Shown here: one piece after another, positions 1 to 64,000 of the stretch
How the letters are laid out: each line of letters starts with the position of its first letter
Numbering within the stretch: the stretch's first letter is position 1
Translations under genes and position numbers: made by a program
Source of the DNA: Pontibacter coccineus
GTDB taxonomy: Bacteria; Bacteroidota; Bacteroidia; Cytophagales; Hymenobacteraceae
Assembly: GCF_030546575.1 (NCBI RefSeq)
Contig: NZ_JAUOTN010000001.1
Coordinates: 682,001 to 746,000 of the forward strand
Length of the DNA: 64,000 nt
Direction of reading: 5' to 3'
The notes under the pieces: generated by a model
Databases searched by the model: none
What the model was told of the DNA's origin: nothing
Seen by the model: the letters and a program-made list of their open reading frames with translations, nothing else

Positions 1-1706
1 CTCATAATGCCCAGGCCACTTTCAGAGTCGGTTTTGAGGATGGCGCTTACCAGGATTTTCAATACTACCAGCTGCCTGTCAACCCCGATTACCTTACCCT
101 GTCGGCTAATAACCTGCACATCACCCTGAACAGCAAAGGCAACCTGGGGTATAACGGGTATAATTTCGGGCAGGGCATCGGTATTACCTACAAAGGCAGC
201 ACCTCGTTGCTTTTTGAAGGCGGGCTAATAGTCGCCACTGCCCCGGACCGAGTGTCAGACAATGTACGCAATGCCAGCTGGCAAACAGACAACGACTTTG
301 TATCAGTGAACGCTGCCCGACTGCGCCACAACACGGCTGATGCAGATCAAGAGATCAAAGGCTCGATGCGCGACAAATTCCCGGCTCCGGCCCAGGCAGG
401 CGTGCAGGTGAACTACAAAGGAATGGCCTGGAGCGAAACGCCTGACGCAGACTACATTATTTTGGAGTACCGCATCCGCAATATCACCCCCGATACGATC
501 AAAACCCTGCATGCCGGTCTGTTCGCCGACTGGAACATAACGGATGCCTACATGAATGTGGCCGACTGGGACGAAACGCTGAAAATGGGCTACGTGTATA
601 ACATGGGCCAGGCCTCGCCTTATGCTGGTATTAGTCTGCTTTCCGTAACCCCTCCTTCCTATTACGCGATCGATAACCTGTCCGGGGGCTCCTCTACCTT
701 CGCGATTGCCGACGGCTTTAGCACGCAGGAGAAATACAGAGCCTTGTCGGGTGGGGTGGCCAGAAAAAAAGCCTGGGGCAGCGGCTATGGCAATGATGTG
801 GCCCATGTAGTGGGCACTACGGCCAGCAGTTTAGCACCGGGACAGAGCCAACTGGTTTCGTTTGCCATCGTGGCCGGCGACGATCTGGAGCAGCTTCGTC
901 AGAGTGCCAGGGCTGCGCTCATAAAATATCAAACCATGAAAGCCGGACCTGCGCCTTTGGCCATCAGCGATACGGTTTGCGTCGGCGCTTCGGTCAGCCT
1001 GACGCCAGCGGGTGGTAAGCAGTTTAAGTTTTTTGCAGACGCGGCCAAGACAAAGCTCCTGGGCACTGGCAATAACTTCAACATCGCCGCCCTCGACACG
1101 AGCACCATCTTATATGTTTGCAATGCCGACTCTTTGTTCGACAGCCCGCTGTCGCCCTTTGAGATTGTAGTAGCCGATTCTCCCGTGGCTGGTTTCAGCA
1201 TCGTGCAGCAACAGGAGCAAATGGAGCCTGGCAAGCGCATCGACTTCCGCAACGAAAGCGAGCATGGCGACAGCTGGCGGTGGAATTTTGGCAACGGCCA
1301 CACTTCCACGGAGCAGCACCCCAGCTATACCTATGAACTGCCTGGCACTTACGACGTTTCCCTGATTGTCGCGAATGCCTCTGATTGTGGTGAAGACACC
1401 GTTGTGCGGCGGATAGAAATCAAACAAGCCGAAACAGTAATTCCGCCGCTGGAAACTCCTCCACAGTTTCAGGTATACCCGAACCCGGCTGTGCACGAGC
1501 TGCATATTGCTTTGCCAAAGGCGGATGCCCCACTCACCCTATTGATGACAGATGCGATGGGACGACGGGTTAGTCCGAAGTTACGAAGCCGTTTGCCGCA
1601 CAAGGCCATTTACGATCTGCACGGTCTGGCAGAAGGGCTTTACATCGTGCAGCTTACATACGAGCAAAATACTACCACGAGTCGCCTGCTGATTATCAGG
1701 CCATGA
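1..1706 (+). CDS. Secreted PKD-domain protein with T9SS sorting domain (5' partial)
   Basis: The reading frame is open from the first bases of the window, so the start lies upstream. The visible part is about 567 residues. Its middle is a beta-rich secreted region of unknown family. A PKD-like domain follows (FGNGHTSTEQHPSYTYELPG), and the protein ends in a type IX secretion type A sorting domain (YPNPAVHEL, then GLYIVQL and a final LLIIRP). Known T9SS cargo with this tail is exported across the outer membrane and then released or surface-anchored. The part before the PKD domain resembles the C-terminal half of secreted subtilisin-like peptidases of Cytophagales, but no catalytic residues are in view, so the activity is unknown. 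A strong hairpin follows the stop codon. Confidence 0.85.
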   Translation, partial: HNAQATFRVGFEDGAYQDFQYYQLPVNPDYLTLSANNLHITLNSKGNLGYNGYNFGQGIGITYKGSTSLLFEGGLIVATAPDRVSDNVRNASWQTDNDFVSVNAARLRHNTADADQEIKGSMRDKFPAPAQAGVQVNYKGMAWSETPDADYIILEYRIRNITPDTIKTLHAGLFADWNITDAYMNVADWDETLKMGYVYNMGQASPYAGISLLSVTPPSYYAIDNLSGGSSTFAIADGFSTQEKYRALSGGVARKKAWGSGYGNDVAHVVGTTASSLAPGQSQLVSFAIVAGDDLEQLRQSARAALIKYQTMKAGPAPLAISDTVCVGASVSLTPAGGKQFKFFADAAKTKLLGTGNNFNIAALDTSTILYVCNADSLFDSPLSPFEIVVADSPVAGFSIVQQQEQMEPGKRIDFRNESEHGDSWRWNFGNGHTSTEQHPSYTYELPGTYDVSLIVANASDCGEDTVVRRIEIKQAETVIPPLETPPQFQVYPNPAVHELHIALPKADAPLTLLMTDAMGRRVSPKLRSRLPHKAIYDLHGLAEGLYIVQLTYEQNTTTSRLLIIRP

Positions 1707-1823
1707 GTGGAGACATGAACAGCAGGTAAACGTCAATAAAAAGCTATACCTGCTCCAAAACAAAACGACAGTTCCAAGAGCAGCTTTTAGGGTAAGAACA
1801 AGAGCTATACCAGCATCAAAACA

Positions 1824-1861
1824 AAACGCCCCACTCTTTCGAGCGGGGCGTTTCTATTTTT
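1824..1861. terminator. Bidirectional intrinsic terminator
   Basis: Inverted repeat AAACGCCCC / GGGGCGTTT with an inner CTC/GAG pair and TTTC loop, followed by a T-rich run. It sits between the convergent PKD protein gene and aconitase gene and can serve both. Confidence 0.85.
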
Positions 1862-1877
1862 GGCAGTTAGCTGCTAA

Positions 1878-4157
1878 TTAACCGTTAGCTGACTGCTTCT
1901 GCTGCAAACGGATCAGGTTAAGCGCTGAACCAGCCTTGAACCACTCGATCTGACCTTCGTTGTAGGTATGGTTTACCTGGAAAGCGTCCTGCGAACCATC
2001 TTTGTGCGTTAACACCACTTTCAGCGGAACACCTGGCGTAAAGTTCTCCAGACCCAGGATATCGATCGTGTCGTTCTCCTCGATCAGGTCATAATCCGCT
2101 TTGTTAGCGAACGTAAGACCCAGCATACCCTGCTTCTTCAGGTTGGTTTCGTGGATACGCGCGAATGACTTCACGATAACGGCACGAACACCCAGGTGAC
2201 GCGGCTCCATGGCAGCGTGCTCACGAGATGAACCTTCACCATAGTTCTCGTCACCTATCACCACTGTTCCGATACCGGCAGCCTTATACGTACGGGCCGT
2301 GGCAGGCACAGTGTCGTAACCACGCGTCATGTCGTTGAATACCTTGTTAGCCTCCCCGTTGAAGGCGTTGATAGCACCGATCAGCATGTTATTGGAGATG
2401 TTGTCGAGGTGACCACGGTACTTCAACCAAGGACCAGCCATGGAGATGTGGTCAGTCGTACACTTGCCTTGTGCCTTGATGAGCAGCTTCAGACCTTTCA
2501 GGTCAGTACCCTCCCATGGCTTAAAGCCTTCCAGCAACTGCAGACGATCAGACTTCGGATCTACCACTACTTCTACGCTGCTACCGTCTTCGGCTGGGGC
2601 TACATAGCCTGCGTCTTCTACGGCGAAGCCTTGCGGCGGCAATTCAATGCCTCTTGGCTCATCCAGCATTACTTCTTCACCGTCGGAGTTGATCAACTTG
2701 TCAACCAGCGGGTTGAAAGTCAGGTCACCTGCAATGGCGAAAGCAGTTACGATCTCAGGCGAAGCCACGAACGCGTGTGTGTTCGGGTTGCCGTCGTTAC
2801 GCTTGGCGAAGTTACGGTTGAATGACGTGATGATCGAGTTCTTGCGAGTTGGGTCGTCAGTGTGACGGGCCCACTGTCCGATGCACGGTCCGCAGGCGTT
2901 TGCCAGTACCACACCGCCCATCTGAGCGAAGGTATCCAACAAGCCGTCGCGGGCTGTCGTGAAGCGTACCAGTTCAGAACCTGGTGTGATGGTGAACTCA
3001 GCCTGTGCAACCAGTTTCTTAGACACCGCCTGTTCTGCGATAGAGGCCGAACGGGTCAAGTCTTCATAAGAAGAGTTGGTACAAGAACCGATCAGACCTA
3101 CTTCCAGTTTAGATGGCCAGTTGTGCTCTTTTACAACAGCAGCGAACTGAGAAATTGGCCAGGCCGCATCCGGCGTGAACGGGCCGTTTACGTGTGGCTC
3201 CAATGTAGAAAGATCAATCTCGATCAGCTGATCGTAGAAAGCAGCCGGATCAGCGTATACCTCGTCGTCGGCACGCAGGTAGGCAGCTACCTCGTCTGCC
3301 ATTTCTACTACTTCTTCGCGGTTGGTAGCGCGCAGGTATGCACGCATGCTGTCGTCATAAGAGAATACCGATGTAGTTGCCCCGATCTCAGCACCCATGT
3401 TACAGATGGTGCCTTTACCGGTACAAGACATAGACTCAGCACCATCACCGAAGTACTCCACAATCGCGCCTGTGCCACCTTTTACAGTCAGGATACCGGC
3501 TACTTTCAGGATTACGTCTTTCGGTGAAGTCCAGCCACTCATTTTGCCGGTCAGTTTCACACCGATCACTTTCGGGAATTTAAGCTCCCAGGCCATGCCG
3601 GACATAACGTCTACAGCATCAGCACCACCTACACCAATCGCCACCATACCCAAGCCACCAGCGTTTGGTGTGTGGGAGTCCGTACCGATCATCATACCGC
3701 CCGGGAAGGCGTAGTTCTCGAGTACCACCTGGTGGATGATACCGGCACCCGGCTTCCAGAAGCCGATGCCATATTTATTTGAAACAGAGGCAAGGAAATC
3801 GTATACCTCTTTGTTTTCAGTATAAGCGTCCTGCAAGTCCTGGTCAGCACCTACGCGGGCCTGAATCAGGTGATCGCAATGTACTGTAGAAGGTACAGCT
3901 GCCTGCGGCTTGCCAGCCTGCATGAACTGAAGCAAGGCCATTTGTGCCGTTGCATCCTGCATAGCCACCCTGTCCGGAGCGAAGTCCACGTAGGTCTTGC
4001 CGCGCTCAAAAGACTGTGTCGCGTTGCCGTCGTAGAGGTGCGCGTACAAGATTTTTTCTGTTAGGGTAAGCGGTCTGCCTACTGCGTTACGGGCAGCATT
4101 CACGCGCTCGGCCATCCCGGCATATACTGCCTTGATCATTCCTAAATCAAATGCCAT
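1878..4157 (-). CDS. acn: Aconitate hydratase
   Basis: TCA-cycle enzyme that interconverts citrate and isocitrate through a [4Fe-4S] cluster in the cytoplasm. At 759 residues it matches the mitochondrial-type aconitase family. The cluster ligands are visible as Cys359 ([10 protein letters not shown]) and Cys422/Cys425 (ACGPC). The substrate-site motif [13 protein letters not shown] lies near residue 160, and the swivel domain with [12 protein letters not shown] is in the C-terminal third. The gene stands alone with its own Bacteroidota-type promoter (4203-4234) and shares a terminator with the upstream convergent gene. No truncation or frameshift is seen. Confidence 0.97.
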
Positions 4158-4202
4158 AGTTCTGCTATTGTTGTTATGTTTAATGCTTCGTTGTGAAGTT
4201 TA

Positions 4203-4234
4203 CAAATGTACGAAATATGAGTGTTTAAGCACAA
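4203..4234 (-). promoter_or_regulatory. Probable acn promoter
   Basis: On the minus strand, TTG (4234-4232), a 21-nt spacer and TACATTTG (4210-4203) match the Bacteroidota -33/-7 consensus. The implied start of transcription leaves a leader of about 40 nt before the acn ATG. Confidence 0.65.
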
Positions 4235-4315
4235 CATTAGCGGTCATGAATATAACATTTCCACCACCGCCTGCGCTATTCATTCTCATGTTTCGCATTT
4301 AACGATTCCTTCTCG

Positions 4316-4323
4316 TAATTTTG
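4316..4323 (+). promoter_or_regulatory. -7 box placed for a leaderless transcript
   Basis: TAATTTTG matches TAnnTTTG and ends only 4 nt before the ATG at 4328, so transcription would start at or next to the start codon. No clear -33 TTG is seen at the usual distance; ATGTTT lies there instead. Confidence 0.45.
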
Positions 4324-4327
4324 CCGT

Positions 4328-5593
4328 ATGATACGTACTTGTTTTAATACCCCGGCAAGGCTGATTTTGTTGTTGGCTTTGTCATTCACGCAGCTATTAA
4401 CCTCCTGTGGCTCTATGACATCTACTGATAACACCATCAAACCGGGCCCGTGGCGCGTTGTGCTGCAGTCACAGGGCCAGGAGATTCCCTTTATCATGGA
4501 AGCAGAAGAGCAGAACGGCAAGACCGTGCTATACCTGGTGAACGCCGATGAGCGCATTCTGGTGGATGAATTTCACCAGGAGGGTGATTCGCTCCGGATC
4601 AGGCTGCACATTTTCGACGCCGACCTGATCGCGAAAGTAGACGGCGATAAAATGGCCGGCCGCTTCACCCGAAACGACCTGTCCAAGCCTTACTCCGTTC
4701 CTTTTACAGCCGAGCACGGCAAAACCAACCGCTTCAAGGAAAACCCTGCTCCGGCTACTTTTGACTATACCGGCAAATGGGAAGTGACTTTTACGAACAA
4801 AGACGGCAAAACCTACCCAGCTATCGGTGTGTTTGAGCAGAAGGATAATCACGTAACCGGCACGTTCATCACCCAGACTGGCGATTACCGCTACCTGGAA
4901 GGACAGGTGGAAGGCAACGAGCTGAAGCTGTCGACTTTTGACGGCAACCACGACTACCTGTTCACAGCCAAACCAAGTGCGGACAGTACGTTGCAAGGCG
5001 AGTACTTTGCCGGCCTCTACGACTACGAGTCCTGGACAGCCAAGCGCAACGAGAACGCCGAGCTGGCCAACGCTAACGAACTGACTTTCCTGAAGCCAGG
5101 CTATGAGTCGCTGGAATTCACTTTCCCGGATCTGGAAGGGAACAAAGTTTCTTTGTCGGATGACAAGTACCAGGGCAAGGTGGTGCTGGTGCAACTGCTG
5201 GGTTCCTGGTGCCCGAACTGTATGGACGAAACCCAGTTCCTGGCCCCTTACTACAGCAAGAACAAAGACCGCGGCCTGGAGATCATCGGCCTGGGTTTTG
5301 AGCGCACCAAAGGCTACGAACAAGCCGTACCGCGCTTGACAAAGATGAAAGACCGCTTTGATATCGAGTACGACCTGCTTTACGCAGGTCCGGCCGACAA
5401 AGAAGCTGCCGCACAGGCGCTCCCGGCACTCAACCATGTCCTCTCCTTCCCCACCACCATCTTCATCGACCGCCAGGGTAAAGTGCGCAAGATCCACACC
5501 GGATTCTCTGGCCCCGGCACCGGCAAGTACTACGAAGAGTGGGTAGCGGATTTTAACAAAACGATGGACGAGCTGCTGGCGGAGGACATCTAA
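4328..5593 (+). CDS. TlpA-like thioredoxin-fold lipoprotein
   Basis: Predicted lipoprotein of 421 residues. The signal peptide has a lipobox LTSC with Cys27 as the lipidation site. Residues of about 40-260 form a beta-rich region without a recognised family, containing two similar stretches (PGPWRVVLQ and TGKWEVTFT). The C-terminal 160 residues are a thioredoxin fold of the TlpA/ResA type with the active site WCPNC (Cys295, Cys298) and a cis-proline segment FPTTIFID. Known relatives reduce or shuttle disulfides in the periplasm. The substrate here is unknown. It is monocistronic and followed by a strong terminator. Confidence 0.88.
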   Translation: MIRTCFNTPARLILLLALSFTQLLTSCGSMTSTDNTIKPGPWRVVLQSQGQEIPFIMEAEEQNGKTVLYLVNADERILVDEFHQEGDSLRIRLHIFDADLIAKVDGDKMAGRFTRNDLSKPYSVPFTAEHGKTNRFKENPAPATFDYTGKWEVTFTNKDGKTYPAIGVFEQKDNHVTGTFITQTGDYRYLEGQVEGNELKLSTFDGNHDYLFTAKPSADSTLQGEYFAGLYDYESWTAKRNENAELANANELTFLKPGYESLEFTFPDLEGNKVSLSDDKYQGKVVLVQLLGSWCPNCMDETQFLAPYYSKNKDRGLEIIGLGFERTKGYEQAVPRLTKMKDRFDIEYDLLYAGPADKEAAAQALPALNHVLSFPTTIFIDRQGKVRKIHTGFSGPGTGKYYEEWVADFNKTMDELLAEDI

Positions 5594-5632
5594 TTGTTGA
5601 TTGCTGATTGTTGATTGCTGATTGTTTGATCG
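5594..5632. repeat. Iterated word GATTGCTGATTGTT
   Basis: Direct after the stop codon, the words GATTGCTGATTGTT and GATTGTT are repeated in tandem. The same vocabulary recurs at 10310-10340, just upstream of fabD. Confidence 0.6.
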
Positions 5633-5642
5633 GCAGGTATAG

Positions 5643-5682
5643 CAAAGGCCGCTACTGGTGCAGTAGCGGCCTTTGTTTTGCA
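5643..5682. terminator. Bidirectional intrinsic terminator
   Basis: A 15-bp perfect stem (CAAAGGCCGCTACTG paired with its complement at 5661-5675), a 3-nt loop and then TTTTG. It lies between convergent genes. Confidence 0.88.
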
Positions 5683-5752
5683 TACCTTTTGCCCTTTTAT
5701 GTTGAACTCAGTACCTAAAATTTAATTTTCTCTCACTTTCGTAGCTCTGGAG

Positions 5753-6376
5753 CTACACTAGTTTCCGAAGCCTCACAATCCGGAACGTGCCTCCAAGTGC
5801 AGCCGGCTCATTCAGCTCTACCTGAAGAGAAGTATGGCTGGCGATGCTGCCGATGCTACGGTTGATGTCAGAAAAGAGCGTGCCGGCTACCTGGTTAAAG
5901 AGGCGCCGCAGCAGCGAGGGTTTCTGCCCGTCGGGCAAAAACTTATCGAAAACCATCACCTTGCCGCCCGGCTTGAGCACCCGCTCTACCTCCTTGATGC
6001 AGGCCACCGGATCAGGTATAACCGCAATGATCAGGTGCAGGATAACAGCATCAAAACTGTTGTCAGGATAGGTCATTTGCTGCCCGTTCATCACTTGCGC
6101 ATTGACAGGTATACCTAGTTTTTCGGCACGGGATCTCAGCTTGCTGATCATGCCAGGGGTAATGTCGTTGGCAGTGATGTGGGTGTATCCTTGCAGGTAT
6201 GGCAAGTCAAGTCCGGTACCCGCACCGACAATCAGGATGGCGTCATTGGGTTTGGCTTGCAGCAGTTGGATGGAACGCTGGCGGTACTTTCGGAAAATCC
6301 GGTCAGCGATCAGGTCGTAAATGGGCAGGTATACCGTATAGCGCAGCCGGTTCCAGGTATTGGTGTTGAGACTCAT
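5753..6376 (-). CDS. Class I SAM-dependent methyltransferase
   Basis: A 207-residue methyltransferase with a Rossmann-like fold. Motif I is VGAGTGLDLPYL, the acidic residue after beta-2 is in ANDITPGM, and the post-motif VLKPGGKVMVFDKF is typical of the Methyltransf_11/UbiE group. The N-terminus has an aromatic stretch (YLPIYDLIADRIF) also seen in membrane-lipid methyltransferases such as phosphatidylethanolamine N-methyltransferase, but the substrate cannot be told from sequence. It is a single gene sharing the terminator at 5643 with its convergent neighbour. Confidence 0.85.
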   Translation of the reverse strand: MSLNTNTWNRLRYTVYLPIYDLIADRIFRKYRQRSIQLLQAKPNDAILIVGAGTGLDLPYLQGYTHITANDITPGMISKLRSRAEKLGIPVNAQVMNGQQMTYPDNSFDAVILHLIIAVIPDPVACIKEVERVLKPGGKVMVFDKFLPDGQKPSLLRRLFNQVAGTLFSDINRSIGSIASHTSLQVELNEPAALGGTFRIVRLRKLV

Positions 6377-6807
6377 TTTTCACAGGTTATTTTGCACACT
6401 CAAAATTACCTACGCATCTGCCTCTAAAGATTACAGATTTCGTTAGGAGGTTTACAGATATTTCTGATTGGCTATACAGGCACTACGAGCTAATGAGAAG
6501 TAGTCTTATTACCTAGGTCTGAAACCTCATTGCAGTAAAGTGCTTTTGTTCTGTCGCAAACCTTCGCCAGTCACAAACTTGCAGCACGCACAATCACAAG
6601 TTAGGCTTGCGGTAGAGGCCAGATATGCGGTATAGTCTTAAGTGCAATTACACTAATCCCGTAAATCCTGATTCCGACAAATTATACCTGTGCACGATTC
6701 GGACAGGTCACAACCTGTCCCTACCAAGGTCGGCTATACCTAGGACAGAGAACATCCTGCTAATCTAAGATTAACAATTTAACCATCAACAATTTAACAA
6801 TTCAATT
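6377..6807. other. Gene-free stretch between methyltransferase and polyprenyl synthase genes
   Basis: No convincing ORF or RNA gene. It carries two TATACCT words (near 6687 and 6743). Near 6660-6690 is text resembling the CCTGATTC repeat seen at 50.5 kb. The CAACAATTTAAC / ACCATCAACAATTT word repeat lies at 6773-6806, directly at the end of the polyprenyl synthase gene. Confidence 0.6.
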
Positions 6808-7788
6808 CTACTTCTCGCGCTCTATCGTGTAGGCGATCAGTTGCTCCAGGGAGGTGCGGGATGGGGAGGCGGGGAAGGTATGGAGGATGGCCAGGGCCTC
6901 GGCGTGGTATTGGTTCATCGCCTCGATGGTGTACTGTATACCGCCAGAGGTTTTCACATAGTCGATCACCTGCTGCACGCGCTTGTTGTCGCCGTTGTTG
7001 TTTTTCACGTTGTAGATCACGCGGCGGCGTGTCATCCAGTCAGCTTCGCGCAGGGCGTGGATCAGCGGCAGTGTCATCTTCTTTTCCTTGATGTCGATGC
7101 CAACTGGCTTGCCGATCTCTGCCGTGCCGTAGTCGAACAGGTCGTCTTTGATCTGGAAAGCAATGCCTACTTTTTCACCAAACAGACGGGCCTTCTCGAT
7201 GTCCTCTTTGGAGGCACCGGCCGAGGCAGCGCCAACCGCGCAGCAGGAAGCAATAAGCGAAGCGGTTTTCTGACGAATGATGTCAAAGTAAACAGCTTCG
7301 TCGATGTCCAGGCGGCGGGCTTTTTCGATCTGCAGCAGCTCGCCCTCGCTCATCTCCTTCACAGCATTAGACACGATCTTGAGCAGTTCGTAATCGTCAT
7401 TCTGTAGGGAAAGCAGCAAACCTTTGGAGAGCAGGTAGTCGCCTACCAGCACGGCAATCTTGTTTTTCCAGAGGGCGTTCACCGAGAAGAAACCGCGGCG
7501 GTAGTTGGCCTCGTCCACCACATCGTCGTGCACGAGGGTGGCCGTGTGCAATAGTTCAATGAGGGCGGCCCCCCGGTAGGTGGCATCGCCAATGGCGTCG
7601 CCGCGGAAAAGCTTGGCCATGAAGAACACGAACATCGGCCGCATCTGCTTGCCTTTGCGCTTTACGATGTAGCTCATGATCTTGTCGAGCAGCAGTACCT
7701 TAGACTTCATCGAAGTCCTGAACTTTTTCTCGAACAGCTCCATCTCCTGGGCAATGGGCGCTTGTATTTCCTTTAGGCTAATGCTCAT
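6808..7788 (-). CDS. Polyprenyl (probably menaquinone side chain) diphosphate synthase
   Basis: Trans-prenyltransferase that condenses isopentenyl diphosphate units onto an allylic diphosphate. The two aspartate-rich motifs are intact: DDVVD at about residues 88-92 and DDLFD at about 215-219, each followed by the usual basic and hydrophobic context. In Cytophagales such octaprenyl/heptaprenyl synthases supply the menaquinone tail; the chain length is inferred. I start the gene at the ATG at 7788 (MSISLKEIQAP). An in-frame ATG at 7830 would add 14 residues (METTPTPSNI...) that look non-conserved. Confidence 0.92.
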   Translation of the reverse strand: MSISLKEIQAPIAQEMELFEKKFRTSMKSKVLLLDKIMSYIVKRKGKQMRPMFVFFMAKLFRGDAIGDATYRGAALIELLHTATLVHDDVVDEANYRRGFFSVNALWKNKIAVLVGDYLLSKGLLLSLQNDDYELLKIVSNAVKEMSEGELLQIEKARRLDIDEAVYFDIIRQKTASLIASCCAVGAASAGASKEDIEKARLFGEKVGIAFQIKDDLFDYGTAEIGKPVGIDIKEKKMTLPLIHALREADWMTRRRVIYNVKNNNGDNKRVQQVIDYVKTSGGIQYTIEAMNQYHAEALAILHTFPASPSRTSLEQLIAYTIEREK

Positions 7789-7967
7789 GTGATATTCCGC
7801 AATATTACTAGGTGTGGGGGTCGTTTCCAAACAAGTATAGCAATATCAGCGTTTAAATAATCTAAGTTTAGCGCGCTGGTATACTTTACCAACAGCACAG
7901 CCTTGTGCTGGTTTGCCGCTTGCTGAAAATAACTATATTGCCTTCTGATAACACAGCGCATCTTGCC

Positions 7968-8825
7968 ATGGCAGACACACTCAAAGTAGACTTCGTGGTA
8001 TACCCGGAGCACGCGCGTCCTTTTACCGCTGACGCCACTTACAACCCGGACGGAAACAGGAAGCCGGTCGTGCTCTATACCCATGGTTTCAAGGGCTTCA
8101 AAGACTGGGGCCACTTCAACCTGCTGGCCGACTATTTCGCCAGCCAGGGCTTTGTGTTCGTCAAGTTCAACTTCTCGCACAACGGCACCAGCGTCGACAA
8201 CGATTCGGACCTGCACGACATGGAAGCCTTCGGGCGCAACAACTTCAGCATCGAGCTTGAGGACCTCAAGTCGCTCATCGACTTGATGCATGACGAAGAA
8301 GGACCGCTGCCACAAAATGAGCTGGACCTGAACCGCATTTACCTGATCGGCCACAGCCGTGGCGGCGGATCTGTTATACTCAAAGCCGCTGAAGACACCC
8401 GTGTGCGGGCCGTGGCTACCTGGGCCGCCGTGAATAACTTTGACCAGCGCTGGGACGAGTTGGAAAAGGAATCCTGGAAAAAAGAGGGGGTGCAGTGGGT
8501 GACGAATGCCCGCACAGGTATACGCATGCCGCTCTACTACCAGATCGTGGAAGACTACCTGGCCAATGTGGAGCGTTTGGAAATCCCGACGGTGATCCGG
8601 AAAATGCAGCAGCCTTTGCTCATACTACATGGTGAGGAAGACGAAACCCTGCCTGTGCAAATGGCCCACGACCTGCATACCTGGAAACCGGATGCCGAGC
8701 TGCATTTGTTACCGGGCGCCGATCATTCTTTTGGCGGCCAGCACCCATACCAGCAGGAAGTATTACCTACAGCGGCCAGAGCCGCCGCCGACCTGAGCAT
8801 TGCCTTTTTCAACAAACATGCCTAA
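7968..8825 (+). CDS. Alpha/beta hydrolase
   Basis: Cytoplasmic alpha/beta hydrolase of 285 residues, dienelactone hydrolase/peptidase-like. The nucleophile elbow is GHSRGGG with Ser130, the acid is Asp225 in HGEEDETLP and the base is His253 in GADHSFGG. The oxyanion loop is THGFKGFKDW near residue 40. The substrate is unknown. The ATG at 7968 is chosen because the upstream extension from 7905 has no family-like sequence. The stop overlaps the folK start by 8 nt (ATGCCTAA), so the two are probably translated together. Confidence 0.88.
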   Translation: MADTLKVDFVVYPEHARPFTADATYNPDGNRKPVVLYTHGFKGFKDWGHFNLLADYFASQGFVFVKFNFSHNGTSVDNDSDLHDMEAFGRNNFSIELEDLKSLIDLMHDEEGPLPQNELDLNRIYLIGHSRGGGSVILKAAEDTRVRAVATWAAVNNFDQRWDELEKESWKKEGVQWVTNARTGIRMPLYYQIVEDYLANVERLEIPTVIRKMQQPLLILHGEEDETLPVQMAHDLHTWKPDAELHLLPGADHSFGGQHPYQQEVLPTAARAAADLSIAFFNKHA

Positions 8826-9312
8826 GCTATACCTGCTCCTGGGCGGCAACCTCGGTGACCGCCCGCTATACCTGTTTCAAGCCCGCGAACGCATTGCAGC
8901 ACAGATCGGCCCGATCGCGCAAAGCTCCTCCCTTTACGAAACTGCCGCCTGGGGCAAAACCGATCAGCCTGCCTTCCTGAACCAGGTGCTGGAAGTGGAA
9001 ACGGACCTTAGTCCGGAACAGGTGCTGCAAGGTATAAACCAGATCGAGCAGGAACTGGGGCGCATCCGGCACGAGCACTGGGGAGCCCGCGTCATCGACA
9101 TCGACATCCTGTTCTACGACCTGTTGGTCATGCAGACGCAGCGCCTGACCATCCCCCATCCGCAGTTGCACCTGCGACGGTTTACGCTGCTGCCACTGAG
9201 CGAGATCGCACCGCAGCTGCTGCACCCGGTGCTCAACCAGCCGGTAACACAGCTCCTACATGATTGCCCGGACGAACTCCCCGTTCACCCCTTTGTTTCG
9301 GCCGCTGACTAA
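8818..9312 (+). CDS. folK: 2-amino-4-hydroxy-6-hydroxymethyldihydropteridine diphosphokinase
   Basis: Folate pathway enzyme that pyrophosphorylates 6-hydroxymethyl-7,8-dihydropterin. The 164-residue product has the family hallmarks LLGGNLGDR at the N-terminus, SSLYET near residue 40, the WGARVIDIDILFYD metal/ATP segment near residue 90 and IPHPQLHLRRFTLLPLSEI near residue 115. It is coupled to the upstream hydrolase by an 8-nt overlap. Two TATACCT words lie inside its first 60 nt (8828 and 8867), both read as Leu-Tyr-Leu. Confidence 0.95.
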   Translation: MPKLYLLLGGNLGDRPLYLFQARERIAAQIGPIAQSSSLYETAAWGKTDQPAFLNQVLEVETDLSPEQVLQGINQIEQELGRIRHEHWGARVIDIDILFYDLLVMQTQRLTIPHPQLHLRRFTLLPLSEIAPQLLHPVLNQPVTQLLHDCPDELPVHPFVSAAD

Positions 9313-9354
9313 GGGCATGTTATACCCGAGTTCCTTTTAAGCAGTATCATAAAT

Positions 9355-9395
9355 AAAAAAGACCATTGCAGCAGCGGCCGCAATGGTCTTTTTCA
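9355..9395. terminator. Bidirectional intrinsic terminator
   Basis: Stem GACCATTGC / GCAATGGTC flanked by A5 on the left and T5 on the right, with an inner GC-rich loop. It is shared by convergent folK and fabD. Confidence 0.85.
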
Positions 9396-9410
9396 ATTTC
9401 ACGCGAAGTG

Positions 9411-10292
9411 TTATGCTACTGAACTTACCTCAGCTGTACGCTCGATCTTTTTCACCAAGCCCTGCAGTACTTTACCCGGACCGCACTCCATAAAGTGCGT
9501 GGCGCCATCGGCAACCATTTGCTGTACCGATTGCGTCCAGCGAACGGGGGCTGTCAGCTGGCTGATCAGGTTTTGCTTGATCTCTTCGGGATCAGTATGC
9601 GGCATGGCGTCCACGTTCTGATAGATCGGGCAGATGCCCTTGCTGAAGGTGGTTTCGTTGATGGCTTTGGCCAGTTCTACTTCTGCCGGTTTCATGAGTG
9701 GCGAGTGGAAAGCGCCACCAACCGGCAATGGCAAGGCGCGCTTGGCTCCGGCTTCCTTCATCTTCTCACAGGCAATCTCTATCCCTTTGTTAGAACCGGA
9801 GATCACCAGCTGGCCCGGGCAGTTGTAGTTGGCTGCCACCACTACTTCCCCTTCTATGGAGGCGCATACCTCTTCTACCTTCGCATCGTCCAGTCCCAGT
9901 ATAGCGGCCATGGTAGACGGGTTCGCTTCGCAGGCTGCCTGCATGGCCATCGCTCTTTTATACACCAGTCTCAGGCCGTCTTCAAAGCTCAGCACTTTGC
10001 TGGCCACCAATGCCGAAAACTCACCAAGCGAGTGCCCCGCTACCATGTCAGGATTAAAGTCCTGGGCCACGGCCGCCTGCGCTACCGAATGCAGGAAAAT
10101 AGCCGGCTGTGTTACACGGGTCTGCTTTAGCTCCTCGTCCGTACCGCTGAACATGATCTCTGTGATGTTGAATCCCAGGATCTCGTTTGCTTTTTCGAAC
10201 AGCTGACGGGCAGTCTCGTGCTGCTCGTACAGATCCTTGCCCATACCCACAAACTGAGAACCCTGTCCCGGGAATACGTATGCCTTTTTCAT
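9411..10292 (-). CDS. fabD: Malonyl-CoA:ACP transacylase
   Basis: Loads malonyl units onto acyl carrier protein for fatty acid synthesis. The 293-residue protein begins MKKAYVFPGQGSQ, has the nucleophile motif GHSLGE with Ser88, and has the second active-site region GGAFHSPLM with the catalytic His near residue 195. QTRVTQPAIF precedes the active site as in the family. It is monocistronic here rather than in a fab cluster. The region upstream of its start is filled with iterated-word repeats. Confidence 0.97.
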   Translation of the reverse strand: MKKAYVFPGQGSQFVGMGKDLYEQHETARQLFEKANEILGFNITEIMFSGTDEELKQTRVTQPAIFLHSVAQAAVAQDFNPDMVAGHSLGEFSALVASKVLSFEDGLRLVYKRAMAMQAACEANPSTMAAILGLDDAKVEEVCASIEGEVVVAANYNCPGQLVISGSNKGIEIACEKMKEAGAKRALPLPVGGAFHSPLMKPAEVELAKAINETTFSKGICPIYQNVDAMPHTDPEEIKQNLISQLTAPVRWTQSVQQMVADGATHFMECGPGKVLQGLVKKIERTAEVSSVA

Positions 10293-10629
10293 TCTTTATT
10301 ATTAAGGTTGATTGCTGATTGTCGATGGTTGCATGGTTGAATTGTTGATGGTTGAATTGTTAAATGGTTGAGAACTTGGGTGTGCTTACATAAATGGCAA
10401 ACCTACACCTGAGATTTAGCTATACCTTATTTTAACAATAACTGATCTCTGGCTATACCTGTATTATACCTGCTCGCAGGCTTGCGCTTACAGGTATAGG
10501 TACATTAACAATCGTCTATACCTTTCCGTGCTTATACCGCTTACCAAGGTATAAGAAGGGGCAATAAAGCCAACAGCTGTTCGGCAAGCTAAAGCCCAAC
10601 AACCATTTAACCATCAACAATTTAACAAT
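10293..10629. other. Repeat-filled intergenic stretch
   Basis: No ORF. From 10310 to 10376 the words GATTGCTGATTG, ATGGTTGAATTGTT and ATGGTTGA are iterated. 10421-10553 carries six AGGTATA/TATACCT copies. At 10603-10629 CCATTTAACCATCAACAA and CAATTTAACAATTT are the inverse of the same words, so the two ends of the gap could pair. Confidence 0.75.
10421..10553. repeat. Cluster of six AGGTATA/TATACCT words
   Basis: TATACCT at 10421, 10454, 10465 and 10517; AGGTATA at 10492 and 10547. The copies at 10454 and 10492 are inverted and could form a short hairpin. Confidence 0.85.
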
Positions 10630-11058
10630 TTAGTAAGCCACAAACCGGGCCCTTTCCTCGGGGCTGGGCAGCATGCAGGCTTCATTGCGTCCTGCTATGC
10701 GGTAGCGGTGTTTCGCGATGAAGCGGTACACAAAATTGCGGAAAGATAAGGGAATAAACCTAAAATAGTAAAGCACGGCCCATGGAAAATTGAGATGGCG
10801 GGCAATGCGAAGTGCGGCTTCTGACTCGGTATAGAGCTGGCCGTTTTCAAAAAAAAGAATGGAATCCGGCAAGGGATCAGGCACAAGCTGCTGCGGCACG
10901 AGCTGCTCTACCAATCCGGATTGCAAAGCGGCAAAATGCAGGTTCTGCCGCTTGTTATACTTCAAAGCGATTTGTATGCTGGCCTGGCAAAAGCCGCAGG
11001 TGCCATCGTAAAATACGATGGGCAAACCCTGCAGCCGGTCCAGTTCCTCTTTTGTCAT
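10630..11058 (-). CDS. DCC-family thiol-disulfide oxidoreductase-like protein (DUF393)
   Basis: A 142-residue protein of the DCC family, named for the motif DxxCxxC. Here it is YDGTCGFC, with Cys21 and Cys24. The fold is thioredoxin-like and a redox role is inferred for the family; no partner is established. Near the C-terminus, FVYRFIAKHRYRIAGR followed by a lone Cys is usual for the family. Its ATG shares one base with the stop of the upstream 920-residue T9SS protein (TAATG), so it is probably translated by coupling. Confidence 0.88.
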   Translation of the reverse strand: MTKEELDRLQGLPIVFYDGTCGFCQASIQIALKYNKRQNLHFAALQSGLVEQLVPQQLVPDPLPDSILFFENGQLYTESEAALRIARHLNFPWAVLYYFRFIPLSFRNFVYRFIAKHRYRIAGRNEACMLPSPEERARFVAY

Positions 11059-13820
11059 TAGCGTACTATTTCTACCCAGCCTTTGTATTTACTGCGGCTG
11101 CGTTCAGGGTCAATGGATATAAATTCAACCTCGGCCTCGTAGTAGTAAACCCCATCTGAGAGGCGCTTACCATCATTGTCGGTGCCCGGCCAGTTGATAT
11201 ACGGATCTTCGTTGCTTTCGTATACCTTCACCCCCCAACGGTTAAATACCTTGAAAGTGGTGGAGCGTATGAACGCCGCCCTTGGATCCGGTCTGAACAC
11301 ATCGTTTTTGCCGTCATCGTTTGGCGTGATGATGTTCGGAAGCTGGAAGAAGAAGCAGTTGTCCTTACACTCTTCGTTGCTTGGCTCACTTTCCTCCCCT
11401 GTCATGCTGGTGGCCGTCACGTAGTAGCAGGCGGCAAAAGACTCCAGCCCGGTATGGGTATAGGTGGTCTCTTTGGTGGTAGCGATGGCCCGATGCTCCG
11501 TCTCGCCCGGCCCTCTGAAGTAGACGGTATAGAAGTCGATCTCATCCGTGCACCCATCCCCGATCTTCGGCACCCAGTTGAGCACATTCTGGTAAGGCGG
11601 CTTGGTTGGATTTGCGAAGAAGGCCTCGCAATCCAGCACATCCAGGGTCAGCTCCGGCGGACAGATGACAAGCGGTAACTGCACGCACACTTCCTGGCTC
11701 AGGTTCTGCAAGGGTTCCGGCAACCCTTCTATCTGGTAAGTGCCCTGGGTGCGCACGACGTAGCAGTAGGTCTGGCCACGTTCCAGCGGCGCTGCGGCCG
11801 TACCTTGGTCCACAAAAGCACCTCCTGTAGCCGAAGCCGTCACGCTGCCAACCTGTACCAGTTCGCCATTTACCACTCTGAAGATCTGGTGCTCGAGCAC
11901 TTCATTTCGCCATGGCACATTGTAGGTCCAGCTGAGCGAGACTTGCATGGCGTCGCCCGAGCTCTGCGCTTCAGCTGCCAATCGCACACTGGAGGCTGAG
12001 GTGGAGTCGCGCAGCATGTTCGGAGTGGCGCCACCCGCTGTACGAGTACTGTAGAATTCGAGCTTATACCTGTAAGCATTTGCCTCTGTGTTCAGTCCGC
12101 TGTTTACGAACACCGTGTCACTCAGTCTGCGCGAAGTGAATACCTGCTGATAGGCTCCGCCCGGCTCCTGCCCTACCTTGCGGTATAGCCTGTACTCGAA
12201 AGGAGGATTCAGGCGCTCTATACCTGGGCCAGGCTGCGTCCAGCGAACTGTGATCTGTCCGTTGGTGGCTGCGGTGCGGTCTACTGTTACATTCGTAATA
12301 TAAGGTATGTCACGCTCGAGCACGACACAGGCTTCCAGCGATGCAATGCTTTGTCCACCTGCTGGTCTTGGGAACTCCGCGTAGATCACGTAGCAGTACT
12401 CCGCTCCGGCGGTCAGGCCCTGTCCGTTGTTATTGTCTAAAAACTCCGTCTTATCCTTGCTCACCTCGCCTATCAGCGTATAGCCTGCACTGGCCGGCAC
12501 ACCGGTTTCGCAAGGCCCTGGTCGCCAACCCGACGGCCCCTCGCGCCTGTAAATGCGGATGGTGGAGGCATTCTGGCAAATGTATTTGTCCCAGGTCAGG
12601 CGCACGGTACGGTCCTCACCGTTAGCCAGCAGGTTCTGAGGCGCTGGACCTATGACGGTGATGCGGTAAGGCTGCAGGTCGGCCAGCTGCCTGGCGGGTG
12701 GTGGCGGGTTGTCCTCTGCCCTGAAAATCAGCTGGTAAGGATTGGCCCGCACATCGTTGCAGGAAGTATTCCATACCAACTGTCCGGCGGCGCGGCCTGG
12801 CTGGTTGACAGTCCCTCTGAAAGTGGCCGGAGGTAATATACCGCCTGTGCCTGGTACGGTCAGGTTGATCAAATGTCCGTCGGGGTCGGTCGCTGTGATG
12901 GTGGTGCGCAGCGTTTCGCCGGCCACGATACAAGTGTCGCGGGGCACGAGCACCGGCGGTTTGTTACGGGCATCCACTACCAGGATCTGCATGTCGCGCA
13001 CCACCGTACTGATCAGCACGGGGGCAGCCCCTGTTGTACGCCACTCCTCTACCACAAAGGCCACGTTATATTCCCCCAGTCGGCAGGGGGCATCCCAGGT
13101 GAGCTGTCCGGTAATGGGGTCGAGGGTGAAGGTGGAAGGTCCGGTGTTAGTGGCGTTACGGCAGTTGTCAACCGTATGCGGGTCGCGGTAGCCGGGCACG
13201 TTCGTGATCAGGCCGGTGGCCTGGTTGCGGTGCTGGGGCTGTATCAGTTTGTAGGCGAGGCTGTCGCCGTCAGCGTCGATTGCTCCCGGGTTATGCACCC
13301 AGCGCTCGCCGGCAGTAGCTTCGTCAATTGGGGCAACCTGCAGTATCGGCGTGCTGTTCAGGCCACGAAGCGGGTTAATGGAGATCGTCGTAGAAATGGC
13401 AAAGGTCAGCTGATCAGTTGGGGCGGCCATGTTCAGGATGCCTCCGTTCCGGTTTTCGCCTACCCACGTTACGATAAAGGTGCCGTTGGCCGGAAAGGTA
13501 TACTCCCACTTAAACTCTTCGCGGTCTACGTCCGGCTTGATGTTGGTGACAGACAGGCGTTCTACTGTGACAGTCTCTCCAGTACCCATCGAGATGAATA
13601 CCCTCGGGTCATCGGCTGTGGAGGAGGTTTTGGTGTACATCACCATGGTGAAAAAGAACTTCCGGGGGTTGGGATTGGGACCTGTGTCCCTGACGGCGGT
13701 AATGTCCCCGGCCCGGATGTGTGTCGCCTGCGCCGCGTTTGCATACCCCAACAACAACATCAATACCAACAGCACTATGCGGCCAGGCAAGCAACAGCTC
13801 AAGCGTAAACTATTTGGCAT
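11058..13820 (-). CDS. Large secreted protein with gliding-motility-associated (T9SS type B) C-terminal domain
   Basis: About 920 residues. A signal peptide (LPGRIVLLVLMLLLGYANA) is followed by several fibronectin/Ig-like beta domains; phrases such as ITNVTVDRTAATNGQITVRW and repeated YCYV(V/I) segments mark them. The C-terminus has the type B sorting domain: NIITPNDDGKNDVF, FKVFNRWGVKVYES, WPGTDNDGKRLSDGVYYY. Such proteins are surface adhesins or structural proteins; the ligand is unknown. I start at the ATG at 13820. The alternative ATG at 13850 lies inside a -7 box (TACCTTTG at 13855-13848) and so could not be translated from that promoter. Confidence 0.88.
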   Translation of the reverse strand: MPNSLRLSCCLPGRIVLLVLMLLLGYANAAQATHIRAGDITAVRDTGPNPNPRKFFFTMVMYTKTSSTADDPRVFISMGTGETVTVERLSVTNIKPDVDREEFKWEYTFPANGTFIVTWVGENRNGGILNMAAPTDQLTFAISTTISINPLRGLNSTPILQVAPIDEATAGERWVHNPGAIDADGDSLAYKLIQPQHRNQATGLITNVPGYRDPHTVDNCRNATNTGPSTFTLDPITGQLTWDAPCRLGEYNVAFVVEEWRTTGAAPVLISTVVRDMQILVVDARNKPPVLVPRDTCIVAGETLRTTITATDPDGHLINLTVPGTGGILPPATFRGTVNQPGRAAGQLVWNTSCNDVRANPYQLIFRAEDNPPPPARQLADLQPYRITVIGPAPQNLLANGEDRTVRLTWDKYICQNASTIRIYRREGPSGWRPGPCETGVPASAGYTLIGEVSKDKTEFLDNNNGQGLTAGAEYCYVIYAEFPRPAGGQSIASLEACVVLERDIPYITNVTVDRTAATNGQITVRWTQPGPGIERLNPPFEYRLYRKVGQEPGGAYQQVFTSRRLSDTVFVNSGLNTEANAYRYKLEFYSTRTAGGATPNMLRDSTSASSVRLAAEAQSSGDAMQVSLSWTYNVPWRNEVLEHQIFRVVNGELVQVGSVTASATGGAFVDQGTAAAPLERGQTYCYVVRTQGTYQIEGLPEPLQNLSQEVCVQLPLVICPPELTLDVLDCEAFFANPTKPPYQNVLNWVPKIGDGCTDEIDFYTVYFRGPGETEHRAIATTKETTYTHTGLESFAACYYVTATSMTGEESEPSNEECKDNCFFFQLPNIITPNDDGKNDVFRPDPRAAFIRSTTFKVFNRWGVKVYESNEDPYINWPGTDNDGKRLSDGVYYYEAEVEFISIDPERSRSKYKGWVEIVR

Positions 13821-13847
13821 AAGCGTAGAGTTAGATTTGGCGCTGAA

Positions 13848-13855
13848 CAAAGGTA
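13848..13855 (-). promoter_or_regulatory. Candidate -7 box for the T9SS type B/DCC operon
   Basis: TACCTTTG on the minus strand matches TAnnTTTG and lies about 28 nt before the ATG at 13820. No clear -33 TTG is found at the usual spacing. Confidence 0.45.
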
Positions 13856-13974
13856 AAATGAAAACTGAAATTTTACCTTTTTATTATCAACAAAAGCAAG
13901 AAAAGTGGGTTTATAATATATGGTTTTCAGTCCTACGCATTGCAATTTAGATTGATTCAAAATATGCTATTTTA

Positions 13975-14005
13975 TTGTTTTATACAGGCTCCGCATGTAC
14001 CTTTG
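13975..14005 (+). promoter_or_regulatory. sdhCAB promoter
   Basis: TTG (13975-13977), a 20-nt spacer and TACCTTTG (13998-14005) match the Bacteroidota sigma consensus exactly. The leader to the sdhC ATG is about 40 nt. Confidence 0.75.
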
Positions 14006-14048
14006 GGCATTAAAAAGCATTCATTACTTAACCTTCTAACAAATACAG

Positions 14049-14729
14049 ATGAATTGGTTTACTAAAACGTTTTCCAGTACAATCGGACGTAAGATCATCA
14101 TGTCGGTAACGGGCCTTTTCCTGTGCTCCTTCCTGGTGGTGCACCTTGTGGGTAACCTTACGCTGTTTTACCAAGATGGTGGCGAGGCATTTAACATCTA
14201 CTCCCATTTTATGGCCAACAATCCCGTTATCCGTACGATGGAAATAGTGCTGGTACTTGGATTCCTGTTCCACATCTACGATGCGATCGTGTTGACGCGC
14301 CGCAACAAAGTTGCCCGTCCTGTTGGGTACGCTGAGAACCACCCGCAGGAAAACTCTACCTGGTCTTCGCGCAACATGGGCCTGCTGGGTACCATTATCC
14401 TGGTGTTCCTGCTGGTGCACCTGTGGAACTTCTTTGTGCCGGCCCGCTTCGGAGAGCTGGAGGGCGTTCCAAACGCTGAGTACACAAACCTGTACGCCGA
14501 GGTAGTAAGAGCATTCAAAAACCCGATCTACGTAGGCCTTTATGTTATCTCGATGATTGCATTGGCCTATCACCTGATCCACGGTTTCCAGAGCGCGTTC
14601 CAGTCTCTGGGTCTCACACACAAGAAGTACACGCCGTTCATCAAAACCTTCGGTGTGGCTTTCTCAGTGCTTATCAGCCTGGGTTTTGCGCTTATCCCGC
14701 TTTACTTCTTTTTCTTCGTTAACTTGTAA
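14049..14729 (+). CDS. sdhC: Succinate dehydrogenase/fumarate reductase cytochrome b subunit
   Basis: Membrane anchor of complex II, 226 residues with about five transmembrane helices, the single-subunit, probably di-haem type common in Bacteroidota. Candidate haem-ligand histidines sit in the helices (VVHLVGN, FLFHIYDA, LLVHLWNFF, AYHLIHGFQSAFQ). It transfers electrons between the SdhB Fe-S clusters and menaquinone. It is first of three genes in a sdhCAB operon, 19 nt before sdhA. Confidence 0.95.
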   Translation: MNWFTKTFSSTIGRKIIMSVTGLFLCSFLVVHLVGNLTLFYQDGGEAFNIYSHFMANNPVIRTMEIVLVLGFLFHIYDAIVLTRRNKVARPVGYAENHPQENSTWSSRNMGLLGTIILVFLLVHLWNFFVPARFGELEGVPNAEYTNLYAEVVRAFKNPIYVGLYVISMIALAYHLIHGFQSAFQSLGLTHKKYTPFIKTFGVAFSVLISLGFALIPLYFFFFVNL

Positions 14730-14748
14730 TTAAGCTAATATACTTGCT

Positions 14749-16683
14749 ATGATATTAGATTCTAAAATCCCGGAAGGCGCATTAGCTGAAAAGTGGGATA
14801 AGCATAAATTCAATGTGAAGCTGGTAAACCCGGCCAACAAACGTAAATACGACATCATTGTAGTAGGTACCGGTCTTGCCGGTGCTTCTGCCGCTGCCAC
14901 ACTGGGCGAACTGGGCTATAACGTGAAGGCGTTCTGCTTCCAGGATTCACCGCGTCGCGCACACTCGATCGCCGCACAGGGTGGTATCAACGCCGCTAAA
15001 AACTACCAGAACGACGGTGACTCGATCTACCGTCTGTTCTACGACACCATCAAAGGTGGTGACTACCGCGCCCGTGAGGCCAACGTGTACCGCCTGGCGC
15101 AGGTGTCTGTTGACATTATTGACCAGTGCGTGGCACAAGGTGTTCCTTTCGCGCGTGAGTACGGCGGACTGCTCGCTAACCGTTCGTTCGGTGGAGCGCA
15201 GGTATCGCGTACCTTCTACGCCCGCGGCCAAACCGGACAGCAGCTGTTACTGGGTGCTTACTCTGCCCTGAACCGTCAGGTAGCCTATGGCAAAGTGAAA
15301 ATGTACCCGCGCACCGAAATGCTGGACCTCGTGATGGTGGACGGCAAAGCCCGTGGCATTGTGGTGCGTAACCTGATCACAGGTAAAGTTGAGTCGCACA
15401 GCGCGCACGCAGTAGTGCTGGCAACAGGTGGCTACGGCAACGTATTCTTCCTGTCTACCAACGCGATGGGCTCCAACGCCACGGCGGCCTGGAGAGCGCA
15501 CAAGAAAGGCGCTTTGTTCGCTAACCCTTGCTTCACGCAGATTCACCCAACCTGTATACCTGTATCCGGCGACTACCAGTCCAAGCTGACGCTGATGTCT
15601 GAGTCGCTCCGTAACGATGGCCGTGTATGGGTGCCGAAGACAGTGGAGATTGCCCAGCGCCTGCGCAAGGGTGAGATCTCAGTGAACGATATCAAAGAAG
15701 AAGACCGCGACTACTACCTGGAGCGTAAGTACCCTGCCTTCGGTAACCTCGTACCGCGCGACGTGGCATCACGCAATGCCAAGCTGGTATGCGACGAAGG
15801 CCGCGGTGTAGGCTCCTCTGGTCTGGCCGTATACCTGGACTTTGCAGATGCGATCAATCGTGAAGGCCAGCCGGCCATTGCTGCCAAGTACGGTAACCTG
15901 TTCGAGATGTATGCCAAGATCACGGACGAGAACCCTTACGAAAAGCCGATGCGCATTTACCCTGCCGTGCACTATACCATGGGTGGCCTTTGGGTGGACT
16001 ACAACCTGATGACCAACATACCGGGTCTGTACGCGACGGGCGAGTGTAACTTCTCTGACCACGGTGCTAACCGCCTCGGTGCTTCGGCCCTGATGCAGGG
16101 TCTGGCCGACGGTTATTTCGTGATCCCTTACACCATTGGTGATTACCTGGCGCAAACACCTTACGACAAGGTGAGCACAGAGCACCCAGCCTTTAAGGAA
16201 GCTGAGCAGAACGTGATGGGCATTACCCAGCGTCTACTATCTATCAAAGGAAACCGCACGGTGGATGACTTCCACAAGGCGCTTGGACAGATCATGTGGG
16301 ACTACTGTGGTATGGCCCGTAACGCCGAAGGTCTTCAGTTCGCGAAGCAGGAGATCCGCAAGCTGCGCGACGAGTTCTGGCAGAACGTGAAAGTGACCGG
16401 TGTGAACGAAGAGCTGAACCAGACATTGGAGAAAGCGCACCGCGTGGCTGACTTCCTGGAACTTGGTGAGCTAATGGTAGACGACGCGCTGCACAGAAAC
16501 GAGTCTTGCGGCGGTCACTTCCGTGAGGAATACCAGACGCCTGAGAACGAGGCCCTGCGTGATGACGAGAACTTTGCTTATGTAGCTGCCTGGGAGTTTA
16601 CAGGAACTGGCAACCAGCCGGTGCTGCACAAGGAAGAACTGAAGTTCGAGAACGTGAAGCTGACGCAGCGTAGCTATAAGTAA
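14749..16683 (+). CDS. sdhA: Succinate dehydrogenase/fumarate reductase flavoprotein subunit
   Basis: Catalytic subunit of complex II that oxidises succinate (or reduces fumarate) using covalently bound FAD. At 644 residues it is the longer type found with single-subunit SdhC. The FAD dinucleotide fold is [20 protein letters not shown]. The covalent FAD histidine lies in [17 protein letters not shown]. The active-site region includes [12 protein letters not shown], and the capping/C-terminal FAD segment is [20 protein letters not shown]. Gene order C-A-B suits a single operon. Confidence 0.97.
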
Positions 16684-16800
16684 TGGATAATTAATAATTG
16701 GGAATGAATAATCAAGAATGAATCGCCCTTTCCAAATGTTATACGAGGGCATCCTTTCTGATAATTCCTAATTCATAATTTATAATTTCTAATATAAAAG
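16684..16800. repeat. AT-rich inverted-word repeat inside the sdh operon
   Basis: The 119-nt gap between sdhA and sdhB holds the words ATAATTAATAATTGGGAATG at the left and, in inverse sense, CTGATAATTCCTAATTC and ATAATTTATAATTTC at the right. The arms could pair imperfectly around a TTATACGAGG centre. No ORF is present. Confidence 0.6.
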
Positions 16801-16802
16801 AA

Positions 16803-17585
16803 ATGGCTGGAAGTAATCCAAATGCTAAACCAATGGACCTCACATTGAAGATTTGGCGCCAAAAAGATAAAAACTCTGCAGGTCAGCTGGTAACGTATCC
16901 ACTTAAGAACATATCTCCGGATATGTCTTTTCTGGAGATGCTGGACGTGCTCAACGAAGAACTCCTGGTAGCAGGCCAAGACCCTGTTGCCTTCGACCAT
17001 GACTGCCGTGAAGGTATATGCGGTATGTGCAGCTTGTTCATCAACGGCCGTGCACACGGTCCGGAGCGCGGCACGACCACATGCCAGTTGCACATGCGTC
17101 ACTTCAACCACGGCGATACGATCACGATCGAGCCCTGGCGAGCGGCCGCTTTCCCGGTGCACAAAGACCTGATCGTAGACCGTTCTGCCTTCGACCGCAT
17201 TCAGCAGGCGGGCGGTTACGTGTCGGTAAACACAGGTGGTGTACCTGACGCAAACGAGATTGCTATACCTAAGACGATCGCTGACAAAGCGTTTGACGCT
17301 GCTACCTGTATTGGTTGTGGTGCTTGTGTGGCGGCTTGTAAGAATGCCTCTGCCATGCTATTCGTGAGCGCGAAGGTGTCACAGTTGGCTATGCTGCCGC
17401 AAGGCAAAGTAGAGGCTAAAACGCGCGTGGAGAACATGGTAGCCCAGATGGACGTGGAAGGCTTCGGTGCCTGCTCGAACACAGGCGCCTGTGCTGCTGA
17501 GTGCCCGGTAGGTATTTCGCTGGACAACATCGCGATGATGAACAGGGAATACTTGGGAGCAAAAGCAAGCTCTGAGAACGTATAG
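16803..17585 (+). CDS. sdhB: Succinate dehydrogenase/fumarate reductase iron-sulfur subunit
   Basis: Electron-transfer subunit of complex II, 260 residues. The [2Fe-2S] ligands are in CREGICGMC plus a later Cys (TTTCQLHM). The [4Fe-4S] motif is [13 protein letters not shown], and the [3Fe-4S] site uses [12 protein letters not shown]. It is separated from sdhA by a 119-nt AT-rich repeat that is not obviously a terminator, so co-transcription is likely. It is followed by a strong hairpin. Confidence 0.97.
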
Positions 17586-17603
17586 TTTTCCTGATACGAA
17601 TAA

Positions 17604-17646
17604 GCAAAAGGCGAGACAGGCAACTGTTCTCGCCTTTTGCTTTTAT
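17604..17646 (+). terminator. sdh operon terminator
   Basis: A 13-bp stem GCAAAAGGCGAGA / TCTCGCCTTTTGC with an 11-nt loop, followed by TTTTAT. Confidence 0.85.
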
Positions 17647-17730
17647 ATTCGCATTTATATTCTGACATCTATACCTTTCTGCAAACCGTAGAGCTTAGCG
17701 TCTGTTTACAGAAGGACACCAAAAGACACC

Positions 17731-18255
17731 ATGATCACCATCATAACGGGCACCAACAGACCTTCCTCCAACTCCCGAGCAGTGGCCAATCTATACGCCA
17801 AGTTGCTGGACGAGCGCCAGGTAGAAAACCAGATCCTCGACCTGGCCGACCTCCCGGCTGACTTTACGGCTTCTGCTCTCTATGACAACATTGGCACTAA
17901 CCCGGCCTTTAACGAGCTAAGCGCTGTAATTGGCGAATCCGAGAAGTTTGTGTTCATCGTGCCGGAATACAACGGTTCTTTCCCAGGGGTGCTCAAGGCC
18001 TTTATCGATGGGCTCTCCTACCCGAACACCTTCCGCAACAAGAAAGCTGCTCTGGTGGGCCTCTCCTCCGGGGTACAGGGCAGCGGCCTGGCCATGAGCC
18101 ACCTGACGGACATCTTCAACTACCTGGGCATGCATGTGCTGGCACTCAAGCCCCGCCTGGCCCAGTTTGAGAAGAACTACGATGGCAACGCCATCACAAA
18201 TCCGCTCTACCTGGAGTTGCTGAACCAGCAGATCGAGCAGTTTATCCATTTCTAA
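17731..18255 (+). CDS. NAD(P)H-dependent FMN reductase family protein
   Basis: Flavodoxin-like FMN reductase of 174 residues. The phosphate-binding loop is TGTNRPSSNSRAVA at the N-terminus. The FMN-binding segment VPEYNGSFPGVLKAFIDGLSY is near residue 75, and LVGLSSGVQGSGLAMSHL is near residue 110. Relatives (SsuE/azoreductase-like) reduce flavins or quinones; the physiological substrate is not evident. A membrane ORF follows 10 nt later on the same strand. Confidence 0.88.
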   Translation: MITIITGTNRPSSNSRAVANLYAKLLDERQVENQILDLADLPADFTASALYDNIGTNPAFNELSAVIGESEKFVFIVPEYNGSFPGVLKAFIDGLSYPNTFRNKKAALVGLSSGVQGSGLAMSHLTDIFNYLGMHVLALKPRLAQFEKNYDGNAITNPLYLELLNQQIEQFIHF

Positions 18256-18265
18256 AAGACAGGCT

Positions 18266-18577
18266 ATACCTTGCCATCGGCTAAGCAAGCGCTACCATTC
18301 CCTACTAGTAATCTTAGTTAACCTGACCATTGTTGTTCTGCTGGTTTACAAGGTATGGACAGGCTATGACAAGGCTCCAATTTTATTCCTGTTCGTTTAC
18401 CTCCTGCTTATACTGGCCAATCTGTTTGTTTGGGCGATACTGAAAGACTTGCGCCAGCCTGCATCGATCCTCTATTTGACTACTATAAAACTTCTGCTAC
18501 TGCTGCTTATACTGGCCATTTTTGTATCGACCTTATTTCAGTCAGGTAATAAAGAGCTAAGGATAGGACAGGTATAG
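18266..18577 (+). CDS. Small three-helix membrane protein ORF without a canonical start codon
   Basis: This frame is open from 18224 to the TAG at 18575-18577 and its translation is strongly membrane-like. There are three hydrophobic helices (SLLVILVNLTIVVLLVY, APILFLFVYLLLILANLFVW, IKLLLLLLILAIFVSTLF) separated by short charged loops (KVWTGYDK, KDLRQP). No ATG, GTG or early TTG precedes the first helix in frame; only ATA (18266) or ATT (18248) could initiate. A TTG at 18271 opens a different frame that stops after 16 codons. It is either a gene with a rare start, a gene with a small frameshift near 18271-18320, or a decayed gene. I recognise no family. The left coordinate is provisional. Confidence 0.5.
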   Translation: MPCHRLSKRYHSLLVILVNLTIVVLLVYKVWTGYDKAPILFLFVYLLLILANLFVWAILKDLRQPASILYLTTIKLLLLLLILAIFVSTLFQSGNKELRIGQV

Positions 18578-18644
18578 CTGATGTAAAGACCAGGTATAAG
18601 TCAGGTATAAGTCAGGTATAGGTCTAGGTATAGGTCTAGGTATA
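18570..18644. repeat. Phased array of six AGGTATA words
   Basis: AGGTATA begins at 18570, 18592, 18603, 18614, 18626 and 18638. After the first step (22) the spacing is 11, 11, 12 and 12 nt, close to one helical turn, all in the same orientation. A further CGGTATA follows at 18660. Confidence 0.9.
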
Positions 18645-18693
18645 AGTATAGAAGAGTACCGGTATAGCCATTTAATCAGTCTGGTCTAAAGCA

Positions 18694-18725
18694 AAAGAGC
18701 CCACCATAATGGCGGGCTCTTTACA
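18694..18725. terminator. Terminator at the end of the dcw cluster
   Basis: Stem AAAGAGCCC / GGGCTCTTT with an inner CCA/TGG pairing. It is placed 27 nt beyond the ftsZ stop and can act on both strands. Confidence 0.8.
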
Positions 18726-18748
18726 TTATTAGAAAACAGGATAAATGA

Positions 18749-20365
18749 TTAGTCTACATTGTCATGCAGAAAACGGTTGTCGCCCAGTATCTCGTTGTCA
18801 TCGTTCAGGTTGAAACGGGAGATGTTGCGCTCTGAGGAATGCGCCACTGAATCAAGGGCCACATTGCGGCGCAGGTAAGCAGGCACATCCATTTTTTCTT
18901 TCATCGCTTCGCTCGTCGTCATATCCGTGCTCAGCATTTTCAGGCGCTCACGGCGCTCAATGGCTTTTTGTCGCATCAACTCACGCTCTGCTTCCAGACG
19001 CTTCGCTTCACGCGTGGCATAGTCTTCCTGCTGTGGAGCACCAAAGCCGTTGCCGAACTCTTGTGTGGTAGAGCCTTCCAGGTTAAAAACGCGGCGCTGC
19101 GGCTGCTGCTGAACGGGCTGCTGAGGCTGTGGTGCCTGTGGCTGCTGGTACTGCTGCTGTTGCGGGGCCTGCGGCTGCACCGGCTGTTGCGGCTGCTCTA
19201 CCATCGGACGACGGATCTCGAACTGCTGCTGCACGGGCTGCGGCGGCTGAGGCGTAGCAACAGGTGCTACCACTGGCTCAGGCACGAAGTTCACCATTTT
19301 GGGCTGCTCCGGCTTGGCTGGCTCAGCTACTTCTATTTTTTTTTGGCTTTCCAGGTCAAATACTGTTTTTTTTGGCTCGATGATCGCCTCAGCACTGCTG
19401 GCAAAACCAGTGGCGATTACGGTCACGCGGATGCTCTGACCCAATGAAGAGTCGATACCGTGGCCGAAGATCACTTCTGCCTCCTGACCGGCTTTGTCCT
19501 GGATGTATTCCGTGATCTCAGTCAGTTCATCCATTTCCAGTTCCGCCTGGTCACCAGACATGATAGAAAGGAGGATCTTCTGAGCACCGTGGATATCAGT
19601 GTTGTTAAGCAAAGGAGAAGAAAGCGCCTCTTCAGCAGCTCGGAGCGCACGCCCCTCACCTTCTGTCGTTGCAGAACCCATCACTGCAGCTCCAGAATCT
19701 TTCATAACCGTTTTCACGTCTTCGAAGTCGACGTTGATCTCGGCTGTTACGGTAATGATTTCAGCAATAGATTTAGCGGCTGTGGTCAGCACGTTGTCGG
19801 CCTTCGCGAAAGCCTCACGGATCGCCAGGTTACCGAACATCTCACGCAGCTTGTCATTGAGGATCACAAGGATCGTGTCGCAGTTTTCGCTCAGTTCCTT
19901 GATACCGTTTTCTGCGGCAATCTTTTTCTTTCTGCCTTCGAAGCCAAACGGCGCCGTTACGATACCTACTGTCAGGATACCCAGTTCTTTAGCGACTTTA
20001 GCAATGACAGGTGCAGCACCCGTACCAGTACCACCTCCCATACCAGCGGTAATGAATACCATTTTGGTATCGTTGCTGAGTAGCTCACGTATCTCCTCCT
20101 TGCTTTCAAGGGCGGCGTGCTTTCCTTTCTCAGGGTTGGCTCCGGCTCCCAGACCTTCGGTCAGGTTAAGGCCAATCTGAAGTCTGTTGGGTACGCTGCT
20201 GCTTTTCAAGGCTTGCATATCCGTGTTGCAAATCACGAACTCTACATCCTTGATGCCTTGGCCATACATGAAGTTTACCGCGTTGCTGCCTCCACCTCCG
20301 ACGCCAATCACCTTAATGATGGACTTGCCGCTTGCCGGCAGGTCAAAACTGTACATTGATGTCAT
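18749..20365 (-). CDS. ftsZ: Cell division GTPase FtsZ
   Basis: Tubulin-like GTPase that forms the Z-ring at mid-cell. The GTP-binding tubulin signature GGGTGTG is at residues 110-116. At 538 residues it is longer than the 380-400 of E. coli FtsZ because of a glutamine/proline-rich linker (about residues 360-450). After the linker comes a charged, probably helical stretch (AKRLEAERELMRQKAIERRE) and then the conserved tail DVPAYLRR that in the family binds FtsA. It is the last gene of the dcw cluster, 46 nt after ftsA. Confidence 0.97.
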   Translation of the reverse strand: MTSMYSFDLPASGKSIIKVIGVGGGGSNAVNFMYGQGIKDVEFVICNTDMQALKSSSVPNRLQIGLNLTEGLGAGANPEKGKHAALESKEEIRELLSNDTKMVFITAGMGGGTGTGAAPVIAKVAKELGILTVGIVTAPFGFEGRKKKIAAENGIKELSENCDTILVILNDKLREMFGNLAIREAFAKADNVLTTAAKSIAEIITVTAEINVDFEDVKTVMKDSGAAVMGSATTEGEGRALRAAEEALSSPLLNNTDIHGAQKILLSIMSGDQAELEMDELTEITEYIQDKAGQEAEVIFGHGIDSSLGQSIRVTVIATGFASSAEAIIEPKKTVFDLESQKKIEVAEPAKPEQPKMVNFVPEPVVAPVATPQPPQPVQQQFEIRRPMVEQPQQPVQPQAPQQQQYQQPQAPQPQQPVQQQPQRRVFNLEGSTTQEFGNGFGAPQQEDYATREAKRLEAERELMRQKAIERRERLKMLSTDMTTSEAMKEKMDVPAYLRRNVALDSVAHSSERNISRFNLNDDNEILGDNRFLHDNVD

Positions 20366-20411
20366 ACTAAAATCTCCTGCTATTATGGGTTTCTAATAAT
20401 TATGCTTCTAC

Positions 20412-21707
20412 CTAATCGATGTCGTCCGACAAAAGACCTTTAAGTCTGTCGAGCAATCTTTTGCTGCTGCCTTCTTTGTTGGCAGTTTTGGTTACTACTT
20501 TATTGTATACTTCCGGTTGCTGCTGTACCTCCACATGCTTCTCTTCGCGCTGGTCGAGCGACTGATAGCCGGCCAGCACCAGGCCAACGCCTGTTGCATG
20601 CATCGGGCTCTTCACCGCGTCGATCTTCGACTTGCCCAGGTGCTCGTTCGGATAGCCAATGCGGGTATCCATGCCGGTGATGTACTCTACCAACTGCACC
20701 AGGTTCTGGAGCTGCGCGCCACCACCGGTGATCACGATGCCTGCCGCCAGGCTATTGCTATACCCTGAACGAACAATCTCTGAGTAAATCAGTTCCACGA
20801 TCTCCTCCATTCTCGCCTCAATAATGTAGGCCAGGTTCTTCAAAGAGATTTCCTTTGGTGTGCGGTCACGCAAGCCAGGTATGGAAACGATCTCGTTATC
20901 TGAAGCCTCATCAGCAATCGCCTTCCCAAACTTCACTTTCAGCTGCTCCGCCTGGTTTTGCATCACCATGCAGCCCTGCTTGATGTCGGAGGTGATGATG
21001 TTGCCGCCGAATGGAAGAACTGCCGTATGGCGGATAATATTGTCTTTGAAAATGGCAAGATCAGTCGTGCCACCGCCAATGTCAACCAGCGCCACCCCTG
21101 CTTCCTTCTCCTCGTCGCTGAGCACCGACATGCTCGAGGCAAGCGGCTCCAGGATCAGGTTGTCAATTTCCAGTCCGGCACGGGCGATGCATTTGTTGAT
21201 GTTGCTGATCGCGTTTGACTGCGCGGTGATGATATGGAAGTTGCCCTCCAGACGCACACCCGACATACCTACCGGGTCGGTAATTCCTTCCTCGTAGTCT
21301 ACTTTGTACTCCTGCGGCATCACGTGAATGATCTCGCTGCCGGGAGGTGTCACCAAACGGTACATGTCATTGGTCAGACGATTCACATCGTCTATCGTAA
21401 TCTCATCGTCGGTCATCTGACGCGTGATGCTGCCATTGTGCTGCAGGCTCTTGATGTGCTGACCGGCAATGCCCACATTCACTACCTTGATGTTGATGCT
21501 CGCCTGATCTTCGGCCTGCTGAACGGCTTTCCTGATCGCCTCTACGGTTTTGTCGATATTGCTGACAATACCGCGTACCACCCCTTCCGAGATGGCTTTG
21601 CCCATCCCAAGAATTTCCAGCTTTCCATACTCATTCTTCCGACCAACAAGTGCGCAAACTTTGGTTGTGCCGATGTCCAAGCCTACTACAATTTTGTCGT
21701 TCTGCAT
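20412..21707 (-). CDS. ftsA: Cell division protein FtsA
   Basis: Actin-like ATPase that tethers FtsZ filaments to the membrane, 431 residues. The phosphate-1 motif is VGLDIGTTKVCALVG, the phosphate-2 motif is GVALVDIGGGTTDLAIF, and the adenosine motif is GIVITGGGAQLQN. A basic C-terminal segment (SSKRLLDRLKGLLSDD) suits an amphipathic membrane-targeting helix. It lies 12 nt downstream of ftsQ. Confidence 0.97.
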   Translation of the reverse strand: MQNDKIVVGLDIGTTKVCALVGRKNEYGKLEILGMGKAISEGVVRGIVSNIDKTVEAIRKAVQQAEDQASINIKVVNVGIAGQHIKSLQHNGSITRQMTDDEITIDDVNRLTNDMYRLVTPPGSEIIHVMPQEYKVDYEEGITDPVGMSGVRLEGNFHIITAQSNAISNINKCIARAGLEIDNLILEPLASSMSVLSDEEKEAGVALVDIGGGTTDLAIFKDNIIRHTAVLPFGGNIITSDIKQGCMVMQNQAEQLKVKFGKAIADEASDNEIVSIPGLRDRTPKEISLKNLAYIIEARMEEIVELIYSEIVRSGYSNSLAAGIVITGGGAQLQNLVQLVEYITGMDTRIGYPNEHLGKSKIDAVKSPMHATGVGLVLAGYQSLDQREEKHVEVQQQPEVYNKVVTKTANKEGSSKRLLDRLKGLLSDDID

Positions 21708-21719
21708 ATGCTGTATATG

Positions 21720-22481
21720 TTATTCACAAATTATCTGATCTTCGTATTCCACGTTGACTCTCTTATATTTATCCCAGCCCATCACGGGTAGTACCTCTTT
21801 ATAAAAGACCATCAACTTCTTAAATTTTTGTTCCGCCTCGTTCGGTTTTCCAAACTCAATGGTATGCTCCCCCACCTGCGGCAGGAAAGTTACTTTGCCC
21901 TTCTCATCGATATGCATCTGGGCTAACTGGGCTTTCCAAAACTGATCGTTTTCAATGAAACGCAGCAGGGAAAGGTAGGCCCGGCCTGTAGAGTCCTGGA
22001 AGAAATCCCGGCCGAAAGGTCTGCCGGACTGGGTCTTCGTAATAGGTATGACACGAGCGGTGTATCTGTCGGAGAGAGGCAGCATATTCCCCTCTGCGTC
22101 GATGTAGACATCCTGATCTGGTCGTATAATTCTAGCTATAGGCCTGTTCTGTTTTATGCTTACTTGTATGGTGCCGTCCAATGCCTTGAACACTTCTGCT
22201 TCTTTCACAAAGCTGTGCGCTTCAATGCGCTTTTCCAAGTTCTTCAGGTCAATCTGCTGGTTGGGCAAACCCTCCAGTTTTCGTTCGCCCTCACGGGTCA
22301 GGAGGTCTCTTACTTCCTCTTCCCCAATAAAGTAATTATTGTACTCATTATCAATTGTTATTGACACTTTCTCACACTTTTTTTCATTTTGGCGAGAAGA
22401 AGCGAACCCTGCAAGTGCAGCGATGGTGACCACGCAACAACATGCAAAAATTAAAGATTTTATTTTATTATTCAAGCCCAT
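21720..22481 (-). CDS. ftsQ: Cell division protein FtsQ/DivIB
   Basis: Bitopic divisome protein of 253 residues: a short cytoplasmic tail, one helix (SLIFACCCVVTIAALAGFA) and a periplasmic POTRA/FtsQ region (VKEAEVFKALDGTIQVSIKQNRPIARI split over about residues 70-105). The sequence is diverged, as usual in this phylum. The assignment rests on position between murC and ftsA, size and topology. It starts one base after the murC TGA. Confidence 0.9.
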   Translation of the reverse strand: MGLNNKIKSLIFACCCVVTIAALAGFASSRQNEKKCEKVSITIDNEYNNYFIGEEEVRDLLTREGERKLEGLPNQQIDLKNLEKRIEAHSFVKEAEVFKALDGTIQVSIKQNRPIARIIRPDQDVYIDAEGNMLPLSDRYTARVIPITKTQSGRPFGRDFFQDSTGRAYLSLLRFIENDQFWKAQLAQMHIDEKGKVTFLPQVGEHTIEFGKPNEAEQKFKKLMVFYKEVLPVMGWDKYKRVNVEYEDQIICE

Positions 22482-22482
22482 C

Positions 22483-23877
22483 TCAGTTATTTTCTAAAAT
22501 ATTCTTTATGGGCTTCACCAATGTATCGATATCGCCGGCTCCCACCGTCGCGAGTACCTCAAAATCAGCGTTTTCGGCTAAATAAGCCGCTACCTCCTCT
22601 TTATGCAATAGTATTTTTTTCGGACCGTTTACCAAGCCCAAAATCATTTCTGACGTCACGCCTTCAATTGGCTTTTCCCGTGCCGGGTATATGTCCAGCA
22701 GTATCAGTTCGTCGGCAGCACTCAAACTTTGTGCAAACTCGGTTGCAAAGTCGCGGGTACGGCTGAACAGATGCGGCTGAAACACCACCGTCAGCTTTTT
22801 AGCTGGGTAAATGGCACGTAAAGATGTCATGAACGCATCGATCTCTTTCGGATGGTGCGCATAGTCGTCAATGTATACCTGCCCCTGCCCTTCGTACACG
22901 ATTTCAAAGCGACGCTTCACCCCTCTGTATGTTGCCAGCGCCTCGCGCAGCCTGTCTTCTGAAACGCCCATGAGTTGACCCGCTATCAGCGCGGCCAGCG
23001 CATTCTCCACATTGTGGTATCCGGGCAAAGCCAGTTTCAGACGGGCTATGTTACCGAAGGGTGTCTCTGCGTCAAAACAAAAGCTGTACCCCTGTATCTC
23101 AAGCTGTTGCACACGGCTATCACCCTCGTTCAGGCTATAGCGGATCACCTGCACACCCTCCTGCACTTTTTCCAATAAGCGAGGGTCGGTGTCGCTGTGT
23201 AAAATCAAATAGCCGCCGGGCTTTACCTGACTGATGAACCTCTGAAAGGTCCTGATCAGTTCCTCTTTGTCACCATAAATATCCAGGTGATCGGGATCTG
23301 CCGAGGTCACGATGGCGATGTCCGGGTATAGCGTCAGGAAAGAGCGGTCGTACTCGTCTGCTTCCACTACAATCGTCTCCTGCTCAGCCGTGCCTTTGCC
23401 TATCAGAAGGTTCGAGTTCAGGTTGGTCGCTATACCTCCGAGGAACGCCGAACAGTCCACGCCGCCCTCGTGCAGCAGATGCGTCACGATAGAAGAAGTC
23501 GTTGTTTTGCCATGCGTTCCGGCCACAGCCACGGTATAGGCCGAACCTGTGATAATGCCCAGCACCTCCGAGCGCTTTTTGATAGTATAGCCCTGCGCCT
23601 TCAGGTAGGCCCACTCTGTATGCTCGGCAGGTATAGCCGGCGTGAGCACGACCAAGGTAGCTTCCTTGTTATCCAGTATTTCGCTTGGCAACTGGTTGAC
23701 ATCATCTTCATAATGCACCCGGATGCCCTCCTGCTCCAGCGCTTCAGTGAGTGGGGTGCGCGTTTTGTCATAACCCCAAACCGGAAGCCCCCGGGCATTG
23801 AACCAGCGGGCGATGGCACTCATGCCGATGCCGCCGATGCCAAGGAAATAGATATAGCTATAATCTTCCAGTCTCAC
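22483..23877 (-). CDS. murC: UDP-N-acetylmuramate--L-alanine ligase
   Basis: ATP-dependent Mur ligase that adds L-Ala to UDP-MurNAc. The N-terminal UDP-binding motif is FLGIGGIGMSAIARWF, the ATP loop is AGTHGKTTTS (about residues 119-128), and the C-terminal domain carries DDYAHHPKEI. Length is 464 residues, as in the family. I start at the GTG at 23877, which overlaps the murG stop (GTGA). A longer frame to 24138 only reads through murG in another frame. Confidence 0.96.
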   Translation of the reverse strand: MRLEDYSYIYFLGIGGIGMSAIARWFNARGLPVWGYDKTRTPLTEALEQEGIRVHYEDDVNQLPSEILDNKEATLVVLTPAIPAEHTEWAYLKAQGYTIKKRSEVLGIITGSAYTVAVAGTHGKTTTSSIVTHLLHEGGVDCSAFLGGIATNLNSNLLIGKGTAEQETIVVEADEYDRSFLTLYPDIAIVTSADPDHLDIYGDKEELIRTFQRFISQVKPGGYLILHSDTDPRLLEKVQEGVQVIRYSLNEGDSRVQQLEIQGYSFCFDAETPFGNIARLKLALPGYHNVENALAALIAGQLMGVSEDRLREALATYRGVKRRFEIVYEGQGQVYIDDYAHHPKEIDAFMTSLRAIYPAKKLTVVFQPHLFSRTRDFATEFAQSLSAADELILLDIYPAREKPIEGVTSEMILGLVNGPKKILLHKEEVAAYLAENADFEVLATVGAGDIDTLVKPIKNILENN

Positions 23878-24986
23878 TTGATCAACTTTAACAATTCGTT
23901 TACAATATCGACAGCGGCATTTGGCCGCGCCAGTTTCAGTATGTTCTGCGCCAGACGGTGCTGCTCTGCCTCGTTGCCGGCCAGCTCCAAGGCAGCCGGT
24001 ATAAGCTGTTGCTGCGCTTCGGCATCGCGCACCAGCAAGGCGGCCTGCTCCTGCACCAGCGACATGGCGTTTTTGGTCTGGTGGTCTTCGGCCACATTCG
24101 GTGAAGGCACCAGGATCGATGGCTTTCCGGCAAGGCACAGCTCCGAAATCGAAAGTGCTCCGGCCCTGGATACCACCACATCGGCGGCGGCATAGGCCAG
24201 ATCCATCTGCCGGATGAAATCGAAGGTGCGTATACCTGCGTTGGCAAATGGTTTCTCCAGTTCCTGTGCCTGCGGATAAAATACTCTGCCCGTCTGCCAG
24301 ATCAGTTGGTAGCCCGCCTCTGCGACTTGCTGCAAACCAGCGGCCATACTCTGGTTAATGGTTCTGGCACCCAGGCTTCCGCCTATCACCAGGATGGTTT
24401 TCTTTTCAGAAGTCAGTCCGAAGTGCAGCAAGGCCTCACGGCGCTTGCCTTCGAGCTCCATAATATCTTTTCGAACCGGGTTGCCCGTCAGCACTAGCTT
24501 ATCAGCCGGGAAGAAGGCATCCATGTTGTTGTAAGCCACGCATATTTTCTGCACCCGCTTTGCCAACAGTTTGTTGGTGATGCCGGCATAGGAGTTCTGC
24601 TCCTGAACAAGCGCCGGTATACCTTGCTTGGTCGCCGCGTACAACAGCGGACCACTCGCATAGCCACCCACGCCCACCACCGCATCCGGCTTAAAATCAC
24701 GGATGATCTTGTTCGACATCCGGATACTGGAGATCACTTTCCAGGGGAAAGAGAGGTTATCCAGTGTGAGGCGGCGCTGCAGCCCGCTGATCCAGAGACC
24801 CACGATCTTATACCCTGCTTCCGGCACACGCGTCATTTCCATACGCCCGATCGCTCCTACAAACAGGATCTCCGCATCAGGGTGCACCACCTTGATCTGG
24901 TTGGCAATGGCAATGGCCGGGTAGATGTGCCCGCCGGTGCCGCCACCGCTGATGATGAAGCGATATGGACGCTGCGGATTAGGCAT
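23874..24986 (-). CDS. murG: UDP-GlcNAc:lipid I N-acetylglucosaminyltransferase
   Basis: Membrane-associated glycosyltransferase (GT28) that converts lipid I to lipid II. The N-terminal glycine loop is SGGGTGGHIYPAIAIA and the second is IGGSLGARTINQSM near residue 190. The UDP-GlcNAc segment is SRAGALSISELCLAGKPSILVPSP. The ATG at 24986 overlaps the ftsW stop by 8 nt (ATGCCTAA), the same junction as hydrolase-folK. An upstream ATG at 25013 is possible but extends further into ftsW. Confidence 0.96.
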   Translation of the reverse strand: MPNPQRPYRFIISGGGTGGHIYPAIAIANQIKVVHPDAEILFVGAIGRMEMTRVPEAGYKIVGLWISGLQRRLTLDNLSFPWKVISSIRMSNKIIRDFKPDAVVGVGGYASGPLLYAATKQGIPALVQEQNSYAGITNKLLAKRVQKICVAYNNMDAFFPADKLVLTGNPVRKDIMELEGKRREALLHFGLTSEKKTILVIGGSLGARTINQSMAAGLQQVAEAGYQLIWQTGRVFYPQAQELEKPFANAGIRTFDFIRQMDLAYAAADVVVSRAGALSISELCLAGKPSILVPSPNVAEDHQTKNAMSLVQEQAALLVRDAEAQQQLIPAALELAGNEAEQHRLAQNILKLARPNAAVDIVNELLKLIK

Positions 24987-26127
24987 TTGCCGACACTTTA
25001 GCGGTTGGACCAAATGTTTCCTCTGCCTTCACGGTACGGCTCACGCTCAGGATGATCCCGATGGAAATACCCGTAAAGATCAGGGACGTCCCCCCCATAC
25101 TCAGGAGCGGCAATGGCAAACCCGTAATCGGACCCAGTCCTACGGCCACGCCCATGTTGATCATCCCCTGCAGCACCAGACTGAAACTCAGACCGGCTGC
25201 CAGCAAACCGCCGAAGGCACCGTTGCTTTTCGTGACCGTGACTAACCCCCTATAGAGCAAGGCCAGGTATAGGAAGAGTACCAACACCCCTCCCAGCAAA
25301 CCGTATTCCTCCAGGATAATCGCGTAGATGAAGTCAGAGTAAGGGTGCGGCAGAATATCGCGCTGGTCGCTATTGCCCGGGCCTTTGCCCACCACGCCGC
25401 CTGTAGCGATCGCGATGTAAGATTGCTCGAGCTGGAAAGCGGTTTCGGATTCGTCAAAGAAAGCCTCTACCCGGCTGATGGCCGTACCCAGACGCTGACC
25501 AGCCGCCAAACCAGTGCCGCCCAACATAGCACCCGCTATTACAAAAACTGCTAGTGATTTCATCGGCACACGTCCGATGAACATCAGCAAAAGGCTTGTC
25601 AGGAACAGCAACACCGCTGTGGAGGTGTTTGTCAGGGCGATAAGGGCGCAGATGAAGCCAGTCCAGGCAAAGATCGGCAGCAGGTTGCGTTTCCAGTCAT
25701 CCAGGTTGTTTTGCTTTTTCGAGAGCATACTGGCCAGGTATGAGATCAGGGCCAGTTTCGCCAAATCCGAAGGCTGGAAGGTCTGGTTGATCACGGGAAT
25801 GGTGATCCAACGGGACGCTTCGTTGATGTTCGAACCAAAGAAGAAGGTATAGAGCAACAGCGGGACCGCCAAGATGAGCGCCACCAGCGATAATCGGGAA
25901 TAGTAACGGTAGTCGATCTTGTGCGCCAGCCACATAAAGGCCAGTCCGATGAAGATCAGGGAAGAGTGCTTAAAGAGGAAGTACTCCGTGTTACCGTCTT
26001 TTTGCTTATAGGCCAGGGTACCGGTAGCCGAATACACGACTGCCACGCTGATAAGCGAGAACATCAGCACGATGCCCCAAAGCACTGCGTCCCCTTTCAG
26101 GTTGCGCTGTAACCACTGCTTGATCAT
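24979..26127 (-). CDS. ftsW: Septal peptidoglycan polymerase FtsW (SEDS family)
   Basis: Polytopic membrane protein of 382 residues with about ten helices. SEDS hallmarks are KHSSLIFIGL near the N-terminus, FQPSDLAKLALISYLASML near residue 115, and the C-terminal GITTLPLPLLSxGG-like stretch, here GPITGLPLPLLSMGGTS. It works with FtsI to polymerise lipid II at the septum. Placed between murD and murG as in many dcw clusters. Confidence 0.95.
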   Translation of the reverse strand: MIKQWLQRNLKGDAVLWGIVLMFSLISVAVVYSATGTLAYKQKDGNTEYFLFKHSSLIFIGLAFMWLAHKIDYRYYSRLSLVALILAVPLLLYTFFFGSNINEASRWITIPVINQTFQPSDLAKLALISYLASMLSKKQNNLDDWKRNLLPIFAWTGFICALIALTNTSTAVLLFLTSLLLMFIGRVPMKSLAVFVIAGAMLGGTGLAAGQRLGTAISRVEAFFDESETAFQLEQSYIAIATGGVVGKGPGNSDQRDILPHPYSDFIYAIILEEYGLLGGVLVLFLYLALLYRGLVTVTKSNGAFGGLLAAGLSFSLVLQGMINMGVAVGLGPITGLPLPLLSMGGTSLIFTGISIGIILSVSRTVKAEETFGPTAKVSANA

Positions 26128-26153
26128 AATACCTTTGGCTAAAAATTAAAAAC

Positions 26154-27497
26154 TTACTTTTTCAAAACTATCTTCTCCACGGCCTCCTGGAAGCGCTGCC
26201 CCCGGTGCTCGTAATTGTTGAACAAATCGAAACTCGCGCAGGCCGGTGACAACAGCACTACATCCCCCGGCGTCGACAGCAATTTGCCCATGCGCACGGC
26301 ATACTCGATCGAAGTTGTTTCCACTACCACCGGTACGATGCGCCCGAACGCTTCTTTCAGCTTGTCGTTGTCCTTGCCCAGGCACACCAGCACTTTCACT
26401 TTCTCTTTGGCCAGTTCGGTAAGCACGCTGTAGTCGTTGCCTTTGTCCACGCCGCCCGCTATCCAGATGATCGGCTGTTTTATACCTTCCAGGGCATAGT
26501 AAACGGCTTCCACGTTAGTTGCTTTCGAGTCGTTGATGTAGGTGACTTCCCTTGACACCGTGATCACCTGCAAGCGGTGTTCGGCGTTCTCAAAAGTCTC
26601 CAGTCCTTTTTCAATCTGGCTGTCGGCTACCCCCATCAGTTTCGCGACTGCCACAGCGGCCATCGTGTTGTACTGGTTGTGCTTGCCGATCAGGGCAGAG
26701 CGCGAGGCATCGATATCACCTTCGAAGAACCTGACGTTTACTTTGACACGTGTTCCTTCACATAGTACTTTCGCACCTTCCGTTGCCTGGAGCGAGAATG
26801 GGACTGTGGTTCCGCCAAAAGACGCAGAATCGAACGCATTACGGATAATATCATCATCGTTGTTTAAGATAAAATAGTCCGCGCCGCTCATGTTCTGCGC
26901 AATGCGCAACTTGGAGGCGGCGTACTTGTTCATGTCATAGCCATACCGGTCAAGGTGGTCTGGCGTAATATTTAACAGTACTCCAATATGTGCTTTGAAC
27001 TGGTACATGTTGTCGAGCTGAAAACTGCTCAGCTCCACCACGTAGTACTCGTGTTTGTTGTCAATCACTTTCTCGGCCAAACTCTCGCCGATGTTACCCG
27101 CCAGGCCCACGTTTATACCTGCGTTTTTCAGCAAATGGTAAGTCAGCAAGGTCGTCGTGGTCTTGCCGTTGGTACCGGTGATGCAAATGAACTTCGCGTC
27201 CGTATACCTGCCGGCGAACTCAATTTCCGATATCACCGGAATGCCGCGCTTGATGGCTTCCTGAATGATCGCCGCATTCTCCGGTATACCCGGGCTTTTG
27301 ATGATCTCGTTGGCTTCCAGGATGCGCTCGAAGGTATGGGTGCCCTCTTCGTAAGGTATAGCCGCTGTTGCCAGCTTGGCCTTGTATACCTCCTTGATCT
27401 GACCCATGTCGGACACGAACACATCCAGCCCCTTGGCCTTGGCCAGCAATGCTGCCCCAACGCCACTTTCTCCCGCTCCGAGTATCGCTAGTTTCAT
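26154..27497 (-). CDS. murD: UDP-N-acetylmuramoyl-L-alanine--D-glutamate ligase
   Basis: Cytoplasmic Mur ligase, 447 residues. The N-terminal nucleotide fold is ILGAGESGVGAALLA. The ATP loop is ITGTNGKTTTT (about 106-116), the LNITPDHLDRYG motif is near residue 185, and the C-terminal WIAGGVDKGNDY and LLSPACASFDLFNNYEHRG segments are diagnostic for MurD. It lies 5 nt downstream of mraY. Confidence 0.97.
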   Translation of the reverse strand: MKLAILGAGESGVGAALLAKAKGLDVFVSDMGQIKEVYKAKLATAAIPYEEGTHTFERILEANEIIKSPGIPENAAIIQEAIKRGIPVISEIEFAGRYTDAKFICITGTNGKTTTTLLTYHLLKNAGINVGLAGNIGESLAEKVIDNKHEYYVVELSSFQLDNMYQFKAHIGVLLNITPDHLDRYGYDMNKYAASKLRIAQNMSGADYFILNNDDDIIRNAFDSASFGGTTVPFSLQATEGAKVLCEGTRVKVNVRFFEGDIDASRSALIGKHNQYNTMAAVAVAKLMGVADSQIEKGLETFENAEHRLQVITVSREVTYINDSKATNVEAVYYALEGIKQPIIWIAGGVDKGNDYSVLTELAKEKVKVLVCLGKDNDKLKEAFGRIVPVVVETTSIEYAVRMGKLLSTPGDVVLLSPACASFDLFNNYEHRGQRFQEAVEKIVLKK

Positions 27498-27502
27498 AGT
27501 GC

Positions 27503-28723
27503 CTATCTCAGTTTAAGGGTTGCCAATGTCAAAATCGCCAGCATGATGCCCACGATCCAGAAACGCGAAACGATCTTGGATTCGTGGTAGCCGTTCTTCT
27601 GGTAATGGTGGTGCAGCGGCGACATCTTGAAGATGCGTCGGCCTTCACCGTATTTTTTCTTCGTATACTTGAAGTAGCTCACTTGCAGCATCACCGACAG
27701 GTTCTCAATCAGGAAAATGCCGCACAGGATAGGTATCAGCAATTCTTTGCGCACGATCAGGGCCATTACCGCAATGATACCGCCAATCGCCAAACTGCCC
27801 GTATCGCCCATGAACACCTGTGCCGGGTAAGAGTTATACCACAGGAAGCCCACACAGGCGCCCACAAAGGCCAGCGCGAAAATGGTCAGCTCACCCGAAT
27901 TTGGAATGAACATGATGTCCAGGTAGTCGGCAAAAATGGTGTTACCGGATATCCACGCAAAGATCGCCAGCGTCAGACCGATGATGGCCGACGTACCAGC
28001 CGCCAGCCCGTCGATACCGTCGGTGATGTTGGCACCGTTGGATACGGCCGTGATCACCAGGATCACAAAGGGGATATAGAGATAGCACGACCAGCCTGCG
28101 AAAAGCGGACCCGCGAAAGAGAACAGATTGCAGTAGTCGAGCTCGTTATTTTTGCGGAAAGGAATGGTTGTAATCATGGACTTGATGTCCACCCACTTGC
28201 TCGTGGCGTTCACGGCGGAGGTAGAACCATCGGTGAAAATGTACTGTCTTACGACAACATCGTCACTAAAGTATAGAGTCAAACCCACAATAATTCCTAA
28301 GCCAATCTGACCCAGTACCTTAAATTTTCCGGCCAGTCCTTCTTTATTCTTCTTGAATACCTTGATGTAGTCATCCAGAAAGCCGATCAACCCGAGCCAG
28401 ATCGTCGAAACGATCATCAACAACACGTAAATGTTATCCAGACGAGCGAAGAGAAGCGTTGGTACCAGGATAGCCAGCAGGATGATCAGACCACCCATGG
28501 TTGGGGTACCCTTTTTCTCCATCTGTCCTTCCAGACCCAGGTCGCGGATGCTTTCGCCTACCTGCTTGCGCTGCAGTAGCTTAATCAAACGACCGCCAAA
28601 AATCATTGCAATCAGCAATGAGGTAAGCGTTGCCATACCTGCCCTGAACGAGATGTATTGAAATACACCCGCCCCCAAAAGGTCGTATTCACGGTCAAGG
28701 TATGTAAAGAGATGGTAGAGCAT
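27503..28723 (-). CDS. mraY: Phospho-N-acetylmuramoyl-pentapeptide transferase
   Basis: Integral membrane enzyme making lipid I from UDP-MurNAc-pentapeptide and undecaprenyl phosphate. The 406-residue sequence has the family motifs [37 protein letters not shown] and [12 protein letters not shown], plus the C-terminal [10 protein letters not shown]. It is longer than E. coli MraY (360) by internal insertions, among them the [16 protein letters not shown] loop near residue 170. Confidence 0.97.
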
Positions 28724-28764
28724 TTAATCTATCGTCTGTTCGTAATTCTGTTGTTTTCTATAGC

Positions 28765-30231
28765 TTATTTACCAAGCTGTTGCAGGGCTTCCTGCAGCAC
28801 TTCTTTATCGTCAAAAGGGTACTTCACTCCCTTAATTTCCTGATAGGTCTCGTGCCCTTTGCCCGCTACCAGGATGATGTCCTCCTTACCGGCCAGCATG
28901 CAGGCTGTGCGAATGGCCTCTCTCCTGTCCAGCACACTCAGCGTCTTCTTGAAATCCAGCGGCTTTACGCCTTTCTGCATGTCCTCCAGTATGGCCTGCG
29001 GCTCCTCAAAACGCGGATTGTCGGAGGTCAGAATCACTTTGTCGCTGAGGCGGCAAGCGATGTCGGCCATCACCGGGCGCTTGGTCGCGTCGCGGTTGCC
29101 GCCACAACCCACTACTGTTATCACCTTCTGCAATGGCGTACGGATTTGCTGGATCGTGTTGAGCACGTTTTCCAGCGCGTCCGGCGTGTGGGCGTAATCC
29201 ACTATACCTGTGATCTGTTCGGTCTCCGACACGATGTAATCGAAGCGACCTGCTGCCGTATTCAGACTGGAGAGCACGGTGAGGGCTTCTACCGGATCCT
29301 CGTCCAGCAACACGGCCACGCCATAGGCACCCAGCAGGTTATAAGCATTAAAAGCCCCGATCAGCTTAGCCCATATCTCGTGTCCGTCTATTTCCAGGTG
29401 CAGGCCTTGCAGCGTGTTATCGATCAGGCGCGCCTTGAAATCCGTTATTTTGCGCAGTGAAAAATAGCGCACATCCGCTTTGGTGTTCTGCACCATCACC
29501 GGCCCACGCTTGTCATCTGCATTGATCAAGGCAAAAGCACCTGCCGGCAGCATATCAAAGAAAGACTTCTTCGCCTTGATGTATTCATCAAACGTGCCGT
29601 GGTAGTCCAGGTGATCGTGCGTGATGTTGGTGAACACACCGCCGGCAAACGTTATACCTGCTACGCGCTGCTGCACCATAGCATGCGAACTCACCTCCAT
29701 AAAGGCGTAAGTACAGCCTGCCTTCACCATCTTGTCCAGCAGCGCATTCAGCGACACGGCATCGGGTGTGGTATGCGTTGACGGGATCACTTCCTCATCG
29801 ATCTGGTTCTGTACCGTGGAGATCATGCCCACATGGTAGCCCAGTTCGCGGAACAGCTTGTGCAGCAAGGTAACCGACGTGGTTTTGCCGTTAGTACCTG
29901 TTACGCCCACCAGTTTCAGTTTTCTGGACGGGTAGCTGTAAAACGCAGAAGCCATCAAGCCCAGGGCCTGACCGCTATCTTTTACTTTGATATAAGTAAC
30001 ATCTCCGCCCCGTTCTGCCGGTAACTCTTCGCAAACGATGGCAACGGCCTTCGCCTCCGCGGCTTTCGCCATGAAGTCGTGTCCGTCCACCCGTACGCCG
30101 CGCATGGCCACAAACAGCACCCCTTCGCGTACCTGGCGCGAGTCGAACGTGATCGACTCAACCTGCACATCCAGAGGGCCGTGGCTTTCCAGCACGGTAA
30201 CGTCTTTCAATATGTCCTGTAGTAGCTGCAT
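28765..30231 (-). CDS. murE: UDP-N-acetylmuramoyl-tripeptide synthetase (meso-DAP adding)
   Basis: Mur ligase, 488 residues. ATP loop VTGTNGKTTSVTLLH near residue 110. The motif DNPR in LTSDNPRFEEP is the known signature for meso-diaminopimelate specificity, so the wall is of the Gram-negative A1gamma type. Its ATG overlaps the ftsI stop by one base (TAATG). murF does not follow; mraY comes next. Confidence 0.97.
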   Translation of the reverse strand: MQLLQDILKDVTVLESHGPLDVQVESITFDSRQVREGVLFVAMRGVRVDGHDFMAKAAEAKAVAIVCEELPAERGGDVTYIKVKDSGQALGLMASAFYSYPSRKLKLVGVTGTNGKTTSVTLLHKLFRELGYHVGMISTVQNQIDEEVIPSTHTTPDAVSLNALLDKMVKAGCTYAFMEVSSHAMVQQRVAGITFAGGVFTNITHDHLDYHGTFDEYIKAKKSFFDMLPAGAFALINADDKRGPVMVQNTKADVRYFSLRKITDFKARLIDNTLQGLHLEIDGHEIWAKLIGAFNAYNLLGAYGVAVLLDEDPVEALTVLSSLNTAAGRFDYIVSETEQITGIVDYAHTPDALENVLNTIQQIRTPLQKVITVVGCGGNRDATKRPVMADIACRLSDKVILTSDNPRFEEPQAILEDMQKGVKPLDFKKTLSVLDRREAIRTACMLAGKEDIILVAGKGHETYQEIKGVKYPFDDKEVLQEALQQLGK

Positions 30232-32330
30232 TAGCTCAGTACAATCGTAATTTTAGTTTCTTTGTTAATTTCAGTGCCCGCCTGTACCGACTGCTTCACC
30301 ACGCGCTTGCCCATACCTTCCACATGCACTTTCAGGTGCTGGTTGCCCAGGATGAAGAGCGCGTCGCGCAGTGTCATACCCATTACGTCCGGCACCTGGC
30401 CGCCCATTACCGGGTGTGGCTCAAACTTCAGCGAACGCATTTGCGGCGTCACGCGCACCCACTCGTCGTCATTGGTAGCCGTGGAGTGGTTGCTCACACC
30501 GATCTTGTTCAGGATCAGGCTCAGGTCATCGAAGCTGCCGGCTTTCACCTGTGGCAGGCTGTCTTTGTTTGGCACCACTCGGGCGCGCAGCGGCTGGTGC
30601 ATGGCCAGGTCGCGGGCATAGGCCTTGTCAGCCACTTCCTTAAACACCGGCGCGGCCACATCGCCGCCGTACACGTTCACCCCTCTCGGGCTGTCGATGA
30701 TCACAATGCAGCTGTACTTCGGGTTGTCGGCCGGAAAATAACCGGCAAACGAAGTGGAGTACAGTCGCACGTATTTGCCGTCCTTCACCTTGCGGGCGGT
30801 TCCGGTTTTGCCGGCCACCTTATAGTCGGCATTGCGGAGATTCTTGGCGGTACCGTTCTGCACCACGCCTTCCAGCATCGTGCGCACCTTCTTAATGGTT
30901 TCTTCCGAGGCAATGCGCTCGTTCAGCACACGCGTCTGAAAAGTCTGCACGACTTGATCGGCGCGCCGAATTTCTTTCACGATGATCGGCTGCACCTTCA
31001 CCCCGTTGTTTGCCACGGCATTGTAAAGGGCCAGCGTCTGCAGCGGGGCGAGCTTCATTTCGTAGCCAATCGACATGGAGGTGAGCGTAGTGCCATACCA
31101 TGTTCTGTCGCTGGTGTTCTTGATATAAGGCCTTGCTTCTCCGTCCATCTGGAAACCCAGCGTGCTGCTCAAACCAAACTTATGCAGGTAGTCCACAAAA
31201 GCTTGCTGGTTGTCGCCAAAGTTCTCCTGTATCAGTTTTGCAACACCGATGTTGGACGATTTTTCAAAGACATCCTGTATCGAGATCTTACCATACCCGC
31301 CGATTTTCACATCGGTCATGGTCGTGTTCTTAATGCGGTACCTTCCGTCTCCGGCATCCACTGTGTCAGCCAGCTCGAGGTTTGTATGTTCGAACAGTGC
31401 CATCATCGACGCCAGCTTAAAGGTAGAGCCCGGCTCTGTACGTCCCTGGTTACCAACCGCATAGTTATAATCTTCAATATAGCCGCCCTTGGTCTTTCCC
31501 AGGTTGGCCATCGCCTTGATCTCGCCTGTCTTCACCTCCATCAGAATCACGCAACCGTAGTCGGCGTTCTTCTCCACCAGGGCCTTGTAGAGGGCGTTCT
31601 CCGCCACGTCCTGCAGGTTGATGTCGATGGTGGTTTTGATGTCGTAACCGTTCTGCGGGGCCACTTCCGTGCCGTCGTATATCGGTTTGTTACCGCCCGC
31701 TATACGCTCAAAAAGGGCCTCCCCGTCCGTACCCGCCAACTCGCCGTTATAGCTGTACTCCAGACCAGCCCCGTTTTTATCTTCGTTGATGAAGCCGATG
31801 GTTCGCTCGGCCAGCATCCCGAAAGGCTTGAAGCGCTTCTCCACTTTCTCGAAGATCACACCGCCTTTGTTCTTGCCCGCCCGGAAGATCGGCCAGCTCG
31901 CCATCATCTTCTTTTCCTGGTAGTTGATCTGGCGGCTGTTCAGTCTGATATACCTTCTACCGGCATGCCGCGCATTCTTGATCTTGCGGCGGTAGTGCTC
32001 CGGCGACTGGTCTTTGTAAAAACGCGACAGCAGCATGGCCAGCGAGTCTATACCTGTATTGAAGGTCTCTGCCTGGGCAATAGCCGGGTCAAAGGCCACG
32101 CGGTAAAACGGCAGCGAGGTGGCCAATATGCTCTCGTTGTCGGAGTAGATATTGCCTCGCGTAGCCGGCACCGGCTGGTAACGGATGCGGCGCTCTTTCG
32201 ATATCTGCTTCCACTTGGTGCCGTCCAGTACCTGTATCTGTACAATTTTGTACACAATAGCACAGGCAAAAAGACATACCAGCAAAAACACGATCCGTAC
32301 TCGCAGTACGATGGACTTCTTAATATTCAT
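30231..32330 (-). CDS. ftsI: Septal penicillin-binding protein with PASTA domain (FtsI/PBP3-like)
   Basis: Transpeptidase that cross-links septal peptidoglycan. The 699-residue protein has one N-terminal helix (RIVFLLVCLFACAIVYKIV) and a PBP dimerisation region starting VPATRGNIYSDN. The penicillin-binding domain has STFK (Ser302-Lys305), SSN (358-360) and KTGT (508-511). The last 55 residues form a PASTA domain (VPDVMGMTLRDALFILGN), as usual in Bacteroidota. It overlaps the end of the ftsL-like gene by 11 nt. Confidence 0.96.
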   Translation of the reverse strand: MNIKKSIVLRVRIVFLLVCLFACAIVYKIVQIQVLDGTKWKQISKERRIRYQPVPATRGNIYSDNESILATSLPFYRVAFDPAIAQAETFNTGIDSLAMLLSRFYKDQSPEHYRRKIKNARHAGRRYIRLNSRQINYQEKKMMASWPIFRAGKNKGGVIFEKVEKRFKPFGMLAERTIGFINEDKNGAGLEYSYNGELAGTDGEALFERIAGGNKPIYDGTEVAPQNGYDIKTTIDINLQDVAENALYKALVEKNADYGCVILMEVKTGEIKAMANLGKTKGGYIEDYNYAVGNQGRTEPGSTFKLASMMALFEHTNLELADTVDAGDGRYRIKNTTMTDVKIGGYGKISIQDVFEKSSNIGVAKLIQENFGDNQQAFVDYLHKFGLSSTLGFQMDGEARPYIKNTSDRTWYGTTLTSMSIGYEMKLAPLQTLALYNAVANNGVKVQPIIVKEIRRADQVVQTFQTRVLNERIASEETIKKVRTMLEGVVQNGTAKNLRNADYKVAGKTGTARKVKDGKYVRLYSTSFAGYFPADNPKYSCIVIIDSPRGVNVYGGDVAAPVFKEVADKAYARDLAMHQPLRARVVPNKDSLPQVKAGSFDDLSLILNKIGVSNHSTATNDDEWVRVTPQMRSLKFEPHPVMGGQVPDVMGMTLRDALFILGNQHLKVHVEGMGKRVVKQSVQAGTEINKETKITIVLS

Positions 32331-32763
32331 CTGCCGCTACTTCTACTTGATAAGGTGGAGATGAACTTTCAACCAGGCCCAGCGGTGCCACGTTGCGCGC
32401 TACTTCAGACTGCTTGCTGGCGCCCATATAATCAGACTTCAGGGTAGTGTAATCCGCCCGGAGGTCTTCGGTCTCTACTTTGATCTTAGCAATTTTGCGG
32501 ATGGTCTTCTCGGCGTAGTGGGTGTTGCCGATGTAGAAGAGCGTGATGCCCGTCATGAAAAGCACATGCGGCAGGTACTTGGTTGGCACTCCCTCCTGAA
32601 ACAGAAAGTCAACGTTGGTGTATTTGTCCAGCCACTTGAACAGGCTGAACCCCTTCTTTTTAGCCTTTACCTCCGGCTTTGCCTTTGCCTCTTCCTCTTG
32701 CTTCACGCGCAGCGTGTTGCCTTTGGGTGCGGCAGCTGTCTTAGTCATAAGGTTCGGAGCCAT
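32320..32763 (-). CDS. ftsL: FtsL-like divisome protein
   Basis: Bitopic protein of 147 residues: a basic cytoplasmic N-terminus (KAKPEVKAKKKGFSLFKW), one membrane helix (YLPHVLFMTGITLFYIG) and a heptad-like periplasmic segment (AEKTIRKIAKIKVETEDLRA). This is the topology of FtsL, and its position between rsmH and ftsI is the normal ftsL slot. Sequence similarity to E. coli FtsL is too low to see by eye, so the name rests on context and topology. An alternative ATG five codons in would give MTKTAAAP. Confidence 0.8.
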   Translation of the reverse strand: MAPNLMTKTAAAPKGNTLRVKQEEEAKAKPEVKAKKKGFSLFKWLDKYTNVDFLFQEGVPTKYLPHVLFMTGITLFYIGNTHYAEKTIRKIAKIKVETEDLRADYTTLKSDYMGASKQSEVARNVAPLGLVESSSPPYQVEVAADEY

Positions 32764-32811
32764 AGTTAAGTTTAGGTTACTACACTGTTGTTTAATCTAT
32801 TTCTGCATTCG

Positions 32812-33714
32812 CTATCTCTTCTCTGCGATTCTTAGTTTGGCGCTCCGTGAGCGGCTGTTCTCGAGCAACTCCTGTTCGGAGGCTGTGATCGGCTTGCGGC
32901 TGACGGCGTCGAGTGGTTTTTTCTCGTTGCCGAACAGGTCTTTTTCCACTTCGCCGAAGAATTTGCCTTTGGCGATGAAATTCTTCACCAGCCGGTCTTC
33001 GAGTGAGTGGTAGGACATGACCACCAATCTTCCTCCGGGCTTCAGCACCTCGGCCGCCTGCTCCAGCATTTCCTCGAGCGCCTTCAGCTCGTCGTTCACT
33101 TCTATGCGAAGCGCCTGAAACACTTGCGCCAGGTATTTGTTCTCCTTCCCGCGCGGGGTGCAGGAGCTGATGGCTTTTTTAAACTCACCGATCGTTTCAA
33201 TCGGTTGGCGAGCTCGTTGCGACACGATCACGCCGGCCAGCGTTTTGGCGTTTTTCACTTCGCCGTAAATGCCGAAGATCTTGTGCAGCTGCTCCTGGCT
33301 GTAGGTGTTCACCACCTCGCTTGCAGGTATACCTGACTCCGGGTCCATGCGCATGTCCAGCGGACCGTCGAAACGGGTCGAGAAACCACGCTCGGCTTCG
33401 TCGAACTGGTGCGACGACACACCCAGGTCAGCCAGAATGCCGTCCACTTCTTTCACGCGGTACAGACGCAGGTACTTTTTCAGGTCCCGGAAATTGGCGC
33501 GTACGAACGTGAAAGCCGGGCTGTCAATCTTCTTCGACTGCTCCTCGGCGTCGCGGTCCTGGTCAAACGAGTAAAGCTGACCTGTTGTCAGCTTGCTGGC
33601 GATTACCCTGGAGTGACCGCCGCCTCCGAACGTCACATCCACATACACGCCGTCTGGTTTAATTTCCAGTGCGTCGATGCATTCCTGCAACATGACTGGT
33701 CTGTGGTACTCCAT
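32812..33714 (-). CDS. rsmH: 16S rRNA (cytosine(1402)-N(4))-methyltransferase
   Basis: SAM-dependent methyltransferase acting on C1402 of 16S rRNA. The 300-residue protein begins with the family pattern YHRPVMLQECIDAL. The SAM motif is YVDVTFGGGGHSR, then GILADLGVSSHQFDEAERGFS, and VMSYHSLEDRLVKNF near the C-terminus. Its ATG shares a base with the mraZ stop (TAATG), indicating coupled translation. Confidence 0.97.
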   Translation of the reverse strand: MEYHRPVMLQECIDALEIKPDGVYVDVTFGGGGHSRVIASKLTTGQLYSFDQDRDAEEQSKKIDSPAFTFVRANFRDLKKYLRLYRVKEVDGILADLGVSSHQFDEAERGFSTRFDGPLDMRMDPESGIPASEVVNTYSQEQLHKIFGIYGEVKNAKTLAGVIVSQRARQPIETIGEFKKAISSCTPRGKENKYLAQVFQALRIEVNDELKALEEMLEQAAEVLKPGGRLVVMSYHSLEDRLVKNFIAKGKFFGEVEKDLFGNEKKPLDAVSRKPITASEQELLENSRSRSAKLRIAEKR

Positions 33715-34181
33715 TAAATCAAAGGCTCTGCAGCCGGTTTATCTCCTAAAAACTTCTCGGCTAGTTGCGAGAAACTCTGCTGGTCCTTGATCAGGAAGTC
33801 TTCATACCTGTCCGGGTTCCAGATCTCGACACGATTGCCCAGGCCTACTACAATTGCCTCCTTTTCCAGATCGGCGAAGCGGGCCATGGTGCGGGGCACA
33901 ATAAAGCGGCCCGTGCCGTCCAGCTCGATTTCCGTATTACCACGGAAGAAATTGCGCTGAAACTGGCGGTACTCCTCATTAAACTCGTTCAGACCCGCCA
34001 CCTTGTCATAGATCGTCTTCCACTCCGACTTCGGGTAGAGCACGAGGCAAGGTTCAAAGCCCCTTGTCAGCACCACATGATTGCCCGACGCCTCCGGCAA
34101 GTTGGTTTTTATCTTTGCAGGTAAAACCAACCTCCCCTTCGGATCAATCTTGCATTCATATTCGCCAGACAGGAAGTTCAT
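33714..34181 (-). CDS. mraZ: Transcriptional regulator MraZ
   Basis: Ring-forming DNA-binding protein with two AbrB-like half-domains, each with the DxxGR signature (DPKGRLVLP and DGTGRFIVP). Known MraZ proteins bind tandem GTGG-type repeats upstream of their own gene and control the dcw operon. I start at the ATG at 34181 (MNFLSGEYECKIDPKGR, 155 residues). The longer frame to 34274 would begin upstream of the promoter at 34221-34250. It is the first gene of the leftward dcw operon. Confidence 0.95.
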   Translation of the reverse strand: MNFLSGEYECKIDPKGRLVLPAKIKTNLPEASGNHVVLTRGFEPCLVLYPKSEWKTIYDKVAGLNEFNEEYRQFQRNFFRGNTEIELDGTGRFIVPRTMARFADLEKEAIVVGLGNRVEIWNPDRYEDFLIKDQQSFSQLAEKFLGDKPAAEPLI

Positions 34182-34220
34182 GGGTTGTGACACTTTAATC
34201 CGTATAGTTTTCGGAGTATA

Positions 34221-34250
34221 CAAATGTAACGATTCACCAAAAGACCGCAA
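34221..34250 (-). promoter_or_regulatory. mraZ (dcw operon) promoter
   Basis: On the minus strand TTG (34250-34248), a spacer of exactly 19 nt and TACATTTG (34228-34221) match the Bacteroidota consensus. The leader to the mraZ ATG at 34181 is about 35 nt. Confidence 0.8.
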
Positions 34251-34277
34251 CCACAATCTCCCACTTTTTACCACTTT
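34250..34277 (-). promoter_or_regulatory. Candidate MraZ operator: three GTGG boxes at 10-bp period
   Basis: Read on the minus strand, AAAGTGGTAA, AAAGTGGGAG and ATTGTGGTTG follow each other, placing CCAC on the plus strand at 34251, 34261 and 34271. The exact one-turn period and the position on the upstream edge of the -33 element match the known tandem MraZ-box arrangement. Confidence 0.7.
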
Positions 34278-34348
34278 GTGGATAAATTATGGTTATCCAC
34301 CCCACTTATCCACATTATCCACATTTCGGACCTTCATTTTGCGGATAA
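34277..34348. promoter_or_regulatory. DnaA-box cluster
   Basis: Perfect DnaA boxes (TTATCCACA) lie at 34277-34285 (inverse), 34306-34314 and 34315-34323 (tandem). One-mismatch boxes are at 34293-34301 (TTATCCACC) and 34340-34348 (inverse TTATCCGCA). A sixth, TTATCCACG in inverse sense, lies at 34525-34533. Confidence 0.75.
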
Positions 34349-34474
34349 GTTTATTTGCAGAAAATATCACCTTTCGTTAATATACGAGAGGCTATATATT
34401 TTAATGAATTGAAAATCAAGCAACTACCCCTCTAAACTGGTACATCCAGCACCCGCCACGGCATGTTTTCAGCA

Positions 34475-34513
34475 AAAGTGGGACAAAGTGGAGAATGTGG
34501 GACAAAGTGGGGC
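34475..34513 (+). promoter_or_regulatory. Second GTGG array, facing the metal operon
   Basis: AAAGTGGGAC, AAAGTGGAGA, ATGTGGGAC and AAAGTGGGGC follow in tandem on the plus strand with period 10, 10, 9. Further GTGG words lie at 34526, 34539 and 34548. They resemble the boxes near mraZ but point the other way. Confidence 0.6.
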
Positions 34514-34563
34514 GTTATCCCGAGCGTGGATAAAGTTTGTGGTAGAAGTGGGGTGAATTTCCG

Positions 34564-34571
34564 TATATTTG
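34564..34571 (+). promoter_or_regulatory. -7 box immediately before a GTG start
   Basis: TATATTTG matches TAnnTTTG and ends 4 nt before the GTG at 34576, the same spacing as at 4316-4328. A TTTG at 34536-34539 could be the -33 element, though at a slightly long 24-nt spacing. Confidence 0.5.
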
Positions 34572-34575
34572 TGCT

Positions 34576-34995
34576 GTGATTCAGACCATCCGCCATACGG
34601 TTACATTGCTGCTGACCCTGAGCATTTTGCTGGGCTCATTTGGCGTGGCTCTGAGCGAGCAACTGTGCCTGATGACTGGCATCAGAACACTGGCCGCGCA
34701 AGAGCAAATGGACGGCTGCTGTCAAAAGCCTGATTCGCAGGAAGATGACAAACAGGAAAGTGAGGACGACGACTGTTGCACAACAGCAATGTCCTTCGAA
34801 AAACTGGAGCCCGTGTCTTCTCTTAAGGCCTTTTCGCTCGAGCTTCCGGTTTTCTTTGCCGTTACCTTTACACCACTTTTTACCACCTGGGCACCGGCTG
34901 TCGCCACTGACCAGCGCATTCTCACCTACTCCGACAGCTCTCCCCCGCTCTACGGACGTCAATTGCTGCATTCCCTGCACATCCTGATCGTTTAG
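34576..34995 (+). CDS. HYC_CC_PP family small secreted protein
   Basis: A 139-residue protein with a signal peptide (TVTLLLTLSILLGSFGVALS) and an acidic cysteine-rich segment: CCQKP near residue 48 and DDDCC near residue 72. The C-terminal half contains PPLYGRQLLHSLHI. This matches the Bacteroidota HYC_CC_PP family, often found beside metal-related TonB receptors. Its function is unproven; metal binding by the CC pairs is an inference. It starts with GTG at 34576, since a later Met would delete the signal peptide. It is followed 78 nt later by a TonB-dependent receptor. Confidence 0.78.
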   Translation: MIQTIRHTVTLLLTLSILLGSFGVALSEQLCLMTGIRTLAAQEQMDGCCQKPDSQEDDKQESEDDDCCTTAMSFEKLEPVSSLKAFSLELPVFFAVTFTPLFTTWAPAVATDQRILTYSDSSPPLYGRQLLHSLHILIV

Positions 34996-35073
34996 ACGCT
35001 CAGCTTGCTCCAAAGGCAAGGCGCTCCGCCTGTGCCTATACCTGCATTCTGAAAATTTAAGCGATTCCGTTTT

Positions 35074-37296
35074 ATGTATTTCACCATACCAGCGCAGCAG
35101 TTCTACCGAATCCTCGGAACGCTCGCACTCTTTATAAGTATCCTATACCCTGCCGCTGCCCAGCAACTGACGGGTAAAGTGTTAGACAAAACCACCAACT
35201 CTCCCTTGATCGGGGCCAGCGCCGTCTGGAAGGGCACCACCAAAGGCACCTCCACAGATGCAGCCGGCAACTTTACGCTGCAACTGGCGGATGCCGCCAC
35301 CCCGGAGATCATTGTCTCCTACCTGGGGTACAAGGCCGACACGATCGCTGTGAGCGGCAAAACCGCTGTCACCATCGCGCTCTCTTCTACCGGCTCCCTG
35401 AAAGAGGTCGTGGTAGAAGGACAACAGACGCGCTATTCCGCTCTCACGCCTACCAACTCCCAGATCATCACAAGCCGCGACCTGGAGAAGTCCGCTTGCT
35501 GTAACCTGGCGGAAAGCTTTGAAACCAATGCCTCCGTGGAAGTGACTACCACTGATGCCGTGTCGGGTGCCAAACAGATCCAGATGCTGGGACTGGACGG
35601 CTCCTATACCTTGCTCACCACCGACAACGTACCGGCCTTGCGCGGCCTGTCCACCCCCTACCGCCTTAACTACCTGTCCGGCACTTACATTGAATCGATC
35701 GATATCATCAAAGGCATGGGCTCTGTGCTCAATGGGTATGAGTCGATATCGGGGCAGGTGAATGTGAAGTTGCGGGATCCGGAAAAAACCGAACGCCTAT
35801 ACCTGAACCTGTATGGCAACAGCCTGGCTAAGTTCGATGCCAACCTGAACGTGTCGGCTCAGGTGAGCCCGAAGTGGAGCACGCTCCTGATGCTGCATTC
35901 CGACCACCTGGGCAACCGCGTAGACCGCAACAAAGACGGCTTCATGGACCTGGCGCTGGGCACGCACCACAACGTGTACAACAAGTGGAAGTACAAGCAT
36001 GGCGATACCTGGGTGTCGGAGTTTGGCTTCAATGCCCTGCGTGAGACGAAGCTGGGGGGCCAGATGGATTACGTGAAGGGCGAGCCTGTGAGCCCGACAC
36101 AACGTTACGGAACAGAGTCTGAGACAGACCGCCTGTCTTTCTACAACAAGACGTCCTATACCTTTCCGGGCAGGCCTTACCAGAGCCTGGGCTTCATCTC
36201 CTCGGGCGTGCACCACAAGTTTAACTCCCTCTATGGCCGCCGGCAGTATAACGGAGAGCAGAACACCGGCGACTTGCGCTTTATCTTCCAGTCCATCATT
36301 GGGCATACAGGCCATACCTATAAGGTGGGCGCCAGCTTCCTGTACGATGACTATACCGAGCGGCTGGAGCAAACGAGACTGGCCCGCACGGAGCGCGTGC
36401 CGGGTATTTTTGCGGAGTACATCTTCAACAATGCGGAGAACCTGACCGTGGTAGCCGGCGCCCGTACCGACTTCCATAACCTGTACGGCACGGTGTTCAC
36501 CCCACGGCTGAACGTGAAATATGACCTGACACCGAACACCATTTTCCGGGTAGCGGCAGGCAAAGGCTTCCGGGTAGCCAACCCGATTTCGGAGAACACG
36601 GCGGCTTTGGTCAGCAACCGCGCCTTTACCTTCCGGGAAGAGTTGGAACCGGAGAAAGCCTGGAACCTGGGTGGGTCTTTCACGCAGTATTTTGAGCTGG
36701 GCGGGCGTTCGGGCGCCTTCATCACCGACTATTATTATACCACGTTCCAGAACCAGGTGGTGGCCGACATGTACAGCAGCGCCAACCAGGTAGCCTTTTA
36801 CAACCTGCAGGGCCGCTCCTTTTCGCGCAGCTTCCAGGCGGAGCTGCAGTACGAGGTGCTGAAAGGCTTTGACGTGAAAACGGCCTATAAGTACTTCGAC
36901 GTACAGACCACCTATAATGGACAATTGCAGCAGCGGCCGATGATTCCGCAGCACCGCTTCTTCGTGAACCTCGGCTTCGCCACACCTTTTGACAAATGGC
37001 GCGCCGACCTGACGGCGCAGTACTTCGGACAGATGCCACTGGCTTACATGGAAGCCCATGGCGGTGCAGCGAATGTCCGGAAGTCGGATGCTTTCTATAC
37101 CTTGAACGGGCAGGTGTCGCGAGCCTTCAAGCGCTTGGAAATTTATGTGGGCGGCGAAAACCTGTTGAACTTCCGTCAGCCGAATGCGATTATAGGTGCC
37201 CATGACCCTTTCGGTTCCAACTTCGATGCCAGCATGGTGTGGGGACCGATCACGGGCAGAGTAATTTATGCCGGCATGCGCTTTAAGATTGAATAG
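35074..37296 (+). CDS. TonB-dependent outer membrane receptor
   Basis: Outer membrane active transporter of 740 residues. A signal peptide ends near PAAAQ, then comes a carboxypeptidase-regulatory-like domain (LTGKVLDKTTNSPLIGASAVW, about 27-110). The plug domain (VVVEGQQTRYSALTPTNSQIITSRDLEKS, split around residues 115-145) contains a CC pair (ACCNLAESFETN). A 22-strand type barrel ends GRVIYAGMRFKIE. The neighbours, a Cys-rich HYC_CC_PP protein and a secreted heavy-metal-associated domain protein, suggest copper or another soft metal as cargo. The substrate itself is not visible in the sequence. Confidence 0.92.
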   Translation: MYFTIPAQQFYRILGTLALFISILYPAAAQQLTGKVLDKTTNSPLIGASAVWKGTTKGTSTDAAGNFTLQLADAATPEIIVSYLGYKADTIAVSGKTAVTIALSSTGSLKEVVVEGQQTRYSALTPTNSQIITSRDLEKSACCNLAESFETNASVEVTTTDAVSGAKQIQMLGLDGSYTLLTTDNVPALRGLSTPYRLNYLSGTYIESIDIIKGMGSVLNGYESISGQVNVKLRDPEKTERLYLNLYGNSLAKFDANLNVSAQVSPKWSTLLMLHSDHLGNRVDRNKDGFMDLALGTHHNVYNKWKYKHGDTWVSEFGFNALRETKLGGQMDYVKGEPVSPTQRYGTESETDRLSFYNKTSYTFPGRPYQSLGFISSGVHHKFNSLYGRRQYNGEQNTGDLRFIFQSIIGHTGHTYKVGASFLYDDYTERLEQTRLARTERVPGIFAEYIFNNAENLTVVAGARTDFHNLYGTVFTPRLNVKYDLTPNTIFRVAAGKGFRVANPISENTAALVSNRAFTFREELEPEKAWNLGGSFTQYFELGGRSGAFITDYYYTTFQNQVVADMYSSANQVAFYNLQGRSFSRSFQAELQYEVLKGFDVKTAYKYFDVQTTYNGQLQQRPMIPQHRFFVNLGFATPFDKWRADLTAQYFGQMPLAYMEAHGGAANVRKSDAFYTLNGQVSRAFKRLEIYVGGENLLNFRQPNAIIGAHDPFGSNFDASMVWGPITGRVIYAGMRFKIE

Positions 37297-37382
37297 CGGT
37301 ATATTATTTGCAGCAAGCTTATAGCTCAAACAAGAAATTCTCAATCATTTAAATAAAATTTCACCAATCAAACAGTTACATC

Positions 37383-37733
37383 ATGAAAACCTTCAGAAAC
37401 CTTGGATTAGCACTCGTTATGTTCTTCGCCACACTAAGTGTGCAAGCCCAGAACAGCAACGAAAAAACGATTCAGATCAAAACCTCGGCCGTGTGTAACA
37501 TGTGCAAAAAGAGCCTGGAAAAAACCATGGCCTACGAGAAAGGCGTTAAAAAATCCAATCTGGACGTGGACTCCAAAATGCTCACCGTGTCTTATGACCC
37601 GAAAAAAACCAACGAAGACAAGATTCGCAAGGCTGTGAACGACACAGGCTACGACGCCGACGACAAGCCAGCCACCCCGCGTGCCTACAACAAGCTGGAC
37701 GATTGCTGCCGCAAGGAAGCTGGCGCTCACTAA
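37383..37733 (+). CDS. Secreted heavy-metal-associated (HMA) domain protein
   Basis: A 116-residue protein with a signal peptide (LGLALVMFFATLSVQAQ) and one ferredoxin-like HMA domain. The metal site is CNMCKKSLEK, a variant of the usual MxCxxC in which the residue order before the first Cys is different. A second Cys pair sits at the C-terminus (DDCCRKEAG). It is a CopZ-like fold but exported, so a periplasmic metal carrier is inferred. It lies 86 nt after the TonB receptor. Confidence 0.85.
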   Translation: MKTFRNLGLALVMFFATLSVQAQNSNEKTIQIKTSAVCNMCKKSLEKTMAYEKGVKKSNLDVDSKMLTVSYDPKKTNEDKIRKAVNDTGYDADDKPATPRAYNKLDDCCRKEAGAH

Positions 37734-37841
37734 GCTTTTTCTGAAAAGAGATGGTTCGACAAAGGATGGCTTTACAAATAGCACAAGAATAAGCAAATTG
37801 CTTATTCCCAACAAACTGCACCTATTGTCTACTTAAAACAT

Positions 37842-37884
37842 AAAACGGCCTGCCTCTGGAATTCCGGAGGCAGGCCGTTTTTTA
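37842..37884. terminator. Bidirectional intrinsic terminator
   Basis: A 15-bp stem AAAACGGCCTGCCTC / GAGGCAGGCCGTTTT followed by T-rich sequence, between the convergent HMA and crtW genes. Confidence 0.88.
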
Positions 37885-37918
37885 TACCTGAAAACTTTAA
37901 GTCCTTTCTCCAAAGGCA

Positions 37919-38608
37919 CTACCCTTTCGCTTTATACAGCTGCCACCAAGGCAGGTAGGGCTTGTCGTGGTGCTCGTAGTGGTAACCGAAGAAGTAGCAA
38001 CTCACAAAGGCCCACAGGTGGTTTTTGCCCTGCGTGCCGGACTTGTGGCGGTTATCGGGGGCATGTTCGCCACGGTGCGGCAGGTAGGTGCCGAAGTAAA
38101 ACAACTGGAAGGTAGCCAATATAGCCGGTACCATCCAGAATAGGACCACATTCTCGAGCGGAAAAAACAGCTGCAGTACGTTGTAAGTTATGGCCATGAG
38201 CACGATCTGCCACCAGGTGATATAGTTTTTGAGAAAACTGTAATACCAGGGCCAGAACGAACCGTGGTGGTAGTCTGGGTCCTCCTCGGTCGCTACATGC
38301 TTGTGATGCTGGTGGTGTTTCGGTAAGAGTCGCGGGTACCAGTTGTAGGCAAATAGAAAAGCCGTGACAGTGCCGATCAAACGATTCAGCTTCGGCCTCC
38401 CGGGAGCCGCTACGCCGTGCATGGCGTCGTGAGCGGTGATGAAGAGACCGGTGTACAAATGTGTTTGCACCAGCAGGAACAGGTATGGCAGCGGCGAAGC
38501 AAAGTCTACCGGAAAGCGCAACAGGTATACGAGCAAGCCAAACCAGCACGCCACGATGGTGGCCGCGACTGCTATGCCTCTGTTATCTCGTTTGATCGTC
38601 TTCGCCAT
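37919..38608 (-). CDS. crtW: Beta-carotene ketolase, CrtW type
   Basis: Membrane di-iron oxygenase of the fatty-acid-desaturase superfamily that adds the 4-keto group to beta-ionone rings. The 229-residue protein has the CrtW histidine boxes HDAMHG, HHQHHKH (PKHHQHHKHVATEEDPDYHHG) and, near the C-terminus, FGYHYEHHDKPYLPWWQL, with FGTYLPHRG between them. It has about four membrane helices. It is the distal gene of the leftward carotenoid set, with a 203-bp gap to ispH, so it may have its own promoter. Confidence 0.9.
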   Translation of the reverse strand: MAKTIKRDNRGIAVAATIVACWFGLLVYLLRFPVDFASPLPYLFLLVQTHLYTGLFITAHDAMHGVAAPGRPKLNRLIGTVTAFLFAYNWYPRLLPKHHQHHKHVATEEDPDYHHGSFWPWYYSFLKNYITWWQIVLMAITYNVLQLFFPLENVVLFWMVPAILATFQLFYFGTYLPHRGEHAPDNRHKSGTQGKNHLWAFVSCYFFGYHYEHHDKPYLPWWQLYKAKG

Positions 38609-38699
38609 TGTCTTTTTGACAAAAAATAGTTTGACAACGGATAAAGAAGGAATTTACTACCCATGTCGTGTATGGTTTCTCCAGCCGTCTATCCCGTGC

Positions 38700-38809
38700 T
38701 ATACCTATAGTTGCCAAGTTGGGTTTACCTGTACGGTAGAGGTTTTAAGCTTGCCCTATACCTGACTTACTCCCGGCTATACCTTGTTTACGGCAACTTA
38801 CCTATACCT
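38700..38809. repeat. Cluster of four TATACCT words
   Basis: TATACCT at 38700, 38757, 38778 and 38803, plus TATACCG at 38813. All copies share one orientation in the gap between crtW and ispH. Confidence 0.85.
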
Positions 38810-38811
38810 GC

Positions 38812-39663
38812 CTATACCGCTTCCCTGAGCAAAATATCGCGCACCTCCTCCATCAGCCACATCGGCGTGGAAGTGGCACCGCAAATCCCTACGGTGTCGC
38901 CGTCGGCAAACCACGAAGGCTGCAGTTCTTCTACCTTCGATACAAAGTAAGTGGCCGGATTGGTTTCCTTGCATACCTGGTAGAGGACTTTGCCGTTGCT
39001 CGACTTGGTACCTGACACGAAGATAATCTTATCGAATTGCGCGGCAAACTTTCGCAGGTCTTTGTCGCGGTTCGATACCTGCCGGCAGATGGTGTCGTTG
39101 GCGTCTACTTCGTAGCCTTTTTGCTCGAGCGTGTCTTTGATGTTGTAGAAGCTGTTGGTGCTTTTGGTGGTCTGGCTGTAGAGGGTGATTTTAGATGGCA
39201 ACTCGTGCTGCATCAGCTCGTCCAGATTCTCGAACACTACCGCCTTGTTGCTCGTTTGCCCCAATAAACCCATTACCTCAGCGTGCCCGTGCTTTCCGTA
39301 GATGAAGATCCGATCATCCTTGTCGTAGGACGTTTTGATCCGGTTCTGCAGCTTCAGCACCACCGGGCAGGACGCGTCAATCAAGGTCAGGTTATTCTGC
39401 ATGGCCATGTGGTAGGTAGTAGGCGGCTCCCCATGGGCGCGTATCAATACCGCCTCGTCGCGCAGTTCCCGTAGTTGGGCGTGGTCAATGATGCGCAAGC
39501 CGCGTTTCTGCAGCCTCTCTACCTCCACGTCGTTGTGCACGATATCACCCAGGCAATAAAGATACCCTTGCTCGTCGAGCAGGTCTTCAGCCATCTGGAT
39601 GGCATAGACCACGCCGAAGCAAAAGCCTGAGTTAGAATCGATCGTGACTTGAAGGTTCCGCAT
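38812..39663 (-). CDS. ispH: 4-hydroxy-3-methylbut-2-enyl diphosphate reductase
   Basis: Last enzyme of the MEP pathway, giving IPP and DMAPP through a [4Fe-4S] cluster. Cluster cysteines are in SGFCFGV (near residue 15), DASCPVV (near 99) and NDTICRQVSNR (near 193). Substrate histidines appear in HNDVEV and RAHGEPP. The 283-residue length is normal. It lies 6 nt after crtYcd, so precursor supply is probably co-expressed with the carotenoid genes. Confidence 0.95.
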   Translation of the reverse strand: MRNLQVTIDSNSGFCFGVVYAIQMAEDLLDEQGYLYCLGDIVHNDVEVERLQKRGLRIIDHAQLRELRDEAVLIRAHGEPPTTYHMAMQNNLTLIDASCPVVLKLQNRIKTSYDKDDRIFIYGKHGHAEVMGLLGQTSNKAVVFENLDELMQHELPSKITLYSQTTKSTNSFYNIKDTLEQKGYEVDANDTICRQVSNRDKDLRKFAAQFDKIIFVSGTKSSNGKVLYQVCKETNPATYFVSKVEELQPSWFADGDTVGICGATSTPMWLMEEVRDILLREAV

Positions 39664-39669
39664 ATACCT

Positions 39670-40368
39670 TTATACAGCCAAAGGTTGATATTGTTTAACG
39701 GCGAAGCGCTGTTTTAAGCCCTCATAAATCGAAATGGTGAGCAACAGCATCAACATGGAGTACATCGAATCCTCCACAGGTATAGACACAATGCGCAAGC
39801 CCAGGTTGTGGCTGTTGTTATACCACACGATCGGCAGGTAGGTCAAAACCCCGTTCACCAACAGAAACGGCACCAGGTGCACGATATAGGCCAGGTAGAA
39901 ACGTCCTAATTTTTGGGTATTGAAATAGTAGTAATGCACGCCCAACATCGCGGCCAGCAGTGTGAAGGTGATAGAAGTATAGAGTTTCTCGAGATGGAAG
40001 GCCGCCAGTAGCAAGAGCACAGGTATAAGTAAGAAGGTTACTCCCTTGGCATAAGGCTGCAACAGGTCTTTGGTGATGTAGGCGTTCAGGCATTCATAGA
40101 TAAACACACAGGCATAGGGCACCGTGATGAAGAAGAGCACCTCCTCCAGCGGCAAATTGAAGATATAGATGCTCACCAGATACTCCGGATTGAAGCCCCA
40201 TATACCGGCCTGGGTAAAAAGCTCGTCCCAGATCATAAAGAGCGCTGCGTTGACAAGGATAGCCGGCCACAGGTACGGCCAGTTTTTGTAGAAAGCCACT
40301 TTCCTGTCGAACGAGAGCAGCAGGGGAAACAGAATGGTGAAAATGTTCAGGTACAGGTATAGCGGCAT
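39670..40368 (-). CDS. crtY: Lycopene cyclase, CrtYcd fused type
   Basis: Polytopic membrane protein of 232 residues containing two lycopene-cyclase domains in one chain. The paired acidic motifs PLEEVLFF (73-80) and PVEDSMY (197-203) are those of the CrtYc/CrtYd family. It closes both ends of lycopene to beta-carotene. This is not the flavin-type CrtY of proteobacteria. Placed between ispH and the small secreted unknown. Confidence 0.9.
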   Translation of the reverse strand: MPLYLYLNIFTILFPLLLSFDRKVAFYKNWPYLWPAILVNAALFMIWDELFTQAGIWGFNPEYLVSIYIFNLPLEEVLFFITVPYACVFIYECLNAYITKDLLQPYAKGVTFLLIPVLLLLAAFHLEKLYTSITFTLLAAMLGVHYYYFNTQKLGRFYLAYIVHLVPFLLVNGVLTYLPIVWYNNSHNLGLRIVSIPVEDSMYSMLMLLLTISIYEGLKQRFAVKQYQPLAV

Positions 40369-40373
40369 CGGGT

Positions 40374-40910
40374 TTAAATCGGTATGCGTTTGATTCTTTG
40401 TTTTTCTTGTTCAGTACAGTGGTCTTTCGTCAGCATGAAAGCGCGGATATCGCGGGCCATGTCATTGGAAAGGCCCGATTTAGGGTGACGCTCCAGGCCG
40501 GCGATGATCGTGGCTTTGTCGTCTTCCAGGTTTTTGCTCAGGTTGAGATAGCGCGGCACATAATGCTCCACCGTGAAGCGCAAAAACCGAATTTCAGGGT
40601 TCGAAGCATTGAGCTGCACCGCCTCTTCAAATATTTCAGAAGACTTCTGCAAATGCTTCATCTTCATGTAAGGGTTCCAGACGTGCTTGGCCATTATTGC
40701 CTCTGAAATCGCCTTATAGGCCAGTACCACGGGGTTATTGTCCTCGTAGTCACTCATCAGCTTATGAAAATCGCGGCCGGCCTTGCTGTCTTTGCTGGCC
40801 TCCAGAAACTGCACGCGAAGGTCTGACAATTTGTACTTTCTGGAATTGTCGGCCAGCGCCGTAAAACTAAAAAACAGGAAAATGAAAAGTATTTGTAAGC
40901 TATTCTTCAC
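40374..40910 (-). CDS. Secreted protein of unknown function inside the carotenoid operon
   Basis: A 178-residue protein with a signal peptide (SLQILFIFLFFSFTALA). The rest is helical, with a TPR-like look (AYKAISEAIMAKHVWNP, then SSEIFEEAVQLNASNPEIRFLRF) and a basic C-terminus. It sits 5 nt from crtYcd on one side and 4 nt from crtB on the other, so it is co-transcribed with pigment genes. I do not recognise a named family. A role in pigment transport or membrane organisation would be guesswork. Confidence 0.8.
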   Translation of the reverse strand: MKNSLQILFIFLFFSFTALADNSRKYKLSDLRVQFLEASKDSKAGRDFHKLMSDYEDNNPVVLAYKAISEAIMAKHVWNPYMKMKHLQKSSEIFEEAVQLNASNPEIRFLRFTVEHYVPRYLNLSKNLEDDKATIIAGLERHPKSGLSNDMARDIRAFMLTKDHCTEQEKQRIKRIPI

Positions 40911-40914
40911 GTGG

Positions 40915-41748
40915 TTAGATGGCGTTTAATTGGTACCTGACATAGGAGCCTAAAAGTAAGGCAAACTTTGTATTATCAGGTACTCTTACGCGCTCATTCA
41001 GGATATGGGTTGCTGGCAGTCCTTTGATTTTCCGGAAAAGCTTCTGGTAATAAACGTAGGCCAGGTATACGCCCATACGCGCCGAACGGGGCAAAGCCAG
41101 TATGCCGGCGTACGCGTCCTCAAAGTCTTTGGCGATGTCAGCCTCTATCTGCGATTTGCACAGATTGTTGAACGTGCGGATGTCCACAGCCGGAAAATAC
41201 ACCCTGCCCCGGTCCTTAAAGTCACTCTGCATGTCGCGCAGGAAGTTCACTTTCTGGAAGGCAGCTCCCAGGCTGCTGGCCGGTTTCTTCAGCCGCTCAA
41301 ACTGTTCCGCATCTCCTTCGCAGAAGACCTTCAGACACATCAGTCCTACTACTTCCGCCGAACCATAGATGTACTCTTTATACAAGGCCGGGTCATACAC
41401 GTGGTCGTCCAGATCCATCGCCATGCTTTTCAGGAAGGCCTCGATGTAGGCGCGGTCGATCTGATACTCGTTCACTACGCACTGAAAAGCATGCAGCACT
41501 GGGTTCAGGCTGATGCCCTGCTCAATGGCCTCAAAGGTCTGTTGGCTGAACTGGTCGAGCAATTTGCGTTTGTCGAAGTCATGAAAGGTGTCCACGATCT
41601 CGTCGGCGCAACGCACAAAGCCGTAGATGGCATAGATCGGGTCATGGAATTTGCGGTGCAGCGTCTTGATACCAAGCGTAAACGACGTGCTGTACGCCTC
41701 GGTAATCAGCTTGCTGCACTTCAGGCAGGTGTCTTTGAATAGATCCAT
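40915..41748 (-). CDS. crtB: Phytoene synthase
   Basis: Head-to-head condensation of two geranylgeranyl diphosphates to phytoene. The 277-residue protein has both aspartate-rich motifs of the squalene/phytoene synthase family: DEIVD at 49-53 and DMQSD at 172-176 followed by FKDRGRVYFP. It begins MDLFKDTCLKCSK with YSTSFTLGI near residue 20. It lies 15 nt downstream of crtI. Confidence 0.95.
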   Translation of the reverse strand: MDLFKDTCLKCSKLITEAYSTSFTLGIKTLHRKFHDPIYAIYGFVRCADEIVDTFHDFDKRKLLDQFSQQTFEAIEQGISLNPVLHAFQCVVNEYQIDRAYIEAFLKSMAMDLDDHVYDPALYKEYIYGSAEVVGLMCLKVFCEGDAEQFERLKKPASSLGAAFQKVNFLRDMQSDFKDRGRVYFPAVDIRTFNNLCKSQIEADIAKDFEDAYAGILALPRSARMGVYLAYVYYQKLFRKIKGLPATHILNERVRVPDNTKFALLLGSYVRYQLNAI

Positions 41749-41763
41749 AGTTCTATTGGGGCG

Positions 41764-43272
41764 TTAATTGCTCACTGGTAATCGCTGACCCGGCGCCAAC
41801 GCATAATCTTTCGCTACTTCCTTCGCCACCACCTGACCCGAAATCAGGGAAGGCGGTACGCCCGGACCAGGCACCGTTAGCTGACCGGTATAGTAAAGGT
41901 TTTTCACTTTCTTGCTTTTGAGGCTTGGTTTGAGCAAGGCGGTTTGCATCAGCGTGTTGGCCAGGCCATAGGCATTGCCATTAAAGGCATTGTAGTCGGA
42001 CATGAAATCGCGGTGGGCGTAGGTGCGCTTAAACACCACGGCACTGCGCACGTCCTGTTTGGTCAGGTACTCCAGCCGGTCCATGATCAGGTTGTAATAG
42101 CGCTCCCGCAATTCCTCTGTATCTTCTAAGTCTGGTGCCACCGGCATCAGCACAAACAGGTTCTCACAGTCATCCGGCGCTACACTGGCATCCGTCACCG
42201 ACGGTGCTGACACATAGAACAGTGGTTTGGCAGGCCATTTGGGGTCGGTATAGATCTCGTGCGCATGCGGACCAAAGTCTTCGTCGAAGAACAGGTTGTG
42301 GTGGCGCAGGTTGCCGAGCTTCTTGCCTATACCCAGGTAGAAGATCAAACAGGAAGGGGCCATCACGCGACTTTCCCAATATTTGTCAGTATAAGTTTGA
42401 TAGGCCGGAGCCAACAGGTTCTTCTCCACATGATGGTAATCGGCGCTGGCCACCACCACATCGGCCTCAAAAGTACCGGTGGCAGTGCGTATGCGGCGGG
42501 CTATACCTTGTTCTACTTCTATCGCCTGCGCATCCTGGTTGTAGAGGAACGAAACGCCTTTCTCTTCCGCCAGCTGCACCATCCCTTCAATGATCTTGTA
42601 CATGCCCCCCATCGGATACCAGGTTCCGAGACTGATGTCAGCGTAGTTCATTAAACTATAGAGGGCGGGGGTGTTTTGGGGAAGTGCCCCCAGGAACAGC
42701 ACCGGAAACTCCATCAGCTTGATGATCTTCTCATGTGAGAAAAAGCGGCGGATGTGCGTGTGGATGGACTGAAAAACATCCATGCGGAGCACATCCAGCA
42801 ACAGGCGCAGGCTCATGAACTCGGTCACCGATCGGCCGGGCTTGTACACCAGCTGGTTTATACCTACCTCATACTTATAGGCGGCCTGTTCCAGAAATTT
42901 ATCGAGGCGGGCGGCGCTTCCCGGCTCCCATTGTTCAAACAGGGCCTTCAGTTCCCCTAAGGAAGCTGGAAGATCCACAAAATCATCCTCGCCGAACACC
43001 ACCGTGTAGGATGGGTCAAGGCGAACGAGGTCATAGTAATCGGATACGGTTTTGCCAAACTTGTTGAAGTAAGCCTCAAACACGTCGGGCATCCAGTACC
43101 AGCTCGGGCCCATGTCGAAGGTATAGCCATCAGCCCCGAAGCTGCGGGCGCGGCCGCCGGGCGTGGCATTCTTCTCGAGCACCGTCACTTCATACCCTTG
43201 ATCAGCCAGGCTGGTAGCGGCCGCAAGACCCGAGAAACCGGCACCGATCACGATTACTTTTTTGGACATCAT
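41764..43272 (-). CDS. crtI: Phytoene desaturase (lycopene-forming)
   Basis: FAD-dependent desaturase of 502 residues that turns phytoene into lycopene. The N-terminal dinucleotide fold is VIGAGFSGLAAATSLADQGYEV, then the GGRARSFGADGYTFDMGPSWYWMP motif. The C-terminal signature is LYYTGQLTVPGPGVPPSLISGQVVA. First enzyme gene downstream of the ECF sigma gene, with a 36-nt gap, so the two are likely one transcript. Confidence 0.95.
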   Translation of the reverse strand: MMSKKVIVIGAGFSGLAAATSLADQGYEVTVLEKNATPGGRARSFGADGYTFDMGPSWYWMPDVFEAYFNKFGKTVSDYYDLVRLDPSYTVVFGEDDFVDLPASLGELKALFEQWEPGSAARLDKFLEQAAYKYEVGINQLVYKPGRSVTEFMSLRLLLDVLRMDVFQSIHTHIRRFFSHEKIIKLMEFPVLFLGALPQNTPALYSLMNYADISLGTWYPMGGMYKIIEGMVQLAEEKGVSFLYNQDAQAIEVEQGIARRIRTATGTFEADVVVASADYHHVEKNLLAPAYQTYTDKYWESRVMAPSCLIFYLGIGKKLGNLRHHNLFFDEDFGPHAHEIYTDPKWPAKPLFYVSAPSVTDASVAPDDCENLFVLMPVAPDLEDTEELRERYYNLIMDRLEYLTKQDVRSAVVFKRTYAHRDFMSDYNAFNGNAYGLANTLMQTALLKPSLKSKKVKNLYYTGQLTVPGPGVPPSLISGQVVAKEVAKDYALAPGQRLPVSN

Positions 43273-43308
43273 TTAGAAATTTACTAAAAAATCAAGTTTA
43301 AGTTGTAG

Positions 43309-43818
43309 CTAGTCGCCATAAACCTGCAGCATCTTCTTCAATTCCTTGCGGGCGATGTGGATGCGGTTTTTCACCGTGCCGATCGGAATATTCAGTTTTT
43401 CAGCGATTTCTAAGTATTTATATCCGATGTAATACATCATAAAAGGCGTGCGGTGCTCTTCATTTAATTTCGCGATGGCCGCCTTTATATCGCTCATGAC
43501 GAACGCAGCCGTGCCTTTGTTAACCGTCACAAAGCTGTCGTCTGTGTTCAGGTACTGCAGGTACTCCGTGCTGTCGATGTTGCTGCTGCGCTTGGTGATC
43601 TTGTTGTAATTGTTGATAAACGTGTTGCGCATGATGGTGTAGAGCCATGCCTTCAGGTTGGTGCCGGCGTGGAACTTCTCGCGGTTTGCCAGCGCCTTGA
43701 GAAGTGTTTCCTGCACCAGGTCTTTGGCATCGTCCGCATTGCGGGTAAGGTTCATGGCTACCGGCTTCAACGAACCAGCTGCCAACTGAATATGAGTGGA
43801 GAATTCTAATGCCGTCAT
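43309..43818 (-). CDS. ECF-type RNA polymerase sigma factor
   Basis: Sigma-70 family protein of 169 residues with region 2 (AKDLVQETLLKALANREKF, then NLKAWLYTIMRNTFINNY) and region 4 (YKYLEIAEKLNIPIGTVKNRIHIARKEL). No anti-sigma gene is adjacent. Its place between a B12-type MerR gene and crtI matches known light-responsive carotenoid loci, where such a sigma factor drives the crt genes. That role is inferred here. Two matched inverted repeats lie directly upstream of its ATG. Confidence 0.92.
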   Translation of the reverse strand: MTALEFSTHIQLAAGSLKPVAMNLTRNADDAKDLVQETLLKALANREKFHAGTNLKAWLYTIMRNTFINNYNKITKRSSNIDSTEYLQYLNTDDSFVTVNKGTAAFVMSDIKAAIAKLNEEHRTPFMMYYIGYKYLEIAEKLNIPIGTVKNRIHIARKELKKMLQVYGD

Positions 43819-43820
43819 AA

Positions 43821-43913
43821 TGTTTAACGTTTATTATAAATAACTAAACAATTATACGGCGTTAAGAATTTTAAGTCAAGTTTTGTTTAACATTAATTTT
43901 AAATATTTAAACA
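43821..43913. promoter_or_regulatory. Two matched inverted repeats upstream of the sigma gene
   Basis: TGTTTAAC-N14-ACTAAACA at 43821-43850 and TGTTTAAC-N14-TTTAAACA at 43884-43913: the same left arm, the same 14-nt spacing and similar right arms, 63 bp apart. They lie in the AT-rich leader of the sigma gene and are a good candidate operator for the adjacent MerR-type regulator. Confidence 0.6.
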
Positions 43914-43955
43914 GAATAAACTATATAGAAAACTTCATTTTAGAACTTTTCCCAA

Positions 43956-43996
43956 CAAAAAAGGTCAAACCTGATGGGGTTTGACCTTTTTTGTTG
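43956..43996. terminator. Intrinsic terminator after the B12-MerR gene
   Basis: Stem AAAAAAGGTCAAACC / GGTTTGACCTTTTTT with a short loop, 35 nt beyond the regulator stop. It separates the crtZ-regulator unit from the sigma-crt unit. Confidence 0.85.
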
Positions 43997-44028
43997 AACT
44001 ATCCCTAGCCCGTATACCTGTTTAACTT

Positions 44029-44916
44029 CTAACTACTTTTTTTCAACACAGCCTCAAAATCGGCAATGCAACTCAGGCGCTTTGCATTTTTGGGGAAGTT
44101 GAGCAAACTATGCTGCGCCTGGTAGCCATAGAAATAGATTTGTGCTTCCGGGAATGCGGAGGCCACCCGTTCAATGTATTCCTGCACAAAGTCCCGCTCC
44201 GGCACAATCGTCATAACCGTGCAGATAATGGCGGGCTTCAGTTGCTCGTACGTCTTTTTTAGGTCTTCAAAAGGCAGGTTCTGGCCCAGGTAGATCACCT
44301 GGTAGTGGTGCGCCCGGATTAAGTAATTCATGAAGAGCAATGCGATCTCGTGCAGTTCGCCTTCCGGCAGGTATAGCAAATAGGTAGGTGTGTCTTCGGT
44401 GCGTTTCACCACCTGCCCATCAATCGCCACAATTAGTTTCTGCCGCACCAGGTTACTCACAAAGTGCTCGTGCGCAGGGCTTATGTTATTGGTCTGCCAC
44501 AAAATGCCAATTTTGTGCAGAAAGGGGTAGAGCACCTTCAGCATGGCATCCTGAAAACCCAGCTGCAGGGTTACGGTGGAAAAGGTCTTGTCGAACCGCT
44601 CTTCGTCCATATCGACCATCGCCGTGACCAGGTTGTTGATGTGGTGCGAGAGGGTCGTATTCTCATGCTCAGCCAATTGCTGCACCGTCAGCTTCAGCTG
44701 CTCGGGGCTCATCTTGGCTATCTTGGAGATCTTGTACCCTTGTTCGTTGAGAAGCGAAATGTTCAGGAGTGTTTTTAAGTCAGCATCGCTGTAATACCGG
44801 ATGTTGGTATCGGTGCGCTGGGGACAAAGCACATTATAGCGCTGTTCCCAGATGCGGATCGTGTGAGCCTTGATACCGGACAGGTGCTCTAGCTCTTTGA
44901 TGGTGTACTGCGCCAC
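44029..44916 (-). CDS. MerR-type regulator with B12-binding domain (CarH/LitR-like photoreceptor)
   Basis: About 295 residues: an N-terminal MerR helix-turn-helix (YTIKELEHLSGIKAHTIRIW, then Q-R-Y) and a C-terminal cobalamin-binding region. The W-x9-EH signature of light-sensing CarH proteins is present (W140, E150, H151). The likely axial ligand is His189 in PEGELHEIA. The Rossmann part follows with VIYLGQNLPFEDL. Known relatives use adenosylcobalamin to repress carotenoid genes in the dark. I start at the GTG at 44916, overlapping crtZ by 28 nt; an ATG at 44985 would add residues encoded only inside crtZ. Confidence 0.88.
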   Translation of the reverse strand: MAQYTIKELEHLSGIKAHTIRIWEQRYNVLCPQRTDTNIRYYSDADLKTLLNISLLNEQGYKISKIAKMSPEQLKLTVQQLAEHENTTLSHHINNLVTAMVDMDEERFDKTFSTVTLQLGFQDAMLKVLYPFLHKIGILWQTNNISPAHEHFVSNLVRQKLIVAIDGQVVKRTEDTPTYLLYLPEGELHEIALLFMNYLIRAHHYQVIYLGQNLPFEDLKKTYEQLKPAIICTVMTIVPERDFVQEYIERVASAFPEAQIYFYGYQAQHSLLNFPKNAKRLSCIADFEAVLKKSS

Positions 44917-45401
44917 GTCTGTTCCCCTTGTTGTCGTTTCTGTAAAATTGAGTATGCGGACCTGAAGTACTTCGGTGCCACCCACAGCATGCCATAAGAT
45001 TCGGAACCGTCGCGGTCCGTGTGCTTATGATGCACTTTGTGCGCCATGTTTAAGGCTTTGAGGTAAACATTAGACGTATTACCAAAAAGCCTGATGCGCC
45101 TGTGGATGAAAACATCGTGTATCAGGAAATAAGCCACGCCATAAAGTGTAATGCCTGCGCCTATCCAGAACCTATAATCAATGGGCTCGCTGCCAAATAC
45201 AAAGAACAGCATCGCTAGCGTTCCATAATAGGCAAAAAACAGGTCATTCCACTCAAAAGCGTGCTTGTGATGCCTGTGATGGGACTTGTGCAGGAACCAC
45301 AGAAAACCGTGCAGCACGTACTTGTGCATGACCCAGGCCACGCCCTCCATGGCTACAAAGGTAAGCAACATGATTCCAAGTCCCATCAGCATACTCATCA
45401 A
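44889..45401 (-). CDS. crtZ: Beta-carotene hydroxylase, CrtZ type
   Basis: Membrane di-iron hydroxylase that adds the 3-hydroxyl to beta-ionone rings. The 170-residue protein has the histidine boxes HKYVLHG, HKSHHRHHKH, HDVFIHRR and HKVHHKH, and about four helices. With crtW it would give astaxanthin-type pigments. Its end overlaps the start of the B12-MerR gene, so regulator and hydroxylase are expressed together. Confidence 0.93.
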   Translation of the reverse strand: MMSMLMGLGIMLLTFVAMEGVAWVMHKYVLHGFLWFLHKSHHRHHKHAFEWNDLFFAYYGTLAMLFFVFGSEPIDYRFWIGAGITLYGVAYFLIHDVFIHRRIRLFGNTSNVYLKALNMAHKVHHKHTDRDGSESYGMLWVAPKYFRSAYSILQKRQQGEQTWRSTPSKS

Positions 45402-45407
45402 ACAACA

Positions 45408-45436
45408 AGTTTAACAAATGGTTTTGAAAGTTTAAC
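45408..45436. promoter_or_regulatory. Direct repeat of AGTTTAAC upstream of crtZ
   Basis: AGTTTAAC at 45408-45415 and 45429-45436, 21 nt apart, in the 41-bp gap before crtZ. The core GTTTAAC is the same word as in the inverted repeats before the sigma gene at 43821 and 43884. Confidence 0.5.
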
Positions 45437-45442
45437 AGAAAT

Positions 45443-46252
45443 CTACCAGGTCAGCGCCTGTTTGTTTAAGAACGCATCGATTCCGCGCTGACAGTCCTCG
45501 CTGCCACGGGCTACGGCGTTCATCTCGGCGGCATACTGCAGACCATCTTCCAGCGACATCTCCTGCACGCGCGCAATCATCTCTTTGGTGACTTCCATGC
45601 TCTGGCGGGAATTCTCCCTGCAGAGCTTCTGGGCGAAGTCGAAGACCTTGCTTTCCAGTTCTTCGGCAGGTACCACGTAGTTCACCAAGCCGTACGTCTG
45701 GGCTTCTTCAGCGGAGATCAGGTCGCCGGTCAGCAGGAGCTGCTTGGCGCGGGCCTCCCCTATCTTACGCAACAGAAATACCTTCACGATGGCAGGTATA
45801 AAGCCGATCTTCACCTCCGTATAACCGAACTTGGCCTCCGGCACAGTGAAGGTAAAGTCGCAGATGGCGGCCAACCCACAGCCGCCCGCAATGGCGTGGC
45901 CATGTACCTGTGCGATCACTACTTTCTTTAAGGTATAGATCTGGCGGAAGAGCTCCATCAGGTGAGTAGAGTCGGCGAGGTTGTCGTGGTAGTCGTACTG
46001 CTGCAGGCGCTGCAGGTACTCCAGATCGGCCCCGGCGCAGAACACCTTGCCTTCGGCGCGCAGCACGATCACTTTGCAGGTTTCGTCATCCTCAGCAGCG
46101 GCAAAGGCGCGCTTCAGCTCGGTTACCATTTCAGCGTTCAGCGCATTGCGCTTCTCGGATCTGGTCAGGGTGATGTACCCAACACGCTCCTTTACTTCGT
46201 AATGCACGAAATCCATGGTTTGCGTGACAGAGGGTTGTGTTGTATCAGTCAT
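45443..46252 (-). CDS. Enoyl-CoA hydratase/isomerase family protein
   Basis: Crotonase-fold enzyme of 269 residues. The oxyanion-hole segments are CAGADLEYL near residue 75 and HGHAIAGGCGLAAICD near 115. FGYTEVKIGFIPAIV carries the region of the catalytic glutamates. Divergent from tetR-paaABCD, it could act on the ring-1,2-epoxide or downstream acyl-CoA steps of phenylacetate breakdown (PaaF/PaaG-like). A methylglutaconyl-CoA hydratase role in leucine breakdown is the main alternative. It ends 42 nt before crtZ on the same strand. Confidence 0.85.
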   Translation of the reverse strand: MTDTTQPSVTQTMDFVHYEVKERVGYITLTRSEKRNALNAEMVTELKRAFAAAEDDETCKVIVLRAEGKVFCAGADLEYLQRLQQYDYHDNLADSTHLMELFRQIYTLKKVVIAQVHGHAIAGGCGLAAICDFTFTVPEAKFGYTEVKIGFIPAIVKVFLLRKIGEARAKQLLLTGDLISAEEAQTYGLVNYVVPAEELESKVFDFAQKLCRENSRQSMEVTKEMIARVQEMSLEDGLQYAAEMNAVARGSEDCQRGIDAFLNKQALTW

Positions 46253-46600
46253 GGTTTGTGTCTTCTAAATTTTGGTTTCACTTACCGGCAAGCCGGTTTC
46301 AAGTATACGCGAGCAAATCGGTAATGCTCCATTAATATAAGGAAACGTCCGCTATTTTATAGCTTTTAAAGCAATTTCTTCTAGTAAACAGACCGCAAAA
46401 AACGATCCAGGGTTACAAAGGCGGCTGCTCCGGAATTAAATCTACAAGAGTTGAGCTTGTGCAGGCGGCAATACAAGCTCCCCTATTCCCCTTCAGCAGA
46501 CAGTGCACCAGCAACTTCGGAGTAAGTGTACACGTAAAAATAACTTGCTAACGAACGTTAGGTTGTTTACATTTGTTGTTAGCTATATAAGGAGTACACA
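46253..46600. other. Divergent intergenic region of the paa locus
   Basis: No ORF. It holds a short perfect hairpin ACCGGC-AA-GCCGGT (46284-46297) 32 nt upstream of the hydratase start, and the tetR promoter and operator at 46545-46575. Nothing else recognisable is seen in the middle. Confidence 0.6.
46545..46575 (+). promoter_or_regulatory. tetR-paa promoter with embedded operator
   Basis: TTG (46545-46547), a 20-nt spacer and TACATTTG (46568-46575) form a consensus Bacteroidota promoter. Inside the spacer lies the perfect inverted repeat CTAACG-AA-CGTTAG (46548-46561), typical in size and placement for a TetR operator, so autorepression is likely. Confidence 0.75.
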
Positions 46601-47173
46601 GTGAGCAGGAAAGAACAGATAGAGCAAACGGCTACGGCCTTATTCAAGACCAGAGGATTTTCGGCTACGTCCATGCGCGATTTGGCCAATGCTCTGGGTA
46701 TAGAGGCGGCCAGCATTTACTCGCATATCCGTTCCAAAGAAGAGATTCTGCAGCGCGTGTGCTTTCGGATGGCAGAGGAGTTTTTCGGGGCGATTGAGGC
46801 TGTGAAAGACGAGGACGCCAATGCTACGGAGCAACTGAAGCACGCTATTTCGGCGCATGTGCAGGTGCTCACCCGCAACACGGAGGCTTCGGCGGTGTTC
46901 CTGCAGGAGTGGCGCCATTTGAGCGAGCCTTTTCACACCGAGTTTCTGGCCCTGCGCGACCGGTATGAAAGTTACTTCCGCCAGATCATCCGCCAGGGTA
47001 TAGCCAACGGCGAGTTTCAGGTGCCGGACGAGAAGTTTGCCGTGCTAACGATACTTTCCGGCCTGAACTGGATCCATACCTGGTACAAGCCGGACGGAAA
47101 GATGAAGCCAGCCGAGATTGCAGAGAACCTGTCGGCCATGCTGCTGAACGGATTAAAGACGAACCTTAATTAA
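46601..47173 (+). CDS. TetR family regulator of the paa locus
   Basis: A 190-residue TetR/AcrR protein with GTG start. The N-terminal helix-turn-helix is ATALFKTRGFSATSMRDLA, then ALGIEAASIYSHIRSKEEIL. The C-terminal ligand domain is divergent, as usual. It stands first in the tetR-paaABCD array, 81 nt before paaA. Phenylacetyl-CoA or a similar acyl-CoA is the likely effector by analogy with PaaR regulators. Confidence 0.9.
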   Translation: MSRKEQIEQTATALFKTRGFSATSMRDLANALGIEAASIYSHIRSKEEILQRVCFRMAEEFFGAIEAVKDEDANATEQLKHAISAHVQVLTRNTEASAVFLQEWRHLSEPFHTEFLALRDRYESYFRQIIRQGIANGEFQVPDEKFAVLTILSGLNWIHTWYKPDGKMKPAEIAENLSAMLLNGLKTNLN

Positions 47174-47254
47174 ACTGACCTATACCTAACCTTAGCCGGA
47201 CTATCCACCTTAATGGTCCGGCGCTTTTTACTGAACCTTAAATCTGAAAATATT

Positions 47255-48241
47255 ATGTACGGAGGAGGAAACGTTTTTGAAGCTACCAAATTCGACGACC
47301 TGCAGACCGAAGATCCTGCAAAGCTGGCCGAATTTGAAGCGCGCATCGCCCGTGGCGAGAAGATCGAGCCAAACGACTGGATGCCGCAATTGTACCGTAA
47401 GCAGCTGATTCGCATGATCGAGCAGCATGCACACTCTGAGATCATCGGCGCTCTGCCGGAAGGGACGTGGATCACCCGTGCACCGGGCTTCCGTCGCAAA
47501 ATGGCTCAGATGGCCAAGGTGCAGGACGAAGTAGGACACGCACAATTATTGTACAGTGCGGCCGAGACGCTGGGCAAAACGCGTGAGCAAATGCTGACCG
47601 ACCTGATCAATGGCAAGAGCAAGTACTCGAACGTGTTCAACTACCCGGCTTATACCTGGGCTGATTCCAACATCATCTCCTGGTTGATTGACGCAGGCGC
47701 GATCGTAAACCAAATGGCCAATGCCAAAGGTTCGTACGGCCCTTACTCAAGGGCTTTGGAGCGTATCTGCGCCGAGGAGGCCTTCCACCTGAAGTACGGT
47801 CACGACGCCGTGGTGCATATGGCGACGGGTACACCGAAGCAGCGCGAAATGATTCAGGCTGCCCTGAACCGCTGGTGGCCTCCTATTATGACCTTCTTCG
47901 GACCATCGGACAAAATGAGCACGCACACCGAAACCCTGATGCGCTGGAAAGTGAAGATGGCCTCCAACGATGAATGCCGTCAGCAGTTCCTCGACATGTA
48001 TGTGCCGAAGATCTGGGAGCTTGGCCTGACCGTGCCGGATCCGAACCTGAAAAAGAACATGGAAACCGGCCAGTGGGAATACACCGAGCCGGATTGGGAT
48101 GAGTTTAAGCGCGTGATCAACGGCGATGGCCCTTGCAACGCCGAGCGCCTGGCTGTACGCCGCACCGCCGAAGAGCGTGGTGCCTGGGTTCGCAGAGCCC
48201 TCCTCAACCCAAAAGCAAAGTATGTCCGTCCGTTGGCATAG
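47255..48241 (+). CDS. paaA: 1,2-phenylacetyl-CoA epoxidase subunit PaaA
   Basis: Catalytic di-iron subunit of the multicomponent oxygenase that epoxidises the ring of phenylacetyl-CoA. The 328-residue protein begins [17 protein letters not shown]. Iron-ligand motifs appear as EQHAHSEI and [13 protein letters not shown] in the N-terminal half and [14 protein letters not shown] in the centre. The ATG at 47255 follows the family start; an upstream in-frame start at 47213 adds 14 unlikely residues. Confidence 0.96.
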
Positions 48242-48244
48242 CCA

Positions 48245-48325
48245 ATGGTAGTTAAAAGTTGAGAGTTAAGAGTTTAAAGTGGATTTACACTGAACTCATA
48301 TCTCTCAACTCATAACTCTTAACTA
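48245..48325. repeat. Inverted-word repeat between paaA and paaB
   Basis: AGTTGAGAGTTAAGAG on the left (48258-48273) and CTCTCAACTCATAACTCTTA on the right (48302-48321) are inverse versions of the same AGTT(A/G)AGAGTT vocabulary and can pair. No coding content. Confidence 0.7.
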
Positions 48326-48333
48326 AGATAATT

Positions 48334-48969
48334 ATGTCTTTGACATCACTAGACCCAAGAGTAACCCGATTGAACCTGCCGGAAGGCGAGGCGCCAGCCA
48401 TTGAGCCAAAGCCGGAGCTGGACCAGTTCGAAACGTACGAGGCCTTCCATCAGAAAAAAGAAGGTGCTGCCTATACCTATGTAGGTCCTGTTCACGCGCC
48501 CAATGAGGATGTGGCTTTCCTGTTTGCAAAAGAGCAGTATAGCCGCCGATACGCTTGCGTGGGTCTTTGGATTGTAAGAACCGAGCACATCCAGCTAACC
48601 CCTTATGTGGGCGACCAGGAAAATGTGTACGACATGCTGCGCATGGAAGAACCAACTGAACGCAGCGCAGAAGCTGAGGCTTACGAAATTTTCCATTTGA
48701 AAAAACGCGGCAAAGCCCATACCCATACCGGCCGCGTCATGGCGACTTCTTATCAGGAGGCGCTACAGGAAGCCCGCCAGCAATTCGGCGAAAATGGCCC
48801 TATTGTGAACGTTTGGGTAGTGAAGTCAAAGCATGTACTGCAGTCAGCAGAAGAAGACAAGGACTTGTGGGCGACTATACCTGAGAAGAAGTACCGCGAA
48901 GCCATCGCCTACAAAGTGATGGATAAAATCACAAAGTATAAAGAAGAAAACAAAACGACTGCCTCCTAA
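48334..48969 (+). CDS. paaB: Tandem-duplicated PaaB-like subunit
   Basis: PaaB is a small (about 95-residue) non-catalytic subunit of phenylacetyl-CoA epoxidase in most bacteria. This 211-residue protein contains two PaaB-like units in one chain. Unit 1 runs from FETYEAFHQKK (32) to GLWIVRTEHI (86). Unit 2 runs from EAYEIFHLKK (115) to NVWVVKSKHV (168), an offset of about 82 residues. The TAA overlaps the paaC ATG by one base. Confidence 0.9.
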   Translation: MSLTSLDPRVTRLNLPEGEAPAIEPKPELDQFETYEAFHQKKEGAAYTYVGPVHAPNEDVAFLFAKEQYSRRYACVGLWIVRTEHIQLTPYVGDQENVYDMLRMEEPTERSAEAEAYEIFHLKKRGKAHTHTGRVMATSYQEALQEARQQFGENGPIVNVWVVKSKHVLQSAEEDKDLWATIPEKKYREAIAYKVMDKITKYKEENKTTAS

Positions 48970-49724
48970 TGAACGAGCTCGCGATAAAAGACCTGTTATA
49001 CAAACTGGCCGACGACCAACTGATACTGGGCCACCGCAACTCTGAGTGGACCGGCTTCGGCCCGATACTCGAAGAAGACATTGCTTTTTCGTCGATGGCG
49101 CAGGATAAGATTGGTCATAGCCTGGCCTTCTATACCTTGCTGCAGGAGCTTGGCGAAGCCGATCCGGACACGGTCGCCTTCACCCGCAACGCCAACCAGT
49201 TCCACAACAGCCAGCTGGTGGAGCTGCCCAACGGCGAGTATGATTTCAGCCTGATCCGTCACTTCCTGTACGACAATGCCGAGATCATCCGCTTCGAGAT
49301 GTTGAGCCAGTCGAGCTATGACCCAATTGCGAAGGTAGCCACTAAACTGAAAGGTGAAGTGAAGTACCATGTATTACACGCCAACACCTGGATCAAGAAT
49401 CTGGGCACTTCTACTGAAGAAGCGATCCTGCGTTTGCAGTCTTCCCTGAACGAAGCTATACCTTACGCCTTAGGCTTGTTCGAGCCATCTAAGTATGAGC
49501 AAGAGCTGATTGAGGCCGGCGTATACCCTGGTGAGGAAGCTGTGAAAGCCGAGTGGCTGAAGCGTATTGTGGCGGTGATTGAAAAGACAGACCTGAAATT
49601 ACCAAGCCTTGCTACGGTTGAGCCAAAACTAGGCGGTCGTTACGGCGAACACACCGAGCACCTGCAGCCGCTTTTAGACGAAATGGCCGAGGTGTTCAAA
49701 ATTGATCCGACAGCGGAGTGGTAA
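48969..49724 (+). CDS. paaC: 1,2-phenylacetyl-CoA epoxidase subunit PaaC
   Basis: Structural partner of PaaA in the epoxidase core, 251 residues, ferritin-like fold. Family segments are LADDQLILGHRNSEWTGFGP, EEDIAFSSMAQDKIGHSLAF and the later VKYHVLHANTWIKNLG. The GRYGEHTEHLQPLLDEM tail is typical. Translation is coupled to paaB by TAATG. Confidence 0.95.
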   Translation: MNELAIKDLLYKLADDQLILGHRNSEWTGFGPILEEDIAFSSMAQDKIGHSLAFYTLLQELGEADPDTVAFTRNANQFHNSQLVELPNGEYDFSLIRHFLYDNAEIIRFEMLSQSSYDPIAKVATKLKGEVKYHVLHANTWIKNLGTSTEEAILRLQSSLNEAIPYALGLFEPSKYEQELIEAGVYPGEEAVKAEWLKRIVAVIEKTDLKLPSLATVEPKLGGRYGEHTEHLQPLLDEMAEVFKIDPTAEW

Positions 49725-49734
49725 CTTTTAGCGT

Positions 49735-49800
49735 ATCACGACACACGTAGCACGACTTCACTTAGAAGATTGGCAGAAGAGTTCTTGATACTTGCCACGT
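49735..49800. repeat. Iterated-word repeat between paaC and paaD
   Basis: CACGACACACGTAGCACGAC on the left and CTTGCCACGTGCTACCTGAT on the right share inverse CGTAGCACG/CGTGCTAC words. No ORF. Confidence 0.5.
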
Positions 49801-49824
49801 GCTACCTGATTCGAACCAAACAAA

Positions 49825-50310
49825 ATGGAGTTGACGAAAGAGAACATACTGACCCTGTTGGAAGAGGTGAAAGACCCTGAGATACCGGTATTGTCGCTGG
49901 TGGACCTGGGGGTCATCACAGGCGTGGAGATTTCAGATGAAGGCCACGTGACCGTGAACATGACGCCTACCTTTGCCGGTTGCCCTGCCATGGACTACAT
50001 AAAAAAGGACGTGGAGCGCACGCTGGACAAGTACGGCATCACCGACCATACCGTCATTATGTCTTTCGATCAACCCTGGGACAGTAACAAGCTTTCGGAG
50101 AGAGGCCGTCAGCACTTGAAAGAGTTTGGTCTGGCACCACCACCCAAGTATGACCTGATTCTGGACCTCGACATTCTCGAGCATGTGAAATGCCCCTACT
50201 GCGACAGCGAAAACACAGATATGCGCACGCCTTTCGGCCCAACCCTTTGCCGCTCGATGCACTACTGCAACGACTGCCGGCAGATGTTTGAGCAATTTAA
50301 GCCTTTGTAA
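49825..50310 (+). CDS. paaD: 1,2-phenylacetyl-CoA epoxidase subunit PaaD
   Basis: MIP18-family protein thought to help mature the Fe-S or di-iron centre of the epoxidase. In 161 residues the N-terminal MIP18 domain shows VKDPEIPVLSLVDLGVI and NMTPTFAGCPAM. The C-terminus has a zinc-ribbon-like set of cysteines (CPYCDSE, CRSMHYCNDC). Last gene of the paa array, followed by a strong terminator. paaE is missing here and lies at 54495-55580. Confidence 0.94.
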   Translation: MELTKENILTLLEEVKDPEIPVLSLVDLGVITGVEISDEGHVTVNMTPTFAGCPAMDYIKKDVERTLDKYGITDHTVIMSFDQPWDSNKLSERGRQHLKEFGLAPPPKYDLILDLDILEHVKCPYCDSENTDMRTPFGPTLCRSMHYCNDCRQMFEQFKPL

Positions 50311-50331
50311 GGATCTTGATAATGAAATGGA

Positions 50332-50364
50332 AATCGCCTGTTAGAAAAGACAGGCGATTTTTTT
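50332..50364 (+). terminator. paa operon terminator
   Basis: A 10-bp stem AATCGCCTGT / ACAGGCGATT followed by T5. Confidence 0.85.
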
Positions 50365-51336
50365 GTGAATCAGGATTTTTATTGCCGTTACTTTGAGGGT
50401 TTGAGGGGGTTGGAAAGGTCAGGGAGAGAAATCGAGGGCTTCGCAACGTCTTTTAAACCTGCGAGCGTCTGAAGCTACCAAGAAATTGATTGTCTGAATC
50501 AGGATTTTCAGAATTTGAGGATTAACAGGATTCTTATGCGCAATTAAATCTGCCAACGCGCCTCTTTGTGAAGAGGGCTCTACCCTCAACGTGGACTTTC
50601 CTTCTACTGCTTTCCAGTCTATCACCCTGGAAAGTAGGTCGGACAGTTGCTATAATGCACCCCTGCCCCTCTCTAGAGGGGAATTGCCGCTACTGTCGAG
50701 ACACAGGCGTTAGCGTTGTTGCAGCAGATTATGCCTTGCAGTTCCGTGTCTAACCACCCCTAACCCCTCTTTATCCTTTAAGAGGGCCCGTACCTCCAGG
50801 CGGGGAATCTGTCGCTGCCAATTTACAGGTATAAGCATCTTAACTCCAGTATATCTGTGCACGATTAACCTGCCCCTCCCGACAGGGGATTGAAAGCCGA
50901 TACGATTCTACTTTACAGGTATAAGCTTCGTGGCACCTATCATACCCCACTGGCAGGTATAGCAAGACTAACTTACCCCGGAGGCTATGGAACAGATAGC
51001 TGTACACGGTGCACCTTTGACGATTTTTTGTTTGAGCGGTCAGCGAGTTTAAAAGCGTCTTGATTTTTTTGCTTACTTTTTTCATCAAGGAAAAAAGTGA
51101 GGCCCGCCCGGCTAGGGCAAGCTATAACACAATACTGTTTTCTTTACCTCGACAGCCGCCACTTCGCCAGTTGCAAATTGGCTACCATGCACAACCACAT
51201 TTGCGCTGACGCTAAACTTGGGGTATAAGCTAGGCTAGCTGTATAGACAAAGCTATATAAGCAAGAGCTCGCAATACCTGAATAATTTCATCGCTACGCC
51301 AGAGAGGTTTAGGCATAGATAAAGGTATAGATACAA
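50365..51336. repeat. Gene-free tract built of several intergenic repeat families
   Basis: About 970 bp without a convincing gene. It holds: partial and full copies of a GAATCAGGATTTT repeat (50366-50380 and 50493-50535); three hairpins of the CCCCT...AGGGG type (50666-50681, 50765-50786, 50873-50888); three AGGTATA words (near 50827, 50922 and 50955); and a T-rich element with TTTTCATCAAGG (51021-51110). Short ORFs here have no family-like content. It looks like a landing zone for small repeats. Confidence 0.65.
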
Positions 51337-52461
51337 CTAATCTCCTCTCACAAAAACAGCAACCACCTTCCCACCCAACATCAACTCTAACCGCTCCTCA
51401 CCTACTCTATACCTTAGTTCCCCATCACTTAATACTTTTAAGAATTGACTCTCTACCTCCATATTCGGGCAAGCCATTCTGGTGGAGGCAAGAGGGCCGA
51501 AGTTAATTCTGTCGCCTATTGGTTCAAGCGTGCCTGTTATTCGATTGCAACCTGCGCTACCAGATACCTTTCCCTCAGTCAGATCGATTACCATAGCCGG
51601 CTGGTTTTGATCGAAGTCTTTCGGGTTAATTTTTTTCCCCTGCAGTTCTACCAGATTCCAGGTGCCGTTTAAGCGGGAGTCACGGAGGTACATGCCGCAG
51701 CCTTGGAATACTGTATCGTCTTTTAATACAGTTACCATGTAAGGTAATTCGCGACCTGTCATGGTGTTGACGCATGTCTCTTTCATCAACCGGATTTCCA
51801 GATTGCCTGTTACAGTCTGCACTCTGTAGATGGTGCCCTCCCCTAAATCCGGCTTTTCAGCGACAGGTATAGGCGTCAGCACACTACCATCTTCTTCGTC
51901 CAACAGCCTAAACTCAATCATTTTCTCTAAGTCAATCTCCAACGACCAGAACGGCTCATTGCCAATGGCGGCAAAGTCTATCCCGCGCTCGTACTTCTCG
52001 CGCCACAGACTGGGGTTGTCCTCTGGTTCATCTGGACTTTTTCGACGCAGGCGGTAGGCATCGGCCAGTGCTGAATCAATACGGTTTCCGTCGCCATCCA
52101 GCATCACCAGCGCTTCGCCTTCCAGGGCAAACTGGTTGTTGCCCGTGCATTGTTTCTTTAGCTGCACCCTCCCATTGCCCACACCCCAGGTGCCCGACTG
52201 CACAAATGGCGTCGCGCTTCGGCCCTGGTACACCATGCGCTCGCGGTACGTGCTGTCAGGGTTGAGGTCCAGGGTATAGCCTATGCCCGGGCAGTCGGCG
52301 CAGGGAATGGTGCCTTCCCACGAACCTACGGCTCCCCGAGCTACCTCGGCATTCGACATGGGTGCGTTCGACTGCGAGACAGAAGTTGGCTCGGTGGAAC
52401 AGGCTGCAGCGATGCACAACAAGATCATCCCGATGGGAAGCAAGCGATTGAGCGGATCCAT
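51337..52461 (-). CDS. Lipoprotein with NlpE-, COG3650- and META-like domains
   Basis: A 374-residue protein with a lipoprotein signal (IGMILLCIAAACST, Cys near 21). Residues of about 45-130 resemble NlpE with CADCPG. About 155-260 resemble the COG3650 family (GNEPFWSLEI). About 265-370 form a META/HslJ domain (GTWNLVELQGK, AGCNRITGTL, STRMACP). NlpE and META proteins are linked to envelope or copper/oxidative stress in other bacteria. The joint role here is unknown. It stands alone, upstream of the repeat tract. Confidence 0.82.
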   Translation of the reverse strand: MDPLNRLLPIGMILLCIAAACSTEPTSVSQSNAPMSNAEVARGAVGSWEGTIPCADCPGIGYTLDLNPDSTYRERMVYQGRSATPFVQSGTWGVGNGRVQLKKQCTGNNQFALEGEALVMLDGDGNRIDSALADAYRLRRKSPDEPEDNPSLWREKYERGIDFAAIGNEPFWSLEIDLEKMIEFRLLDEEDGSVLTPIPVAEKPDLGEGTIYRVQTVTGNLEIRLMKETCVNTMTGRELPYMVTVLKDDTVFQGCGMYLRDSRLNGTWNLVELQGKKINPKDFDQNQPAMVIDLTEGKVSGSAGCNRITGTLEPIGDRINFGPLASTRMACPNMEVESQFLKVLSDGELRYRVGEERLELMLGGKVVAVFVRGD

Positions 52462-52538
52462 TTTTCTTCGTGAACAGGTATAAAAATCTCTACGGTAAAG
52501 CCCTTGCTACAGGTAGGCGGAGTTCCATAAATCGAACC

Positions 52539-52560
52539 GGCAGGTATAGCTATACCTGCC
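52539..52560. repeat. Perfect 22-bp palindrome of two head-to-head CAGGTATAG words
   Basis: Half-site GGCAGGTATAG is followed directly by its exact complement. It lies in the gap between the NlpE/META gene start and the M3 peptidase end. Confidence 0.9.
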
Positions 52561-52587
52561 AGGCCGCTGACGGCAACCGGATATTTA

Positions 52588-52634
52588 TACAAAAGCCCCG
52601 GCACTACCTGAGAGGTAACGCCGGGGCTTTTGTA
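52588..52634 (-). terminator. Strong intrinsic terminator
   Basis: A 15-bp perfect stem TACAAAAGCCCCGGC / GCCGGGGCTTTTGTA, with an inner ACCT/AGGT pairing in the loop, 16 nt beyond the stop of the M3 peptidase gene. Confidence 0.85.
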
Positions 52635-52650
52635 CAGGTATAGCTATATC

Positions 52651-54381
52651 TTAAATCTTGGCCATTTCGCCTTTCACAAAGTCAACCAGACTCTTGATGT
52701 ACTCGGTGCTGAAATCGAATTTAATACCGGCGGCTTCATACACTTCGCCAATTGTGACGGTATAACCCAGGCTGAGGGCTCGCTTGTAGGCGGCGAGTCC
52801 TTCGGAAGGGTTTTCTTTATAGTTCTTCCAAACCGCAATCGCACCCAATTGTGCCATGGCATACTCCACGTAGTAAAAAGGCACTTCGTAGATGTGCAGC
52901 TGTTTCTGCCAGATGAAGGGCTTATACTTCTCGAGTCCGCTCCAGTTCACCTCCAGGTGGTTAAAACGCCCGAAAATATTGAGCCACTCCTGGTGGCGTT
53001 CTTCCTGTTTGTGCTCAGGATGTTCATACAGCCAGTGCTGAAACTTGTCTACGGTGGCTACCCACGGGAAGGTCTCGAGCACACTTTCCAGGTGCGTGCG
53101 TTTGGCGCGGCGCAACTCGTCTTCGTCTATGAAGAAGGTGTCCCAATAATCCATCGAGATCAGCTCCATCGACATAGAGGCCAGCTCGGCTACTTCAGAT
53201 GGCGGGTGTTTGAATGCGCTCAGGGTCAGGTCGCGGGTCAGGAAAGAGTGTACGGCGTGGCCACCTTCGTGCAGCATCGTAATCACGTCGCGCAGACTCG
53301 AGGTGGCGTTCATGAAAATGAATGGTACGCCAATCTCATCCAACGGATAGTTATACCCGCCCGGGGCCTTCCCTTTTCTAGACTCCAGATCCAGGTGGCC
53401 CATCTCGCGCATGGTAGCCAGGCAGTCACCCAGGTACGTGTCGAGGTTGTAGAATACTTGTATGGTCTTCTCCAGGAGTTCTTCGCCTGAGTGGAACGGC
53501 TCCAGAGGGGCTTTTCCGCTTGGGTCTACGTCCAGGTCCCAGGGGCGAAGATCGGCTATACCTAGCTTCTCTTTGCGCTCGTGGTCTATACCTGTCAGCA
53601 AAGGCACAATGGTCTCCTCGATGGACTGGTGGAAATCAAAGCAATCCTGCGGCGTATAGTCGAAGCGGCCCATGGCGGCGAACATGTAGTCGCGGAAGTT
53701 GTCGAAGTCGGCGTTTTTAGCCACCTGCGTGCGGAGCTTCAGGAGTTCGTCGAACAGGTCGTCGAGTTTCTGGCGGTCCTGCGTGCGGCGCTCCTGTATG
53801 GCGCGCCATGCTTCTTCGCGCACGGCACGCTCGTTTCGCTTCAGGCGGTCGGCGGCGCGTTGCAGGGTCATCTCCTCCCCGTCCAGCGTCACGGTCATGG
53901 CCCCTGTTATGGCGGCGTACTGTTGCTGCTTGGTGCTGATTTCGGTGTTCAGCGGAATGTTCTCTTCGCGGAAAATCTCCAGCGCACGCTCCACACCGCG
54001 CAGGTAGATGCGGTATTTGTCTTTGTCAAGCCCGTTCACATAAGGCGAGTGCATCAACTTCAGGTTGAGCTCGTGGTCGTAAGGGGCTATTTGGGGTTCT
54101 ATCTCTGATACGAAATACTGGAAAGCCTTTGTGATATCCTCGTTCTGGGTGTCGCAGGTCATGCGGATGTAGCGCCAGCCCAGGTCTTCGGAGAGCACGC
54201 TCTCAAGCTCGCTGCGGTCTTTCATCCACTTCTCCAGCTCCTCCACCGAGTTGATGGCGCGGCTTTTCAGTTCTTCAAAATATGGCTGTATGGTTTCCCA
54301 ATTATCTATTTTAAAGTCTTCGGACAGGTAAACCCGCTTCTTTCGTTCGGGTACTTGTATCATAGCTTCTGTTTTACTCAT
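52651..54381 (-). CDS. M3 family oligoendopeptidase
   Basis: Zinc metallopeptidase of 576 residues (oligoendopeptidase F group) degrading short peptides in the cytoplasm. The zinc motif is HEGGHAVHSF near residue 370, with the third ligand region ELASMSMELISMDYW downstream. No signal peptide. The ATG at 54381 (MSKTEAMIQV) is preferred. A longer frame from 54432 passes through the region next to a terminator and adds a Phe/Tyr-rich stretch not seen in the family. Confidence 0.92.
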   Translation of the reverse strand: MSKTEAMIQVPERKKRVYLSEDFKIDNWETIQPYFEELKSRAINSVEELEKWMKDRSELESVLSEDLGWRYIRMTCDTQNEDITKAFQYFVSEIEPQIAPYDHELNLKLMHSPYVNGLDKDKYRIYLRGVERALEIFREENIPLNTEISTKQQQYAAITGAMTVTLDGEEMTLQRAADRLKRNERAVREEAWRAIQERRTQDRQKLDDLFDELLKLRTQVAKNADFDNFRDYMFAAMGRFDYTPQDCFDFHQSIEETIVPLLTGIDHERKEKLGIADLRPWDLDVDPSGKAPLEPFHSGEELLEKTIQVFYNLDTYLGDCLATMREMGHLDLESRKGKAPGGYNYPLDEIGVPFIFMNATSSLRDVITMLHEGGHAVHSFLTRDLTLSAFKHPPSEVAELASMSMELISMDYWDTFFIDEDELRRAKRTHLESVLETFPWVATVDKFQHWLYEHPEHKQEERHQEWLNIFGRFNHLEVNWSGLEKYKPFIWQKQLHIYEVPFYYVEYAMAQLGAIAVWKNYKENPSEGLAAYKRALSLGYTVTIGEVYEAAGIKFDFSTEYIKSLVDFVKGEMAKI

Positions 54382-54430
54382 AGATGGTTCTGTAAAGAAG
54401 AGGTAATATAGACACTTCTTCTGAAAGTGC

Positions 54431-54470
54431 AAAAAAAAGCTGCACTATATATGTAAAATATAGTGCAGCT
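54431..54470 (-). terminator. paaE terminator
   Basis: On the minus strand a 13-bp perfect stem AGCTGCACTATAT / ATATAGTGCAGCT is followed by a run of T, 25 nt after the paaE stop. Confidence 0.82.
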
Positions 54471-54494
54471 AAACTGATTTATAAACAAATATTT

Positions 54495-55580
54495 TTATCC
54501 TATTTCGATGACCACGTTGGAGGTGAGCGGATGGCCTACGCAGTTGAGCACGTACCCTTCATCTAACTCAGCGTCTGATAGTCCTTCGCGCTCGTCCAGA
54601 TGCACTTTTCCGCTCAGGCATTTGCCCCGGCAGGCAGTGCACAGACCAGCCTGGCAGGAGTATGGCAGATCCACGTCCTGGTCCAACGCCGCTTCCAGAA
54701 TAGTCTGGTCCGGCTCCACTACCACGCTGTATTCGGCTCCTTCGTAAATGATGGTTACGGTCTGGGTCGTGATCTCGCCGTCATCGTCCGAAGAAGAAAC
54801 GTCGCCGTGGTGCTCCTGCTCCTGCTGCTCCACCAGTTTGTTGCTCACAAAACTCTCCCGGAAAATGCGCTCAGCAGGCACGTGCAGCACGTTCAGAGCC
54901 TTGCGCACCTCCTCCATCATCCCATCAGGTCCGCACATGTAGTACAGGGCATCTGTTGCTTTGGACAGCTGTTGACGCTCCAGTATTTTCAAGATCACGC
55001 TCTGGTTCATGCGGCCGCGGTAGTCGCAGGCCTGCTTGGGCTGGCTGTAAATGTACTCCACCCGCAGGCGATTCGGGTTGGCATCCTGCAGCTCCTGCAG
55101 CTGTTGCTTGAAGATAACAGAGTTCTCGTCGCGGTTGCCGTACAGCAGCGTCACCTTCGTGTTGGGCTCTTCGCGCAGGGCCGCTCGGAGCATGGACATC
55201 AGTGGCGTAATGCCGCTACCAGCCCCGAAAAGGATAATATGGCGGCTCTTTTCGGCCTCCGGCACAAGGTTGAAATTACCGAGTGGCTCCATTACCTCAA
55301 TTTCCTGTCCAACTTGCAGATTATCAAGCAAATAATTGGAAACCAGACCACCTTCTACACGTTTAACAGTTACTGACAGTCTACTGCCCTCATTCGGGGC
55401 GCAACACAGTGAGTAAGAACGGCGGACTTTCTTTCCGTCTATCGGAAGGATAAGTGTCAGGAACTGACCTGCCTTGAATGGAATCGGTTTTTTATCGGGA
55501 TGTTCTAAGTGTATCGTAATCGCATCTGAGGTTTCGCGTGTTATCTCCACGACCTTCAGCATGAAATAGGGGCTACTCAT
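54495..55580 (-). CDS. paaE: 1,2-phenylacetyl-CoA epoxidase reductase subunit PaaE
   Basis: Ferredoxin-NADP reductase fused to a plant-type [2Fe-2S] ferredoxin, 361 residues, supplying electrons to PaaA. The FAD motif is RRSYSLCC, the NAD(P) motif GAGSGITPLMSML and CGPDGMMEEV. The cluster cysteines are in YSCQAGLCTACRGKC plus NCVG near the end. An acidic linker (DVSSSDDDGE) joins the halves. It lies 4.2 kb from paaD on the opposite strand and is monocistronic. A generic ferredoxin reductase is the alternative, but the domain order and nearby paa genes favour PaaE. Confidence 0.88.
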   Translation of the reverse strand: MSSPYFMLKVVEITRETSDAITIHLEHPDKKPIPFKAGQFLTLILPIDGKKVRRSYSLCCAPNEGSRLSVTVKRVEGGLVSNYLLDNLQVGQEIEVMEPLGNFNLVPEAEKSRHIILFGAGSGITPLMSMLRAALREEPNTKVTLLYGNRDENSVIFKQQLQELQDANPNRLRVEYIYSQPKQACDYRGRMNQSVILKILERQQLSKATDALYYMCGPDGMMEEVRKALNVLHVPAERIFRESFVSNKLVEQQEQEHHGDVSSSDDDGEITTQTVTIIYEGAEYSVVVEPDQTILEAALDQDVDLPYSCQAGLCTACRGKCLSGKVHLDEREGLSDAELDEGYVLNCVGHPLTSNVVIEIG

Positions 55581-55838
55581 ATCGTTTTTATACTAGTCTA
55601 TTAAGAGGAAACATGGTTTCAGACTGAAAGTTACGACAATCTGTCCTGTTCAGTGAAAATTTCGGCTATTTTTTAAAACCGATTTCCTGAATCACGTATT
55701 ATAACCAAATCATTAACAGAAAGAACGCTGGATGAAAAAAAAACTGCACATTTGTAACATAGTACATACAAGTGCTGTAGTCAGGTACTAACCAACCCCC
55801 GCATTCCGTTCTTTACCATACCATTATTGAAAACACCA

Positions 55839-56393
55839 ATGCTCTACAAACTAACTCTCAAAAACTGTGAAAAAACCGTAGTAGTGGACGACCGCACCTA
55901 CGAGTACATTCAGAACAATGCTTACCTGCAGCAAATTGATTTTTTGAAGCACCTGCGCATTCACTCTAACGGTTACGCCTTCTTCCAGAAGAACTGGCCG
56001 CTGAAAAACGGCAAGTACCGCAACGAAACCATCTACCTGCACAAAATGATCGGCGAACAGCTGATTGAAAAGCCCGAAAGCAACATCAAGCTGTATGTGC
56101 ACTTCAAGAACGGCAACAAGCTCGACTGCCGCCTCGAAAACCTGGAGTGGGCTCCGCTCTGCAAGATTGTGCGCAACACAGCCAAAACGGAGAACAAACT
56201 GGGCGTACGCGGCGTGCACAAAGAAGCGCAGAAGTACCGCGCCATCATCCACCATAACAAGCAACGCATCAACCTCGGCACTTTCGACACGCTGCAGGAA
56301 GCTGCGCAGGCTTACAGCAAGAAGTCCGAAGAGCTTTTTGGCAAGACCAAGAGCCTGAAGACACTCTCCAAGTATGTAGAAGAAGTCGCATAA
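55839..56393 (+). CDS. AP2-domain protein with degenerate HNH-like region
   Basis: A 184-residue protein. The middle (LHKMIGEQL, then VHFKNGNKLDCRLENLEW) resembles an HNH homing-endonuclease domain but lacks the usual NH-x-DGN-x2-NN pattern, so nuclease activity is doubtful. The C-terminal third (LGVRGVHKEAQKYRA, LGTFDTLQEAAQAYSKK) is an AP2-like DNA-binding domain. It is probably a DNA-binding protein derived from a homing endonuclease. The ATG at 55839 is used; a TTG at 55827 would add four residues. Downstream M23 gene is 52 nt away. Confidence 0.75.
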   Translation: MLYKLTLKNCEKTVVVDDRTYEYIQNNAYLQQIDFLKHLRIHSNGYAFFQKNWPLKNGKYRNETIYLHKMIGEQLIEKPESNIKLYVHFKNGNKLDCRLENLEWAPLCKIVRNTAKTENKLGVRGVHKEAQKYRAIIHHNKQRINLGTFDTLQEAAQAYSKKSEELFGKTKSLKTLSKYVEEVA

Positions 56394-56445
56394 TTCTTCT
56401 TATACTTGTACTTGCGTGGCGGCACATTTCCCGCCTTACTACCAC

Positions 56446-57147
56446 ATGCTGAATACCGAAAAGAAACTTAGCGATATTCTAAGACGGCACACTGTTGCCT
56501 TCGGGCCCGTACTCGATACGGACCTGAACGGCGGGCAAGTGTGCCGTCTTGATTTTACGGCAGCCAACCAATTGTTGCAGCAAACTGACCTGCGCAATAC
56601 CGAAGCTTTTAACCAGGCTGTGAACCGCATGCTGCAGGAACAGAACGCCACCATCGGCGTGGGTGGCTATCTGGAGAACCGATTCATTTACCGCCGCAGC
56701 CAACACTTCGACGCGGCCGAGGAGAGCCGCGACCTGCACTTAGGTATAGATGTTTGGCTACCCGCCGGCACGGCCGTGTTTGCCCCGCTTGACGGCAGGG
56801 TGCACAGCTTTGCCGACAACGCCAACTTCGGCGACTACGGCCCCACCATTATTCTGGAGCACGAACTCGAAGGCGTGACGTTCTATACCTTGTATGGCCA
56901 CCTGAATGTGTCTTGCCTGGAGGGGCTGTCGGTTGGCAAGAAAATCCGGAAAGGCGACAAGATTGCCGAGGTGGGCCCATACCCCGAGAACGGCGACTGG
57001 CCGCCGCATCTGCACTTTCAGGTAATGTGCTCGATGGACGGAAAACAGGGCGATTATCCCGGTGTGGCCCGACTGTCAGAACGCGCTTTGTATGAAGGCC
57101 TTTGCCCGGACCCGAACCTGATCCTGAACTGCCGCCACCTGGCTTAG
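56446..57147 (+). CDS. M23 (LytM-like) family peptidase
   Basis: A 233-residue protein whose C-terminal half is an M23 zinc peptidase domain. Ligands are in LHLGIDVWLPAGTAV (His and Asp) and PHLHFQVM, with YGHLN between. The family cuts peptidoglycan cross-bridges. No signal peptide is visible, which is odd for a wall hydrolase, so it may be cytoplasmic or exported otherwise. A GTG at 56416 would add ten residues (MAAHFPPYYH) and does not supply a signal. Confidence 0.85.
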   Translation: MLNTEKKLSDILRRHTVAFGPVLDTDLNGGQVCRLDFTAANQLLQQTDLRNTEAFNQAVNRMLQEQNATIGVGGYLENRFIYRRSQHFDAAEESRDLHLGIDVWLPAGTAVFAPLDGRVHSFADNANFGDYGPTIILEHELEGVTFYTLYGHLNVSCLEGLSVGKKIRKGDKIAEVGPYPENGDWPPHLHFQVMCSMDGKQGDYPGVARLSERALYEGLCPDPNLILNCRHLA

Positions 57148-57238
57148 TTTTGCCTTTGCTATAGAAATTAACCAAATTTGAACTCTGGTACCCTCGCATA
57201 GGTGCCAGAGTTTTGCTTTTAACACGAACCTGACAGCT

Positions 57239-58093
57239 ATGTCTGACCTTTTTAATTTTGAAGCTTACAGCGCCAACATCACCAATTTTGTAATGGTGTA
57301 TGGGATGCGCCTGGTGGTGGCCGTTATCACACTGTTAGTTGGCCTTTGGGTCATCAACTGGCTCAACCGCATGATGTATAATCTGATGGTGAAGAAGGAC
57401 GTGGACGTATCGCTGCGCCCGTTCCTGAAGAGTGTGCTGGCCGTGGCCATGCGCGTGTTGCTGATTATTCTGGTGATTGCGCAACTAGGCGTCGAGATGA
57501 CTTCGTTCATCGCCATCCTCGGATCGGCCGGTCTGGCCATTGGTTTGGCCCTGCAAGGTAGCCTTGCCAACTTCGCCGGCGGTGTGCTGATTCTCACTAT
57601 CAAGCCCTTCCGGGTAGGCGACTACATCGAAGCGCAGGGACAGGGGGGCACCGTGGACATGATCAACATTTTCAACACGGTACTGAAAACACCTGATAAC
57701 AAGACGATCTTTATACCCAACGGCCCGCTGGCCAACAGTGTGGTGGTGAACTACACGATCGAGAAAACTCGCCGCGTGGAGTTGAAGTTTATCGTTTCGG
57801 TGAACAACGACATCGGCAAAGTACGCCAGATTCTGCAGGACCTAATAAAGGGCGACGAGCGTGTACTGCCTGACCCGGCACCTGCCATTGTGGTAACCGA
57901 TTTTGCCGAGCATTCCCTTTCGCTGAGCGTGCGCGTCTGGGTGAACAAAGAGAATTACTGGGCCTTCTTCTGGGACATGAACGAACGTGCCAAGTCAGCT
58001 TTTGAAGAGCAGGGTATCCAAATGCCGGTGCCGCGTAGAGAAATGGTAAGCAGTACCAGTGGGCAGACCCCAAAGGCAGTGCCGCAGGTATAG
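57239..58093 (+). CDS. mscS: Small-conductance mechanosensitive channel (MscS family)
   Basis: Inner membrane channel of 284 residues that opens under osmotic downshock. There are three helices, the third being the glycine/alanine-rich pore helix (FIAILGSAGLAIGLALQG, then SLANFAGGVLIL). The beta domain follows with FRVGDYIEAQGQGGTVDMI and IPNGPLANSVVVNY. Length equals E. coli MscS (286). A terminator follows. Confidence 0.94.
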   Translation: MSDLFNFEAYSANITNFVMVYGMRLVVAVITLLVGLWVINWLNRMMYNLMVKKDVDVSLRPFLKSVLAVAMRVLLIILVIAQLGVEMTSFIAILGSAGLAIGLALQGSLANFAGGVLILTIKPFRVGDYIEAQGQGGTVDMINIFNTVLKTPDNKTIFIPNGPLANSVVVNYTIEKTRRVELKFIVSVNNDIGKVRQILQDLIKGDERVLPDPAPAIVVTDFAEHSLSLSVRVWVNKENYWAFFWDMNERAKSAFEEQGIQMPVPRREMVSSTSGQTPKAVPQV

Positions 58094-58114
58094 CTAGGAG
58101 GTATAGACTTAGAA

Positions 58115-58157
58115 ACAAAACCGGCAGTTCAGGTATGAGCTGCCGGTTTTGTTTTTA
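58115..58157. terminator. Bidirectional intrinsic terminator
   Basis: A 13-bp stem ACAAAACCGGCAG / CTGCCGGTTTTGT, with an AGGTATG in the loop, then T5. It lies between convergent mscS and the lipoprotein gene. Confidence 0.85.
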
Positions 58158-58195
58158 TGGATGTTTTGGACAAGATGAAATAGTATTAGATCGAG

Positions 58196-58732
58196 CTATT
58201 CAACTCTCCGCAATAAACGGTAATAAATCGCATTTCCTTTGCCATCATCTAATGACATGATGATATCACCTTTTTTGGCAAGCCCTTCTACATCCCTGGC
58301 AAATAAATTTACGCCCCATACCTCCTGGTAATTTTTGATATCCGGGTTATCGATGGTTATAAACTGACCATCATAGGTATAGTTCGGTGTCCTACTTTTC
58401 GGTAAAGTTTTAAACAATTCATCCAGCTCTTTTGCCGTGTGGCTCCCATCCATTGAAGTCATCATAGAATAAACCTTGCCGTCTTCATAGAAGGCAAACC
58501 ATTGGTAAGGTTGAGGCCACGGGTCAACCTGATTCACTTCCTTTTTGGGCAGCTCTACCATTTTCCAAAACCCTACCAACTGTTGTCTTGACGGAGGTCC
58601 TCCGGCATCAGATTGTGAAGAATTAGTATTTTGTTCTGCAGCTACTGTGGATGGTCCTTGTTGAGCCTTTTGGGTTGTGCTGCACGCAGTTGCGAACGAG
58701 ATGGTTAGAATAAGGAGTAAAATTCTTTTCAC
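58196..58732 (-). CDS. Small lipoprotein of unknown function
   Basis: Predicted lipoprotein with signal KRILLLILTISFATACST (lipobox TAC). The mature part begins with a Ser/Gln/Asn-rich linker and then a lipocalin-like stretch (LVGFWKMVELP, PYQWFAFYEDGKVYSMM, ending YYRLLRR). I recognise no specific family beyond lipocalin-like. The GTG at 58732 gives a normal short signal peptide. A GTG at 58759 would add nine residues. It lies 71 nt after the start side of the ABC permease gene's stop. Confidence 0.72.
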   Translation of the reverse strand: MKRILLLILTISFATACSTTQKAQQGPSTVAAEQNTNSSQSDAGGPPSRQQLVGFWKMVELPKKEVNQVDPWPQPYQWFAFYEDGKVYSMMTSMDGSHTAKELDELFKTLPKSRTPNYTYDGQFITIDNPDIKNYQEVWGVNLFARDVEGLAKKGDIIMSLDDGKGNAIYYRLLRRVE

Positions 58733-58803
58733 AAGATTCTTTAAATGCGCTGCAGTCACTTCACAGAAGTTTGATGTAATTACAACGAAGGTATACTCCT
58801 CCC

Positions 58804-60018
58804 CTAATCAAACTTAATAGCCCGAACAGGCTTAATGCGCGCGACCATGGCGGCAGGGATCAGGATGGCGAGCATGGTCATCATGAGGGTGATGACGTTG
58901 AGGGCGATGATGATGCCGAAGTTCCAGCTGATGGGCACAGTATCCATGTAGTAGTTTTCGGGATCGAGCGGGATGAGCTGGAAGTAGTACTGGATGGCGC
59001 AGAAGCCCAACCCGATCACGTTGCCCCACAGCATCCCTTTGAGCGTCAGGCTGAGGCCGCGGAAGTAGAAGATCTTTCGTATTTGAGCGTCGGTGGCCCC
59101 AATGGCTTTGAGCACGCCAATCATGCTGATGCGCTCGATGATCATGATGAACACCGTGGACACCATGTTGAAAGTCGCCACGAAGATGATCAGCACCAGA
59201 AAGATGACCACGTTTTTGCGCAACAGCTGCAGCCAGTCAAAGAGCTGGGCATGCCGGTCGGTTATTTTTTCGAGCTGCAGGTCGTAGTTCATCTGGTCGA
59301 ATACCTGGTCGGCCACCACGTCTATCTGATCGAAATCCTTGAGCAATATCTCCACGCCGCCTACCAGAGTATCGGGCCAGTTGTTGAGCTCGCGAATCAG
59401 TTGCAGATCGCCGATAACGAACACCTCGTCAAACTCCTCCAACCCTGTGTTAAACACCCCGGCCACCCGCAGTTTTCGGGCTCGCGGCGGATTCTGGATG
59501 AAGTAAAAGATTGCCTCGTCCCCTACCTTAAGCCGGAGTTTGTTGGCAATTTTCCGGCTGAGCATCACGTCTTTGGAAGAGGCCGTATCTGAGAATGTCA
59601 CCACCCCGCCCTCATCCAGATTGTCCCGCATGGCGCTCAGGTCATAATCTCTGCCTACGCCCTTCATCACCACGCCCAACACCTCGTCTTGTGTTTTGAT
59701 GATGGCCGTTTTGCGGGCGAAGCCCTGTATATGCTTTATGCCCGCTATTTCTTCGGTGCTGTTTATACCTGTGGCTGTGCTGATGGGCGCGCCCTCGAAG
59801 GAATTGTTGGTATCATACTTACTGATCTGCAGGTGCGCCCCGAAGCTGAAAATCTTGTTCCGTATCTCATCACGGAAGCCTTCCAGAATCGCAAACGACA
59901 CAATCATGATGGCAATGCCTGCAGCTATGCTTATAATTGCTATTTTTGTCACAGACGTGGTGAAAGAACCAGCCTGTACTTCGGAAATCTTATCAGATAT
60001 GAATTTGGATACGTTCAC
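58804..60018 (-). CDS. LolC/LolE-like ABC transporter permease
   Basis: FtsX-family permease of 404 residues. One N-terminal helix (KIAIISIAAGIAIMIVSFAIL), a large periplasmic domain of about 230 residues and three C-terminal helices (IFLVLIIFVATFNMVSTVFI, GLGFCAIQYYF region, VITLMMTMLAILIPAAMVA). The IGVLKAIGATDAQIRKIF segment is the coupling helix typical of LolE. It probably extracts lipoproteins for outer membrane delivery. Its ATPase is not in the window next to it. Confidence 0.88.
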   Translation of the reverse strand: MNVSKFISDKISEVQAGSFTTSVTKIAIISIAAGIAIMIVSFAILEGFRDEIRNKIFSFGAHLQISKYDTNNSFEGAPISTATGINSTEEIAGIKHIQGFARKTAIIKTQDEVLGVVMKGVGRDYDLSAMRDNLDEGGVVTFSDTASSKDVMLSRKIANKLRLKVGDEAIFYFIQNPPRARKLRVAGVFNTGLEEFDEVFVIGDLQLIRELNNWPDTLVGGVEILLKDFDQIDVVADQVFDQMNYDLQLEKITDRHAQLFDWLQLLRKNVVIFLVLIIFVATFNMVSTVFIMIIERISMIGVLKAIGATDAQIRKIFYFRGLSLTLKGMLWGNVIGLGFCAIQYYFQLIPLDPENYYMDTVPISWNFGIIIALNVITLMMTMLAILIPAAMVARIKPVRAIKFD

Positions 60019-60120
60019 TCGCTTGCGTCTAAACTGCCTTAAATATAGGTATGAATTTTGACTTCGTACCGCTTAAATTCGTTTTTGCCACCTAAACATA
60101 CATACACTTACCCAACACGC

Positions 60121-61353
60121 ATGATACAACCCATCTTAATCCTCGGTGCCCTATTACTTGGCCTCAACAGCTGTTCGCCTAAGCAAAGCCCCGCCACAAC
60201 CGCGGAGCAAAACATACCCGCAACAGAAACAGCCACCGCCCCTGAAACGCCTGCAGCCAAACCGCTGGTACTGGGCGCCGAGCAACTGGACCGTTACCTG
60301 AAGCACCTGGAGGGCAAGCGTGTGGGTATGGTCGTGAACCAGACCTCTGTGATCGGCAAAACCCACCTCGTGGACACCTTGATCAGCCGCAGCGTGGAAG
60401 TGACTACCATTTTTGCCCCTGAGCACGGTTTCCGCGGTGAGGCCGATGCTGGTGCGCACATCAAAGACGCGAAAGACACCAAAACGGGACTGCCGATCAT
60501 CTCGCTTTACGGCAGCAACAAGAAGCCTTCTAAAGCGCAAATGCAGAACCTCGACGTGCTTGTGTTTGACATTCAAGACGTGGGCACGCGCTTCTATACC
60601 TACATCAGCACCATGCACTACGCCATGGAGGCCTGTGCCGAAAACGGCAAGAAGATGCTTGTGCTGGACCGCCCCAATCCGAACGGTCACTACGTAGATG
60701 GCCCGGTGCTGGAGATGGAGCACAAGTCCTTCGTGGGCATGCACCCGATTCCGATTGTGCACGGCCTCACAGTAGGCGAACTGGCCGAGATGATCAACGG
60801 TGAGAAATGGCTGGAAGGCGAGAAAAGCTGCGACCTGACCGTGATCAAGATGGAGAACTACGACCACACGATGGCGTATGACCTGCCGGTGCGCCCTTCT
60901 CCGAACCTGCCAAACGCCCAGTCTATTGCCCTATACCCGTCCATCTGTTTCTTTGAAGGAACGAACGTGAGCGTGGGCCGCGGTACGCCTACGCCTTTCC
61001 AGGTGATCGGTTCGCCTTTCTACCAGAAGAAGGACTACTCGTTTACGCCTGTCAGCACACCGGGTGCCACTGACCCGCCGCATAAAGGTGTCAAGTGCTA
61101 CGGCATGGATTTGACCGATCCGTCGTTTGCGCAGCCTTTCACCCTGAAGTACCTGTTGGAGATGTACAACAACTCGTCCAGCAAGGAAAAGTTCTTCAAC
61201 AACTTCTTCGAGAAACTGGCGGGTACCTCGGAATTGCGCAAGCAAGTGATTGCCGGCAAAACCGAAACCGAGATCAAAGCCAGCTGGGAGCCTAACCTGT
61301 CGGACTACAAAGTGCTCCGCAAAAACTACTTGCTATACCCTGATTTTGAATAG
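60121..61353 (+). CDS. namZ: Exo-beta-N-acetylmuramidase NamZ-like lipoprotein (DUF1343)
   Basis: A 410-residue protein with lipobox LNSC (LILGALLLGLNSCS). The DUF1343/NamZ domain shows GKRVGMVVNQTSVIGKTHLVD split across residues 60-80, IFAPEHGFRGEADAGAH near 100, VFDIQDVGTRFYTYISTMHY near 155 and SVGRGTPTPFQVIGSPF near 290. Known NamZ releases terminal MurNAc in peptidoglycan recycling. The ATG at 60121 is used because it starts a proper lipoprotein signal. The fmt gene follows 4 nt later. Confidence 0.9.
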   Translation: MIQPILILGALLLGLNSCSPKQSPATTAEQNIPATETATAPETPAAKPLVLGAEQLDRYLKHLEGKRVGMVVNQTSVIGKTHLVDTLISRSVEVTTIFAPEHGFRGEADAGAHIKDAKDTKTGLPIISLYGSNKKPSKAQMQNLDVLVFDIQDVGTRFYTYISTMHYAMEACAENGKKMLVLDRPNPNGHYVDGPVLEMEHKSFVGMHPIPIVHGLTVGELAEMINGEKWLEGEKSCDLTVIKMENYDHTMAYDLPVRPSPNLPNAQSIALYPSICFFEGTNVSVGRGTPTPFQVIGSPFYQKKDYSFTPVSTPGATDPPHKGVKCYGMDLTDPSFAQPFTLKYLLEMYNNSSSKEKFFNNFFEKLAGTSELRKQVIAGKTETEIKASWEPNLSDYKVLRKNYLLYPDFE

Positions 61354-61357
61354 AACC

Positions 61358-62284
61358 ATGCCTGATCTACGCATTGTGTTCATGGGTACACCCGATTTTG
61401 CGGTGCCTACCCTGCAAGCACTCGTCGAACATAACTATAAGGTAGTAGCTGTGGTGACGGCACCTGACAAACCGGCGGGCCGCGGCCAGAAGATTCAGCA
61501 GTCGCCTGTGAAAGAGTACGCCGTGTCGCAAGGTATACCGGTGCTGCAACCAACCAACCTGAAGTCGGAGGCTTTTCTGGAAGAACTTCGCAGCTACCAG
61601 GCAAATCTGCAGATTATTGTGGCTTTCCGCATGCTGCCGGAGGTGGTGTGGGCCATGCCGGAGCTTGGTTCTTTCAACATCCACGGTTCTTTGCTGCCGC
61701 AATACCGGGGGGCGGCGCCTATCAACTGGGCCATCATCAACGGTGAGGAAGAAACCGGCGTGACCTCTTTCTTCCTCAAGCACGAGATCGACACCGGCGA
61801 CCTGATCTTCCAGGACCGCCTACCGATACTGGAAGACGACGACTTTGGCAGCATGTATGAAAAGCTGAAGCACAAAGGCGCTGAACTGGCCGTGCGTACA
61901 GTACAAGCCATCGAACGCGGCGAAGTGCAGCCACAGCCCCAGCAAACATCAGCCGAGACCAAACATGCTCCGAAGATCTTCAAAGAGACCTGCGAGATAA
62001 ACTGGAACCTGTCCGCCCGTCAAGTACGGGACTTCATCCGCGGCCTCTCGCCTTACCCAGCCGCCTGGACACGTTTCGATGGGAAGACGTTTAAAATTTT
62101 CAAGACACAAGTGCTGGAGGATACCGCCTATACCTTAGCGCCAGGCCAAATCAAAACGGACAACAAAACCTACCTGCATGTACAGACTGATGATGGAGTC
62201 CTCGCTATTTTAGACCTCCAGATAGAAGGCAAAAAGCGCATGCCGGTGCAGGATTTGCTCAGAGGGTATAAGTTTGAGGTATAG
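61358..62284 (+). CDS. fmt: Methionyl-tRNA formyltransferase
   Basis: Formylates initiator Met-tRNA with 10-formyl-tetrahydrofolate. The 308-residue protein starts RIVFMGTPDFAVPTL and has the catalytic region GSFNIHGSLLPQYRGAAPINWA with the Asn/His pair. GVTSFFLKHEIDTGDLI follows, and the C-terminal domain begins near residue 205. The ATG at 61358 is used; the frame is open further upstream only inside namZ. namZ-fmt likely form one transcript. Confidence 0.96.
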   Translation: MPDLRIVFMGTPDFAVPTLQALVEHNYKVVAVVTAPDKPAGRGQKIQQSPVKEYAVSQGIPVLQPTNLKSEAFLEELRSYQANLQIIVAFRMLPEVVWAMPELGSFNIHGSLLPQYRGAAPINWAIINGEEETGVTSFFLKHEIDTGDLIFQDRLPILEDDDFGSMYEKLKHKGAELAVRTVQAIERGEVQPQPQQTSAETKHAPKIFKETCEINWNLSARQVRDFIRGLSPYPAAWTRFDGKTFKIFKTQVLEDTAYTLAPGQIKTDNKTYLHVQTDDGVLAILDLQIEGKKRMPVQDLLRGYKFEV

Positions 62285-62358
62285 ATTATTTTCAGGTATA
62301 ACCTTAAGCATTTCAGCTTAAATTTAGTATCGACTGAAAAGCACATTAGCACATTAAT

Positions 62359-62850
62359 ATGATCGCCATCGTCGTAGCCATAGCCGAGAACAACGTCATC
62401 GGGAAGGACAACCAGTTGATCTGGCACCTGCCCGCCGACCTGCGTCATTTCAAGCAAAAGACCATGGGGCACCCCATGATCATGGGCCGCAAGACGTTTG
62501 AGTCCATCGGCAAACCTCTCCCCGGCCGCACCACGATTATAGTCACTCGGCAGGAAGATTATCAGGCTGAAGGATGTATTGTAGTGAACTCCGTTGAAGA
62601 GGCGATTGCAAAAGGCCGAGAGCTTGACAGCGAACAGGTGAGCATTGTGGGTGGCGCTGAAATCTACAAGCAGGCCCTCCCCTATGTAGATACACTATTC
62701 CTGACGGAGGTGCACCATGCCTTTGACGGGGATACTTTTTTCCTTGAGTTGAAGCAAGAGGAATGGCAGGAAGTGAGTTCTGAAAGCCACCAGCCGGATG
62801 AGAAAAATAAGTATACCTATACCTTTAAAGAGCTGCGCCGCAAGGTATAG
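62359..62850 (+). CDS. folA: Dihydrofolate reductase
   Basis: NADPH-dependent reductase giving tetrahydrofolate, which also feeds the neighbouring fmt. The 163-residue chain begins IAIVVAIAENNVIGKDNQLIWHLPADL. MGRKTFESIGKPLPGRTTIIVTR is near residue 45 and IVGGAEIYKQALP near 95. The conserved acidic residue is the Asp of the PADL segment. It is followed by a hairpin terminator. Confidence 0.96.
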   Translation: MIAIVVAIAENNVIGKDNQLIWHLPADLRHFKQKTMGHPMIMGRKTFESIGKPLPGRTTIIVTRQEDYQAEGCIVVNSVEEAIAKGRELDSEQVSIVGGAEIYKQALPYVDTLFLTEVHHAFDGDTFFLELKQEEWQEVSSESHQPDEKNKYTYTFKELRRKV

Positions 62851-62854
62851 CCGC

Positions 62855-62886
62855 AAAAAAGGGGCACCTTTGGGTGCTCCTTTTTA
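62855..62886. terminator. Bidirectional intrinsic terminator
   Basis: Stem AAAAAGGGGCACC / GGTGCTCCTTTTT (one mismatch), between convergent folA and the PorU2-like gene. Confidence 0.82.
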
Positions 62887-62910
62887 TTTATTATAGAATT
62901 GGTCTACGCT

Positions 62911-64000
62911 TTAGCGCAGAATGTAAATCTTGCCATAGCCGTTCACGAAGCCTTTATCACCTTTCTTCCAGATGTGCTTCATCTCTTCAGCATCTTTCGG
63001 CATTACCACGCGGTACAGGTATACGCCATTGGCCAGTTTGTCGCCATACATGTCAGTACCGTCCCAGGCATATTCCGTTTTGTTGTTTCCAATACGGATC
63101 GGCCCGATTTCCTCCCGCAAAATCTCCTTCACAATCTTGCCCGTTACCGTCATGATCTGGATTTTAAAGTCATTGGGAATTACGCCGCCGGTCAGGGTAA
63201 AGATAAACTGTGTCTTCGTAGAGAATGGGTTCGGGTATGGGTAGAAGTTCGTGATTTTCGACTCGTTCTCTACCTCGAAATTGATCTTGTAGTCTTTTGA
63301 ACCTGAATCTTTCCCGGAAGCATCTTTACCTCGAACCGTTAAGGTATACCGACCATTTTCGAGTTTTTCAGGCTTATACTCAAATCGAAAGTCATTTTTC
63401 TCATCGGCTGGGCTCACATGGAGTTCACCCGGTTTAGCCTCCTTCTTAACATCATACTGCCCCTGAATATTTGGTCCTTCAAGATAAACTTCCATCGCAT
63501 CAGCATTCTCCAGGTATACATGTTTATTCTCATCTTTCATGGTAATACTGATAAGCGGACTAGGTGCCACCAGTTCTCCATCCATGATATGCACCCCGTC
63601 GAAAGCCACATCCATAATAGGGTGCAGCTTCGATTTTACGGCAAAGTTCACTTCGTAAATGTTGTTCTGATACTGCTGTTCCGGCTGCAATTGTGGGTTA
63701 ACATACATCGACAACTTGTAGCTACCATCTAAATCAAGCGTCGACAAAGTATGGTTGAACGTAGCCGTCTTGTTGCCCTCAAGAGCTTCAATTTTGAACC
63801 GTGATACACGTGGCTCTATACCTTCTCCTGTCAGTGTCACTTCTACAGTAATTGAGTCGCGAAAAGCATACGGCGTCACGTTTTGAAAGGCCATTGGCAT
63901 CTCAATCCGACCTCTACCCGCTTGCTGTGTTATTATTTCATCACTCACTTCTACTAAGTCTGGCCGGATAACTCCTTCAGGAGCCGCTTGGTAATACACC
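62911..64000 (-). CDS. C-terminal part of a large PorU2-like/C25-type secreted protein (5' end outside window)
   Basis: The frame runs off the window, so about 362 residues of the C-terminus are seen. There are Ig-like beta domains (TVEVTLTGEGIEPRVSRFKI, then TLSTLDLDGSYKLSMYV). A final domain begins ITNFYPYPNPFSTKTQFIFT, with VTGKIVKEIL, WDGTDMYGDKLANGVYLYRV and a last KIYILR. This end resembles the T9SS sortase-like PorU2/C25 cysteine peptidases of Cytophagales. The peptidase domain would lie outside, so the name is tentative. Confidence 0.75.
   Translation of the reverse strand, partial: VYYQAAPEGVIRPDLVEVSDEIITQQAGRGRIEMPMAFQNVTPYAFRDSITVEVTLTGEGIEPRVSRFKIEALEGNKTATFNHTLSTLDLDGSYKLSMYVNPQLQPEQQYQNNIYEVNFAVKSKLHPIMDVAFDGVHIMDGELVAPSPLISITMKDENKHVYLENADAMEVYLEGPNIQGQYDVKKEAKPGELHVSPADEKNDFRFEYKPEKLENGRYTLTVRGKDASGKDSGSKDYKINFEVENESKITNFYPYPNPFSTKTQFIFTLTGGVIPNDFKIQIMTVTGKIVKEILREEIGPIRIGNNKTEYAWDGTDMYGDKLANGVYLYRVVMPKDAEEMKHIWKKGDKGFVNGYGKIYILR

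Follow-up and report, generated by a model that had tools for sequence, protein, structure and literature searches.

DnaA as a transcription factor and the autoregulation of MraZ are both already known. E. coli MraZ acts as a repressor of the operon in which it is encoded, and in Mycoplasma genitalium the division genes are repressed by MraZ (PMC8475190). Published MraZ sites, which the repeats described below resemble, read AAAGTG[T/G] in Mollicutes (PMC8475190); in Burkholderia they consist of four repeats of seven bases separated by three-base spacers (PMC7761207). Overexpression of MraZ in M. gallisepticum was accompanied by more FtsZ (PMC8475190), and MraZ may thus be more than a simple repressor. 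For DnaA, the passages of PMC8203912 used here describe control of nrdAB in E. coli and regulation of ftsZ in C. crescentus, and assign the DnaA boxes upstream of E. coli ftsZ no role in ftsZ transcription. In B. subtilis DnaA binds the ftsL promoter region (PMC8203912, PMC11019786), and when initiation was arrested at two oriC boxes, RsmH and PbpB (encoded with ftsL) were found at comparable levels, according to a passage of PMC11019786. The mioC promoter of E. coli is a direct precedent for overlap between sites of the two proteins, its DnaA box being overlapped by a site for MraZ (PMC4446571, citing Eraso 2014). The name mraZ does not occur in the DnaA review PMC8203912, PMC4447404 mentions none of ftsL, yllB, mraZ, mraW and nrd, and a literature search for DnaA together with yllB returned no paper. 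Judged by titles, abstract openings and passages of the cited papers, our literature search on mraZ, dcw or ftsL with DnaA, Bacteroidetes included, brought up no report of the arrangement described below; a fixed fusion of DnaA boxes with a MraZ operator at a dcw promoter, with a distal array, appears to be unreported.

We analysed a stretch of 64,000 nucleotides from Pontibacter coccineus (the window; G000:C4:682001-746000), whose genome comprises 4.66 Mb in 12 contigs. The MraZ protein encoded in the window matches that of Pontibacter sp. HSC-36F09 at 100% identity; with those of the remaining listed loci (33 Pontibacter and one Botryobacter) it shares 86-99%. Downstream of mraZ on the minus strand lies rsmH (Pfam MraW, E 7.3e-100), followed on the same strand by what we take, from their ORFs, to be more division and wall genes. 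The 139-aa ORF on the other side has no Pfam match, and the ORF map agrees with the first-pass annotation of this DNA in that the genes diverge on either side of the cluster described here. The features of the region are collected in Table 1.

Table 1. Features between mraZ and the divergent ORF (positions in the window).
Feature	Position	Strand	Basis or remark
mraZ CDS, first dcw operon gene	33714..34181	-	Pfam MraZ, E 1.2e-31; ORF
Predicted -7 element, TACATTTG	34221..34228	-	fits TAnnTTTG; conserved in genus alignment
Predicted -33 TTG	34248..34250	-	19 nt upstream of -7; directly behind last GTGG (GTGGTTG); column conserved
Proximal MraZ operator (predicted)	34251..34277	-	three GTGG repeats at 10-bp pitch, two reading AAAGTGG
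Box 4, predicted DnaA box TTATCCACA	34277..34285	-	abuts first MraZ repeat as TTATCCACAAAGTGG, one base in common; 52/52 identical
Box 3, DnaA-like TTATCCACC, weak	34293..34301	+	one mismatch; position kept, letters vary
Box 2, predicted DnaA box TTATCCACA	34306..34314	+	TTATACACA or TTATGCACA in 13/52 named loci
Box 1, predicted DnaA box TTATCCACA	34315..34323	+	directly adjoins box 2; 49/52 identical
AT-rich spacer	34324..34474	.	length nearly constant, sequence decayed
Distal inverted GTGG array	34475..34513	+	four repeats, 9-10 bp apart
Divergent ORF, 139 aa	34576..34995	+	ORF; precedes TonB receptor and HMA-domain gene

Boxes 1, 2 and 4 are the only exact matches to TTATCCACA in the window, and they indeed lie within 47 bp (34277-34323) between mraZ and the divergent gene, as had been claimed. 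All three one-mismatch boxes named with them are present (34293, 34340 and 34525); the first keeps its position among relatives, but the other two occur in just 10 of 37 genus loci. Boxes with at most one mismatch are not in excess across the whole window (15 against 11.85 expected), and the genome holds 35 exact boxes against 29 for a reversed-pattern control. Single boxes thus occur at about chance level and the signal is in their clustering: from the 35 exact boxes, arithmetic gives about 2e-6 expected triples within 47 bp per genome, and the cluster is the only site with three of them inside 1 kb. The cluster is not a chance product. The adjoining AT-rich stretch (34349-34428) was confirmed as well, with 71% AT against 48% for the window, a value reached by 21 of 3196 80-bp windows. 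The first-pass annotation had not seen the two arrays of GTGG repeats that flank the cluster (Table 1), nor that the cluster interlocks with the MraZ operator.

The predicted promoter of mraZ has a TTG that we take, from its consensus, to be the -33 element. Read on the mraZ strand, the order is the boxes, three GTGG repeats and then GTGGTTG-N19-TACATTTG, so that the third repeat runs into this predicted element, an overlap that would fit repression by occlusion. The -7 element matches TAnnTTTG, the sigma-A -7 consensus given for flavobacteria and Bacteroidota in PMC9723704. Boxes 1 and 2 stand head to tail, box 3 starts 13 bp past the start of box 2, and the inverted box 4 starts 16 bp beyond that of box 3 and leads into TTATCCACAAAGTGG; the four boxes keep a fixed spacing and lie some 60-110 bp before the predicted start. 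GTGG-type direct repeats of 10-bp pitch upstream of mraZ are what is expected of a MraZ operator; of the 11 mraZ loci examined in other families, 10 likewise have such repeats between -102 and -53. In Hymenobacter mraZ loci, GTGG occurs mostly as pairs 20 bp apart.

Each described system shares a part of this arrangement. The MraZ operators of E. coli, Mollicutes and Burkholderia, as the passages of PMC8475190 and PMC7761207 present them, have GTG-type repeats before mraZ with autoregulation, as predicted here. The repeats of E. coli and Burkholderia are found downstream of the -10 element, whereas here they reach the predicted -33 element from upstream; unlike those operators, the one studied here has flanking DnaA boxes and, upstream at a distance of about 200 bp, an inverted array. 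E. coli nrdAB and C. crescentus ftsZ have in common with it that DnaA boxes precede a cell-cycle gene (PMC8203912), regulation being predicted in our case. At B. subtilis ftsL, DnaA binds a dcw-cluster promoter region, the kind of region in which the boxes lie here, but the passages of PMC8203912 and PMC11019786 that treat ftsL describe no interplay with MraZ of the sort proposed for the composite site. The mioC promoter likewise combines overlapping MraZ and DnaA sites; there, however, the gene controlled is mioC, beside oriC, whereas here it would be mraZ with the dcw operon, and the site has four boxes and lies far from the GC-skew minimum as located in relatives.

We then compared the region among relatives. 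The cluster was in register in all 37 genus loci first examined, with box 1 altered in two of them (L050, L061), and in 11 of 11 additional genus loci, in one of which (L355) box 3 exceeds one mismatch. With a box of at most one mismatch at the positions of at least box 2 and box 4 as the criterion, all 52 named loci from Pontibacter, Botryobacter, Rufibacter, Adhaeribacter and Sabulibacter have the cluster; these largely coincide with the unnamed loci and are no independent sample. Exact copies among these 52 number 49 for box 1, 35 for box 2, none for box 3 and 52 for box 4, and column identities of boxes 1-4 are 0.99, 0.96, 0.91 and 1.00, while the adjoining 22 bp upstream reach 0.58. Several consensus boxes upstream of the gene, conserved in relatives, are the pattern expected of a DnaA-regulated promoter. 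The cluster was found in none of 28 named Hymenobacter and Solirubrum loci, one of which has a single one-mismatch box (boxes considered to -220). It is also absent from eight and a further four loci of genus g26, which a single sequence match, that of G158 to Hymenobacter sp. BT18, equates with Hymenobacter, and from five loci of genus g25. In the 500 bp upstream of 11 mraZ loci from other families, one has one exact box (L033), one has two one-mismatch boxes (L032) and nine have none. As Hymenobacter and g25 lack the cluster and only two of the 11 loci of other families have any such box, it is not needed for dcw expression generally.

The composite TTATCCACAAAGTGG occurs in 47 of 390 genomes of the order, with control hits in three. 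One other family (f15) has it in 8 of 19 sampled genomes, in all eight just upstream of mraZ, and five other hits (L197-L199, L208, L212) have no mraZ nearby; this check of loci left out six matches that had no locus and are not at a known mraZ. Across the phylum sample, a looser form of the composite was found in 6 of 395 genomes and the control likewise in 6, so there is no excess. Three of these six matches lie upstream of mraZ, namely that of the window's genome and those of G512 and G803 (one genus of the same class but another family), and the remaining three do not.

The conserved boxes could simply be further MraZ repeats, with MraZ and not DnaA as the ligand: TGTGGATAA contains GTGG, each conserved box of the window has it, and the cluster adjoins the MraZ operator. 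Box 3 would suit such an origin, since 48 of 52 loci retain GTGG there, none has an exact DnaA box at this position and the letters vary outside TTWTNCACA, the DnaA consensus used in PMC7561715; so would the three loci in which box 2 reads TTATCCACG or TTATCCACT, keeping GTGG and losing the last A. Part of the conservation could therefore be due to MraZ. The boxes, however, follow one another at 9, 13 and 16 bp with one inversion, whereas MraZ arrays have an even pitch of 9-10 bp; the ATAA/TTAT half of boxes 1, 2 and 4 is conserved equally with GTGG; and Hymenobacter retains GTGG repeats without the boxes. The substitutions in box 2 point the same way. Among its 17 non-exact copies in the 52 loci, TTATACACA occurs six times and TTATGCACA seven times, and these 13 copies break GTGG, keep TTATNCACA and fit TTWTNCACA; for box 1 one of three non-exact copies fits the consensus, box 4 is invariant and box 3 falls outside it. 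On pitch and box-2 substitutions we set aside the idea that the boxes are a mere by-product of MraZ repeats, and we regard MraZ as the sole ligand as unlikely. Boxes 1, 2 and 4 are accordingly called predicted DnaA boxes, and box 3 is assigned to neither ligand.

Two readings in which DnaA is the ligand but mraZ is not its target also have to be weighed. The first-pass annotation had proposed a possible oriC, which the box cluster, the AT-rich neighbour and the intergenic position would suit. GC skew does not support it. The skew signal is weak and, the window's genome being in 12 contigs, whole-replicon skew was taken from two relatives. In G031 (one contig, 20 stretches) the skew is negative from 1.10 to 3.10 Mb, except at 1.76 and 2.04 Mb where it is slightly positive, and positive from 3.40 Mb round to 0.90 Mb; mraZ lies at 1.904 Mb. 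In G020 (a main contig of 4.77 Mb and one other; 20 stretches) mraZ lies at 2.513 Mb, and in both genomes the stretches on either side of mraZ are negative, with no change of sign. Cumulative GC skew, one of the checks the annotation had suggested, was run on G020 with 20 further stretches and has its minimum at about 4.02 Mb, some 1.5 Mb from mraZ. All six stretches sampled from contig C4 of the window's genome are negative; within the window the skew, negative around mraZ, stays close to zero between about 36 and 50 kb and from there to the end returns to negative values. As to the position of dnaA, another suggested check, the gene is on contig C5 in the window's genome, not C4; in G020 it lies at about 1 kb on the main contig. 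Hymenobacter, moreover, retains mraZ without the cluster. We therefore rejected oriC on GC skew and consider it highly improbable. A datA- or DARS-type site, a cluster of DnaA boxes with an IHF-type site that affects the nucleotide state of DnaA, would instead lie near mraZ by chance and serve titration or nucleotide exchange. The presence of several strong boxes away from the skew minimum would suit this, as would another dense cluster, located between nuoN-like and aspS-like genes in three genomes of the genus. Box 4, however, is in register with the MraZ operator and the promoter even in a family in which the other boxes differ, which counts against titration because a titration site needs no such register. 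We consider this reading improbable too.

Other groups of boxes were noted in these genomes. The skew minimum of G020 (about 4020372-4026774, L175) coincides with a box pair, and DnaA-like boxes are scattered there and in the corresponding region of the window's genome (G000:C7, about 341-343 kb, L022), where the counterpart of the pair lies inside a gene that we take to be mnmG/gidA. This is the probable oriC region of the genus. The dense cluster of the three Pontibacter genomes (L151-L153, about 2000-2260) has six boxes with at most one mismatch in about 170-180 bp, flanked by what we presume to be nuoN and aspS; the skew does not change sign at this cluster in G020, and it is a possible titration site. 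One intergenic region of the window's genome (L080, about 930-1110; G000:C5:376937-377100) has three DnaA-like boxes, two of them exact, between genes that are presumably lytic-transglycosylase-like and O-methyltransferase-like.

The nrdB gene provided a control in the same genomes, since DnaA controls nrdAB in E. coli (PMC8203912). Fifty genomes gave a match and 30 nrdB loci were examined; of these, 29 have one or more exact boxes within 700 bp upstream, against 3 of 1120 background windows, and 25 have three or more boxes with at most one mismatch there, against 2 of 1120. Their positions are kept, at about -531 in 29, about -428 in 28, about -231 in 21 and about -174 in 22 of the 30 loci, and 64 of 83 one-mismatch boxes fit TTWTNCACA, against 22 of 180 in the background. 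These data suggest that the nrdB operon (ribonucleotide reductase) of Pontibacter is likely DnaA-regulated; it lies at G000:C7:434020-434976 and upstream in the window's genome, and at L316-L345 in the genus. In the Hymenobacter-type genus g26, a TTWTNCACA box precedes nrdB in 11 of 11 genomes and two or more do so in 10 of 11, against 49 and 4 of 1120 background windows drawn from Pontibacter genomes. Such boxes were also found before nrdB in g25 (3/3), g27 (1/2), g23 (1/1) and g24 (1/1). Because Hymenobacter has boxes at nrdB, the absence of the cluster from its mraZ looks specific to mraZ and not due to a changed specificity of DnaA.

The distal array accompanies the cluster. A pair of CCAC at repeat pitch between -380 and -270 was found in 52 of 52 cluster-bearing named loci against 0 of 28 from Hymenobacter and Solirubrum; shuffled segments gave 45 of 2600, and the opposite orientation 1 of 52. 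The last distal repeat lies 189-196 bp from box 4 in 35 of 37 genus loci, and 214 and 235 bp from it in the other two; the distances are 181-183 or 192-193 bp in Rufibacter, 185-186 or 195-196 bp in Adhaeribacter and 194 bp in Sabulibacter. The sequence between them has decayed, with a median pairwise identity of 0.65 among the 35 named Pontibacter and Botryobacter loci against 0.62 (sd 0.05) after shuffling. For these loci the mean difference in spacer length is at most 1.5 bp in each identity class and 7 bp at maximum, the distal repeat having been sought only 178-202 bp from box 4. A spacer constrained in length but free in sequence suggests that two MraZ-bound sites may be bridged. With a flank of roughly 1.5 kb inspected, the divergent ORF is present in 36 of the 52 named loci and was not found in 16; as the array is present in all 52, the idea that it serves the divergent metal-related operon alone is weakened. 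Of the eight f15 loci with the composite of box 4 and MraZ repeat, only L200 has upstream CCAC pairs at repeat pitch, so the wider pattern does not include the distal array. The genus alignment also keeps short motifs on the plus strand at 34328-34400, TTTGCA and roughly TAATATACGAG, which could mark a divergent promoter or the start of a small RNA.

We think it likely, from sequence and its conservation, that the cluster is a DnaA regulatory site of the mraZ (dcw) promoter fused to the autoregulatory operator of MraZ. DnaA control of the dcw operon, the other idea put forward at first, thus gains support from the conservation, the box-2 substitutions, the promoter geometry and the nrdB control. 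The findings cited above on E. coli ftsZ and on RsmH and PbpB in B. subtilis, in contrast, call for caution. From the known biology of MraZ, the protein on the proximal repeats would block RNA polymerase and repress the operon. DnaA at the boxes would alter the occupancy of MraZ through exclusion or contact where box 4 meets the first repeat or, alternatively, would contact the polymerase from upstream. Transcription of dcw would then track the level or nucleotide state of DnaA, that is, the initiation of replication. Since the boxes leave the core promoter free and are placed upstream of it, we lean somewhat towards activation or anti-repression over co-repression. With the distal inverted array as a second operator, MraZ may bridge the spacer. 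More tentatively, MraZ rings on the proximal operator and on the distal array, about 195 bp apart across the AT-rich spacer of constrained length, might loop the dcw promoter off, and DnaA at the foot of the loop might open or lock it, so that initiation would directly time transcription of the division operon; this is a possibility that we would not yet favour.

Taken together, these data suggest a direct and testable link between the start of replication and the production of division proteins. A conserved cluster of DnaA boxes is fused to the operator of a division operon in several genera, and a related genus that lacks the cluster offers a natural control. In a group for which our literature search found no such work, the coupling of replication and division through transcription becomes directly testable.
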